A stretch of DNA of 49,510 bases. Source: an uncultured Bacteroidota bacterium. GTDB lineage: Bacteria; Bacteroidota; Bacteroidia; Bacteroidales; Bacteroidaceae. Shown here one piece after another: positions 1 through 49,510 of the stretch. The stretch's first letter is position 1, and each line of letters begins with the position of its first letter. The position numbers and the translations under genes are program-made. Location: NCBI GenBank assembly GCA_947168315.1, contig CAMVLL010000007.1, forward strand, positions 1-49,510. Reading direction: 5' to 3'. Below the pieces are notes generated by a model that saw nothing but the letters and a program-made list of their open reading frames with translations, was not told the DNA's origin and ran no database searches.

Positions 1-1513
1 TAAAATAACAATCCAGAAGTTCGATCCTTACATCAACATCGACCCAGGGACGCTCAACCCGTATGAGCATGGCGAGTGCTATGTAACAGAGGACGGACAG
101 GAGACCGACCTTGACCTCGGGCACTACGAACGGTTTACCGGCATACGCACCACCAGTAACAACAGCATCACTACCGGACGAATCTACCTAAGCGTCATCG
201 AACGGGAACGAAAAGGGGATTATCTCGGGAAAACCATCCAAGTGGTGCCTCATATCACCGACGAGATAAAAAGAAGAATACTGCTGAATGCCACAAAAGA
301 ACATTTCGACTTTGTCATCACTGAAATTGGAGGCACCATCGGCGATATCGAGAGCCAGCCCTTTCTGGAGGCTATCCGACAACTGAGGTGGGAACTTGGC
401 AGTCAAAGGGCATTGAATGTTCACCTTACCTATGTACCCTACCTGGCAGCAGCCGGCGAACTGAAGACCAAGCCGACACAGACGAGTGTGAAACAACTGC
501 AAGGTTTCGGTATTCAACCCGAGGTGCTAGTACTGAGGACAGAACATACTCTCAGTGATGAGATTCGCGCAAAGGTAGCCCATTTCTGCAATGTCGACGT
601 GGAAGCTGTCATCCAAAGTCAGGATCTACCCAGCATCTATGAGGTGCCGGTAAATATGCAGAGGCAAGGACTGGATGCCATCTGCCTAAAGAAAATGGGA
701 ATGCACACTCATAAGGATCCCGACCTTGGGCCATGGCTTGATTTCCTTAAGCGACGCCAACAAGCCAAGGAAATCCTGCACATCGGCCTCGTAGGAAAAT
801 ACGATTTACAGGATGCGTACAAAAGTATCCTTGAGAGCCTGGCACATGCCGGAACCTACAATGACCGAAAGGTAAAGACAACCTTCATCAACAGCGAGGG
901 CATCACACCATCGAATGTCGAAGAGAAACTATCAGGAATGGCTGGTATCGTTATCTGCCCGGGATTTGGACAGCGAGGTATTGAGGGGAAGATCATCGCT
1001 GCCGAATATACCCGTACACACAACATACCGACTTTTGGAATATGCCTAGGAATGCAGATGATGGTCATCGAGTTCGCCCGCAACATGCTGGGATATGCCG
1101 ATGCCAACAGCACCGAGATGGATGCTCAAACAAGACATAATGTGATCGACTTGATGGAGGACCAGAAAAGCATTACACAGATGGGTGGAACCATGCGACT
1201 GGGGGCATACGGCTGTCAGATAAAGAACGGCAGTAAGACATGGGAAGCCTATGGCGAAAAGGATTTCATAGAGGAACGACACCGCCATCGCTATGAATTC
1301 AACAACAGTTATCTGGAAGAGTTTGAGAGAAAGGGTATGAAAGCTGTCGGCATCAACCCTGATGCAAACTTGGTGGAGATTGTCGAGATTCCTACACTCA
1401 GATGGTACATTGGAACACAGTTCCATCCGGAATACAGCTCCACGGTACTCAAGCCTCATCCCTTATTCATAAGTTTCATTAAAGCTTGTATCGATGGAAA
1501 CACTGAAGCATGA
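1..1513 (+). CDS. pyrG: CTP synthase (5'-truncated by window edge)
   Basis: This enzyme makes CTP from UTP with ATP and glutamine, in the cytoplasm. The reading frame is open from base 2, so about 40 N-terminal residues, including the P-loop, lie outside the window. Visible are the synthetase-domain segment rich in GEC-Y-TEDG and GHYERFT motifs (bases about 80-150), the EIGGTIGDIES segment (about 325-355), and the C-terminal class-I glutamine amidotransferase domain with the nucleophile elbow GICLGMQ (Cys codon 1043-1045) and the FHPEY His/Glu pair near base 1425. The length fits the family, which is about 540 residues. The 3' end overlaps the next gene by 20 bp, so the two are probably co-translated. 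Identity is certain; only the start is missing. Confidence 0.97.
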   Translation, partial: KITIQKFDPYINIDPGTLNPYEHGECYVTEDGQETDLDLGHYERFTGIRTTSNNSITTGRIYLSVIERERKGDYLGKTIQVVPHITDEIKRRILLNATKEHFDFVITEIGGTIGDIESQPFLEAIRQLRWELGSQRALNVHLTYVPYLAAAGELKTKPTQTSVKQLQGFGIQPEVLVLRTEHTLSDEIRAKVAHFCNVDVEAVIQSQDLPSIYEVPVNMQRQGLDAICLKKMGMHTHKDPDLGPWLDFLKRRQQAKEILHIGLVGKYDLQDAYKSILESLAHAGTYNDRKVKTTFINSEGITPSNVEEKLSGMAGIVICPGFGQRGIEGKIIAAEYTRTHNIPTFGICLGMQMMVIEFARNMLGYADANSTEMDAQTRHNVIDLMEDQKSITQMGGTMRLGAYGCQIKNGSKTWEAYGEKDFIEERHRHRYEFNNSYLEEFERKGMKAVGINPDANLVEIVEIPTLRWYIGTQFHPEYSSTVLKPHPLFISFIKACIDGNTEA

Positions 1514-3227
1514 ATGTGGAGTGGCGATGATTCGCCTGCTGAAGCCCATGGAATACTACCTTCAGAAGTATGGGACTTGGCGTTACGGATTGAACAAGCT
1601 CTATCTCCTTATGGAGAAACAACATAACCGTGGACAAGAGGGGGCCGGCATCGCCTGCGTCAACATGGATGCGCCTGTCGGAACGGAATATATGTACCGT
1701 GAACGCGCTGAGGGAGCGAATGCCATTACCGAAATCTTCAAGAAAGTGGACCAGTCGTTTTGCGGACAACTCTATATGGGGCATCTACGGTATTCTACTA
1801 CCGGTAAAAGCGGATTGACATATATCCATCCTTTCCTTCGTCGAAACAACTGGCGTGCGAAGAACCTCTGCCTATGTGGCAATTTCAATATGACTAACAT
1901 TGACGAGGTATTCAATTTGCTTACACTTCAAGGACAGTCACCGCGTATTTTTGGTGACTCATACATCACGCTGGAACTGATGGGGCATCGCCTCGACCGC
2001 GAAGTGGAGCGGCTGTTCGACGAGGCGAAGAGCAAAGGACTCACCCATCAAGACATCACCAAATACATAGAAGATGAGATATCCATGGCAAATGTGCTAC
2101 GCACGACCATGCCCCACTTCGACGGTGGCTATGTGATGTGTGGATTGACAGGCTCTGGAGAGATGTTTGCCGTAAGGGATCCTTGGGGAATACGGCCTGC
2201 CTACTATTACCAAGACGAGGAAGTGGTGGTGGTAGCCAGCGAGCGGCCGGTCATACAAACGACATTTGATCTCTCCTCAGACGATATCCTGGAATTAAAA
2301 CCAGGACAGGCACTCATCGTCAGGAAACAAGGGACTGTCTTATTGGAACAGATTCTCGAACAACAGAAATATAGCGCCTGTAGCTTTGAGCGCATCTATT
2401 TTAGCCGCGGCTCCGACTATGACATCTACCAAGAACGGAAACGATTGGGCGAGCAACTGACACCGGCAATCCTTAAAGCTATTGACGGTGATATGCCACA
2501 TACCGTATTCTCATATATTCCAAATACGGCAGAAGTCGCATTCTATGGACTCACTGATGGATTCCGCCGTCTGAGCCATGACGTCCGTATCGAGAAAGTG
2601 GTATGGAAGGATATCAAACTCCGCACATTCATCACGGAGGGCACGGAGCGGAACGATCTTGCCGCCCACGTTTATGATATCAGCTATGGCAGCCTTACAC
2701 CCTATGAAGACAATCTTGTCATCATCGACGACAGCATTGTCAGAGGAACAACCCTACGTGAGAGCATCCTAAAAATGCTCGACCGGTTGCATCCGAGGAA
2801 AATCGTGATGGTGTCGAGCTCTCCTCAGATACGATACCCCGATTACTATGGCATTGACATGCCGCGTCTTGAGGAACTTTGTGCCTTTCGGGCAGCGATA
2901 CTTCTACTGCAAGAACGAGGCATGCAGCCACTAATAAAAGATATTTATCATCGCTGCCTGACAGAACCGACAACAGAGAATCATGTCCGCTCTGTCTATG
3001 CACCTTTCACTGTGGATGAAATCAATCAGAAAATCGTTGAGATGCTCCGGCCAGAAGGTATGCAGACACCTGTCGAACTGGTTTTCCAAAGTATCGACGG
3101 ACTGCATAAAGCATGCCCTCATCACCCAGGCGACTGGTATTTCACAGGGCATTACCCCACTTCTGGAGGCACCCGCCTAGTAAATCAAGCTTTTGTAAAA
3201 TATGTAGATACGTTTTTAACGATATAA
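1494..3227 (+). CDS. purF: PurF-like amidophosphoribosyltransferase, Bacteroidetes-type paralogue
   Basis: Class-II glutamine amidotransferase fused to a phosphoribosyltransferase domain. The family moves glutamine ammonia to PRPP, giving phosphoribosylamine for purine synthesis. The N-terminus METLKHE precedes Cys8-Gly-Val-Ala, so a 7-residue propeptide would have to be cleaved to expose the nucleophile, as in B. subtilis PurF. LCGNFN marks the glutaminase oxyanion region. The PRPP loop VIIDDSIVRGTT is at residues 409-420. At 577 residues it is longer than ordinary PurF (about 470-500) and, from memory, about 50 shorter than the roughly 627-residue Bacteroides homologues, with gaps in two loops. 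It overlaps pyrG by 20 bp and ends 3 bp before carA. A second, ordinary purF may exist elsewhere, so the exact role of this copy is uncertain. Confidence 0.88.
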   Translation: METLKHECGVAMIRLLKPMEYYLQKYGTWRYGLNKLYLLMEKQHNRGQEGAGIACVNMDAPVGTEYMYRERAEGANAITEIFKKVDQSFCGQLYMGHLRYSTTGKSGLTYIHPFLRRNNWRAKNLCLCGNFNMTNIDEVFNLLTLQGQSPRIFGDSYITLELMGHRLDREVERLFDEAKSKGLTHQDITKYIEDEISMANVLRTTMPHFDGGYVMCGLTGSGEMFAVRDPWGIRPAYYYQDEEVVVVASERPVIQTTFDLSSDDILELKPGQALIVRKQGTVLLEQILEQQKYSACSFERIYFSRGSDYDIYQERKRLGEQLTPAILKAIDGDMPHTVFSYIPNTAEVAFYGLTDGFRRLSHDVRIEKVVWKDIKLRTFITEGTERNDLAAHVYDISYGSLTPYEDNLVIIDDSIVRGTTLRESILKMLDRLHPRKIVMVSSSPQIRYPDYYGIDMPRLEELCAFRAAILLLQERGMQPLIKDIYHRCLTEPTTENHVRSVYAPFTVDEINQKIVEMLRPEGMQTPVELVFQSIDGLHKACPHHPGDWYFTGHYPTSGGTRLVNQAFVKYVDTFLTI

Positions 3228-3230
3228 TCC

Positions 3231-4325
3231 ATGAGGCAAGCAACATTATTATTAGATGATGGAAGTCAATTCACCGGTTGGTCGTTCGGCTATGAACAGT
3301 CTGTAACAGGAGAAGTTGTCTTTAATACAGCCATGACCGGTTATCCCGAAAGCTTAACCGATCCCAGCTATGCCGGACAGATATTAGTCATGACCTATCC
3401 CCTGATCGGGAATTACGGCGTTCCACCAACCGACATAGACGATAAGGGAATCCCCTACTTCCTCGAAAGCAAGGGTATTCATGTTTCCGCCTTCATCGTT
3501 GCCGACTATAGTCCGGAATATTCACACTGGAACGCGAAGGAATCCCTCGCAGCTTGGCTAAAACGCGAGCATATACCTGCTTTGACAGGCATCGACACCC
3601 GAAGATTAACCCTTTTATTACGGGAACATGGAGTAATGATGGGAAAGATCTTGATAGATGGTATAGAAGATAGCAATTCAAAGTTGGATTATGGTGATAT
3701 CAATTGGGTGGGAAAAGTCAGTTGCAAAGAGATTATCACTTATCAACCATCAGTCACGACGAAACGAGTGGTACTGGTCGATTGCGGGGTAAAGGCAAAC
3801 ATCATCCGCTGTCTGCTTCGACGGAACATTGAAGTGATTCGTGTGCCATGGGACTACAACTTCAATGAGCTGGAGTTTGATGGCTTGTTCCTTGCTAACG
3901 GCCCGGGAGATCCCGAGCATTGCGGAAAGACTATCTCTCACATCCAACAATTTATGCGAGCTGATAAAATAAAACCATGCATGGGTATCTGCCTGGGAAA
4001 CCAACTTTTGGCAAGAGCAGCTGGGGCCAAGACATATAAACTGAAATACGGTCACCGTAGTCATAACCAACCGGTACGTCAAGTTGGGACAAACCGCTGT
4101 TTCATCACCTCGCAGAACCATGGCTATGCCGTTGACGCTGATACACTTCCCGACGATTGGATGCCGCTGTTTATCAACATGAACGACGGCTCAAACGAAG
4201 GCATCCGGCATAAGAATCATCCATGGGTATCGGCACAATTCCATCCCGAAGCCTGCTCCGGTCCCATCGACACGGAATTCTTATTCGACAACTATGTTGA
4301 AATGCTTAAAGCTTGTACAAAATGA
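3231..4325 (+). CDS. carA: Carbamoyl-phosphate synthase small (glutaminase) subunit
   Basis: This subunit hydrolyses glutamine and channels ammonia to CarB for carbamoyl phosphate, used in pyrimidine and arginine synthesis. The N-terminal CarA-specific domain starts with LLLDDGSQF and contains the [17 protein letters not shown] signature. The C-terminal class-I amidotransferase domain has the nucleophile elbow GICLGNQ (Cys254) and the catalytic pair His338/Glu340 in FHPEA. The 364-residue length is normal. All catalytic residues are present, so the glutaminase should be active. The stop codon overlaps the carB start in an ATGA arrangement, implying translational coupling. Confidence 0.97.
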
Positions 4326-6022
4326 ACACAAAACATCATATACAAAAGGTATTGCTCTTAGGTAGCGGCGCCTTGAAAATAGGGCAAGCGGGTGAGTTTG
4401 ACTATAGCGGGTCGCAGGCGTTGAAAGCGTTGAAGGAAGAAGGTATCGAGACCATCCTCGTCAACCCAAATATCGCTACGGTACAGACATCAGAAGGAAT
4501 AGCCGACAAGGTATACTTCCAACCGGTAACACCCACATTTGTTGAAAGCATCATCAGAAAAGAACGTCCCGACGGCATACTCCTATCATTCGGTGGGCAG
4601 ACAGCTCTAAACTGTGGAGTGTCACTATACCAGAATGGCGTTTTGGAAAAATATGGCGTACATGTCCTTGGGACACCCGTTCAAGCTATCATCGATACCG
4701 AAGATAGAGAACAGTTCGTCAAACGTCTGGATGAGATTGACGTGAAAACGATAAAAAGCAAAGCATGTAAGGATATTGAGGAAGTACGAGATGCGGCAAA
4801 CGAGTTGGGATTCCCTGTAATCTTACGTGCAGCCTATGCCCTGGGAGGACTCGGCTCCGGGTTTTGCGACAATGAGGAGGAATTGCTTCAACAAGCTGAG
4901 GAAGCTTTCTCCTTCTCTCCGCAAGTATTAGTGGAGAAAAGTCTAAAAGGATGGAAGGAAATCGAGTACGAGGTAGTACGGGATGCCTATGATAACTGCA
5001 TCACTGTCTGTAACATGGAGAATTTCGACCCGTTGGGCATCCATACCGGTGAGTCCATCGTGGTCGCCCCTTCTCAGACGCTAACCAACCATGAATATCA
5101 TAAACTACGTTCAATAGCCATCCGTATCATTCGACATATAGGTATTATAGGCGAATGTAACGTACAGTACGCATTGGACCCCTACTCCGATGACTATCGG
5201 GTAATTGAGGTGAATGCTCGACTTTCACGTTCGTCAGCCCTCGCTTCGAAAGCTACAGGTTATCCTTTGGCTTTTGTCGCTGCCAAATTAAGCTTAGGTT
5301 ATGGGCTCTTCGAGCTGAAGAACTCAGTCACCAAGACCACCTCTGCCTTTTTTGAGCCAGCCCTCGACTATGTCGTGTGCAAGATTCCACGATGGGATTT
5401 GTCGAAATTCCATGGAGTAAGCCATCAGTTGGGCTCTTCCATGAAAAGTGTTGGCGAAGTCATGGCCATCGGACGAACATTTGAGGAAGCTTTACAAAAA
5501 GGTCTGAGAATGATAGGACAAGGCATGCACGGATTTGTGGAGAATAAGGAGTTTCAGATAGAACATCTCTTGGATAAACTGTCCCATGCCACAGACGAAC
5601 GGATATTTATCATTTCAGAAGCCATGCAATGGGGATATACAGTCGAGCAAATCCACCAATTCACCAAGATCGACCGATGGTTCCTCCAAAAGTTGAAACA
5701 TATCATCGACATCGACCTCCAACTTAAGGGAAACGCACCATTGGCTATGCTGACAAATGAGATGGAGCATTCGGAATTTATGGAAATACTCGAATCATCA
5801 GAAATACTGGAACTTTTATACAAGGCAAAAGTGTATGGATTCTCCGACTTCCAAATAGCCCGTGCCTTGGGGTTGGAAACACAAATGAAAATGGAGGATG
5901 CCTTATTGCTAGTACGGAAATGGAGAAAGGAACTGAACATCATGCCTGCTGTTAACCAGATAGACACATTGGCAGCTGAGTACCCTGCCCAAACGAATTA
6001 TCTTTATCTTACATATTTATAA
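4322..6022 (+). CDS. carB: Carbamoyl-phosphate synthase large subunit, N-terminal half only
   Basis: CarB normally has about 1070 residues in two homologous ATP-grasp halves: the first makes carboxyphosphate, the second phosphorylates carbamate. This gene encodes only 566 residues: the preATP-grasp/ATP-grasp carboxyphosphate domain ([20 protein letters not shown] at the start, [20 protein letters not shown] near residue 300) and the helical oligomerisation region. It ends just after [19 protein letters not shown], the hinge that in E. coli CarB leads into the second synthetase half. The second half and the MGS allosteric domain are absent, and asnB begins 10 bp later, so no remnant can be hidden here. 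The ATG at 4322 (ATGA overlap with carA) is preferred over an upstream TTG at 4313. Either the other half is encoded elsewhere, or this form works as a homodimer. Confidence 0.92.
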
Positions 6023-6032
6023 AAAGGAAATT

Positions 6033-7697
6033 ATGTGTGGAATAGTAGCTATATTAAATGTCAAGAAGCAGACACACGAATTACGTGAGAAAGCTTTGCG
6101 AATGAGTCAAAAAATACGACACCGTGGCCCCGATTGGAGCGGCATCTACTGTGGAGGAAGTGCCATCCTGGCTCATGAACGGTTAAGTATTGTCGATCCA
6201 GAATCAGGAGGACAGCCTTTGTTCTCACCCGACCATAGACAAGTACTTACCGTAAACGGGGAAATCTACAACCATCAAATGATTCGTCAACAGTATGCAG
6301 GTAAGTACAACTTCCAAACAGGTAGTGACTGCGAGGTAATACTAGCACTCTACCGCGATAAGGGAATCGACTTCCTGGAAGATCTGAGCGGTATTTTTGC
6401 TTTTGTATTATACGATGAGGAACGAGATGATTTCCTTATTGCACGCGACCCTATCGGCGTCATCCCACTATATATCGGTACGGATTGTGACGGCACGCTT
6501 TATGTGGCTTCCGAGCTCAAAGCATTGGAGGGGCAGTGCGAACAGTATGAGCCATTTCTCCCTGGACACTACTATTGGAGCAAGCAGCCTGGAATGAAAC
6601 GTTACTATCAGCGTGACTGGATGAACTACGATGCTGTGAAAGATAATAATACCAATGTACAAGCTCTTCACGATGCCTTAGATGCAGCAGTCCGTCGTCA
6701 ACTAATGTCGGATGTTCCTTACGGTGTGTTGCTCAGCGGTGGACTTGACTCATCTGTCATTTCAGCAATAGCCGAGAAATATGCTGCCATGCGTATCGAA
6801 GATGATTCACAGACTAAGGCATATTGGCCACGGCTGCATAGCTTCGCCGTCGGATTGAAGGGAGCACCCGATTTGATAAAAGCAAAAATGGTAGCAGACC
6901 ATATCGGAACGGTACATCATGAGATAAATTATACAATACAAGAAGGACTGGATGCTATCCGCGATGTTATCTATTTCATTGAAACTTATGATGTTACGAC
7001 CGTTCGGGCATCTACTCCGATGTATTTGCTTGCCCGTTTTATCAAGTCAATGGGAATAAAGATGGTACTCTCAGGAGAAGGTGCTGACGAAATATTTGGC
7101 GGCTATCTTTATTTTCATAAGGCTCCTGACGCCAAAGCTTTTCACGAAGAGACCGTCCGCAAGCTTTCGAAACTCTACTTATACGATTGTCTGAGAGCGA
7201 ACAAAAGCCTGACGGCCTGGGGTGTTGAGGGCCGAGTACCTTTTCTCGACAAAGAATTCCTGGATGTAGCCATGCGCATCAATCCTAAGGATAAGATGTG
7301 TCCAGGAACAACTATCGAAAAACGTGTTGTCCGCGAAGCCTTTGCCGATATGTTACCTCCAGAAATAGCATGGCGACAGAAAGAACAGTTTAGTGACGGT
7401 GTGGGATACAGTTGGATTGATACCCTCAAGGCTATTACCTCGGCAGCAGTGTCGGATGAGCAGATGGCTCAAGCGGCAGAGCGTTTTCCTATAAACCCAC
7501 CAAAGAACAAAGAAGAATACTACTATCGTTCCATTTTTGCCGAACACTTCCCCAGCGATAGTGCTGCCCGAAGTGTACCGAGTGAAGCCAGTGTGGCTTG
7601 CTCTACTGCCATTGCCTTGGAATGGGATGCAGCCTTCAAAGGCATGAACGAACCAAGTGGACGTGCCATAAAGGGCGTGCACGAACAAGCATATTAA
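6033..7697 (+). CDS. asnB: Asparagine synthase (glutamine-hydrolysing)
   Basis: Makes asparagine from aspartate, ATP and glutamine in the cytoplasm. The protein starts MCGIVA, so removal of Met exposes Cys2 as the class-II glutaminase nucleophile. RHRGPDWSG and the NGEIYNH segment are typical of the glutaminase domain. The synthetase domain carries the PP-loop SGGLDSS at residues 235-241, SGEGADEIFGGY, and GVEGRVPFLDKEFLD. Length (554) matches E. coli AsnB. A purine-rich ribosome-binding region (AAAAAGGAAA) precedes the ATG, 10 bp after carB. It is the last gene of the operon; a hairpin follows. Confidence 0.96.
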   Translation: MCGIVAILNVKKQTHELREKALRMSQKIRHRGPDWSGIYCGGSAILAHERLSIVDPESGGQPLFSPDHRQVLTVNGEIYNHQMIRQQYAGKYNFQTGSDCEVILALYRDKGIDFLEDLSGIFAFVLYDEERDDFLIARDPIGVIPLYIGTDCDGTLYVASELKALEGQCEQYEPFLPGHYYWSKQPGMKRYYQRDWMNYDAVKDNNTNVQALHDALDAAVRRQLMSDVPYGVLLSGGLDSSVISAIAEKYAAMRIEDDSQTKAYWPRLHSFAVGLKGAPDLIKAKMVADHIGTVHHEINYTIQEGLDAIRDVIYFIETYDVTTVRASTPMYLLARFIKSMGIKMVLSGEGADEIFGGYLYFHKAPDAKAFHEETVRKLSKLYLYDCLRANKSLTAWGVEGRVPFLDKEFLDVAMRINPKDKMCPGTTIEKRVVREAFADMLPPEIAWRQKEQFSDGVGYSWIDTLKAITSAAVSDEQMAQAAERFPINPPKNKEEYYYRSIFAEHFPSDSAARSVPSEASVACSTAIALEWDAAFKGMNEPSGRAIKGVHEQAY

Positions 7698-7714
7698 ATA
7701 TTAAGAGAGAGAAA

Positions 7715-7749
7715 AAGAGGTCAGGAATTTACATAACTCCTGACCTCTT
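7715..7749. terminator. Bidirectional terminator between asnB and the S9 peptidase gene
   Basis: A perfect 12-bp stem (AAGAGGTCAGGA at 7715-7726 paired with 7738-7749) around an 11-base loop lies between two convergent genes. Runs of A on the left and T on the right flank of the stem suit termination in both directions. Confidence 0.8.
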
Positions 7750-7777
7750 GCTATATAGCTTTCCCTATACTGGGAAT

Positions 7778-10237
7778 TTATAACTGCTTCGTTGGATAGA
7801 GTTGCTCCCACCAAGAAGCATCATCCTGCAGATACTTCTGGAACCATGCGAAGATGGTGTTCTGCCAACGGATACGCTTATCATACTCCAAGATATGGTG
7901 GTTCTGGTCGTCTACCACTACGAAGGCTGTCGGACGCCCTAAGAGCTTCAACGCCGTAAACATCTGGATACTCTCTCCTACCGGCACGTTCGTATCTACA
8001 CTTCCGTGGAGGAACAACAATGGGGTATGGATCTTATCTGCGTTGAACAACGGGCTGCGATCGACAAAAAGGTCTTTCCTTGTCCATGGATAGCTATTTG
8101 CCATAGACACCTCACTATAGGAATATCCCCAGTAGCCCTCACCCCAATAACTGGTGTGGTCACTGATACCTGCGTGCGAGATAGCTGCCGCAAAGATATC
8201 TGTCTTTGTCTGCAAGTACTGTGTCATGAAACCACCATAGGAGGCACCGATACAGCCTATTTTCTTGTCGTTCACAAAGCTATGTTGACGGCAGAACTCC
8301 TTCGTTCCTTCGATGATATCCTGAGCGACGCCCTCACCGGCAGTGTTGACGTGACGAGCCGAGAATTCCTGTCCGAAACCGGTAGCACCGCTCGGATTGA
8401 TGATATAAACCACGTAACCCATAGCGGCATAGAGGTGGTGCGGATAGCGACTCTCAAAGTTGCGTGACGTAGGACTGCATCCGCCATAATAATTCACGAT
8501 TAACGGATATTTCTTGCTCTTGTCGAAGTAAGGAGGCAAGTAGAAACGGCCACAGATGGTATCACCACGGGAATTGACGAAATCCCATGCCTCACATGTA
8601 CCCAGCTTCACTCCGTCAAGTAACACCTTGCTATAGTCCTCCAACAAGGTCGTCTTCATCTTCTTCATGTCGACAGCATAGAGGCGGTCGGAGTTCATGG
8701 CACCCTGACCACTATATACCATCACCGGAGCATTCTCTGCCAGACTAAACGACTTCACCAATTCCTCTTTCGCATCCATCTGCGTGAATTTCCAATCCTT
8801 CGGATTCAAGCGGAAGAGGCTGATACAGTCACGATTCTCTGCCGTGAAATAAATCTGGTTATCAAACTTGTTCCATACCACTCTGTTCACATTTGGATTA
8901 AAGTACTTCGTCAGAGGTGTCACCTTCTTATCAGAGATATTCAGTAAATACAGCTGCACATCGCTCATACTCGGTGTCTGGTCGGGGCGAACGTTCTTAC
9001 CGATACCGCCGAAACTTTCAGGCGTACCTGTGATAAGCACCTGCGTACCATCGGGTGAGAACTGGCCACTATGAATAAAACCATCCTTTTCGACCAGCAG
9101 TTCGGTTTCCAAAGTGTTCACGTTCATCCGGTAGATGGAAGTCAGAGAGGTCGGACGGGCTGTCAGACGGCTCTCAGAAGTCTGTAGTAAGACATATTGC
9201 CCATCCTTGGAGATGTCGGAAACGTATGCATTGTGATATCCGAACGTCAAAGGCTGAAGCACACCTGTCTTCAGGTCGTATTTTGCAGGATAAGACCTGT
9301 CGCGCCATCCTGGCTGACGATCTTCCGGTTGAACAATCTCATACACATCTTTCCGCTCTTTCGGGCCTTCCTGCGACATTGTCACAATGAGATAATCCTC
9401 AGTCGGAGCAATCTCCACCCCACCCGTCGGCACATTCTGGCAAAGCACATCCTCACTGCCAGTAAGCGGATCGACAGTCACCAACTGTCTTCCCTCCGCA
9501 GCTTTCCGAATGAAATAATACCTGTTTGAGAGAGGCATCCACTGAATCCGATCACTTCTCTCGGTCAGCACCTTTCCCGTAGCCAGTTCGGTAACCCGCT
9601 GTGAGAAGCGGCTCTCGCCCCCCGGAAGTACGGTGGTATAACTTGCGATAAGGTATTTCCCGTCAGGAGAGAGAGAAGCATTGTTCAGACGACGGCCATC
9701 GGTAATATCCTGCAGCGTGATAAGACGTCCGCTATCACCCTCCACAGCCGTTATAGCCGACTCCTCTTTGGTAGATACCTTCACGTTCAACTTGGCTTGT
9801 GAGCCATCCGACAGGTATTTCACCGCAAAACGGTGTGTTCCCGGCTCCAACTTCATCTCACCTGCCTGTGCCTTCTTTCCATCCATGAAGAGTACATAGT
9901 CCTTCAGCCCGTCCAGAGTAACCGAAGCCTCTGTGAAACGAGTGTTCTGAAGGGTGAAGCCCAAAACATACAAGGCATTCTCCCGGCTCGGCAGCGTGAA
10001 GCCATCGGCATCAGCATTCAACATTGTTCCTCCAGTAAATACCTCTGTCACATCGATTGGCGTATCCAAAAAACTCTTGGTGGAGAATTCTTTCTGCTGT
10101 ACATCCACCTTATCTACCATAAACGGTTTCTGCATGACATACGGTCCACTAACCTTTGCCGATGCAATTCGAACATCCTCTGCCTGGGCAGTCAAAAAAC
10201 AGCCTAAGGCAAAAGTCATTATAAGAAACTTTTTCAT
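7778..10237 (-). CDS. Secreted S9 family peptidase (prolyl oligopeptidase/DPP-like)
   Basis: Serine peptidase of the S9 family, exported to the periplasm by an N-terminal signal peptide (MKKFLIMTFALGCFLTAQA). The middle contains repeated beta-propeller-type segments (for example SPDGKYLIAS, FSPDGTQVLITG). The C-terminal alpha/beta hydrolase domain has the nucleophile motif GASYGGF (Ser666), the acid in HGSVDTNVPV (Asp748) and the His in DQNHH (about 780). All three catalytic residues are intact and 819 residues is normal for Bacteroidetes members. Likely role: trimming oligopeptides in the periplasm. It stands alone; a candidate -7 box lies at 10265-10272 upstream. Confidence 0.9.
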   Translation of the reverse strand: MKKFLIMTFALGCFLTAQAEDVRIASAKVSGPYVMQKPFMVDKVDVQQKEFSTKSFLDTPIDVTEVFTGGTMLNADADGFTLPSRENALYVLGFTLQNTRFTEASVTLDGLKDYVLFMDGKKAQAGEMKLEPGTHRFAVKYLSDGSQAKLNVKVSTKEESAITAVEGDSGRLITLQDITDGRRLNNASLSPDGKYLIASYTTVLPGGESRFSQRVTELATGKVLTERSDRIQWMPLSNRYYFIRKAAEGRQLVTVDPLTGSEDVLCQNVPTGGVEIAPTEDYLIVTMSQEGPKERKDVYEIVQPEDRQPGWRDRSYPAKYDLKTGVLQPLTFGYHNAYVSDISKDGQYVLLQTSESRLTARPTSLTSIYRMNVNTLETELLVEKDGFIHSGQFSPDGTQVLITGTPESFGGIGKNVRPDQTPSMSDVQLYLLNISDKKVTPLTKYFNPNVNRVVWNKFDNQIYFTAENRDCISLFRLNPKDWKFTQMDAKEELVKSFSLAENAPVMVYSGQGAMNSDRLYAVDMKKMKTTLLEDYSKVLLDGVKLGTCEAWDFVNSRGDTICGRFYLPPYFDKSKKYPLIVNYYGGCSPTSRNFESRYPHHLYAAMGYVVYIINPSGATGFGQEFSARHVNTAGEGVAQDIIEGTKEFCRQHSFVNDKKIGCIGASYGGFMTQYLQTKTDIFAAAISHAGISDHTSYWGEGYWGYSYSEVSMANSYPWTRKDLFVDRSPLFNADKIHTPLLFLHGSVDTNVPVGESIQMFTALKLLGRPTAFVVVDDQNHHILEYDKRIRWQNTIFAWFQKYLQDDASWWEQLYPTKQL

Positions 10238-10264
10238 AATACAATAGTTAGTAATTTTCTTTTG

Positions 10265-10272
10265 CTAAGGTA
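10265..10272 (-). promoter_or_regulatory. Candidate -7 box for the S9 peptidase gene
   Basis: On the minus strand this reads TACCTTAG, one base from the Bacteroidetes -7 consensus TAnnTTTG, about 28 bp upstream of the start codon. No clear TTTG -33 box is seen at the expected spacing. Confidence 0.45.
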
Positions 10273-10366
10273 AACAAAATAAGCGGAATACGAGAATAAT
10301 GAAAAAAAATATTCTTTTAAAAAGCAGTATTTACTCCCTTTTCTGCTTTATATAAGAAAAACAACG

Positions 10367-10374
10367 TATCTTTA
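10367..10374 (+). promoter_or_regulatory. Candidate -7 box (TATCTTTA) for the DUF4377-like gene
   Basis: TATCTTTA differs from TAnnTTTG by the last base and ends only 10 bp before the ATG at 10385, so the transcript would have an almost absent leader. The same octamer occurs at 15966 and 24384 upstream of other genes. Confidence 0.4.
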
Positions 10375-10384
10375 TAAACACATT

Positions 10385-10807
10385 ATGATGAAAAAATTAA
10401 ATTTATTTCAGCTCATGCTGATTGTACTGGCTGCAATGACTTTTGCAGCCTGCGAGAAGGATAAGCCTACCATCATGGCTTATGGTATGGAACATGAAGT
10501 GATTAACGTAAGAGATCTCACCTTATGGCTTGAATCCAAGTATGTCTACATCAAGCCCTGGTACTCACCCGACAAAGAGGTTCAATGCTTTGCCGGTAAC
10601 GATGAAAAGACAGGGAAACGATACCTTTTCTATGAAGGAGAAATAGAAGGTTTTAAATACGAAGAAAACCATCCGTATCGAATTCTCGTCCGGGAATATC
10701 AGATAGCCAACCCACCAGCCGATGCATCCGACAGAATATATAAATTCATAAAGGAACTGGAAATACCACCATTATATGGTATTAAAGACGGAGATTCTCA
10801 TCAATAG
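10385..10807 (+). CDS. Small lipoprotein, DUF4377-like
   Basis: A 140-residue predicted lipoprotein. The signal peptide ends in a lipobox (TFAAC, Cys about 23), followed by EKDKP. The body contains LFYEGEIEGFKYEE and YRILVRE, which resemble the DUF4377 family, a small beta-rich domain found in secreted proteins (some linked to META/heat-shock HslJ-type lipoproteins). The function is unknown. Two adjacent ATG codons (10385 and 10388) are possible starts. Its 3' end overlaps the convergent small basic protein gene by 26 bp. Family assignment is from motif memory and is moderate in confidence. Confidence 0.75.
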   Translation: MMKKLNLFQLMLIVLAAMTFAACEKDKPTIMAYGMEHEVINVRDLTLWLESKYVYIKPWYSPDKEVQCFAGNDEKTGKRYLFYEGEIEGFKYEENHPYRILVREYQIANPPADASDRIYKFIKELEIPPLYGIKDGDSHQ

Positions 10808-11048
10808 GGTTTTCTTCCTCTTGTTTTTCCTTCTTATCCGATTTCTTGGAGAAGAGGCCTACGATCAGGGCGATGATTGCACTTCCAATCTTACGTTCAA
10901 CACCAGCCTTGGTCATGGGGATACCTGTCTGCTTTGCAATGTTTCGTTTGATTTGATCTAGACCCAAGAGGCGTTTCCATGAAAAGGTGACGCCTTTTGT
11001 TGTCTTACGTTTCTTCTTGGTGGTTGTTTTCTTCTTCGTCGTAGCCAT
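10782..11048 (-). CDS. Small Lys/Thr-rich basic protein with C-terminal hydrophobic helix
   Basis: An 88-residue protein with no function I can name. The first 20 residues are nearly all Lys, Thr and Arg (MATTKKKTTTKKKRKTTKG), like a histone H1-type or nucleic-acid-binding tail. A middle section (FSWKRLLGLDQIKRNIAKQTGIP) follows, then a short hydrophobic segment (IGSAIIALIVGLF, about residues 55-67) and a charged tail (SKKSDKKEKQEEEN). An ATG 57 bp further upstream (11105) is in frame, but the compact MATTKK start is more likely. The gene is convergent with, and overlaps, the upstream lipoprotein gene by 26 bp. Similar small Lys-rich proteins occur in Bacteroidales, from memory only. Confidence 0.7.
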   Translation of the reverse strand: MATTKKKTTTKKKRKTTKGVTFSWKRLLGLDQIKRNIAKQTGIPMTKAGVERKIGSAIIALIVGLFSKKSDKKEKQEEENPIDENLRL

Positions 11049-11086
11049 AATTATCTGCTTTATTTTCTGCGAAGTTAGTAAATCAA

Positions 11087-11117
11087 TTTGATTATTAGAA
11101 AACATTTGCTAGTTTTG
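11087..11117 (+). promoter_or_regulatory. Bacteroidetes-type promoter of the GH50-like gene
   Basis: TTTG at 11087-11090, a 19-bp spacer, then TAGTTTTG at 11110-11117. This matches the Bacteroidetes primary-sigma consensus (TTTG, N19-21, TAnnTTTG) exactly. The predicted transcript start is near 11124, about 20 bases before the ATG at 11144. Confidence 0.75.
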
Positions 11118-11143
11118 TAAGACTATCATTATAAACAAGCAAG

Positions 11144-13288
11144 ATGAAAAAGATTACAAATTGGCTGATGATGGGATTGCTCGTACTGACAGGGATGTCG
11201 TGCCAGCAACAACCTGAAGGCAAGCAACTGTTCAACATGAAACAGATTGCCAAAAGAGTGAGTGGTAAATCCTCACAGATGGGCAACAGTGAGATCTTCA
11301 ACAGTAAAGTGCTGAAGATCGACCCCAAAGAGGGAAATGACGGAGTCGTTATCTGGCAGAAAGGGGACAAACCTGTATGGACTGATGCCAACTACCTGGT
11401 GTTCGAGGTGTTTGACGAGGCCGACTACAGCGGTGTCATCAACCTGGAGTTTTACAAAGAGATAAAGAATTTCAAGAGCGAGCAGATTGTATTGCAAGGA
11501 GGAGATATCTCGGGTACTACCGAAGATACGCCTTGGCTGTCGTGCATGATCGGCGTGCTGCCGCGGTTGAAGACGCAGATTGTATTCCCGCTGTCCTATA
11601 TGGATGCACAGGAAATCTTCCTCCCACGCTCTCCACGACAGTTGAAGGCGACGTTGAGCGGTAACCGCCTTGACCCTGCCGACATTACAAAGGTTGTTCT
11701 CCGTTTCGGTCCGTATGATGAGAAGAACTACCGTACAGGCTACGAACTGGCATCGGTTTCGCTGACACAAGACAAACCGGAACCATATCCTTCCGTATCT
11801 CCGACCATCGACAAGCTGGGACAACGTGTCGATAAGGATTGGCCTGGAAAACTGAAGGATGAGGCAGATATGATTGCCCGTAACAAGGCAATGGATGAGG
11901 AGATGAACGGTATCCAATTCCCATCTGAATGGAGTAAGTTCGGTGGTTGGAAAGCAAAGAAATTCAAGGCTACCGGATTCTTCCGTACCCAACACGACGG
12001 CACTCGTTGGTGGTTAGTTGACCCGGAAGGATATGCTTTCCTCAGCTCGGGTATTGACTGTATCGGTGCGAACTCGACCGGGCCAGTAAATGGTATTGAA
12101 GACCTTTTCGAGTGGTTGCCGGATGCCAACGACGAACAGTTCGGTCGTGCGGTCAGCGAACGAAGAGGAACGAAGGTGGTCGATTTCTACGTAGCCAACT
12201 TAATCCGTATCTGGGGAAAGGATTGGAAGGATAAATGGATGGACTATACCGAGAAACTGATGAAGAAGATTCGTTTCAACACAGTTGGAAACTGGTCGGA
12301 CATCAGCTTTGCACGCTACAGCAAGATACCTTACGTACTGCCACTGAACGGCTTCCCTTCTACAAAGGTTGCCATCTATCGTGACTTCCCTGATGTCTTT
12401 GCAACAGAGTATCAAGAGAATGCGGCTAAGTTTGCCTCTCAGTTGGAAAGCTATAAGAACGATCCATACCTCGTAGGTTATTTCCTCCGCAACGAGCCTC
12501 AATGGGCTTTCGGCTATCATAACCTGGCATACGAAATGTTTGCAACCGACCAAGCCTCAGCTACAAAAGACGCCTTTGTAGATTGGCTAAAGGGTAAGTA
12601 TAATAACGATATAAAAGCCGTAAACAAAGCGTGGAAGCTGGAACTTGCCGACTTTGACGCGCTGAAAGCACAGACTTTCAAGGAGTATCCGTCAGACATA
12701 GCCGACAAGGATTTCAACGAGTTCTCGATGATTATGGTGAAACGCTACGTGGATATACCATGCGATGAGGTAGAGAAGGTAGACAAAAACCACATGAACC
12801 TCGGTATGCGCTACGCATGGCTGAGCTCCGATCTGTTATACAAGGCAGGAGAACGCTTTGATGTCTTCTCCATCAACGGTTATGGCCTCACTCCTCCTCC
12901 AACAGCAGAGATCGCAGAAAAGAGCGGAAAGCCAGTAATGATTGGTGAATTCCACCATGGAGCAGTCGACCGTGCCCTGCCTGCAACAGGAATCATCGGC
13001 GTGATGAGCCAGGATGAACGTGCGGCAGCCTTCCGTCAATACATAGAGCAAGGATTTGCTCGTCCGGAACTGGTAGGCATGCACTATTTCCAATGGGTAG
13101 ACCAACCATATTACGGTCGCTTCGATGGTGAGAACTACAACATCGGTGTAGTCACCACAGGCAACATTCCTTACGATGAGTTGACAAAGGGTATGACCAT
13201 CACCAACGAACGCATTTACGACGTGGCAACAGGAAAGGTACCTCCATTCGACGGAAACGTACCTAAGACTCCAGCCATCCACTATTAA
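11144..13288 (+). CDS. Lipoprotein glycoside hydrolase, clan GH-A, GH50-like
   Basis: A 714-residue surface or periplasmic lipoprotein: signal peptide ending LTGMSC (Cys20). The N-terminal 230 residues look like a carbohydrate-binding-type beta domain. The segment from about residue 280 (TGFFRTQHDGTRWWLVDPEGYAF, split by one short insert) is the hallmark seen in GH50-type agarase/beta-galactosidase-like enzymes. A TIM-barrel with RNEPQW (Glu451, candidate acid/base) and IGEFHHG (Glu602, candidate nucleophile) fits clan GH-A retaining chemistry. The substrate could be a galactan, but gut homologues are uncharacterised. It has its own promoter and terminator and is therefore monocistronic. Confidence 0.72.
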   Translation: MKKITNWLMMGLLVLTGMSCQQQPEGKQLFNMKQIAKRVSGKSSQMGNSEIFNSKVLKIDPKEGNDGVVIWQKGDKPVWTDANYLVFEVFDEADYSGVINLEFYKEIKNFKSEQIVLQGGDISGTTEDTPWLSCMIGVLPRLKTQIVFPLSYMDAQEIFLPRSPRQLKATLSGNRLDPADITKVVLRFGPYDEKNYRTGYELASVSLTQDKPEPYPSVSPTIDKLGQRVDKDWPGKLKDEADMIARNKAMDEEMNGIQFPSEWSKFGGWKAKKFKATGFFRTQHDGTRWWLVDPEGYAFLSSGIDCIGANSTGPVNGIEDLFEWLPDANDEQFGRAVSERRGTKVVDFYVANLIRIWGKDWKDKWMDYTEKLMKKIRFNTVGNWSDISFARYSKIPYVLPLNGFPSTKVAIYRDFPDVFATEYQENAAKFASQLESYKNDPYLVGYFLRNEPQWAFGYHNLAYEMFATDQASATKDAFVDWLKGKYNNDIKAVNKAWKLELADFDALKAQTFKEYPSDIADKDFNEFSMIMVKRYVDIPCDEVEKVDKNHMNLGMRYAWLSSDLLYKAGERFDVFSINGYGLTPPPTAEIAEKSGKPVMIGEFHHGAVDRALPATGIIGVMSQDERAAAFRQYIEQGFARPELVGMHYFQWVDQPYYGRFDGENYNIGVVTTGNIPYDELTKGMTITNERIYDVATGKVPPFDGNVPKTPAIHY

Positions 13289-13309
13289 CCTAAAAAACCA
13301 TAAAAAGTA

Positions 13310-13339
13310 GGGGCCGATTATGTATCGGCCCCCTTTTTT
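13310..13339 (+). terminator. Intrinsic terminator after the GH50-like gene
   Basis: Perfect 9-bp GC-rich stem GGGGCCGAT / ATCGGCCCC with a 5-base loop, followed by C and six T. It lies just after the stop codon, between convergent genes. Confidence 0.85.
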
Positions 13340-13399
13340 ATATGACGAGCATAGATAACCTAGGCCCTACAGTGAATGAAATACTATGTAACGTTGGAA

Positions 13400-15916
13400 T
13401 TACTTTCTCGTCAGCTGCTGGGCAGCCAAAACAAGGAACATATAATGTGAAGAGCCTCCACCCAATACATATTCCACTTGCTGCCATAAGAAAGGAAACT
13501 CCAACAACTCAGGGAAGTCCGGACGAATCATTGCCGTTCCAGAGACTACTCCTCCAGGAATATACGACCAATCCGCACGGTTCAAGCCATAGGCAACGGT
13601 AGCCGACTTGGCACCAACGCCCGATGCAAACGATGCATTGTTCGAGCCAGGGTGACACCCAAGGATAAAGTTCAACGCATTGTACACGGTTTCCTTCGGG
13701 AATAACTCAGGATATACACTAGACAAGAAATAATACTGGAATCCAAAACGCTGGATATCCCAACCTGCTCCCCAAATGCTCGGACGATAAGGAACACCAT
13801 ACGGCGTTTCAGCTGCTTGTTTCTCAAGGCTCTCACTATATCCCTTCAAGGCTGCCTCATAGGCTTCAACGAAATCATGAGAACGGTTATCGCTCCTTGC
13901 TTTCAACAGCTGAACAACCCGTGCAGTGTACCAACTTGTGCCTCCTATCCGCTTCAAAATGGCATCCTGATTATTGAGAATGAAGTCGAGATACAATTGT
14001 TCTTTCGTTGAAAGATATAGTTCAACAGATGCTTGCAAGCAATTGGTTATCAATGAAGTATTATTCATATATTGCTGGAATATTTTCCTTGAAATATCCA
14101 AACATTCCTCACCAAGTTTATCATTAAATCCACGCATGACTCTTGATACGGCAGCCAACTCAGCCGCTGTAGTCAAAGCACGTCCCGGATTATCTTCCGT
14201 GAATATCCAACGGTCATCATCATTACCCAAGATACCATCCGTCATGGCAGCGGCATCGCCTAACATCACGTACTGGCGAAGGCTATTACAAATGATACCC
14301 CGATACAATCTTCCCAATGCCTGATAAGAACGAACGACAGTTAAGGCACCATTCTCAACTTGCTGTAAGATATCATTACGACCATCGGGCTCATGGATCT
14401 CTACCGTATGTTTAGCATGGTTGATGGCAGTCACATCAATCTCAGGGTGGAAAGCTTCATAAGCCAATGCCAGAATATATGATTCACCCGCCTGTGACTC
14501 TATTCGTAAGTCAAAATCACCTGCGTCATGCCATCCACCGATATTTACGCCAGGGACAACCGCTTTCTCACTATACTTCGACAAACCTGGAGCCTGGGCG
14601 TATCCATCAATGTGGTTCCCTTCAGGAGCCATTCGGGCATCGTCCATATGACAGGCATCGTGCCATATACGATACTTCTCGCTTACACGCATGTGGCACA
14701 TCTGTACCGGCAGGAAATACTCAATGACAGGCTGCCAAACACCTCTGTCATAGATATTCTCATCTATCCTGAAAACGGAAGATTCCCACTTCCCTATCTT
14801 CAACTTATACAATCCCGGATTTGTAATTTCGGAAAAATCAGCCTTATAATAATTATAGCGCAGGAATTTGCCCCAATCTTTCAAATTAACGCTTCGCACA
14901 ACATGCTCTCCCTTTTCATCGATACGAAGGATTTCCATATCCATCTTCAAAGTCTCACGTTGGTCAATCTCGATGACAGCCACTTTTTGCTGATTCGGAT
15001 GATAACCCACTTGTGATATTTGAAAAACTGGCTCATAACGCCATCCCTTCACAACGTTTGGTCGGATAATCCATCTTACAGCACCCTTCGTAACCCCTGC
15101 CTTTATCTCGCTTCGCAGAACAAACCAGCCGTTGTTATGATTCATACGGCCATCATACAACTTCAAGTCGCCTGTCAACGACTCAACGGATAACTTGCTA
15201 TAAGGATCATCGGGACGAGAGGTAAAGGATTTACCCACAGCATAAGGCGTACCGATGATGTCATCTGCGATCAGCGGACTATACCCATGGCCGTTCAACT
15301 GGTTGATATTGGTCATCTGCCCTTTACCCGTGAAGAAATCGCCGTCATGAAGATGATTTGGCTTCGTAAACAGCAAAGGAGAGTTCGGTTGCTGCGGATA
15401 AATACCGGCTTGCTGATCCATTACCCAAGGCTTTCCAAATAGAGAGCCAGGAAAGAATTCCAGATTGAACCCAACCTTTCCCAATAGGAAATCCGGGACA
15501 GGCTTATCCAGATCGACTGTAACAAGGATATTTAAGCCATTACTCTCCACATTCACTGTATAGGTAAACTGATAGTCGGGATATACCATCGGGTTGAATC
15601 CAGTCAAATGGCGTGAAGAATCAGGATAGCACAATGTTGTAGTAATTCTATTCCCATCCACCTTACGGCTTATCTGTTTAGGGACAGGTTGCCATTGTCC
15701 TGGAGTCGCTTCCATACGGATATCTCCGTTGGTGGCTACCCTATGGCCATTCATAATTACACAAACACCACCCTGATGACCTTCTGGATAGAAATCATTA
15801 AAAGCCATTACATCGACACCCTCACAGTTGAAATAACCATCCTTTGTCAGTTGGAACTGCTGTGCATACAAAAGTTGAGTCGCCAGCAAAAAGAAATATA
15901 AGAGCCAAGACCTCAT
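13400..15916 (-). CDS. Secreted GH9 glycoside hydrolase with Ig-like N-domain
   Basis: An 838-residue exported protein (signal peptide MRSWLLYFFLLATQLLYA). After about 310 residues of unassigned beta-rich sequence comes a CelD-type Ig-like domain (begins PVFQISQVGYHPNQQKVAV), then a GH9 (alpha/alpha)6 barrel. GH9 marks include GGWHDAGDFDLR (the two Asp used as base and water-holder), GCHPGSNNASFASG near the C-terminus, and a late Glu in LWQQVEYVLGG, the likely proton donor. GH9 enzymes are mostly inverting endoglucanases, but members with large N-extensions can act as exo-glucosidases or on other beta-glucans, so the exact substrate is open. It is divergent from the small esterase gene. Confidence 0.86.
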   Translation of the reverse strand: MRSWLLYFFLLATQLLYAQQFQLTKDGYFNCEGVDVMAFNDFYPEGHQGGVCVIMNGHRVATNGDIRMEATPGQWQPVPKQISRKVDGNRITTTLCYPDSSRHLTGFNPMVYPDYQFTYTVNVESNGLNILVTVDLDKPVPDFLLGKVGFNLEFFPGSLFGKPWVMDQQAGIYPQQPNSPLLFTKPNHLHDGDFFTGKGQMTNINQLNGHGYSPLIADDIIGTPYAVGKSFTSRPDDPYSKLSVESLTGDLKLYDGRMNHNNGWFVLRSEIKAGVTKGAVRWIIRPNVVKGWRYEPVFQISQVGYHPNQQKVAVIEIDQRETLKMDMEILRIDEKGEHVVRSVNLKDWGKFLRYNYYKADFSEITNPGLYKLKIGKWESSVFRIDENIYDRGVWQPVIEYFLPVQMCHMRVSEKYRIWHDACHMDDARMAPEGNHIDGYAQAPGLSKYSEKAVVPGVNIGGWHDAGDFDLRIESQAGESYILALAYEAFHPEIDVTAINHAKHTVEIHEPDGRNDILQQVENGALTVVRSYQALGRLYRGIICNSLRQYVMLGDAAAMTDGILGNDDDRWIFTEDNPGRALTTAAELAAVSRVMRGFNDKLGEECLDISRKIFQQYMNNTSLITNCLQASVELYLSTKEQLYLDFILNNQDAILKRIGGTSWYTARVVQLLKARSDNRSHDFVEAYEAALKGYSESLEKQAAETPYGVPYRPSIWGAGWDIQRFGFQYYFLSSVYPELFPKETVYNALNFILGCHPGSNNASFASGVGAKSATVAYGLNRADWSYIPGGVVSGTAMIRPDFPELLEFPFLWQQVEYVLGGGSSHYMFLVLAAQQLTRK

Positions 15917-15965
15917 AATTCAGAGTATTTAAGATTACATTTATACAAATATATGAAGTTTTTCC

Positions 15966-15973
15966 TATCTTTA
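15966..15973 (+). promoter_or_regulatory. Candidate -7 box (TATCTTTA) of the small esterase gene
   Basis: TATCTTTA ends 7 bp before the ATG at 15981, implying a leaderless or nearly leaderless mRNA. No good -33 TTTG is visible. Confidence 0.35.
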
Positions 15974-15980
15974 CCACACG

Positions 15981-16676
15981 ATGATACAAATAATAGAAAA
16001 TATTGGACAAAAGGATTGTCTGATTTATACGGATGAGCTACCTCAAGTATTGCTGATTCAACCACTTGGTAAACATGAGTCAGAACATTTTGAGGAGGAA
16101 CTGGCATTCATTCAAAAGATGACAGAAATACCTTTCGCAATGTGCGCTTTTATCATTGACGACTGGGAGACTGAGCTTACTCCATGGTACGAGCCCATGA
16201 TTTCTCGCCGTAAAGATGTTACTCCACAAGGCAATGAGACACTACTTTTTTTGACCGACGTACTGTTGCCTTTATTAAATCAACGCTTTGGTAATCTACC
16301 CGTTATCCTAGGAGGTTATTCTTTGGCTGGCTTATTTTCACTTTGGGCTGGTTACGAAAGAAATAGCTTTGATGCAGTAGCAGGTGTATCCCCTTCCGTT
16401 TGGATTACGAATTGGAAAGATTATATGCTCTCCCATCCTATACAAGCGAAATTGGTATATCTTAGTCTGGGCGACCGAGAGGAACTTTCCCGAAATCAAA
16501 AATTCGCGCAGGTGGGTGAAATCATCCGGCTCGAGCACAAACAGTTATCATCACAACTCGACTCAGAACAATGTATTCTGGAATGGAATCCAGGCAACCA
16601 TTTTATGGATAATGAACAAAGAACTGCCCGAGGATTTGCATGGTGTATGGAAAGAATAAGTAAAAATGGTAGATAA
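15981..16676 (+). CDS. Cytoplasmic alpha/beta-hydrolase, esterase-D-like
   Basis: A 231-residue protein without a signal peptide. The nucleophile elbow is GGYSLAG (Ser114) and a late PGNHF holds the likely catalytic His. The segment IDDWETELTPWYEP followed by LLPLLNQRFG is typical of the putative-esterase family (PF00756-like). The substrate is unknown; a role in removing acyl groups from imported sugars would fit the neighbourhood but is inference. No alternative start is plausible because conserved sequence begins within 20 residues. Confidence 0.75.
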   Translation: MIQIIENIGQKDCLIYTDELPQVLLIQPLGKHESEHFEEELAFIQKMTEIPFAMCAFIIDDWETELTPWYEPMISRRKDVTPQGNETLLFLTDVLLPLLNQRFGNLPVILGGYSLAGLFSLWAGYERNSFDAVAGVSPSVWITNWKDYMLSHPIQAKLVYLSLGDREELSRNQKFAQVGEIIRLEHKQLSSQLDSEQCILEWNPGNHFMDNEQRTARGFAWCMERISKNGR

Positions 16677-16715
16677 TCCTGCATATTGTATAAGAACCGC
16701 TTGCTTCCAAAGAAG

Positions 16716-16723
16716 TAACTTTG
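16716..16723 (+). promoter_or_regulatory. -7 box deciding the start of the cyclophilin-like lipoprotein gene
   Basis: TAACTTTG matches TAnnTTTG exactly. It covers the ATG at 16721 of a longer frame, so translation from 16721 is very unlikely and the ATG at 16751 is the real start. A good -33 element is not seen. Confidence 0.55.
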
Positions 16724-16750
16724 CATCAAAGAATTTTATACAATTATCCT

Positions 16751-17257
16751 ATGAAACAGATGATACTATCATTAATGATTATGATATTTGCTTGCTGCTC
16801 GCCAGATGATGAGATAAATATGGGAACGTCAGAAAACAGTCAGATACAAGAAGAAGCAAACAGTTCAACTATGGTCGAAAAAATATATATTACCATTGAC
16901 GAGAAAACACAATCCATCACGCTTGTCGAGAATGTTGCCACCAAAGCCTTGGTTAAAGCATTACAAGAATCATCTATTACCTACGAAGCTTCCGACTACG
17001 GTAATTTTGAGAAAGTCGGTGCCTTGGGAAAAACACTGCCTACTAATAATACTCAAATCACAACCTCTCCAGGCGATGTGATTCTTTATAATGCTAACCA
17101 AATAGTTATCTTTTATGGGACGAACTCCTGGAGCTATACTCGTTTAGGGAAGATAGACAATTTAACGGGAGATAACCTGAAGACATTCCTCAAGGCTGGT
17201 GAAGGAACCGTAAAGATAACTCTCTCTGTCAACGATCCATCAAAGAAAAATGAGTAA
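16751..17257 (+). CDS. Cyclophilin-like-fold lipoprotein
   Basis: A 168-residue predicted lipoprotein: short signal peptide MKQMILSLMIMIFAC with the lipobox Cys near residue 15, then an acidic linker. The domain from about residue 40 (KIYITIDEKTQSITLVENVATKALVKAL, in two parts, then YGNFEKVGALGKTLPT, PGDVILYNANQIVIFYG and YTRLGKI) fits the cyclophilin-like family (PF18050-type). Related proteins are often encoded beside flavodoxins or aldo-keto reductases; here the neighbours are glycosidases. The biochemical role is unknown. An upstream ATG (16721) is rejected because a promoter box overlaps it. Confidence 0.75.
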   Translation: MKQMILSLMIMIFACCSPDDEINMGTSENSQIQEEANSSTMVEKIYITIDEKTQSITLVENVATKALVKALQESSITYEASDYGNFEKVGALGKTLPTNNTQITTSPGDVILYNANQIVIFYGTNSWSYTRLGKIDNLTGDNLKTFLKAGEGTVKITLSVNDPSKKNE

Positions 17258-17305
17258 TCGCACCGAATAATCCTCTTTTTTCTACAGTTTGTATTGCTTT
17301 TTTCG

Positions 17306-17313
17306 TAACTTAG
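17306..17313 (+). promoter_or_regulatory. Candidate -7 box of the GH106-GH127 operon
   Basis: TAACTTAG, one mismatch to TAnnTTTG, 30 bp before the ATG at 17344. A TTTG at 17288 is too close (14 bp) to be a normal -33 box, so support is modest. The same octamer occurs upstream of the GH3 gene at 36779. Confidence 0.4.
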
Positions 17314-17343
17314 TCCAATCAATTCAAGATAAGTTAAGGAATT

Positions 17344-19773
17344 ATGAGAAAAGCATCTTACCTATTTTTCTTTCTAGTTATTGGCTTGTTCATTGCCTGC
17401 TCGGATAACAATCGCCAATCTGAACAAGAAGAATGGAGCATAAACAAAGTAGCAGAGGCTTTTGACAATCCCCCGATGGAATACCGTCCGTATGTCTGGT
17501 GGCATTGGATGGGACCAAATTTCTCTAAGGAAGGCATCACAAAGGACTTGGAAACTATGAAAGAGGCTGGCATCGGCGGAGCCACCATTTTTAATATCGC
17601 TTCGGCTGTACAAGAGACTCACGCACCGACAGAGAATAATCCATGGCCAAATCAAACCTACCGCAGCGATGCGTATTGGGAGGCCCTCACACACGCCGCC
17701 GCTGAAGCACAACGGTTAGGACTTTCTATTGGACTACACAACACCCCAGGATATTCCACAACGGGTGGACCATGGGTTACAGAAGAAAAGGCTATGCAAA
17801 CGGTCGTCTGCAGCGAAATAAAAGTCAAAGGTCCACAAGAGATAAAGCAAAAACTTAACATTCCTGAATTACCTGTTTATGACGGATGGGGATCCTCCCA
17901 TACCCGAGCTTCTTTTTACCGAGATATTGCCGTTATAGCTGTCCCTGACATGGAGAAACCGGATATCACGGAAGTGATGGACGTTTCTAAACACATGGAT
18001 GCCGATGGAAACTTCCAATGGAGTGCACCAGAAGGGAATTGGACCATTTATCGTATTGGGCATGCCCCAACCATGTCGAACCCTCATCCGTTGCCAGATG
18101 ACCTTATTGGTAAGGTCTTAGAGGTAGATAAGATGAGTCTGGAATATAATCGATATCATTGGGATCAGATGTTGACTCCTCTGGTCGAGCATCTAAAGCC
18201 ATACATAGGTAAGTCGTTCACACATATCCTTATCGATAGTTACGAGGCTGGGAATCAGAACTGGACAGAGGATTTCCGCGATATTTTCCAGACTAAAAAG
18301 GGATATGATCCAGTGTTATGGATAGCCTTGCAGCAACGCTACGGTGAACAACCCGAATTCCAGTCATTTATCGATGACCAAAAGGAAGTGATTAATCGTT
18401 TATATGTGGATCATGGGTGGAAAACAGCACAAGAGAAAGTGAATGAGGCAGGTCTTCAACTATGTTTCGAACCATATTGGGGACCTTTCGACGTTTACGA
18501 AGGGGCTTCATTGGCAGATGTACCGATGGGCGAGTTCTGGAACACATCAGATGGAAGTATTGTGCCAGATATTGTGCGAGCTGCCAAAGATTTGCACAAA
18601 CGAGTCGTAGGTGCTGAAGCAATGACAGGACAACCGAAAAACAGTCGATATACAGAGGACCCGGCTTTTTTAAAACATAGCACAGACGGTGCCTTTCATC
18701 ATGGTGTAAACCGACTCTATTTGCATCATTGGGTTCACCAACCGTTTGACGACCGCTATCAACCCGGCATGGGTATGGGCTGGTGGGGCACACACTTCAG
18801 CCGTTTCCAAACATGGTTTGAGCCAGGCAAAGCATTTTTCAAATATATATCCCGTTGCCAGATGATGTTGCAACAAGGTGTCTTGGATACAATCTATGAC
18901 AATGTGCTTCATCGTCACCTGAAGGATGCAGATCTCTTCTTCGTCAATAACTCTAAAGATACGGTATGGAGCAAACGAATGGCGTTCAAGGCGAAAAGCT
19001 CCACACCACAACTATGGCGAGCTGATACGGGAAGCATCCAAAGTATTCATGATTTTGAAACGGTAGGCGACTCTACTTATGTTACTCTTTCATTACAACC
19101 AGATGAGTCAGTATTCGTTGTCTTCCCACAACAATGCAAGTATACCAACAAAGTGATGCCCAATTATAAAGTAGAGAGTGAGATATCTCATCCTTTGGGC
19201 AAAATATGGGAGGTGACATTCGAACCAAAATTGGATAATACGTTTACACGCTCCTTCCCTACGCTATACGATTTCACCACAAGCGATGATCCTGAGATAA
19301 AGTATTTCTCTGGAACTGCAACTTATAAACAATCTTTCAGTATAGAAGATAGATCTATACAACCAGATAAACACTTCATCCTCAATCTTGGTACAATGAA
19401 CGACATTGCCGAGATTTGGGTAAACGGAAAACATGTAGGTGTATGCTGGTACCCTCCATATATCATCGACATCACACCATTCATAAAAGCTGACGTAAAC
19501 GAGGTTACCATTGCTGTAACTAACAACTGGGCAAACCTACTGATTGGTGATGAGCAATATCCAGCCGACTTTGAATGGGGAGAAGACCGTGGCGAGGAAC
19601 TGGGAAGAGCCATGAAGGCATATCCCGACTGGTTCATCCAAAACAAGCCTCGTCCTTCCCAACGAAAGTCTTTCAGCGTGTGGTATTACTATCGCAAAGA
19701 TTCCCCTCTACAACCGGCAGGATTGGTCGGACCGGTATCTATTATCGAACAAAATATTAAACGATTTCCATAA
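17344..19773 (+). CDS. GH106-family lipoprotein (alpha-L-rhamnosidase-like)
   Basis: An 809-residue lipoprotein (signal ends LFIAC, Cys19). The region from residue about 42, PPMEYRPYVWWHWMGPNFSKEGI, with LETMKEAGIGGATIFN, is the characteristic start of GH106 catalytic domains, which remove alpha-L-rhamnose from pectins such as rhamnogalacturonan. LIDSYEAGNQNWTEDF and FHHGVNRLYLHHWVHQP also fit the family. The C-terminal 150 residues look like a galactose-binding jelly roll (NDIAEIWVNGKHVGVCWYPPY). Many GH106 enzymes are about 1100 residues, so this is a short form. The stop is 11 bp before the GH127 gene, so the two are co-transcribed. Confidence 0.85.
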   Translation: MRKASYLFFFLVIGLFIACSDNNRQSEQEEWSINKVAEAFDNPPMEYRPYVWWHWMGPNFSKEGITKDLETMKEAGIGGATIFNIASAVQETHAPTENNPWPNQTYRSDAYWEALTHAAAEAQRLGLSIGLHNTPGYSTTGGPWVTEEKAMQTVVCSEIKVKGPQEIKQKLNIPELPVYDGWGSSHTRASFYRDIAVIAVPDMEKPDITEVMDVSKHMDADGNFQWSAPEGNWTIYRIGHAPTMSNPHPLPDDLIGKVLEVDKMSLEYNRYHWDQMLTPLVEHLKPYIGKSFTHILIDSYEAGNQNWTEDFRDIFQTKKGYDPVLWIALQQRYGEQPEFQSFIDDQKEVINRLYVDHGWKTAQEKVNEAGLQLCFEPYWGPFDVYEGASLADVPMGEFWNTSDGSIVPDIVRAAKDLHKRVVGAEAMTGQPKNSRYTEDPAFLKHSTDGAFHHGVNRLYLHHWVHQPFDDRYQPGMGMGWWGTHFSRFQTWFEPGKAFFKYISRCQMMLQQGVLDTIYDNVLHRHLKDADLFFVNNSKDTVWSKRMAFKAKSSTPQLWRADTGSIQSIHDFETVGDSTYVTLSLQPDESVFVVFPQQCKYTNKVMPNYKVESEISHPLGKIWEVTFEPKLDNTFTRSFPTLYDFTTSDDPEIKYFSGTATYKQSFSIEDRSIQPDKHFILNLGTMNDIAEIWVNGKHVGVCWYPPYIIDITPFIKADVNEVTIAVTNNWANLLIGDEQYPADFEWGEDRGEELGRAMKAYPDWFIQNKPRPSQRKSFSVWYYYRKDSPLQPAGLVGPVSIIEQNIKRFP

Positions 19774-19784
19774 AACAACATCGT

Positions 19785-21833
19785 ATGAAAACTCGAACTC
19801 TTCTCACATCTGTCTTAATGATTGCTATGAGTACTTTACTATTTGGTCAACGAAATGAGAATTCCTATCACGGGAACTATATCAACAACCGTCAGCCTTT
19901 GTTGCAGAAGGAATATATCAAACTGCCCGTCGGTGCCATCAAGCCTGAAGGATGGATGATGGAGCAATTCCTTCGGATGAAAGAAGGCTTCACCGGACAT
20001 CTGGATACCATTTACGAACACGTTATGGGCAAGAGAAACGGTTGGCTTGGCGGTGATGGAGATGTCTGGGAACGTGGTCCATACTGGATCGACGGTCTTC
20101 TACCTTTGGCTTATATTCTTGATGATAAAGAACTTATCGAAAAGGTAAAGCCATGGATTGAGTGGACACTAACTTCACAAAAACCAGATGGCTACTTCGG
20201 TCCTGATACCGACCGGCCGGCAGAAGCAGGACTTCAACGCGACAATGCACACGATTGGTGGCCTAAGATGGTGGTATTGAAGATTCTTCAACAGTACTAC
20301 TCGGCTACACAAGATGAACGTGTCATCCCCTTCCTCACAAACTACTTCAAATATCAACTGAAGGAATTGCCCAAAACACCGCTGGGTCATTGGACTTTCT
20401 GGGGTGAGCAACGTGGTGGTGATAACCTTCAAATCGTTTATTGGCTCTACAATATCACAGGAGATAAGTTTTTGCTTGAATTAGGCGAGCTAATCCATAA
20501 ACAATCGTTCAACTGGACGGATGTATTTCTTCATCAAGACCACCTCTATCGCCAACAAAGCTTGCATTGTGTAAACTTGGGACAAGGTTTCAAAGAGCCA
20601 GTTATCTATTACCAACAGAACAAGCAACAACAACAATTAGATGCGGTTAAAAATGCCGCACGCATCATCCGAACTACACTTGGTTTGCCTACGGGACTTT
20701 GGGGAGGTGATGAATTACTTCGCTATGGCCGACCGACAACCGGCTCAGAACTTTGTACTGCTGTCGAAATGATGTACTCACTCGAGAGCATGCTCGAGAT
20801 TACCGGCGATGTACAATGGGCTGATCATCTGGAACGTATCGCATATAATGCCTTGCCTACACAAATCAACGATGATTTTACGGCACGACAATATTACCAG
20901 CAAGTAAACCAGGTGTCTGTGACACGTGAGTGGAGGGAGTTTACAACACCTCACGACAATACCGACTTGCTTTATGGCATTCTCACCGGATATCCGTGTT
21001 GTACGTCAAATCTACACCAAGGATGGCCGAAGTTTGTCCAGAACCTATGGTACGCTACTGCTGACAATGGCATTGCTGCCTTAGTTTATGCACCATCAAA
21101 CGTAAAAGCTATCGTTGCCAATAACGTGGAGGTAGCTATTCAAGAGCAAACAAATTATCCATTCGACGAATCCATTCAATTTACGATTCGTTATACTGAT
21201 AAAAAACTAAAGAAAGCATGGTTCCCCTTCCATCTTCGTATCCCTTCTTGGTGCAAGGCCCCGATTATCAAGGTGAATGGTGCTCCTATTGAGGTAGATG
21301 CGACTTCAGGTGAAATCACCTTCATCAATCGTGAGTGGAACAATGGAGATGAGCTAACATTAGAATTACCTCAAGAAGTGGAGATTAGTCGTTGGTACGA
21401 CAATGGTGCTGTCGTTGAGCGTGGACCACTGGTATATGCTCTGAAGATGAACGAGCATTGGGAAAAGAAGCAAATGGAGCCAGAACGTGTTGTCCGCTAT
21501 GGCGCATGGTATTATGAAGTAACATCTGATACGCCATGGAACTATGCACTTTCCGCTAAATCCTTCCAACCAGCCAACATCAAGAACAACTTTGTTGTTG
21601 AGAAACTGCCTATGAAGGGTGCATATCCATGGAACGTAGAGAATGCACCTATCCGAATAAAGACAAAAGCCCGACTACTTAACAATTGGACTTTGGTTCG
21701 TGGGTCAGCCGGACCGATTGCTTATTATACCCAACAAGGAGACGATGTCAGTCCAAATGACGAAAGCATCGAACTAATCCCATATGGTTGTACGACACTC
21801 CGAATCACAGAATTCCCTGTTCGGAACTATTGA
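19785..21833 (+). CDS. Secreted GH127/DUF1680 family glycoside hydrolase (beta-L-arabinofuranosidase-like)
   Basis: A 682-residue exported protein (signal peptide MKTRTLLTSVLMIAMSTLLFG). DUF1680/GH127 enzymes use a zinc-bound cysteine nucleophile. All four zinc-site residues known from Bifidobacterium HypBA1 have equivalents here: Glu322 and Cys324 (SELCT) and the Cys405-Cys406 pair (YPCCTSN). The (alpha/alpha)6 barrel is followed by C-terminal beta-sandwich domains. Known activities are beta-L-arabinofuranosidase and, in B. thetaiotaomicron, aceric acid hydrolase of rhamnogalacturonan II. Being in one operon with a GH106 rhamnosidase points to pectin side chains. Confidence 0.88.
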   Translation: MKTRTLLTSVLMIAMSTLLFGQRNENSYHGNYINNRQPLLQKEYIKLPVGAIKPEGWMMEQFLRMKEGFTGHLDTIYEHVMGKRNGWLGGDGDVWERGPYWIDGLLPLAYILDDKELIEKVKPWIEWTLTSQKPDGYFGPDTDRPAEAGLQRDNAHDWWPKMVVLKILQQYYSATQDERVIPFLTNYFKYQLKELPKTPLGHWTFWGEQRGGDNLQIVYWLYNITGDKFLLELGELIHKQSFNWTDVFLHQDHLYRQQSLHCVNLGQGFKEPVIYYQQNKQQQQLDAVKNAARIIRTTLGLPTGLWGGDELLRYGRPTTGSELCTAVEMMYSLESMLEITGDVQWADHLERIAYNALPTQINDDFTARQYYQQVNQVSVTREWREFTTPHDNTDLLYGILTGYPCCTSNLHQGWPKFVQNLWYATADNGIAALVYAPSNVKAIVANNVEVAIQEQTNYPFDESIQFTIRYTDKKLKKAWFPFHLRIPSWCKAPIIKVNGAPIEVDATSGEITFINREWNNGDELTLELPQEVEISRWYDNGAVVERGPLVYALKMNEHWEKKQMEPERVVRYGAWYYEVTSDTPWNYALSAKSFQPANIKNNFVVEKLPMKGAYPWNVENAPIRIKTKARLLNNWTLVRGSAGPIAYYTQQGDDVSPNDESIELIPYGCTTLRITEFPVRNY

Positions 21834-21840
21834 TTATAAT

Positions 21841-21870
21841 AAAGGGCAGCTCAATTGAGTTGCCCTTTTC
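21841..21870. terminator. Bidirectional terminator between GH127 and sulfatase genes
   Basis: A 12-bp stem with one G-T pair (AAAGGGCAGCTC / GAGTTGCCCTTT), tiny loop, flanked by A-rich and T-rich tracts, between convergent genes. Confidence 0.8.
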
Positions 21871-21886
21871 TTATATAGATTATTTC

Positions 21887-23458
21887 TTATTGGATTTTAT
21901 TACGAATAGGATCATTATATTGTTCCTGAAGACGAAGCAATTCCACCTTCAGTTCCTTGATGACATCCTGATATTCAGGTAAGTCATATAAATTATGCAT
22001 ATTGCCCGGATCTTTCTGAACATCGTATAACTCCCAGCAATCCACGTCACCATAGAAATGAACAAGCGTGTATTGCTCAGTACGTACTCCGTAATGGCGG
22101 TTTACTGCATGTTCATCCGGATATTCATAATAATGATAATACAAAGACTTGCGCCAATCGGGTACTTGCTTTCCACGTAAGAGCGGCAAGAACGATACAC
22201 CATGCATATCCTTCGGTACATCTACGCCGGCAAGGTCGAGAATAGTAGGTCCATAATCGATGTTTTGTACCATCTCGTCCACATCGCCATGTTTCCCTCC
22301 AGGGAGATATACCAATAATGGCGTGCGGAACGACTCCTCATACATGAAACGTTTGTCGAACCATCCATGTTCTCCCATATAAAATCCTTGGTCGGAAGTA
22401 TATACAATCATCGTGTTCTCGAGAAGATTATGCTCTCTCAAGTAATCCAAGACACGACCGACATTGCGGTCAACCGAGTGAATTACCCGAAGGTAATCAT
22501 GCATATACCGTTGATATTTCCATTCATCAAGAGCCTTTCCTGCCAGTTTGTCCTTCTTGAACTTCTCGATAATCGGGTCGTAATACTTATCCCAAGCAGC
22601 TTTCTGTTCAGGCGACATGTTCGTATACAACTGACGTCCCCATTCCTCCAGTTGAGGATTTGAATGAATCGTATTTTCTTTATCAGCCATCTTCAAATCA
22701 TAGACGATATCCATATCTTTCATGATATTCATCTTCTGCACTTGTGCAGCCTTTCTCCCTTCATAATTATCATAATAGGTATCAGGAATAGGATATGTCA
22801 CATCATCATACAATGCAAGGTCGCAGGTATCAGGCATCCAAGTGCGATGAGGTGCTTTGTGATGGATAAACAGACAAAATGGCTTATTCTCGTCACGGAT
22901 GCTGTCCATCCAGTTGATAGCCAAGTCGGTTACAATATTAGTGGAATAACCCTGCCGCTTCAGGGGTTGGCCATTACAAACAAAATCCGGATTATAATAG
23001 TTTCCCTGTCCGACTAAGATATCCCAATAATCGAAGCCTGTAGGCTCGGAAACGAGATGCCATTTGCCAATCATAGCCGTTTGATATCCAGCCTGTCGCA
23101 ACAGTTTCGGGAACGTTTGCTGGCTACCGTCAAATGTAGTGGTATTATCCGTAAAACCGTTGGCATGACTATGCTTTCCCGTCAACATGCAGGCACGACT
23201 TGGTCCGCTGAGTGAATTGGCTACGAAACTATTTGTAAAGCGTACACCATGATTCGCGATCCAATCGATGTTTGGTGTCTCTATGAATCGATGATCGTAT
23301 GCGCTAATGGTTTGATAAGAATGGTCATCGCACATAATATAGACGATATTCATCGGCTTTTGAGTGGTTCGTTCTTTATGTTTCGAGGCACACGAAGCCA
23401 ATGAAGCCACAGCAGCAGCTCCAGTCATCAACATCATGGATGAGGAGATTTTTTTCAT
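21887..23458 (-). CDS. Ser-type S1 sulfatase lipoprotein
   Basis: A 523-residue S1-family sulfatase anchored as a lipoprotein (lipobox SLASC, Cys23). Asp44-Asp45 in CDDH are calcium ligands. The signature SGPSRACMLTG begins at Ser84, which must be oxidised to formylglycine; because it is Ser and not Cys, an anaerobic radical-SAM maturase is needed, encoded outside the window. MIGKWHL and the C-terminal WELYDVQKDPGNMHNL also fit. It should desulfate a sulfated glycan or aryl sulfate; the subfamily and substrate cannot be fixed by eye. It is 13 bp downstream of the YugP gene and probably shares its transcript. Confidence 0.9.
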   Translation of the reverse strand: MKKISSSMMLMTGAAAVASLASCASKHKERTTQKPMNIVYIMCDDHSYQTISAYDHRFIETPNIDWIANHGVRFTNSFVANSLSGPSRACMLTGKHSHANGFTDNTTTFDGSQQTFPKLLRQAGYQTAMIGKWHLVSEPTGFDYWDILVGQGNYYNPDFVCNGQPLKRQGYSTNIVTDLAINWMDSIRDENKPFCLFIHHKAPHRTWMPDTCDLALYDDVTYPIPDTYYDNYEGRKAAQVQKMNIMKDMDIVYDLKMADKENTIHSNPQLEEWGRQLYTNMSPEQKAAWDKYYDPIIEKFKKDKLAGKALDEWKYQRYMHDYLRVIHSVDRNVGRVLDYLREHNLLENTMIVYTSDQGFYMGEHGWFDKRFMYEESFRTPLLVYLPGGKHGDVDEMVQNIDYGPTILDLAGVDVPKDMHGVSFLPLLRGKQVPDWRKSLYYHYYEYPDEHAVNRHYGVRTEQYTLVHFYGDVDCWELYDVQKDPGNMHNLYDLPEYQDVIKELKVELLRLQEQYNDPIRNKIQ

Positions 23459-23471
23459 AATTTAAGCGGTG

Positions 23472-24143
23472 CTATCTACGATTATTATAAATAGTGATAT
23501 AGTAAATTAAAGTTGCCAAGGAGCTGAGGGCAGCTACAACGTAAGTATATGCAGCCGCTTTCAAAGCATCTGTAGCTTCATGATGATTCGACACATTTGT
23601 CACACCGGAACGATTCAGCCATACCAAAGCCCTTTGACTGGCATTTATTTCGACTGGCAGCGTGATGATGCTGAATAATGTGGTTGCTGCAAAAAGAATG
23701 ATTCCAAACAACATGAGTTGAGGGAATGTTTTCAACATAATGATACCTGCCAACAAAACCCATGAGACGATGGTTGATGAGAACTGAACAACAGGAACCA
23801 ACATCGATCGTAGTTTCAAAGGAGCATACGACTGAGCATGCTGAAGAGCATGACCACATTCGTGAGCTGCTACTGCTGCAGCGGCGACACTGTTGCTTCC
23901 ATAAACGGCCTCACTCAAGTTAACCGTCTTATCCTGCGGATTGTAAAAGTCGGTCAACATACCACGTGTGCTCTTTACTGTTACATCATAGATACCATTG
24001 TCTTGTAGCATCTGCTCTGCGACTTCCCTACCCGTCATGCCATTTGATAAAGGCATCTTGGAATACTTCTCAAATTTTCTCTTAACGTTGCTCTGAGCCC
24101 AATAGCTCAAGATGGCAACAGCGATAAATAAAATCCAAACCAT
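23472..24143 (-). CDS. Zinc metallopeptidase, YugP family
   Basis: A 223-residue membrane protein with an N-terminal hydrophobic segment (residues 1-17), a HECGH zinc motif at 94-98, and further membrane helices (about 117-160 and near the C-terminus). The sequence MLTDFYNPQDKTVNLSEAVYG before the motif is characteristic of the YugP family (PF04298). The biological role is unknown, probably membrane protein quality control. It is first in a two-gene unit with the sulfatase (13-bp gap), an association that may be only chance. Confidence 0.87.
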   Translation of the reverse strand: MVWILFIAVAILSYWAQSNVKRKFEKYSKMPLSNGMTGREVAEQMLQDNGIYDVTVKSTRGMLTDFYNPQDKTVNLSEAVYGSNSVAAAAVAAHECGHALQHAQSYAPLKLRSMLVPVVQFSSTIVSWVLLAGIIMLKTFPQLMLFGIILFAATTLFSIITLPVEINASQRALVWLNRSGVTNVSNHHEATDALKAAAYTYVVAALSSLATLIYYITIYNNRR

Positions 24144-24410
24144 AGTATCAATTTTTAAAAGAACCTTTAAATATACACTTTATTATAAACAAATCCTTTG
24201 CCAAAGGCAGATATTTAAAAAGAATTAAGGAAAAACTACTGACCTTTTATAGAAAAAGTCAAGACATATAGAAATAGTAATGAACATTTTGTCATACGAC
24301 CTGTGACTATTGATAAGGAAAAGAAAGAAATACTCAAAAGTTAAATAAAAAGAAAAAAATACGGTATGAAACAAATAAAATTGTATCTTTATGGCAGAAT
24401 AATAAGAAAT
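24144..24410. other. Intergenic region between YugP and AraC genes
   Basis: This 267-bp AT-rich divergent region holds a candidate -7 box for the AraC gene (TATCTTTA, 24384-24391) and a short palindrome CCTTTgccAAAGG near 24203. I see no RNA gene or strong hairpin. Confidence 0.5.
24384..24391 (+). promoter_or_regulatory. -7 box deciding the AraC gene start
   Basis: TATCTTTA lies 20 bp before the ATG at 24411 and within a longer in-frame extension starting at 24366. The shorter start at 24411 is therefore preferred. Confidence 0.45.
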
Positions 24411-25319
24411 ATGGAACAGACAATAAAGGATATAAGCATCCAAGCTATAGCACATAAGTATCCCTTTATGATTGGATTAGAAGAAGATTTTCTTCTAAAT
24501 GATATCAGACATAAAGAAGAATTTAATTCAGGAGATTATCCACTAGATTATCCTATTCGATTGGATGGAATTGCTATTTGTATCTGTCGTAAAGGCAATG
24601 GATACGTTAATCTGAACCTTCGTCAGCATCACATCAAAGACAACACCTTATTTATTTGTGCGCCGAATGACATTATTCAAGTTCCCGAACAGAAAAATGA
24701 GCCTATATTTGTTGAAACTATCTTTATCTCTACACATTTCTTAAAGGAAATGTATATCTCACTCAGCACATTTGTGCCATTCTTCATGTCAGTAAAGGAA
24801 AATCCTACCTACCAACTGACAGAAGAAGAAATTAATGAGTTGGACAGAATCTACCAACTGCTGAAAGAAGAAGTCGGCAAACCGGATAATTTCAACAAAG
24901 AGATACTTCGTAACGTCATGGCTGCCTACCTTTATAAGCTAGGATCTATCTTGTACAAGAAAGCACCTGAGCTCCAGACAGAGGAGTTGAAACTGCCAAA
25001 ACGTGAGGAAATCCTCTTCAATGATTTTATTCGTCTATTAAAAGAGTATCACAAGACAGAACGTCGCGTGGACTTTTATGCCGAAAAACTATATCTGACA
25101 CCAAAGCATTTCTCTTCTGTTATCAAGCGTGTGAGCGGTAAAACGGCTGGCAAGTGGATTGACGACTACGTCATTCTCGAAGCGAAGACGTTGCTTCGCT
25201 ACTCTCCTATGTCCATTCAGGAAGTTGCTTTCTACCTAAACTTCGCCAATGCATCATTCTTTGGTAAATACTTCAAGCATCACACGGGCATGTCGCCGAG
25301 TGAGTACAAAGCAGGCTAA
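24411..25319 (+). CDS. AraC-family transcriptional regulator
   Basis: A 302-residue regulator with an N-terminal ligand-sensing region (about residues 1-180, cupin-like: GYVNLNLRQHHIKDNTLFICAPND in two parts) and a C-terminal pair of helix-turn-helix motifs (RVDFYAEKLYLTPKHFSSVI and MSIQEVAFYLNFANASFFG). GMSPSEYKAG is the usual AraC end. The Met at 24411 (MEQTIKDIS) is chosen because a promoter box sits inside the longer frame. It is alone in its unit and convergent with the M13 peptidase, so its target is not evident; the divergent YugP-sulfatase unit is a candidate. Confidence 0.9.
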   Translation: MEQTIKDISIQAIAHKYPFMIGLEEDFLLNDIRHKEEFNSGDYPLDYPIRLDGIAICICRKGNGYVNLNLRQHHIKDNTLFICAPNDIIQVPEQKNEPIFVETIFISTHFLKEMYISLSTFVPFFMSVKENPTYQLTEEEINELDRIYQLLKEEVGKPDNFNKEILRNVMAAYLYKLGSILYKKAPELQTEELKLPKREEILFNDFIRLLKEYHKTERRVDFYAEKLYLTPKHFSSVIKRVSGKTAGKWIDDYVILEAKTLLRYSPMSIQEVAFYLNFANASFFGKYFKHHTGMSPSEYKAG

Positions 25320-25341
25320 ATCTTCCTCAATATAAAAACGA

Positions 25342-25380
25342 AATCGTCCGGAACACTCATGTTTTCCGGACGATTCTTAT
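25342..25380. terminator. Bidirectional terminator between AraC and M13 peptidase genes
   Basis: Perfect 12-bp stem AATCGTCCGGAA / TTCCGGACGATT with a 10-base loop between convergent genes. Confidence 0.8.
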
Positions 25381-25394
25381 ATATGTTCATTATC

Positions 25395-27434
25395 TTACCA
25401 GATATTCACACGGTTTTCAGGAGCCACATACATCGGGTCCTTTTCAGTGATGTTGAATGCATCGTACCATGCCTGAATATGAGGAAGAGCACCGTCTACA
25501 CGCCATTTACCCAATGAGTGAGAATCTGACTTTGTACGAACACGGATTTCCTCGTCACGAATGTTTTGTCCCCAAACGCCAGCATAAGCCAAGAAGAAAC
25601 GTTGTTCTGGAGTGAAACCATTCTCATCCTTCAAAGGAGCATCCTTTGTAGCATTCTTAAATGCCTGGAAAGCAACATTCAAACCACCGTGGTCTGCCAA
25701 GTTTTCACCTAAAGTCAAAGCACCATTACCATACAAACCTGGTAATACCTCAATCTTGCTGAAGAAGTCAGACATTACTTGAGCGCGTTCTTTGAACTTC
25801 TCACCATCTGCTGGAGTCCACCAGTCACGGAAATTACCATCCTTATCGAACTGACGACCTTGATCATCAAATCCGTGAGTCATTTCATGACCGATTACGA
25901 CACCAATTGCGCCATAATTGAAAGCATCATCTGCACTCATATCAAAGAATGGATACTGAAGAATACCAGCTGGGAAGCAAATTTCGTTTGTTGTCGGGTT
26001 ATAGTAAGCATTAACTGTTTGAGGAGTCATATACCATTCGTCACGATCAACTGGTTTACCTGCCTTTGACAGCATATAATCCAGATAGAAAGATGTAGCA
26101 CGCTTCATATTCTCATAATATGAATCTTTCTTATCGATATTCAATGCAGTATAATCACGCCACTTATCAGGATATCCAATCTTCACATAGAATGTACTCA
26201 GTTTTTCCAATGCCTGAGTCTTTGTGCTGTCGCTCATCCATTCCTGTGCCTGGATACGTTCTGCCAAAGCATTTTGTAAATTCTTTACGAGTTGAACCAT
26301 ACGAGCTTTTGACTCTGCAGGGAAGTACTTTTGAACATACATCTGACCAACAGCTTCGCCTAAAACGCCGCTAACAGCGCCAACGGCACGCTTCCAACGT
26401 GGTTGCATTTCCTGAATGCCCTTCATCGTACGACTATAGAAGTCGAACTCCTCAGCATACATCTCATCGTTTAATGAGCTTGCAGCAGATTCGATTACGT
26501 TCCACTGAAGATATGCGATTTGCTTTTCCAATGGGACATCATTGATAATTGCAGCTACCTCTTGAATTGGTCGAATCTGACCAACGCTTAACTCCTTAAC
26601 TTCATCTTGAACGCCAATACCTTTCAAATAAGCATCCCAGTCAATATTTGGAATCAACTTCTTCAGTTCGTCAACCGACATTTTGTGATAGTTAGAAGCA
26701 GGATCACGCAACTCAACATTATTAAATGAAGCCTCAGCAATACGAGTCTCTATTTCCATAACAGCATCACGGTTCTTTTCAGCAGTAGCTTGATCAAAAC
26801 CAACGAGTTGGAATGTCTTCACAATATGTTCCTTAAATTTGTTACGGATATTAGTAGTAGCCTCATCAGTATCCAAATAATATTCTTTCTGGCCTAAGCT
26901 CAATCCACCTTGACCAAGTTGGAACAAGTTGTTCTTGCTATCCATAATGTCAGCATCAATATAAAAACCGAAATACGGATCAACACCAAAATGATTCAGT
27001 TGAGCCATTACCGGGATGATATCGCTCTTGCTTTTTATTGACTGAGCGACCATTTCCAAGTCAGCCTTCAACGGAGCTACACCTTCTTGATTAAGGCGTA
27101 CGCTATCCAATGCCAAGTTATAGATATCAGCAATTTTCTGAGCAACGGTTCCTTGTTCTTGTTCTTTTGATGCCAATTCAGCAATCAAGCCTTTAATCTG
27201 CTCACGGTTATCTTCTGCCAATTTGTCAAAAGAGCCAAAGCGAGAATACTCACCAGACAACGGATTGTTTTTCATCCATCCGCCACATGCATACTGATAG
27301 AAGTCGGTGCCAACAGCTGCAGTAGTATCCAGATTCTCCATCTTGATACCCATGGTCTGTTGTTTTTGTCCTTCACATCCTGTTAACGATACCATAGCCA
27401 GCATCGCAATAGGCAAATAATTTTTCATTTTCAT
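25395..27434 (-). CDS. M13-family metallopeptidase lipoprotein (neprilysin/PepO-like)
   Basis: A 679-residue lipoprotein (lipobox LTGC, Cys20) of the M13 zinc endopeptidase family. The zinc site is HEMTH (516-520) with the downstream ENLAD motif (Glu577 the third ligand); NAYYNPTTNEICFPAGILQ, split here by Pro/Gly turns, is the substrate-binding strand typical of the family. A late VNIW terminus replaces the CxxW of mammalian members. Acts on peptides in the periplasm or at the surface. It starts 10 bp after the ABC-F gene stop, so the two are co-transcribed. Start could be Met1 or Met3. Confidence 0.93.
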   Translation of the reverse strand: MKMKNYLPIAMLAMVSLTGCEGQKQQTMGIKMENLDTTAAVGTDFYQYACGGWMKNNPLSGEYSRFGSFDKLAEDNREQIKGLIAELASKEQEQGTVAQKIADIYNLALDSVRLNQEGVAPLKADLEMVAQSIKSKSDIIPVMAQLNHFGVDPYFGFYIDADIMDSKNNLFQLGQGGLSLGQKEYYLDTDEATTNIRNKFKEHIVKTFQLVGFDQATAEKNRDAVMEIETRIAEASFNNVELRDPASNYHKMSVDELKKLIPNIDWDAYLKGIGVQDEVKELSVGQIRPIQEVAAIINDVPLEKQIAYLQWNVIESAASSLNDEMYAEEFDFYSRTMKGIQEMQPRWKRAVGAVSGVLGEAVGQMYVQKYFPAESKARMVQLVKNLQNALAERIQAQEWMSDSTKTQALEKLSTFYVKIGYPDKWRDYTALNIDKKDSYYENMKRATSFYLDYMLSKAGKPVDRDEWYMTPQTVNAYYNPTTNEICFPAGILQYPFFDMSADDAFNYGAIGVVIGHEMTHGFDDQGRQFDKDGNFRDWWTPADGEKFKERAQVMSDFFSKIEVLPGLYGNGALTLGENLADHGGLNVAFQAFKNATKDAPLKDENGFTPEQRFFLAYAGVWGQNIRDEEIRVRTKSDSHSLGKWRVDGALPHIQAWYDAFNITEKDPMYVAPENRVNIW

Positions 27435-27444
27435 TTTTGTTTTA

Positions 27445-29400
27445 TTAAAGTTGATTTAAAAATTCTTCTAATTCCATGGAATATTGTTCCCAGGCCGCCT
27501 CCGTTTCCGCCACCTGGTCCTTTAATTCTTGATAATGTACATATAGAGTCGGATTGGTTGCCCCTTCAATTGTCGACAACTGATCCTCCACATCTTTGAT
27601 TTGTTGCTCAAGGTGCTCAATTTTCTCTTCACATTCTGTGATTTGACGTTCCAACTTCCGTTGTTTACGATTTTGTTCTTTTTGAGCCTGATAGTTAAGT
27701 TTCCCTTCACTAACTACCTCCACCTTTTCTTCTGGCTCAATTTGATAGGTTGATAGGCCATAAGGTGAGGTTGATTGCAACTGATTCAGGTTATCCAACT
27801 GTTTTTTCTGGAGGAACTCATAAATACCACAAAGATGTTCTTTAACTCTTCCTCCACCAAATTCATACACCTTGGTGACGATACCATCCAAAAAGTCACG
27901 ATCGTGTGAAACGAGAATGACTGTTCCGTCGAATGCACTTAATGCTTCCTTAAGAACATCTTTTGATCGCATGTCCAAATGATTCGTAGGTTCGTCAAGA
28001 ATTAAAAAGTTGACAGGTTCCAACAAAAGTTTAATCATAGCCAATCGACTACGTTCACCACCCGATAGTACTTTCACTTTTTTGTCGGAAGCTTCTCCAC
28101 CAAACATAAAGGCACCTAAGATATCACGGATGCGTGTTCGAATCTCGCCCTTGGCTACATAGTCAATAGTGTCGAATACGGTCTTTTCCTCATCCAGCAA
28201 CTGAGCTTGGTTTTGTGCAAAATAGCCAATCTGCACCTGATGTCCAACTGTCAGTTTGCCATCAAAAGGTATCTGATTCATGATACACTTGACTAAGGTT
28301 GACTTTCCTTCACCATTTTTCCCGACAAAAGCGACTTTCTCACCACGTTTAATAGTTAAGTTCACATCGTGAAAGACGACATGTTCACCATAAGCTTTCT
28401 TCACTCCCTCACATATCAGCGGATAATCTCCGGAACGAACAGAAGGTGGAAACTTCAAATGAATTTCTGAACGGTCTTCTTCATCAATCTCAATTGGGAC
28501 AATCTTTTCCAACATCTTGATTCTACTCTGTACTTGTACAGCCTTTGTCGGTTTATATCGGAACCGTTCTATGAAATCCTTTGTCTCCTGAATCTCCTTT
28601 TGTTGATTTTCATACGCTCTGATCTGTTGCTCTCGACGTTCTTTCCTCAACTTTACGAACTCATCGTACGATACTTTATAATCGTATATCCTTCCACAGG
28701 ATATTTCAATGGTACGATTTGTCACATTATTGATAAAGGCACGGTCATGGCTCACCAACATCACTGCCCCAGTGTAGTTTTTCAAAAAATTCTCCAACCA
28801 CTGAATACTTTCAATATCCAGATGATTGGTAGGCTCATCAAGTAAAAGGACATCAGGATGCCTTAACAAAATTTTTGCAAGCTCGATACGCATTCTCCAA
28901 CCGCCGGAAAATTCGGATGTAGGACGATTAAAATCGGAACGTTCAAAACCAAGACCGATTAAAGTCCTCTCCATGGCTGCCTGATAGTTATCTCCACCGA
29001 TCATGCGATAACGCTCAGTCTCCATGGTAAAACGGTCTATTAGTTTATGGTATTCTTCCGACTCATAGTCGGTTCGTTGTGCCAATTCGTTGTTAAGTTG
29101 ATCTAAATGCTGTTGGAACTCGGTGATATGACTGAAGGCTTGTTTTGTTTCTTCCAATACCGTATATTCATCCGTCAGATTCATGACCTGAGGAAGATAG
29201 CCGATGGATGTTTCTTTCGGTATACTCACAGTGCCATCTGTAGCATGTTGCAAGCCAGCTATTATCTTAAGCATAGTTGACTTCCCTGCTCCGTTTTTAC
29301 CAACCAAGGCAACTCTGTCACGGTCGTTCAGAACATACGAGACATCTTGAAAGAGCGGTTTGACACCAAATTCAACCTTTAACTTATCTACCGATATCAT
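27445..29400 (-). CDS. ABC-F family ATPase
   Basis: A 651-residue soluble protein with two ATP-binding cassettes and no membrane segments. Walker A motifs GKNGAGKST (near the N-terminus) and GKNGEGKST (second half), signature sequences FSGGWRMR and LSGGERSR, and two LLDEPTNHLD/LILDEPTNHLD Walker B motifs are intact. A charged inter-domain linker and a C-terminal coiled coil (KQRKLERQITECEEKIEHLEQ region) resemble Uup/EttA-type translation factors that act on the ribosome. The start at 29400 (MISVDK) is chosen because a promoter -7 box covers the upstream ATG at 29424. Confidence 0.93.
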   Translation of the reverse strand: MISVDKLKVEFGVKPLFQDVSYVLNDRDRVALVGKNGAGKSTMLKIIAGLQHATDGTVSIPKETSIGYLPQVMNLTDEYTVLEETKQAFSHITEFQQHLDQLNNELAQRTDYESEEYHKLIDRFTMETERYRMIGGDNYQAAMERTLIGLGFERSDFNRPTSEFSGGWRMRIELAKILLRHPDVLLLDEPTNHLDIESIQWLENFLKNYTGAVMLVSHDRAFINNVTNRTIEISCGRIYDYKVSYDEFVKLRKERREQQIRAYENQQKEIQETKDFIERFRYKPTKAVQVQSRIKMLEKIVPIEIDEEDRSEIHLKFPPSVRSGDYPLICEGVKKAYGEHVVFHDVNLTIKRGEKVAFVGKNGEGKSTLVKCIMNQIPFDGKLTVGHQVQIGYFAQNQAQLLDEEKTVFDTIDYVAKGEIRTRIRDILGAFMFGGEASDKKVKVLSGGERSRLAMIKLLLEPVNFLILDEPTNHLDMRSKDVLKEALSAFDGTVILVSHDRDFLDGIVTKVYEFGGGRVKEHLCGIYEFLQKKQLDNLNQLQSTSPYGLSTYQIEPEEKVEVVSEGKLNYQAQKEQNRKQRKLERQITECEEKIEHLEQQIKDVEDQLSTIEGATNPTLYVHYQELKDQVAETEAAWEQYSMELEEFLNQL

Positions 29401-29421
29401 TATCACATATTTATCGACCTG

Positions 29422-29429
29422 CAAAGGTA
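29422..29429 (-). promoter_or_regulatory. -7 box of the ABC-F/M13 operon
   Basis: Minus strand reads TACCTTTG, an exact TAnnTTTG match. It overlaps a possible ATG at 29424, so translation must begin downstream, at 29400. A -33 element at normal spacing is not evident. Confidence 0.6.
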
Positions 29430-29593
29430 CAATATTTTCATAGAAAACATTATTATTTTATTAGATTTCTCAATTTGAGCAAGATAGAATTCTTATCACA
29501 AGTTAAGAAAAGACTCAAAGAGTCCATCAAATTGTTAATAAATCGTTGGATTTTATAAAGTATATTATAGTTTTAGGTAGAAAAAAAGATTTT

Positions 29594-29624
29594 CTTGTCA
29601 ATTCAAAAAATAGTCGTACCTTTG
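29594..29624 (+). promoter_or_regulatory. Promoter of the Nudix gene and its leader
   Basis: CTTG at 29594-29597, a 19-bp spacer, then TACCTTTG at 29617-29624, an exact -7 match. Predicted start of transcription near 29630, about 90 bases before the Nudix ATG. Confidence 0.7.
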
Positions 29625-29694
29625 TACTGTGTTTTTCATAGTATTAGATTTAAGGTTTACAAAGATTGGCTGTCTGGGAAGATAGCCTTTTTTT
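29625..29694 (+). ncRNA. Candidate attenuator leader or small RNA upstream of the Nudix gene
   Basis: Immediately after the promoter are a 5' hairpin (TACTGTG, five-base loop, CATAGTA; 29625-29643, with one G-T pair), a 24-base unpaired linker, and a terminator-like hairpin (GGCTGTCT / AGATAGCC with a GGGA loop, 29668-29687) followed by seven T (29688-29694). The compact promoter-hairpin-linker-terminator layout of about 65-70 bases is what a small RNA or a transcription attenuator looks like. The linker seems similar to leaders I recall recurring in Bacteroides genomes, which I cannot verify here. Confidence 0.55.
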
Positions 29695-29721
29695 ATATAC
29701 CTACCTAAAAGTCATAGACGT

Positions 29722-30222
29722 ATGAATCAAGATAATCTAGAAGAGATGTTTCCACTAGTTGATGAAGAAGGCAACATTGTCGGTGCTGCAACAAGAAAAG
29801 AATGTCATGATGGCAGTAAGAAACTTCATCCTGTTGTTCATTTACACGTTTTCAATAGTAAGGGAGAGTTATATCTACAAAAACGTCCGGTATGGAAGGA
29901 TATTCAGCCTGGTAAATGGGATACCTCAGTCGGCGGACATATCGATTTAGGTGAGAATGTTGAGATGGCACTTAAAAGAGAAGTACGCGAAGAATTAGGC
30001 ATCACCGACTTCACCCCCGAGACATTAATCCATTATATCTTTGAATCGGCTCGTGAAAAGGAATTAGTTTTTGCGCATAAGACCGTTTACGATGGACCAA
30101 TCCACCCATCCGACGAGCTTGATGGCGGTCGTTTCTGGTCAATTAAAGAGATTAAGGATTCATTAGGTAAAGATATCTTTACCCCAAACTTTGAAAGCGA
30201 ATTCAAACGGCTAGGATTTTAA
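29722..30222 (+). CDS. Nudix hydrolase (isopentenyl-diphosphate isomerase-like subgroup)
   Basis: A 166-residue cytoplasmic Nudix protein. The full Nudix box GHIDLGENVEMALKREVREEL-G is at residues 72-93, with all the acidic residues for metal binding. The preceding DTSVGGH and LYLQKRP segments fit the IDI/YfcD-like subgroup. The substrate, a nucleoside-diphosphate derivative or similar, is not known. It sits downstream of a terminator-like hairpin, so expression may depend on readthrough. Its 3' end overlaps a convergent membrane-protein gene by 12 bp. Confidence 0.88.
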   Translation: MNQDNLEEMFPLVDEEGNIVGAATRKECHDGSKKLHPVVHLHVFNSKGELYLQKRPVWKDIQPGKWDTSVGGHIDLGENVEMALKREVREELGITDFTPETLIHYIFESAREKELVFAHKTVYDGPIHPSDELDGGRFWSIKEIKDSLGKDIFTPNFESEFKRLGF

Positions 30223-30696
30223 GTGTTTCGGATCGATATAATCAAAATAATAGATTGGTCCTTTACTCCCGTCCTTCATTATTTCCTTATATAATATCAA
30301 ATCGTTGACATGATAACGCCCGAATCTATCTTTCTCGATTTGCAACCCACTTTTAAAACGTGTCAATTGATGATACTTCATATAATCATCATAAGGTATT
30401 TCAGGATCTAGCTCTGAATAACTTAAACGTGTTAATATTAATGCTCTGTTTTCTTTGTATTTTTCCTCGAACTCTCTCACAAAAGACAATTCTTCCTCAT
30501 GTTCTTTCTCATAAATCGGTTTATATGCCAGAAGTCTTTTCATCGCCTTCTTGTATTTAATATGGTCAACAATGAAGTAAGCAGCAATATAGACGATAAT
30601 AGTAAGTACGAAAATAGGCCAATACTCACCACATACATAAAGCATAATCAATATGCCGACGAATCCCCAATGTAAATATGCTATAAATTTTATCAT
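30211..30696 (-). CDS. Hypothetical membrane protein
   Basis: A 161-residue protein that I do not recognise. Residues about 5-45 contain two hydrophobic membrane segments (WGFVGILIMLYVCGEYWPIFVLTI region), followed by a charged, Glu/Lys-rich soluble domain with a coiled-coil tendency (YEKEHEEELSFVREFEEKY) and a C-terminal part (YDDYMKYHQLTRFKSGLQIEKDRFGRY) that may be a small beta domain. It is 15 bp downstream of the small membrane protein gene and part of the WYL-regulator unit, so it may be regulated by that protein. Confidence 0.7.
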   Translation of the reverse strand: MIKFIAYLHWGFVGILIMLYVCGEYWPIFVLTIIVYIAAYFIVDHIKYKKAMKRLLAYKPIYEKEHEEELSFVREFEEKYKENRALILTRLSYSELDPEIPYDDYMKYHQLTRFKSGLQIEKDRFGRYHVNDLILYKEIMKDGSKGPIYYFDYIDPKHLKS

Positions 30697-30711
30697 AACA
30701 ATACCTTTTAT

Positions 30712-30972
30712 TTATACAATCCCTGCTTTCTTGCAATCCAATAAAGCGACAATAAACCAACCAAGTGTCAGTAAAGAGAAGAATACATTTCCGTAGGAGA
30801 AAACAAGAACAGTAAAAGCGATAACTGCATGTGTAACCTTCAACACCTTTGAAGGACTTATTTCCTCATCCATATAACGGGAGAATAAGTGAGTGTATGC
30901 TTCAACAAGTGTTGAAACACGCATTCTGATACACTGTGACAATGATAAACTGAGTGATAAAACCTTTTTCAT
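30712..30972 (-). CDS. Small membrane protein
   Basis: An 86-residue protein with a Ser/Leu-alternating N-terminus (MKKVLSLSLSLSQ) and two hydrophobic segments (about residues 48-65 and 66-79) connected by a short turn, ending in Lys-Lys. No family is recognised. It is preceded by a 57-bp gap after the WYL regulator gene that contains a 10-bp inverted repeat overlapping the promoter position. It lies 15 bp before the hypothetical membrane protein gene. Confidence 0.6.
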   Translation of the reverse strand: MKKVLSLSLSLSQCIRMRVSTLVEAYTHLFSRYMDEEISPSKVLKVTHAVIAFTVLVFSYGNVFFSLLTLGWFIVALLDCKKAGIV

Positions 30973-30974
30973 AA

Positions 30975-31009
30975 CTGTTTCTTTTTATTATTCTGATGCA
31001 AAGAAACAG
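30975..31009. repeat. 10-bp inverted repeat, candidate operator
   Basis: CTGTTTCTTT (30975-30984) and its exact complement AAAGAAACAG (31000-31009), 15 bp apart, sit just upstream of the small membrane protein gene and downstream of the WYL regulator gene. The position overlaps the expected promoter (minus-strand TTTCTTTG resembles TAnnTTTG). It could be an operator or a weak stem-loop. Confidence 0.5.
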
Positions 31010-31029
31010 CCCATTTTTGACAGACTACG

Positions 31030-31938
31030 TCAAAGTTTTATTTTTTCACTCATATTTTTTATTTTTTCTTGAAGATAAGCGAGAAAGTCGGGTGAATCAA
31101 TTACTTCTATCTCCTCAAATAGGCCGAGGACGAACCTTCCAACACCTACATATTGGCATACATCTGTTTGAAAAATCCAATGATCAGCATCCTCTTGCTG
31201 CAAATATTTTTCTGCTAAGGGGAATTCCTCACGCAAAAGGTTCGCTGCCATCAACGACAGACGAAGTTTCACGGGCATCCGTTGACCGCTACTGAAATGA
31301 AAGACATCCGTAAAACCTTGTTTATGTTCACTTTCGTGTTCCCAAGGAGTGGTTTGTATTTCAACACTACGAATACGAGATACCTTGAACTGTTTATTGA
31401 TACCGCTGGCTACTTCGTAGCACCACACCTCGTTATTATTTGTGGTAAAAGCAAAAGGCTCTACAAGTCGGTCGCTGACTGCATGACTATTTGAAGAACG
31501 GTAATCGCGGAAAAGCACTTGCCGTTTATCCTTAATACTCTCATAAATAAAGTGTACGTTATCCGCAATACCACTTCGAACAACGATTTCGGAAAGGATC
31601 TTATAATCGTACACCTTATAGAGTTTCTCTTTTAAGTTTGCCTTCATCGAAGTATTTCCATCCACACTCTCGATAGCTCGCTTCAGAATGTAAGCCTCTT
31701 CCTCAGTGAAATGTACCAAACTGGATATATCTTTAAAATAAGGTGAAGCCTTATCCAAGGAATAATATCCATTTGATTTCCGGACGATGAAGCCCGCCAT
31801 CTTGAAAGCTTCAATATAACGATACACATTACGAGTACTCATGTCCAGACGTCTTCCAAGTTCCTCCAATGTATATTTACGGTTTTGCGTCAAGAGCATC
31901 ATCAACCGCAACTGTCGCTCGAATTTATACAATTCCAT
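31030..31938 (-). CDS. WYL-domain transcriptional regulator
   Basis: A 302-residue regulator: N-terminal winged helix (YTLEELGRRLDMSTRNVYRYIEAF, in two runs, residues about 18-45), then a WYL-type ligand-binding domain (about 125-205, with VEPFAFTTNNNEVWCYE in place of the canonical WYL) and a C-terminal WCX-like extension. Such proteins bind small ligands or nucleic acids and control transcription, often of sugar or defence genes. It is 22 bp downstream of the GH43-like gene and upstream of two membrane-protein genes, so it may control this unit. Confidence 0.88.
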   Translation of the reverse strand: MELYKFERQLRLMMLLTQNRKYTLEELGRRLDMSTRNVYRYIEAFKMAGFIVRKSNGYYSLDKASPYFKDISSLVHFTEEEAYILKRAIESVDGNTSMKANLKEKLYKVYDYKILSEIVVRSGIADNVHFIYESIKDKRQVLFRDYRSSNSHAVSDRLVEPFAFTTNNNEVWCYEVASGINKQFKVSRIRSVEIQTTPWEHESEHKQGFTDVFHFSSGQRMPVKLRLSLMAANLLREEFPLAEKYLQQEDADHWIFQTDVCQYVGVGRFVLGLFEEIEVIDSPDFLAYLQEKIKNMSEKIKL

Positions 31939-31960
31939 AAGGTAGTCTATTCATTAATTA

Positions 31961-32953
31961 TTATTTCAGATAAGGAGTACCATTATCCCAGAACACTTCT
32001 ACATTCGAAAGAAGCCATGTCTTTCCCTTATCATTGTTTCCTTGATAGAACAAGATGGTACGTCCGTCTCGGTCGGTAAAGATTCCAGGATGTCCTGACT
32101 CGCTTTCGTTCCATTCGCCCGGCTGTCCGTTTCTGAGAAATGGTTCTTCTGACAGGCGTTTCCATACGATACCATCCTCACTCACAGCAACTCCAATCTG
32201 TTGAGGAGCATTATTATATGAGCCTGCATAAAACATATAGAGTTTGTCGCCCTGACGAGTGATTGAAGCACCTTCAATACATTTTCCTTCCCAAGGATAT
32301 ATCGGATAAAGAATAGAAGAGTCTGCAGCCAAAGTCCAGTCGTCACGATGAAAATCGCATCCTACCGGAGCTGTTGCGACACCTAACTTCTGTATCACGT
32401 ATTCAGGATCACGTGTCGCAAAATAAAGGAAATATTTTCCGTTAAACTCGAACACTTCTGCATCGATGGCACGTCCACAACTCCAGTCGCTTGGTTCCGG
32501 ATGGAAGATAGGATTAGTAGTATCCCGTACGAAGTTTATTCCATCTGTGGAATAAGCATGACAGATTGCGTCCTGACGGGCATTTCCATAAGTCTGATAG
32601 AATAAATGTATCGTATCGTTGCGAAGGAACGAGCCGGGAGCACACAATCCTTTTGCTTCATACGGAGCATCTGGAGCTGGCGTCATCTCTCCTATCTTGT
32701 TCCAATGAATCATATCCTTGCTTTCTGCAATACCAATGTTCCATCCTTCTTGTTTATCCCAGTTTTTTGGAGGTACGGAATAATACATCAGATAACGATC
32801 TTTGAAATGAACGACCGTCGGATCTTTAGCAAAAGGAACACCCACTCTGGTTGTGTCCTTATAAAACATGATTTCCTGAGCGGTTTGCACAGGATGTGAG
32901 CAGGAAAACGCAAAAATTCCAGCTATCAGATATAGCAGTAGACGTATTTTCAT
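31961..32953 (-). CDS. GH43-like five-bladed beta-propeller lipoprotein
   Basis: A 330-residue lipoprotein (MKIRLLLYLIAGIFAFSC). Repeated propeller blades are visible: KDPTVVHFKDRYLMYYS, LCAPGSFLRNDTIHLFYQTYG, IDAEVFEFNGKYFLYFATRD, and EGASITRQGDKLYMFYAGS. The early Asp, the internal DAEVF Asp and the CIEGAS Glu occupy positions expected for GH43-type catalytic residues. The activity could be arabinofuranosidase, xylosidase or galactosidase, and some propellers of this clan are GH117 or GH130, so the label is limited. The ATG at 32953 is the start because a -7 box overlaps the upstream ATG at 32977. Confidence 0.78.
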   Translation of the reverse strand: MKIRLLLYLIAGIFAFSCSHPVQTAQEIMFYKDTTRVGVPFAKDPTVVHFKDRYLMYYSVPPKNWDKQEGWNIGIAESKDMIHWNKIGEMTPAPDAPYEAKGLCAPGSFLRNDTIHLFYQTYGNARQDAICHAYSTDGINFVRDTTNPIFHPEPSDWSCGRAIDAEVFEFNGKYFLYFATRDPEYVIQKLGVATAPVGCDFHRDDWTLAADSSILYPIYPWEGKCIEGASITRQGDKLYMFYAGSYNNAPQQIGVAVSEDGIVWKRLSEEPFLRNGQPGEWNESESGHPGIFTDRDGRTILFYQGNNDKGKTWLLSNVEVFWDNGTPYLK

Positions 32954-32974
32954 GATTATCACATTTAAGTGAAA

Positions 32975-32982
32975 CAAAGATA
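32975..32982 (-). promoter_or_regulatory. -7 box of the GH43-like gene unit
   Basis: Minus strand reads TATCTTTG, exact to TAnnTTTG, 22 bp before the ATG at 32953. It overlaps the candidate upstream ATG at 32977, which decides the start. It sits against the groEL terminator hairpin. Confidence 0.6.
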
Positions 32983-32987
32983 ATAAA

Positions 32988-33023
32988 AAAAACTCCTCAC
33001 TGCTTTTGCAATGAGGAGTTTTT
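32988..33023 (-). terminator. Terminator after groEL
   Basis: Perfect 12-bp stem AAAAACTCCTCA / TGAGGAGTTTTT with a 12-base loop, just downstream of the groEL stop codon, ending in T-rich sequence on the minus strand. Confidence 0.85.
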
Positions 33024-33043
33024 AATGATATGTTTGGAAGAAA

Positions 33044-34977
<1,934 letters not shown>

Positions 34978-35036
34978 ATTACATTCTTTTTTATATTGTT
35001 ATTTTATTCTGTTCTTTTAAAAAACACATTCTTTTA

Positions 35037-35052
35037 AGCGAAAACTGTGCCA
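35037..35052 (-). promoter_or_regulatory. Sigma-54-like promoter candidate upstream of groES
   Basis: On the minus strand, TGGCAC-N5-TCGCT matches the -24/-12 sigma-54 consensus TGGCAC-N5-TTGC(A/T) with one mismatch (the GG and GC dinucleotides are at the right spacing). It ends about 60 bp upstream of the groES ATG. No CIRCE element and no clear TTTG/TAnnTTTG pair was seen. Confidence 0.3.
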
Positions 35053-35082
35053 AACCTTCCTCTTTCGAGAAATTATTTTCAT

Positions 35083-36444
35083 TTATTTTACGAGCTCCAA
35101 CAAACCTTCCATCGTAACAGTCTGCTGTTCTCCGGTTGTCATATTCTTGACTGACAGTTTGCCTTCGTTCATTTCGTTCTCACCTACCATTACGACGAAT
35201 GGAATATTCTTGTTATTGGCATACGTCATCTGTTTTTTCATCTTGGCAGCATCCGGATAAATCTCTGCTTTGATGCCACTCTCACGCAACTTCAACAAGA
35301 CTTGCAAGCAATAGGCTGCTTCTTTTTCTCCAAAATTTACGAAGAAGACCTGAGTGGCATTAACCGTATCTTTTGGATATAAGTCGAGTTGATTTAAAAC
35401 ATCGTATATTCGGTCGGCACCAAAGGAAATACCGACACCTGACACTCCTGGCATGCCAAACACGCCCGTCAAATTGTCATATCTTCCGCCACCACTGATA
35501 CTACCAATCTCAACATCCAAAGCTTTCACCTCGAAGATGGCTCCCGTATAATAGTTTAATCCTCGTGCTAAGGTAAGATCCAATTCAACCGTATTCTGAA
35601 TCTGCAAAGCAGAAACGGTGTTTAATATGAATTCTGTCTCTTCCACGCCCTTCAAACCTATTTCACTACCTGCCAGAATGTCCTTCAGTTGAGCCAACTT
35701 CTCACTATTCGAACCACTCAAAAGGATGATCGGCTGTAATTTCTCGATAGCTTCCTGCGGAATACCCTTTTCTGCCAATTCGGCATTTACATTTTCAAGT
35801 CCTATTTTATCGAGTTTATCAATGGCTACTGTGATGTCAACAATTCGTTCTGCCTCACCAATAATCTCAGCAATACCTGAAAGGATCTTTCGATTGTTGA
35901 TTTTGATGCAAACCCGTACGCCAAAACGACGGAAAACTCGGTCAATCATCTGAACCAAGTCGACTTCATTCAACAAGGAATCACTACCGACCACATCAGC
36001 ATCACACTGATAGAACTCACGATAACGACCTTTCTGCGGACGGTCGGCGCGCCATACCGGCTGAATTTGAAAACGTTTGAATGGGAAACTGAGTTCTTCA
36101 CGGTGCATCACGACATAACGTGCGAAAGGAACGGTCAAATCATAACGAAGGCCCTTCTCACATAACTTATTTCCAAGTTTTACATGGTCGCGTGTAGCCA
36201 ATTCCTCATCACTGATATGAGTAAAGCAGTCGCCCGAGTTCAACACCTTGAACAACAGTTTATCACCTTCCTCACCATACTTTCCCATCAACGTGGATAA
36301 GTTTTCCATGGAAGGTGTCTCAATCTGTTGGAATCCGAAAAGGTAGAACACTTCGCGGATAGTATCAAATATGTAATTACGTTTCGCCATCTCAACAGGC
36401 GAAAAATCTCTTGTTCCTTTTGGTATACCTGGTTTTGCAGCCAT
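35083..36444 (-). CDS. hisS: Histidyl-tRNA synthetase
   Basis: A 453-residue class-II aminoacyl-tRNA synthetase that charges tRNA-His. Motif 1 lies near the N-terminus after [11 protein letters not shown]; motif 2 is [13 protein letters not shown]; the histidine-specific ARGLNYYTG and motif 3 with GGGRYDNL and GISFGADRI follow; the C-terminal anticodon-binding domain ends the protein. Normal length. A candidate -7 box (TATCTTCG on the minus strand) lies at 36472-36479, 28 bp upstream. Confidence 0.98.
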
Positions 36445-36611
36445 ATTCTTCTTTTTTTATATTTCGAATGGCGAAGATACGAACAAAAAATGAGACGGAG
36501 AGCAAAATAAATAAAAAACACTCAACATAAACGTTTTTTATATTTTACATCCATTGTTATTTCCGACTTTCATCCAACCAACTGAAATGAATTTATAAGA
36601 TATACTCCAAT

Positions 36612-36711
36612 AATTAAGCTTGTCACATTGGTGACAAAGGCTTTCCACATTGGTGACAAAGGCTTGTCACATTAGTGACAAGAGCTTTCCACACAGGTGA
36701 CAAGCTTAATT
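36612..36711. repeat. Four-copy 22-bp-period repeat array inside a 15-bp inverted repeat
   Basis: Four copies of a 22-bp unit are placed head to tail: GTGACAA falls at 36631, 36653, 36675 and 36697, exactly 22 bp apart. Units 1 and 3 carry TTGTCAC (36620, 36664) and hence a 7-bp dyad TTGTCAC-N4-GTGACAA; units 2 and 4 have TTTCCAC instead, so there is also a 44-bp alternation. The whole array is bounded by a perfect 15-bp inverted repeat AATTAAGCTTGTCAC (36612-36626) / GTGACAAGCTTAATT (36697-36711). It occupies the 376-bp gap between divergent hisS and the GH3 gene, about 70 bp upstream of the candidate GH3 -7 box. No unique spacers exist, so it is not CRISPR. Confidence 0.9.
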
Positions 36712-36778
36712 TATCGAACATATTCATATTATATATAAGAAATAAGGTACTTGCTGCCGTTTTTTCTAATAAAATTAC

Positions 36779-36786
36779 TAACTTAG
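36779..36786 (+). promoter_or_regulatory. Candidate -7 box of the GH3-flavodoxin-CotH operon
   Basis: TAACTTAG, one mismatch to TAnnTTTG, 35 bp upstream of the ATG at 36821. Identical to the octamer before the GH106 gene (17306). No clear -33 TTTG; an activator may be needed, and the 22-bp repeat array lies just upstream. Confidence 0.4.
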
Positions 36787-36820
36787 ACGCCAAATATTAC
36801 CTATCATTCAACAATTGTAT

Positions 36821-39142
36821 ATGAAGACCAAAGCATTATTGTTTATCGCCGTTGGAGCCTTACTCGGCTTATCAAGTTGTAATCAACAGAAATGGGTGGA
36901 AGAATCAAAAGGATCGTACAATCTTGTAACTCAACAAGGTGGTCAAACCCTTGGATACTCTCCCGAATCAGGAGTAAAAATTATTACAAATAAAGGTTAT
37001 GCCTTCAAAGACTTGAACCGAAATGGTGTGTTAGACCCTTATGAAGATTGGCGTCTTGATCCTCAGACACGAGCAACCGATCTTGCTCAGCAACTATCGA
37101 TTGAAGAGATTGCCGGATTAATGTTATACAGTGCCCACCAAAGTATTCCAGCTGCCTCTATGGGCGGACGGGGGAATGCCCCGACCTATAATGGTAAGCC
37201 TTTCAATGAAAGTGGAGCCAAAGCATCCGATATTTCAGACGCACAAAAGAAATTTCTTTCAGAAGATAATCTGCGGGCGGTTTTGATAACTCGTGTTCAG
37301 AGTCCCGAAATCGCTGCAGAATGGAACAATAATGTTCAGGCTTTTGTCGAAGGACTGAACCATGGCATCCCAGCTAACAACAGTTCCGATCCACGTCACA
37401 CGGCAACATCCGATGCTGAGTACAATTATGGTGCTGGCGGTCAAATATCCATGTGGCCATCTTCGTTGGGTTTGGCTGCGACATTCGATCCTGCGTTGAT
37501 GAAAACCTTTGGACAAATCGCATCTCAGGAGTATCGTGCTCTTGGAATCGCAACTGCTCTTTCTCCACAAGTCGATTTGGCCACCGATCCACGATGGAGT
37601 CGCTTCAGTGGTACTTTCGGAGAGGGAACAAAACTGGCAATCGAATTGTCACGTGCCTATTGCGACGGCTTCCAGACCTCTCCAACTGAATTATCTGTCG
37701 ATGGTGCTTGGGGCTATCAAAGTGTAAACGCCATGATTAAGCACTGGTATGGCTATGGCGCACAGGAAGGTGGACGTGACTCACACTATAACTATGGCAA
37801 GTATGCCGTTTATCCAGGCAAAAACCTTGAAGAACATAAACTAACTTTCACGGAAGGTGCGTTCAAACTGGAAGATGGAACCCAGATGGCTTCGGCCGTG
37901 ATGCCTATCTACAGTATTTTGTTCAACCAAGACCCGAGTGGTGCTAATCTTGGTGGAAGTTTTAGCAAATGGATGATTGAAAATCAGCTACGTACACAAA
38001 ACAATTTCGATGGTGTAGTTTGTACTGACTGGGGCATCACCAACGATAATAGAGCTGTGGAAGCCTTTGATGGCAAGCCCTGGGGCGTAGAAGGCATGAG
38101 CATTGCTGAGCGTCATTATCAGATTCTGAAAGCAGGAGTGGATCAGTTTGGCGGAAACAACGACAAAGGTCCGGTTTTGGAAGCTTATCAGATGTGGGTA
38201 AACGACTTTGGAAAGGAAAGTGCTGATGCGAGATTCCAGAAATCAGCCTATCGCCTTTTGCTGAATGTTTTCCGTACTGGCCTTTTCGAGAATCCATATC
38301 TTGACCCGAAAGAGACAGCTGTCGTTGTAGGTAAAAGCGATTTTATGGAAGCTGGATACAATGCACAGTTGAAATCAGTGGTTATGTTGAAGAACCATAA
38401 TAAAGCATTGCCTCAGACAGGGAAAAAGAAAGTGTATATCCCCAAAATACACGAGACCCGATCACAAGGTTTCTTCGGCATGTCGGGCGAAGACCGTTGG
38501 GTTGATCCGGTAAACCTCAACCTTGTAAAGAAATACTACGATGTGGTTGAAAAACCTTCCGAAGCCGACTTTGCCATTGCTTTCATCCAAGCACCAAAGA
38601 ACACGCCGGGGTATGATGCGAACGACGCAAAACGTGGTGGTAATGGCTATGTTCCAATCAGTTTGCAATACAATGACTATACGGCGACCTATGCTCGTGC
38701 AACTTCTATCGCAGGCGGAGATCCATTGGAGAAGTTTACGAATAGAACATATAAGGGAAAGACGGTGAAAACAAGTAACAAGGACGACCTAAAAGTGGTA
38801 CTTGACACAAAAGCAAAGATGGGACATAAACCTGTCATCGTTGTTTTGAACACAGGAAAGCCTGTAGTACCTGCCGAATTTGAAGGAAAAGCTGATGCAA
38901 TCCTGATTTCATTTGGCATTCAGAACCAAGCAATCTTCGATATTATCAGCGGTAAGGCAGAACCTTCCGGTTTGTTGCCGATGCAAATGCCGGCAAACAT
39001 GAAAACGGTCGAGGAACAGAACGAAGATGTTCCGCGCGACATGGTTTGTTACAAGGATGCTGATGGAAATATCTACGATTTCGCCTTCGGTATGAACTGG
39101 AGTGGTGTGATTAATGATGGCCGTGTGGCTGCATATAAATAA
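36821..39142 (+). CDS. GH3-family lipoprotein beta-glycosidase
   Basis: A 773-residue lipoprotein (lipobox LSSC; start at ATG 36821, the TTG 6 bp earlier is not needed). An EF-hand-like motif precedes the barrel (DLNRNGVLDPYEDW). The GH3 TIM barrel has the nucleophile in VVCTDWGIT (Asp403) and conserved IKHWYGYG (KHF-like) segments; the C-terminal alpha/beta sandwich follows (VVMLKN, DFAIAFIQAP, GIQNQAIFDII). GH3 enzymes of this type split beta-glucosides or beta-xylosides from oligosaccharide ends. First gene of a four-gene operon with 12-bp and 24-bp gaps. Confidence 0.9.
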   Translation: MKTKALLFIAVGALLGLSSCNQQKWVEESKGSYNLVTQQGGQTLGYSPESGVKIITNKGYAFKDLNRNGVLDPYEDWRLDPQTRATDLAQQLSIEEIAGLMLYSAHQSIPAASMGGRGNAPTYNGKPFNESGAKASDISDAQKKFLSEDNLRAVLITRVQSPEIAAEWNNNVQAFVEGLNHGIPANNSSDPRHTATSDAEYNYGAGGQISMWPSSLGLAATFDPALMKTFGQIASQEYRALGIATALSPQVDLATDPRWSRFSGTFGEGTKLAIELSRAYCDGFQTSPTELSVDGAWGYQSVNAMIKHWYGYGAQEGGRDSHYNYGKYAVYPGKNLEEHKLTFTEGAFKLEDGTQMASAVMPIYSILFNQDPSGANLGGSFSKWMIENQLRTQNNFDGVVCTDWGITNDNRAVEAFDGKPWGVEGMSIAERHYQILKAGVDQFGGNNDKGPVLEAYQMWVNDFGKESADARFQKSAYRLLLNVFRTGLFENPYLDPKETAVVVGKSDFMEAGYNAQLKSVVMLKNHNKALPQTGKKKVYIPKIHETRSQGFFGMSGEDRWVDPVNLNLVKKYYDVVEKPSEADFAIAFIQAPKNTPGYDANDAKRGGNGYVPISLQYNDYTATYARATSIAGGDPLEKFTNRTYKGKTVKTSNKDDLKVVLDTKAKMGHKPVIVVLNTGKPVVPAEFEGKADAILISFGIQNQAIFDIISGKAEPSGLLPMQMPANMKTVEEQNEDVPRDMVCYKDADGNIYDFAFGMNWSGVINDGRVAAYK

Positions 39143-39154
39143 AAAATAAGACAT

Positions 39155-39970
39155 ATGAAGAATTTACTTTTATGGATGCTTGCAGGACTGATGATGACCG
39201 CCTGTACATCGCAACCGAAATCACAGAAAAAAGAGAGTCCAAAGAAAGTATTGGTTCTCTATTTCTCAGTAACAAATACAACAAAACAATTGGCTGAGTA
39301 TATCCAGCAAAAGACAAATGCTGATATCGAAGCCATAGAGGCTGTCAATCCTTACCCTACTGATTTCGAAGGAACGGCTGCCCGCTGGCAGGAAGAGTTA
39401 AAGGCAAACACATTGCCTGAGATTAAACCACTGAAAGCTAACTTTGATGATTATGATATCATCTTCTTAGGTTATCCAATATGGGGTGATCGTTATCCAC
39501 TTACAATCAAAACATTGATTAAGACTGGAGCGCTCAACGGCAAGGTGGTTGTTCCTTTTGCAACAAGTGGAAGCAGCAGTGTGAAACAAAGTGTGGTTGA
39601 ACTGAAAAAGGATGTTCCTACCATTCAAGTTGCCGATGCATTCTGCGTTCGCAGTGCTTTGATGGACAAGTTGCCTATCTTTGTCGACCGTGAACTGATT
39701 TCATTAGGTTTGATTGAGGGTGAGAACGAGGTACTTGCCGACTTTTCTGAAATGCGTGAGCCAACGGCAGAAGAAATAGCACTCTTCGAACAGTCATTCG
39801 CTGATTATCCTCGCATGAATGGTACAAAAGCAGCTAGCGTTGCCAGTCGCACCACATCAAGAGGCACTGATTATAAATTTATTGGTGAGAATAACGGAGC
39901 GAAGATGGAGATCTATGTCACAAAAGAAAAAGGAGATACTGCTCCTTACTTCACCGCTGTTGACAGATAA
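39155..39970 (+). CDS. Lipoprotein-anchored flavodoxin
   Basis: A 271-residue protein with a lipoprotein signal (MMTACTSQ; Cys17) followed by a flavodoxin fold: FMN phosphate loop FSVTNTTKQLAEY (residues about 36-48), the DDYDIIFLGYPIWGDRYPL flavin-binding segment, and VVPFATSGSSSVKQS. Flavodoxins normally work in the cytoplasm; this one should face the periplasm or surface. The last 30 residues (KFIGENNGAKMEIYV and following) form an extra beta extension outside the core. It lies 12 bp after the GH3 gene and 24 bp before CotH, so it is translated from the same mRNA. Its redox partner is not in the window. Confidence 0.8.
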   Translation: MKNLLLWMLAGLMMTACTSQPKSQKKESPKKVLVLYFSVTNTTKQLAEYIQQKTNADIEAIEAVNPYPTDFEGTAARWQEELKANTLPEIKPLKANFDDYDIIFLGYPIWGDRYPLTIKTLIKTGALNGKVVVPFATSGSSSVKQSVVELKKDVPTIQVADAFCVRSALMDKLPIFVDRELISLGLIEGENEVLADFSEMREPTAEEIALFEQSFADYPRMNGTKAASVASRTTSRGTDYKFIGENNGAKMEIYVTKEKGDTAPYFTAVDR

Positions 39971-39994
39971 TTTAGAATCATCAAGAACGACATT

Positions 39995-41254
39995 ATGGTA
40001 AATCACACAAAATATTTATCCTTTCTAATCATTATTCTTGCTGCGCTTTCATTTCAATCGTGCGGCAAGGATAATAGCGAGGAATCTAACAAAGAAGAGA
40101 AGGAAATAACCCCTCCCCAGGTTGTTTTACCTCATGTTGAAATAAAAACTCCAAAATCCGCTGAGATTGTAAGTAAGACAGATTGGATGGAAGGGGCTTC
40201 CATAACCATTACCTTACCTGACGGAACGAAAGATTATGAGAGTAATAACCTTCAGATTCGAGGAAGAGGCAACACAACCTGGGACTATCCAAAGAAACCG
40301 TTTGCATTAAAGTTGGAAAGTAAGGCCGAAATCTTAGGTATGCCAAAGCATAAACGTTGGGTTTTATTGGCCAACTGGATGGATCGTACATTGATGCGTA
40401 ATGATGTCGCCTTCCAAATCGCGCGTCAGACAGAATTAGCATGGACTCCCAAAGGACAATTCGTTGAACTGACACTCAATGGTAAACATTTGGGGAACTA
40501 TTACCTCTGCGAACAAATTAAAATCGACAAGAACAGGGTAAACATCCGCGAGATGAGCGAGACAGATACTGAGGGTGACAACCTGACTGGCGGTTATCTG
40601 ATGGAGCTGGATGTCTACTATGATGAAGTCAATAAGTTTCATTCATCTATCAAAAACCTTCCTTATATGTTCAAGGAACCCGATGAAGAGACTTTGCAAC
40701 CTGAACAATACGAGTACATGAAAGATTTCATCAACGAATTTGAAGCAAAACTATATGCATCCGACTGGCTTGAGAAACGTGAGTACGTCAATTATATCAA
40801 CTTGGAATCGTTTGTCGATTATTGGTTCGTTTTCGAATTGTCAAATAACGGAGAACCGACATGGCCGAAGAGTTGTTATATGTATAAAGATAAGTCTGGG
40901 AAACTAACAGCCGGACCAGTTTGGGATTTTGATTGGGGCGCATTCCGCCCAGGAAATCGTTTTTTAAACAAAGAAGCGCTCTATTATGACCGTTTATTCA
41001 AAGATCCTGCCTTTGTGACGCTGGTAAAAAATCGATGGACGAAGTTTAAACCTAAATTTGATACAATCCAAGCCTATATCTTCACAACTGCAAAAATGTT
41101 AAATGCATCTGCTCAAACGAATATCGCTCTTTGGCCTATTGATAACGATGTAAATGGCGATGAGACCCTTTCTTTTGAGCAAGCCATTGACCGTATGGCT
41201 GGAGCATACTTAGGGAAACTTGCCTGGATGGACAAGCAAATAAATAATATGTAA
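39995..41254 (+). CDS. CotH kinase-like lipoprotein
   Basis: A 419-residue lipoprotein (SFQSC) with a CotH-type atypical kinase domain: LQIRGRGNTTWDYPKKPFALKL (two runs; Lys as candidate catalytic residue), RNDVAFQIAR, GNYYLCEQIKIDKNRV, ELDVYYD, and the C-terminal DFDWG motif in VWDFDWGAF (metal-binding Asp). CotH of B. subtilis phosphorylates spore-coat proteins; Bacteroidetes relatives are secreted and their substrates are unknown. It is the third gene of the GH3 operon, 12 bp before the beta-helix gene. Confidence 0.85.
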   Translation: MVNHTKYLSFLIIILAALSFQSCGKDNSEESNKEEKEITPPQVVLPHVEIKTPKSAEIVSKTDWMEGASITITLPDGTKDYESNNLQIRGRGNTTWDYPKKPFALKLESKAEILGMPKHKRWVLLANWMDRTLMRNDVAFQIARQTELAWTPKGQFVELTLNGKHLGNYYLCEQIKIDKNRVNIREMSETDTEGDNLTGGYLMELDVYYDEVNKFHSSIKNLPYMFKEPDEETLQPEQYEYMKDFINEFEAKLYASDWLEKREYVNYINLESFVDYWFVFELSNNGEPTWPKSCYMYKDKSGKLTAGPVWDFDWGAFRPGNRFLNKEALYYDRLFKDPAFVTLVKNRWTKFKPKFDTIQAYIFTTAKMLNASAQTNIALWPIDNDVNGDETLSFEQAIDRMAGAYLGKLAWMDKQINNM

Positions 41255-41266
41255 ACCAAAACTAAT

Positions 41267-43423
41267 ATGAAACATGTCTTCTTCCGGACTCTTATCGTAA
41301 CAATGGTCCTGTTTTTTACACCTACTATATGGGCACAACACATTTATGTATCTCCTTTAGGGAATGATCAATCAGCAGGAACTCTGCAAACTCCTTTCCA
41401 AACCATTGGGAAAGCAATCGAATATACACGCTTGTTTCCAGGTAATGATACTGTATACATTCATATATCAAGCGGATTATATGAGATAGATGAACCCATT
41501 GCATTGACTGAGCAGGATGTGCACCCGATTGTTTTCGAAGGAGATGCCAATAATATGCCTGTCATTAGTGGCGGTTACCGCATTCGTAATTGGACTATCA
41601 CACCTGAAGGTTGGTGGAAGACTTATGTTCCTCAGGTTATCAAGTACGGTAAACTCTTTGAACAGTTATTTGTGAATGGCGAACGTGCCACTTTAGCTCG
41701 TACCCCTAACAAAGGACTGTTTGAAGTCATCAATAAAGTACATCAAACAGCAATTGAAACCGAAGGAAAAGATGAAGGATATGGATATCATATACAACGC
41801 TATGATACCGACCCACAAAACCTATCATCACTCAAGAAAATCAATGAAGGCTATTGGGGCGATGCAAACCTAAAAGATAAAGATATCCGTATTAAACTTT
41901 ATCAAGCATGGGATAATACCTACAAATCTGTGGACTATATCAACCCCGACTCTGGATATATCTATGTGCATGGAACAAAACTTCATAACATGTATAGCAA
42001 TCGGAACCTCTTTTTGCTGGAAAACTATCCAGAAGCACTTGATAGTCCGGGAGAATGGTTCTTAAACGATAAAGGGGAATTGACTTATATTCCACGACCA
42101 GGTGAAAAACTTGAGAATTCTGTTGTTTACGCTCCTACTCTATCCCACCTACTTATCATTAAAGGTACTCAACAGAAAAAAGTTTCAGGGAAGATTTTCA
42201 AGAATCTTTCATTCCAACATACAGCTTATTATCTTCCAAGAAAAGGGACAACCCCTCATCAGGCGGCGACACATTTAGAAGGTACCGTATTGATAAATAA
42301 CGCAGAAGGAATCGTCCTGGAAAACTGTGAAATCAAACATACAGGAAACTATGGCGTATCATTCGAAAACTCAATGAATAGTAAAGTTGAGCACACCTTT
42401 CTTTATGATTTAGGAGGAGGAGGCATCAAAATCGATAACTCCGACGAAATCATCGTTCAGAATAATATCATCCGTAAAGGTGGACAAGTATTTCCTGCCG
42501 GTGTTGGTGTCATTCTTCGTCATTCCGCTAAAAACAAAGTCGTTCACAACGATATATGCGACCTACGATACTCTGGAATCTCTGTAGGATGGATATGGGG
42601 TTATGGTCCTAATCGTTCAGTTGAAAACGAAATAGGTTATAATCATATTCATCATCTGGGCTGGGGAGAGTTAGATGACATGGGAGGAGTCTACACTTTG
42701 GGCATTTCACCTGGTACAACCGTACATAATAACCTTATCCACGATATCTACTCACACGACTATGGAGGCTGGGGACTCTACACGGATGAGGGCAGTACAG
42801 ATATCATTATGGAAAACAACTTGGTTTATGCATGTAAATGCGGTGGTTTCCATCAACATTATGGCAAAGACAATATAATAAGGAACAACATTCTCGCTTG
42901 GGGAACATGGCAACAAATCCAATGGTCCAGAGCCGAGGAACACCGTTCATTCATCTTTGCACACAATATTGTGTTATCTGACGGCTTCCCGTTGGCTTCC
43001 AATCAATCAACATGGGAAAAAGGCAAAGCCGACTTTGATAGAAACTGCTTCTGGGATATCGATGATCCCAATCCGATGTTCAACAATATACCTCTTAGCG
43101 AGTTCTTTAAAAGACACGATCGAAAAGCTGTTCATGCCGATCCTATGTTCCGAGATCCTTTACATGGTGACTTTACCTTCAAAAACTTGAAAGTAGCCAA
43201 AAAGATTGGTTTCAAACCATTCGATTATTCAATGGCAGGTGTAGAAGGAGATGATACGTGGAAACAAAAAGCACAGATGCAGCCAGAGGAAATAGAGGAC
43301 TTTAGAAACATTGTCCGCGAAGGCGAGAAAAAGTTCTGTGAAAAAGAACCAGCAAGTTACCGACCCGCTGTGGCTCGAAATGAGAAAAATGAAGGGAAAA
43401 TATATCCTAAGTATTATGAATAA
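41267..43423 (+). CDS. Secreted right-handed parallel beta-helix protein, GH141-like
   Basis: A 718-residue exported protein (signal to about residue 23, WAQ). The start, IYVSPLGNDQSAGTLQTPFQTIGKA, and repeated PbH1-type coils (NCEIKHTGNYGVSFEN, SDEIIVQNNIIRKGG, NKVVHNDICDLRYSGIS, TTVHNNLIHDIYSHDYGGWG) mark a right-handed parallel beta-helix with an insert near residues 130-270. This architecture occurs in GH141 (alpha-L-fucosidase or xylanase) and in polysaccharide lyases. No sure catalytic residues can be named. Last gene of the operon; a hairpin overlaps the stop codon. Confidence 0.75.
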   Translation: MKHVFFRTLIVTMVLFFTPTIWAQHIYVSPLGNDQSAGTLQTPFQTIGKAIEYTRLFPGNDTVYIHISSGLYEIDEPIALTEQDVHPIVFEGDANNMPVISGGYRIRNWTITPEGWWKTYVPQVIKYGKLFEQLFVNGERATLARTPNKGLFEVINKVHQTAIETEGKDEGYGYHIQRYDTDPQNLSSLKKINEGYWGDANLKDKDIRIKLYQAWDNTYKSVDYINPDSGYIYVHGTKLHNMYSNRNLFLLENYPEALDSPGEWFLNDKGELTYIPRPGEKLENSVVYAPTLSHLLIIKGTQQKKVSGKIFKNLSFQHTAYYLPRKGTTPHQAATHLEGTVLINNAEGIVLENCEIKHTGNYGVSFENSMNSKVEHTFLYDLGGGGIKIDNSDEIIVQNNIIRKGGQVFPAGVGVILRHSAKNKVVHNDICDLRYSGISVGWIWGYGPNRSVENEIGYNHIHHLGWGELDDMGGVYTLGISPGTTVHNNLIHDIYSHDYGGWGLYTDEGSTDIIMENNLVYACKCGGFHQHYGKDNIIRNNILAWGTWQQIQWSRAEEHRSFIFAHNIVLSDGFPLASNQSTWEKGKADFDRNCFWDIDDPNPMFNNIPLSEFFKRHDRKAVHADPMFRDPLHGDFTFKNLKVAKKIGFKPFDYSMAGVEGDDTWKQKAQMQPEEIEDFRNIVREGEKKFCEKEPASYRPAVARNEKNEGKIYPKYYE

Positions 43424-43451
43424 GGGGTTTGCTATCAAGCAAAACCCTTAT
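43420..43451 (+). terminator. Terminator hairpin overlapping the beta-helix gene stop
   Basis: A 14-bp stem with one mismatch (ATAAGGGGTTTGCT / AGCAAAACCCTTAT) includes the TAA stop codon. It has a 4-base loop and a weak T tract, so it may end transcription or protect the 3' end. Confidence 0.6.
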
Positions 43452-43479
43452 AACATATATCCAATCTCATCCGATGATC

Positions 43480-45120
43480 TTATTTCAAAGGAGTCATATT
43501 CTCACGACGCCATTTCATATACTCCTCCCACAGTTCCAACTGAGGTTTATTGGGTATCGGGGTAAGATAAGCTCCGTCACGGAAATTCATAACAGTCTCC
43601 GTATCCTTAACATATTCAGGCCAATATGGCAGATAACCTCCATTTGGATCACCTGTCTTAATGAAGTTAATCCAATATTGCATTACCAGACGTGAGAGAG
43701 CCTCATCACTTGGACTGGAAGGACCACCGAATCCGCCCAACTGTCCGAATGTCAGTCCCAACTCACCTGCATGCATGGTTAGTTGTTGACGGTCAGTCTG
43801 CTGTCCACGACGGAAAAAATTCTGTTTCGCGTGATTAAAGAAGAACATATAAACTTTACCATTCCTCTTTCCTTCTGTATAATTCTTGCTTTGCAAGTTT
43901 GCCCATGCATAAGTAGGCCACGCAAAAGCAGCTTCGCGGAAAATATCTGAATGAGCATCGTATGCTTCTTGAGGTGTTGTTCCAGGATACATCTTACGAA
44001 ACTTTTGCTGCCATTCAGAATTTGGAAAACTCTCTTTCATCTCCTTCTCATATTGTTCAGAAGTAAAGCCACCACCGAACCCCGTAAACATAGATCCCTC
44101 ATCACTATTGGTTCCAATCAAGACATTTACGTCATTATAATTACCTTCTTCATAAAGTTTATAAGGATCACTCATCAAAACATAGTCATCGTATGTAGGC
44201 CAGAGAGCGCCACCTGCGCCAAAAGCAATCGGGTCGCCCATGAATTTCTCAGGATCTTGCTTCCGCAAATCCTTCAATTTCATTTTACCCATCCCCATTC
44301 TCTCGAGATAAGCTTTCCCATATACTTCACTTCCTTTTACGTTACGAATAGAATTATTGTCAATACGGACATTATCCACCGGAACCATACTACCTCCACT
44401 CTCTGAAATAGCACCACGGAACAAACCTTTTGCCAGCGGACTTTGACAAAGCATGGCAACAGAAATAGCTCCAGCGCTCTCCCCCATAATCGTTACCTTT
44501 TCCGGATCACCTCCAAAGGCAGAGATATTATCGTGAATCCATTTCAAAGCAGCAATTTGATCCAACAACCCATAATTTCCACTGATGGCACGGCCAGTCT
44601 CTTTAGCACTTTCTTGACTCAGTTCAGGTAAAGATAAGAAACCAAAAGCGTTTGTCCGATATGTGATTGCAGCATACACGATACCAGCTTGAGCATATTT
44701 CTCCCCATTCTGTTCCCACGAAGCACCTGTATTAAAGCCACCTCCATGAATCCACACCAAAACCGGCAAGTTCTCTCCCGCTTGTTTCGCAGGAGTAAGC
44801 ACATTTAAGTAAAGGCAATCCTCACTAACACCGGGCTGACCAGGCCGTGAAGGTCTTTGACTTTGTTGATAAGGTTTATCCTTGAAAGTGTCTGCTTTAT
44901 AAACTCCTTCCCATTTCTGAGGAGGAAGTGGAGCTTTCCAACGAAGGTCTCCCACTGGAGGTTGAGCAAACGGAATACCTTTATAATATGCCAAACCATT
45001 TTGTTCTACACCTTCCACTGTACCTTGCTGGACAGTCGTACGTAACAGCTGGGCATTTATACTCACACAAATACTCGAGAAAACGAAGAAACAAATCAAC
45101 TTAATAGCTTTCATAGTCAT
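43480..45120 (-). CDS. Secreted type-B carboxylesterase
   Basis: A 546-residue exported alpha/beta-hydrolase (signal peptide ending near SINA). Family marks: oxyanion-hole HGGGF, SEDCLYLNV, nucleophile GESAGA (Ser215), acid Glu in GTNSDEGSMF, and a late HAGEL giving the catalytic His. The complete catalytic set suggests an active esterase releasing acyl groups from plant or glycan esters. Start could be Met1 or Met3. It is alone in its unit, convergent with the beta-helix operon. Confidence 0.9.
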   Translation of the reverse strand: MTMKAIKLICFFVFSSICVSINAQLLRTTVQQGTVEGVEQNGLAYYKGIPFAQPPVGDLRWKAPLPPQKWEGVYKADTFKDKPYQQSQRPSRPGQPGVSEDCLYLNVLTPAKQAGENLPVLVWIHGGGFNTGASWEQNGEKYAQAGIVYAAITYRTNAFGFLSLPELSQESAKETGRAISGNYGLLDQIAALKWIHDNISAFGGDPEKVTIMGESAGAISVAMLCQSPLAKGLFRGAISESGGSMVPVDNVRIDNNSIRNVKGSEVYGKAYLERMGMGKMKLKDLRKQDPEKFMGDPIAFGAGGALWPTYDDYVLMSDPYKLYEEGNYNDVNVLIGTNSDEGSMFTGFGGGFTSEQYEKEMKESFPNSEWQQKFRKMYPGTTPQEAYDAHSDIFREAAFAWPTYAWANLQSKNYTEGKRNGKVYMFFFNHAKQNFFRRGQQTDRQQLTMHAGELGLTFGQLGGFGGPSSPSDEALSRLVMQYWINFIKTGDPNGGYLPYWPEYVKDTETVMNFRDGAYLTPIPNKPQLELWEEYMKWRRENMTPLK

Positions 45121-45223
45121 ACTTTTTGAAGATTCAACAAATTTACACTATTGAGAATAAATATCCAAATACTAAGGTAAAGTAATTAATCATATAATTG
45201 AGGAAGGAAAAATGTCCAATATA

Positions 45224-45254
45224 TTTGATAGTTCAACCTATTTAATTATCTTTG
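45224..45254 (+). promoter_or_regulatory. Strong Bacteroidetes promoter of the TIM-barrel/ThuA operon
   Basis: TTTG (45224-45227), 19-bp spacer, TATCTTTG (45247-45254): an exact match to TTTG-N19-TAnnTTTG. Predicted start near 45261, giving a leader of about 50 bases before the ATG at 45313. Confidence 0.8.
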
Positions 45255-45312
45255 CCTTAAAGAATTACATATATAGGTATAAACGTAATAACTAACTTTT
45301 ATTTTAAATACA

Positions 45313-46362
45313 ATGGATAAGTCAAGACGTCATTTTCTTGAGGTTTCAGCTGCCGCTTTAGCTGGAATCACTGTACTTCCGACACTTTCATCATGTGCAG
45401 GTAATAATGCAAAGGCCTCTGCCACATCAGCCGGAAAAATTAATTCAAACTTTGCAGGTGTTGCCATGGGTGCTATCACTTATAGTTGGCGTTCTCTGCC
45501 AGGTGGTTTGGATAATCTGATCAATTATTGCAAAGAAGCAAATGTTAGTAACTTAGAGTTGATGGGTAATGATTTGGAAACCATCTTAGGTGTTCCAGAG
45601 AATCCAACTCAACGTCTGTTTGCAGAACTGAGAGCTGCCATGGAAAAAGCAGGACAGAAAATAACAGGCCGTCCTACTCTTAGTGCAGAAGCACAAGCAG
45701 AAATAGAAAAATATAATAAGGACCTTGACGCTTTCCGTACAAATATGGACTGGGATAAGGTAGAAGAAGTACGCAAACGTTTCGCTGCTGAAGGTATCGA
45801 CATCCACATTGTGAAGACCAGCCCAGGAGCAAACAGTAGCGATGACTACATTGATTACTCATTCAAGTTGGCAAAAGCGATGGGTGCTTCTGCTGTAACA
45901 ACAGAAATGAGTTTGGCTGCAGCACAAAGAGTTGCTCCTTTTGCAGAAAAACACGACATGATCATTGCTTTGCACAACCACTTCCAGTATGCTCAGGATG
46001 AGTTCAAGGATGGACCAGAGCAAGTATTGGCAGTATCTCCGAAGGTAATGCTGAATTTTGACCAAGGTCATTACTTTGGTTCTACAGGAAAGAATCCAGT
46101 AGATTTTATTAAGAAATATCAAGACCGCATCTTCTCTATGCACATTAAAGATAAGACCGGTCCTAACACCGAAGGTGCTCCAAATGCTAATCAAGTATGG
46201 GGACAAGGACAGACTCCGCTGGAGGAAGTATTGCATTATGTTCGTGACAACAAACTACCTATTTACTGCGATATCGAACTGGAATACGATGTAAAACCAT
46301 GGTCGAATGCTGTTAAAGAAGTGGGTACCTGTGTGAAATATGCTCGTCAAATCTTAATGTAA
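45313..46362 (+). CDS. Tat-exported TIM-barrel protein (sugar isomerase/epimerase fold)
   Basis: A 349-residue protein with a twin-arginine signal (SRRHFLEVSAAALAG) and a possible lipobox (TLSSC, Cys28), so it is exported already folded. The body is an AP-endonuclease-2/xylose-isomerase-like TIM barrel; metal-ligand motifs are seen as TTEMS, ALHNHF, NFDQGHYF and CDIELEYD. Relatives in Bacteroidetes include enzymes acting on 3-keto-sugars, but the precise reaction here is unknown. It is followed 19 bp later by a ThuA-like lipoprotein gene in the same operon. Confidence 0.86.
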   Translation: MDKSRRHFLEVSAAALAGITVLPTLSSCAGNNAKASATSAGKINSNFAGVAMGAITYSWRSLPGGLDNLINYCKEANVSNLELMGNDLETILGVPENPTQRLFAELRAAMEKAGQKITGRPTLSAEAQAEIEKYNKDLDAFRTNMDWDKVEEVRKRFAAEGIDIHIVKTSPGANSSDDYIDYSFKLAKAMGASAVTTEMSLAAAQRVAPFAEKHDMIIALHNHFQYAQDEFKDGPEQVLAVSPKVMLNFDQGHYFGSTGKNPVDFIKKYQDRIFSMHIKDKTGPNTEGAPNANQVWGQGQTPLEEVLHYVRDNKLPIYCDIELEYDVKPWSNAVKEVGTCVKYARQILM

Positions 46363-46381
46363 TAATAGAAAAACATTTTCC

Positions 46382-47119
46382 ATGAAAAAAATTATCATCG
46401 CTTTGCTGGCTATCGTTTGCGTTTCCTGTCAAACAGCAGTCCAGGATAATCCTCTTAAAGATAAGATTATACTATTCGTATATGGCGGATGGGATGGTCA
46501 TCAGCCCAAACAGTGTCACGACTTTTTAAAGCCATGGCTGGAAGAGCAAGGAGCTATCGTTTATTCTAGCCAGAGTCTGAATTCTTATACCGACAAAGAA
46601 CTTATGGGAAAGGTGGATCTGATAATCCAAACCTGGACCATGGGGAACATTTCTGCTGAACAAGAAAGAGCTCTGACAGAAGCTGTACGTAACGGTGTAG
46701 GACTAGCTGGATGGCATGGTGGATTGGGTGACGCTTTCCGTAACAATACTGAATATCAGTTTATGGTAGGCGGTCAATGGGTTGCTCATCCAGGAGGAAA
46801 GGTTGACTATGATGTGGATATCGTAGACAAAAAAGACCCCGTTACAAAAGGTCTGAAAAAATTCCATATGCAATCTGAACAGTATTATATGCATGTTGAT
46901 CCAGGTGTAAAAGTTTTGGCAACAACAACTTTCGACGATGAGCATGCTTCCTGGATAAAAGGCGTAGTAATGCCAGTGGTATGGAAAAAATACTATGGGA
47001 AAGGACGTGTCTTCTATTCTTCACTATGTCACGACGTGAACGATTTCAAAGTTCCCGAAGCATTCGAAATCATGAAACGTGGAATAGAATGGGCTGCTCT
47101 TTCTAAGGAAGGGAAGTAA
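46382..47119 (+). CDS. ThuA-like lipoprotein
   Basis: A 245-residue lipoprotein (MKKIIIALLAIVCVSC) with a ThuA domain (PF06283-type, class-I glutamine amidotransferase-like fold): FVYGGWDGHQPKQC, GLAGWHGGLGDAF, VGGQWVAHPG, EQYYMHVDPGVKVLA, GKGRVFYSSLCHD. ThuA was named for trehalose and maltitol use in rhizobia and is often found with keto-sugar enzymes. With the TIM-barrel partner upstream, a role in modified-sugar processing is plausible but unproven. A terminator-like hairpin follows at 47170. Confidence 0.85.
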   Translation: MKKIIIALLAIVCVSCQTAVQDNPLKDKIILFVYGGWDGHQPKQCHDFLKPWLEEQGAIVYSSQSLNSYTDKELMGKVDLIIQTWTMGNISAEQERALTEAVRNGVGLAGWHGGLGDAFRNNTEYQFMVGGQWVAHPGGKVDYDVDIVDKKDPVTKGLKKFHMQSEQYYMHVDPGVKVLATTTFDDEHASWIKGVVMPVVWKKYYGKGRVFYSSLCHDVNDFKVPEAFEIMKRGIEWAALSKEGK

Positions 47120-47169
47120 AAACATACCATTCTAGGGGAAAGACATCAGACACGATTCTGGAAAAGACT

Positions 47170-47226
47170 TGAGTCTTGCCGTACAGCATAACAATGTATA
47201 CGACAAGACTCATTTCTTTTTCTGCA
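47170..47226 (+). terminator. Terminator after the ThuA-like gene
   Basis: A 9-bp perfect stem TGAGTCTTG (47170-47178) / CAAGACTCA (47204-47212) with a 25-base partly paired loop, followed by a T-rich tract (TTTCTTTTTCT). It lies in the 283-bp gap before the CE1 gene, which otherwise holds only that gene's promoter. Confidence 0.7.
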
Positions 47227-47339
47227 TAAATGAAGCCTCTACTGTCCTTTCCCAAAGATAATCATTAATAAAATACCAAGAAGATTTCAAGTCCTTCAAA
47301 GAATACCTGATGAAAATATAAAAAATGAGTCATTTATGC

Positions 47340-47370
47340 TTGGATAAAAGGTAAATTATGTTTAACTTTG
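47340..47370 (+). promoter_or_regulatory. Promoter of the CE1-type esterase gene
   Basis: TTG at 47340-47342, 20-bp spacer, TAACTTTG at 47363-47370, an exact -7 match, about 32 bp before the ATG at 47403. Confidence 0.65.
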
Positions 47371-47390
47371 GATTAGCATAATAAATCTAA

Positions 47391-48569
<1,179 letters not shown>

Positions 48570-48594
48570 AAAAAAAGAATATCATTCATAGAAA

Positions 48595-48624
48595 GGAAGA
48601 CGCGAAGAATCGCGTCTTCCTTAT
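48595..48624 (+). terminator. Hairpin after the CE1-type esterase gene
   Basis: Perfect 11-bp stem GGAAGACGCGA / TCGCGTCTTCC with a 4-base loop; the T tract after it is weak. Confidence 0.6.
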
Positions 48625-48689
48625 ATTTATCAAGAATTAACCACGAAATATTGTGAGAATAAAAACATCTTACCTGAAAACATTAAGTT

Positions 48690-49510
48690 ATGAGATTATT
48701 TTCCAACATCATCCTGACAACAGCATTATATATGTTTTGTTGCATCAGTCAAGCTGCTACTCCAAAATCTTTTGAACGGAAAGATACAAAATCCAGAACA
48801 AACACAGTGAAATTCGAAACGTACTCATGGGATTTCGGTACCATTTACTCCTCAAAAGGAGCAGTCAGTCATACTTTCACACTTAAGAATGAATCTCCAA
48901 TTCCCGTAAAGATCAGTCGTCAAGTAGGTAGTTGCGAATGTATACAAGCTCATTACACTGACAAAGCCATTGCTCCTGGAGATGCCTCAGAGATAATAGT
49001 AACTTTAAAGCCGAATGTTATCGGCCAAACCTACCGACATGTGGAACTTATTGACCAAAACGGAAAGAGTCTAGGTGCATTAGAGGTGAAAGCCAACGTA
49101 AAAGAGGGTATCGGACCAAATAAGTTCCCGTTCCAAGACACAAGTCTTAGCAATCAAGAAAGAGTAGAAAACCTAATATCTCTTCTCACTCCAGAAGAAA
49201 AAGTAGGCCTTATGATGAATAAAGCCATATCTGTTGATCGACTTGGCATACCTTCCTATAACTGGTGGAGCGAAGCATGTCACGGTATTGTTCAGAATGG
49301 CTACACCGTATTCCCTCAACCTATCGGCATGGCAGCAGCCTTCGACAAACAGATGATATACGATGTTTTCAGTTCTGTCTCCGATGAGGCAAGAGCCAAT
49401 TGGAATCGTTCAAATCACAACATTATGAACGTGCCAATGGGGACCATCTACTACCCCGGCAATCCTGAACTGAGTTTCTGGTGCCCCAATGTCAACATCT
49501 TCCGCGATCC
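48690..49510 (+). CDS. DUF1573-GH3 fusion, 3'-truncated by window edge
   Basis: The visible 273 residues open with an exported N-terminus (signal cleaved near residue 22). Residues about 41-135 form a DUF1573/Ig-like domain (YSWDFGTIYSS, HTFTLKNES, SCECI, PGDASEIIVTL). From residue 148 a GH3 catalytic domain begins (FPFQDTSLSNQERVENLISLLTPEEKV in two runs, then YNWWSEACHGI and FPQPIGMAAAFD), of the type found in Bacteroidetes beta-xylosidases and glucosidases. The nucleophile and C-terminal domains are beyond the window end. DUF1573 domains usually occur alone, so the pairing is unusual. The start codon is the ATG at 48690. Confidence 0.85.
   Translation, partial: MRLFSNIILTTALYMFCCISQAATPKSFERKDTKSRTNTVKFETYSWDFGTIYSSKGAVSHTFTLKNESPIPVKISRQVGSCECIQAHYTDKAIAPGDASEIIVTLKPNVIGQTYRHVELIDQNGKSLGALEVKANVKEGIGPNKFPFQDTSLSNQERVENLISLLTPEEKVGLMMNKAISVDRLGIPSYNWWSEACHGIVQNGYTVFPQPIGMAAAFDKQMIYDVFSSVSDEARANWNRSNHNIMNVPMGTIYYPGNPELSFWCPNVNIFRD

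What the first reader, a model, noticed from the sequence alone, without database searches (positions are those of the whole stretch)
36612..36711. 22-bp-period dyad array with 15-bp terminal inverted repeat upstream of the GH3-CotH operon
Four copies of a unit ending GTGACAA recur exactly every 22 bp (36631, 36653, 36675, 36697), alternating TTGTCAC and TTTCCAC left halves, and the array is closed by a perfect 15-bp inverted repeat. A period of 22 bp is about two helical turns, so dimers of a regulator could line up on one face of the DNA. Alternatively, the transcribed array could fold into a long hairpin. It is not CRISPR because no spacers exist. I know of no described element of this form.
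Basis: seen in the sequence. Interest (0 to 1): 0.75.

Follow-up and report, generated by a model that had tools for sequence, protein, structure and literature searches.

The report
Binding-site arrays for HU–winged-helix proteins
The repeat is one of dozens of near-identical four-part arrays scattered through this gut bacterium's genome, and matching arrays in related bacteria often sit just upstream of genes for an unusual HU-type DNA-binding protein that probably binds them, which gives a large and little-understood protein family a target that can be tested.

Summary
It is not tied to the GH3 operon. It is one of 33 arrays found in its 2.57-Mb draft genome (28 with four units). The architecture CAC-N4-GTG every 22 bp occurs in 34 of 61 genomes of the genus (Phocaeicola), and 111 of 116 named database stretches with an exact four-unit match are titled as Bacteroidota.

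The likely partner is an HU-HIG protein (PF18291) with a C-terminal winged helix. Of 30 such genes, 24 have an array 19-81 bp upstream. Arrays occur in 31 of 38 genomes with a close homologue and in 3 of 23 without. The window's draft genome has one such gene, beside one of its arrays.

In a sister species at least 14 arrays occupy the same sites, yet the bases beside GTG differ at all loci together, as expected if sites follow a changing protein. Winged-helix sequence tracks site sequence. Conserved mismatches and unspecific pairing argue against an RNA hairpin.

Best explanation: multi-dimer protein-binding arrays, autoregulatory at the HU gene, architectural or titrating elsewhere. Binding was not tested. 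The papers searched hold no description.

The parts
36612..36711 (.). Whole array: four 22-bp dyad units inside a 15-bp inverted repeat; one of 33 arrays in the genome
36612..36626 (+). Left arm of the terminal inverted repeat; the TA at 36615-36616 is invariant in 33 of 33 own arrays
36620..36637 (.). Unit 1, TTGTCAC-ATTG-GTGACAA; half-sites GTG-ACAA and GTG-ACAA
36642..36659 (.). Unit 2, TTTCCAC-ATTG-GTGACAA; half-sites GTG-GAAA and GTG-ACAA
36664..36681 (.). Unit 3, TTGTCAC-ATTA-GTGACAA; half-sites GTG-ACAA and GTG-ACAA
36686..36703 (.). Unit 4, TTTCCAC-ACAG-GTGACAA; half-sites GTG-GAAA and GTG-ACAA
36697..36711 (-). Right arm of the terminal inverted repeat
35083..36444 (-). hisS (histidyl-tRNA synthetase, named by eye from the translation), divergent left neighbour, not part of the element
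36821..39142 (+).

Best explanation
The array is a multi-dimer DNA-binding site for a trans-acting HU-HIG protein with a C-terminal winged helix (HU-wHTH), encoded elsewhere in the genome (G000:C8:41577-42164). Inferred mechanism: the winged helix reads a half-site of GTG plus about four lineage-specific bases (GTGACAA or GTGGAAA here); two half-sites in CAC-N4-GTG make one dyad; four dyads two helical turns apart take up a cooperative, bent nucleoprotein assembly through the HU domains. At the protein's own gene the array lies at or beside the promoter, so it probably autoregulates. The dispersed arrays, including the one in the window, show no adjacent Bacteroides-type promoter box and favour convergent gene ends, so they most likely act as architectural (nucleoid-organising) or titration sites rather than local operators. 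Shown: architecture, copy number, adjacency, co-occurrence, shared sites and concerted sequence shift. Inferred: binding, bending, autoregulation and the role of dispersed sites.
For: (1) ORFs next to arrays cluster into one leading family: in 21 loci an HU-like protein of about 200 aa lies within 300 bp of the array; Pfam HU-HIG in 4 of 4 tested. The AlphaFold model (mean pLDDT 84, pTM 0.48) has a HU fold and a C-terminal H-H-H-E-E winged-helix pattern; Foldseek gives HU/IHF chains and one weak winged-helix chain, 3f72 (E 0.007, 60 columns). (2) 24 of 30 best HU-wHTH genes have an array 19-81 bp upstream. (3) Arrays in 31 of 38 genomes with a close homologue (E<1e-45) and 3 of 23 without, Fisher p 1.5e-7. 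(4) The window's genome and its sister each have one match at E<=1e-15, in the same gene context (beside a peptidyl-prolyl-isomerase-like gene) and beside an array. (5) Concerted shift: GTG-GAAA 91 of 268 half-sites in own, 0 of 224 in sister; GTG-ATAA 0 of 268 and 93 of 224; the same at 19 matched loci (48 of 152 and 0 of 138; 0 and 52). (6) Mantel correlation of winged-helix and site distances 0.59, partial on HU domain 0.30, p 0.0005 each, n 36. (7) Between two close species CAC/GTG differs at 6 of 336 positions, linkers at 38 of 551, central N4 bases at 27 of 112. (8) A promoter-like TAnnTTTG (recalled Bacteroides -7 box) lies exactly 28 bp before the array in 9 of 24 HU genes, after it in 6, absent in 9; it is absent beside all 33 own arrays in the 60 bp scanned.
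Against: No binding data. Discordant genomes: 7 with the protein but no array at the threshold (G014, G070, G010, G009, G013, G019, G003) and 3 with arrays but no close homologue (G061, G067, G007). 6 of 30 best genes lack an upstream array. The E<1e-45 cut was set after seeing a gap between 2.7e-51 and 1.3e-38. Related genomes are not independent, so the p-values overstate. At least 7 of the 30 genes helped to build the search profile (17 of 23 without them). HU-domain distance also correlates with site distance (r 0.55, partial 0.14, p 0.004), so part of the signal is shared ancestry. The own HU gene itself lacks an exact TAnnTTTG. One array class of G063 (GAACT-type, L287, L293) has no HU-wHTH neighbour among the loci fetched. 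The window's own array has no counterpart found in the sister.
Confidence: 0.77

Rival explanations
1. [quoted passage not shown]
For: Dispersed copies with a common inverted repeat, intergenic, convergent gene ends favoured; an invariant TA at both ends in 33 of 33 copies; one site without the array in the sister. Elements of this general kind exist in Porphyromonas (BrickBuilt, PMC4596501).
Against: At least 14 of 33 arrays are at the same site in the sister with both flanks matching, yet the unit sequence differs genome-wide, so within-species likeness does not come from a recent burst. The only target-duplication signal was 5 of 33 three-base matches at one offset against 1.3 expected, among 96 combinations tested. 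Y1_Tnp in 6 of 61 genomes and not in own. No other transposase family was searched for. Origin as a mobile element long ago is not excluded.
Confidence: 0.12
2. A transcribed RNA hairpin: terminator, 3'-end stabiliser or processed double-stranded RNA.
For: Strong predicted fold on both strands, 0 of 200 shuffles as stable; half of the own arrays lie between convergent genes.
Against: 68 of 135 units keep GTGGAAA opposite GTGACAA, two mismatches in the stem, and matched half-sites occur 30 times against 34.0 expected if independent. Left/right arm complementarity is at expectation column by column. Across 145 arrays each half-site pairs with partners and non-partners alike (about 2.9-3.8 of 6, random 1.5), except the outermost pair at 4.7. 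In 6 of 24 HU genes the promoter-like box lies between array and gene.
Confidence: 0.04
3. An iteron-type replication origin of a VapE/HU satellite-like cassette; dispersed copies are leftovers.
For: VapE/DUF3874 primase-helicase-like genes lie beside arrays in 17 loci, and in 8 loci VapE and HU flank the array.
Against: Own and sister HU-wHTH genes have no VapE neighbour. Leftovers would decay rather than shift in concert. No excision or replication evidence was sought.
Confidence: 0.05

Closest known systems
HU-HIG proteins (Pfam PF18291, 'HU domain fused to wHTH, Ig, or Glycine-rich motif')
   Same: The proteins beside the arrays match this family with a C-terminal winged helix.
   Different: The family entry is about proteins. 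Its DNA target was not found described in the papers searched; the arrays are proposed here as that target.
BrickBuilt MITE/minisatellite of Porphyromonas gingivalis (PMC4596501; abstract and sections 5 and 7 read)
   Same: Bacteroidales; intergenic; about 20 copies of a short tandem repeat within an inverted-repeat element.
   Different: 23-nt direct repeats from 1 to 22.8 copies, non-repetitive leader and tail, IS5-like ends. Here: 22-bp dyads, nearly always four, no leader or tail, and a linked DNA-binding protein.
REP/BIME elements with RAYT transposases (recalled)
   Same: Dispersed palindromic intergenic repeats, common at gene ends.
   Different: Y1_Tnp is rare in the genus and not found in own; dyads mismatched; many sites shared between species while sequence shifts in concert.
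matS/MatP, Noc or parS chromosome-organisation sites (recalled)
   Same: Tens of dispersed dyads read by one protein in trans; GTGAC-type half-sites resemble matS superficially.
   Different: Clustered four dyads, HU-wHTH partner, sequence changing between species.

Membership tests
Binding-site array of an HU-HIG winged-helix protein | Array adjacent to the gene of the cognate protein | tested here: met
   24 of 30 best genes (17 of 23 without genes used to build the profile) have an array within 300 bp upstream
Binding-site array of an HU-HIG winged-helix protein | Arrays and protein co-occur across genomes | tested here: met
   31 of 38 with, 3 of 23 without, Fisher p 1.5e-7, relatedness not corrected
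Binding-site array of an HU-HIG winged-helix protein | Site sequence follows the reading head of the protein | tested here: met
   Mantel 0.59, partial 0.30 (p 0.0005), n 36; HU domain partial 0.14
Binding-site array of an HU-HIG winged-helix protein | Specific binding of protein to DNA | not testable with these tools
   needs gel shift, DAP-seq or ChIP-seq
MITE | Terminal inverted repeats and many dispersed copies | tested here: met
   33 arrays, conserved ends
MITE | Target-site duplication | tested here: not met
   5 of 33 three-base matches at one offset against 1.3 in shuffles, among 96 offset/length combinations; no longer match
MITE | Clean empty sites in relatives | tested here: inconclusive
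   One sister site lacks the array but keeps an end-like remnant; at another the array is shared; G063/G011 comparison gave no clean empty site
MITE | Matching autonomous transposase | not tested
   only PF01797 was searched
REP/BIME with RAYT | RAYT (PF01797) present | tested here: not met
   6 of 61 genomes, none in own draft genome
CRISPR array | Identical repeats separated by unique spacers | tested here: not met
   22-bp units abut; only 4 to 12 bp vary between conserved parts
Known structured RNA (Rfam) | Match to a curated family at gathering score | tested here: not met
   no Rfam match at the array in the window, nor at arrays in 40 further loci scanned

The most novel reading that the evidence does not exclude
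HU-wHTH proteins and their four-dyad arrays form a fast-changing, species-specific chromosome-marking system, domesticated from VapE/HU cassettes. One protein gathers or bends dozens of fixed chromosomal sites, and each lineage shifts protein specificity and all its sites together, so the code separates self from foreign DNA or keeps the nucleoid organisation private to the lineage.
Probability: 0.3. Interest if true: 0.87.

Novelty: new variant of a known kind. Interest (0 to 1): 0.75.

Why it matters
HU-HIG proteins are numerous in Bacteroidales (up to 40 first-look candidates per genome), and the searches here found no described target for them. The arrays offer one in genetically tractable gut commensals such as P. 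vulgatus. Dozens of sites that stay in place while their sequence shifts in concert make protein-DNA co-evolution at genome scale directly testable.

Tried and rejected
Local operator of GH3: rejected, since the array family is dispersed, the sister's GH3 homologue is on another contig, and no TAnnTTTG lies within 60 bp of the array. RNA hairpin: see rivals. RAYT/REP. Recent MITE burst. Phage-borne element: 3 of the IMG/VR contigs carry an exact four-unit match; no HU-wHTH gene in the stretches held. Chromosome-position signal in one complete genome (G063): 23 arrays lean to the GC-skew origin, KS p 0.006-0.035 depending on the assumed origin; too weak and too dependent on 20 sampled stretches to use. 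Hypervariable N4 as an active process: central N4 bases differ at 27 of 112 sites against 229 of 2219 four-fold sites and 409 of 4910 non-coding sites; a modest excess, best read as a free spacer, not pursued. Convergent-end preference: 16 of 31 arrays against 2 of 31 background gaps of at least 100 bp, p 1.6e-4; ordinary convergent gaps are shorter than 100 bp, so this control is biased towards enrichment. In the other genomes context was 24 convergent, 35 tandem, 17 divergent, 13 at an edge and 30 overlapping an ORF call, most of these short, so the preference is not as clear there. Papers: searches found nothing describing such arrays or their binding protein; only BrickBuilt (PMC4596501) was read, in part. 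A 2017 paper on HU/IHF clades that I recalled is not held and was not read.

Full report
What is in the window. TRF gives the array the two best scores in the window, 137 and 111; the next is 41. It lies between divergent hisS and the GH3-type gene.

A dispersed family. A unit-junction pattern (up to 3 mismatches) gives 96 hits in the 2.57-Mb draft genome and 0 for the reversed control. They fall into 33 arrays: 28 with four units, 4 with five, 1 with three. Consensus: WTTAAGC-TTGTCAC-N4-GTGACAA-AGGC-TTTCCAC-N4-GTGACAA, continuing to GCTTAAW. The same sequence was not found in 59 other genomes at up to 2 mismatches.

A conserved architecture with changing sequence. The generic pattern CAC-N4-GTG every 22 bp, three times (up to 1 mismatch), is present in 34 of 61 genomes of the genus, 0 control hits in any. 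At 0 mismatches it is in 6 of 393 genomes drawn from the order, own included, four of them outside the genus in two other families. 111 are titled as Bacteroidota (P. vulgatus ATCC 8482, P. massiliensis, B. xylanisolvens, B. finegoldii, Parabacteroides, Tannerellaceae and others), 5 are not. Some of these are probably unrelated tandem repeats; not every stretch was vetted. Contig lengths identify G011 as P. vulgatus ATCC 8482 and G002 as P. massiliensis, hence the genus Phocaeicola, and the sister G077 as rumen MAG RUG12482. In 145 four-unit arrays (186 found; 36 dropped as longer, 5 as non-Bacteroidota or viral) the ends have a consensus near TTWANCKTNY...RNAMGNTWAA.

Not an RNA hairpin. The fold is very stable. 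But 68 of 135 own units pair GTGGAAA with GTGACAA, two mismatches in seven, and matched half-sites are no commoner than independence predicts (30 against 34.0). Left and right arms show no covariation column by column. Across 145 arrays, half-sites are as complementary to non-partners as to partners (about 2.9-3.8 of 6; random 1.5); only the outermost arms stand out at 4.7. This is what shared protein half-sites would give. No Rfam family matches at the arrays scanned.

The partner. Clustering 567 ORFs beside arrays (loci given: 33 own, 156 from other genomes, 30 from G063/G011, with those lacking a detected array dropped; some are orthologous pairs or overlap) gave two leading families: an HU-like protein in 21 loci and a VapE-like protein in 17, all within 300 bp of the array. 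In 8 loci the two flank the array. Pfam: HU-HIG in 4 of 4, VapE-like plus DUF3874 in 2 of 3, BT4734-like N-domain in 1 of 3. Sequence matches to solved structures cover only the HU half. The model (pLDDT 84, pTM 0.48) shows a HU fold and a C-terminal winged helix.

Three tests of the link. Adjacency: of the 30 best HU-wHTH genes given as loci (one per genome), 24 have an array 19-81 bp upstream. At least 7 of the 30 helped to build the profile (L408, L409, L411, L412, L416, L417, L423); without them it is 17 of 23. Co-occurrence: 31 of 38 genomes with a match below 1e-45 have arrays, 3 of 23 without do; Fisher p 1.5e-7. The cut was placed in an observed gap (2.7e-51 to 1.3e-38) and relatedness is not corrected. 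Discordant: G014, G070, G010, G009, G013, G019, G003 (protein, no array) and G061, G067, G007 (arrays, no close protein). Co-variation: winged-helix and half-site distances correlate (Mantel 0.59), also after removing HU-domain distance (0.30), p 0.0005 each, n 36. HU-domain distance also correlates (0.55, partial 0.14, p 0.004). Read by eye from that table, the 11 proteins with a lysine in the recognition helix (N-x-S-K type) have half-sites mostly GTG-T; the other 25 mostly GTG-A or GTG-G.

Own genome and sister. Each has one match at E<=1e-15 (drafts 89% and 81% complete), orthologous by context beside a peptidyl-prolyl-isomerase-like gene, with an array upstream. HU domains are 65% and winged helices 54% identical. 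With arrays masked, 20 own loci match sister array loci; 19 of 33 with at least one flank near the array, 14 with both. L036 and L047 match the same sister locus, so one of them is not its counterpart. Only 29 sister loci were taken, so this is a lower bound. One sister site lacks the array. Half-sites changed everywhere: GTG-GAAA 91 of 268 in own and 0 of 224 in sister, GTG-ATAA 0 and 93; at the 19 matched loci 48 of 152 against 0 of 138, and 0 against 52. In 14 equal-length pairs half-site identity is 0.68 between orthologues, 0.73 between own paralogues and 0.80 between sister paralogues. So sequence likeness follows the genome, not the site.

Selection. Between G063 and P. vulgatus, over 13 paired arrays, CAC/GTG differs at 6 of 336 positions, linkers at 38 of 551, outer N4 at 11 of 112, inner N4 at 27 of 112, flanks (20-80 bp away) at 67 of 1556. 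Four-fold sites differ at 229 of 2219 and non-coding sites at 409 of 4910 over 11 pairs. The GTG core is constrained and the N4 centre is free.

Promoters. In 24 HU genes a TAnnTTTG box (recalled as the Bacteroides -7 element) lies exactly 28 bp before the array in 9, after it in 6 and nowhere in the scanned stretch in 9. Own dispersed arrays have none within 60 bp, nor has the own HU gene an exact one. Annotated B. finegoldii, P. distasonis and Bacteroides sp. regions labelled 'HU family DNA-binding protein' also carry 22-bp arrays upstream: 2 of 4 match the pattern, and the other 2 were seen by eye with a drifted core (CAC-N4-ATG or similar). The exact pattern therefore undercounts.

Judgement. 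Architecture, dispersion, adjacency, co-occurrence and concerted shift are shown. Binding, bending, autoregulation and the role of dispersed arrays are inferred. The class 'binding-site array for a DNA-binding protein' is known; the four-dyad form, the HU-HIG partner and the genome-wide concerted change are, as far as the searches reached, undescribed.

Noticed in passing
window 29629-29697 (+): Rfam match to FopS, a family of paralogous Bacteroidetes sRNAs (RF04319, 74.8 bits).
   Followed up: no
L239, L240, L241: Three viral-collection contigs hold an exact four-unit 22-bp array but no HU-wHTH gene in the stretches held.
   Followed up: partly
L438, L439, L440 (records NZ_OY725757.1, NZ_OY725913.1, NZ_OY725940.1): Records labelled as plasmids carry rpsL, fusA, mutL, topoisomerase IV and other core genes, so they look like chromosome pieces.
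   Followed up: no
G063, 23 arrays along 5.63 Mb: Arrays lean towards the half of the chromosome around the GC-skew origin (KS p 0.006-0.035).
   Followed up: partly
L298 784-1361 and L308 9554-10051; also L304, L306, L307, L299: One class of arrays in G063/P. vulgatus is embedded in longer similar sequence, with a conserved stretch of about 95 bp some 200 bp from the array.
   Followed up: partly
L440, L439, L441 upstream of the HU gene: In Bacteroides the core drifts to CAC-N4-ATG or similar while the 22-bp period stays.
   Followed up: partly
window 36697-36711 and ends of all own arrays: A weak pyrimidine/purine motif 13-18 bp outside the outer units on both sides, besides an invariant TA.
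   Followed up: no
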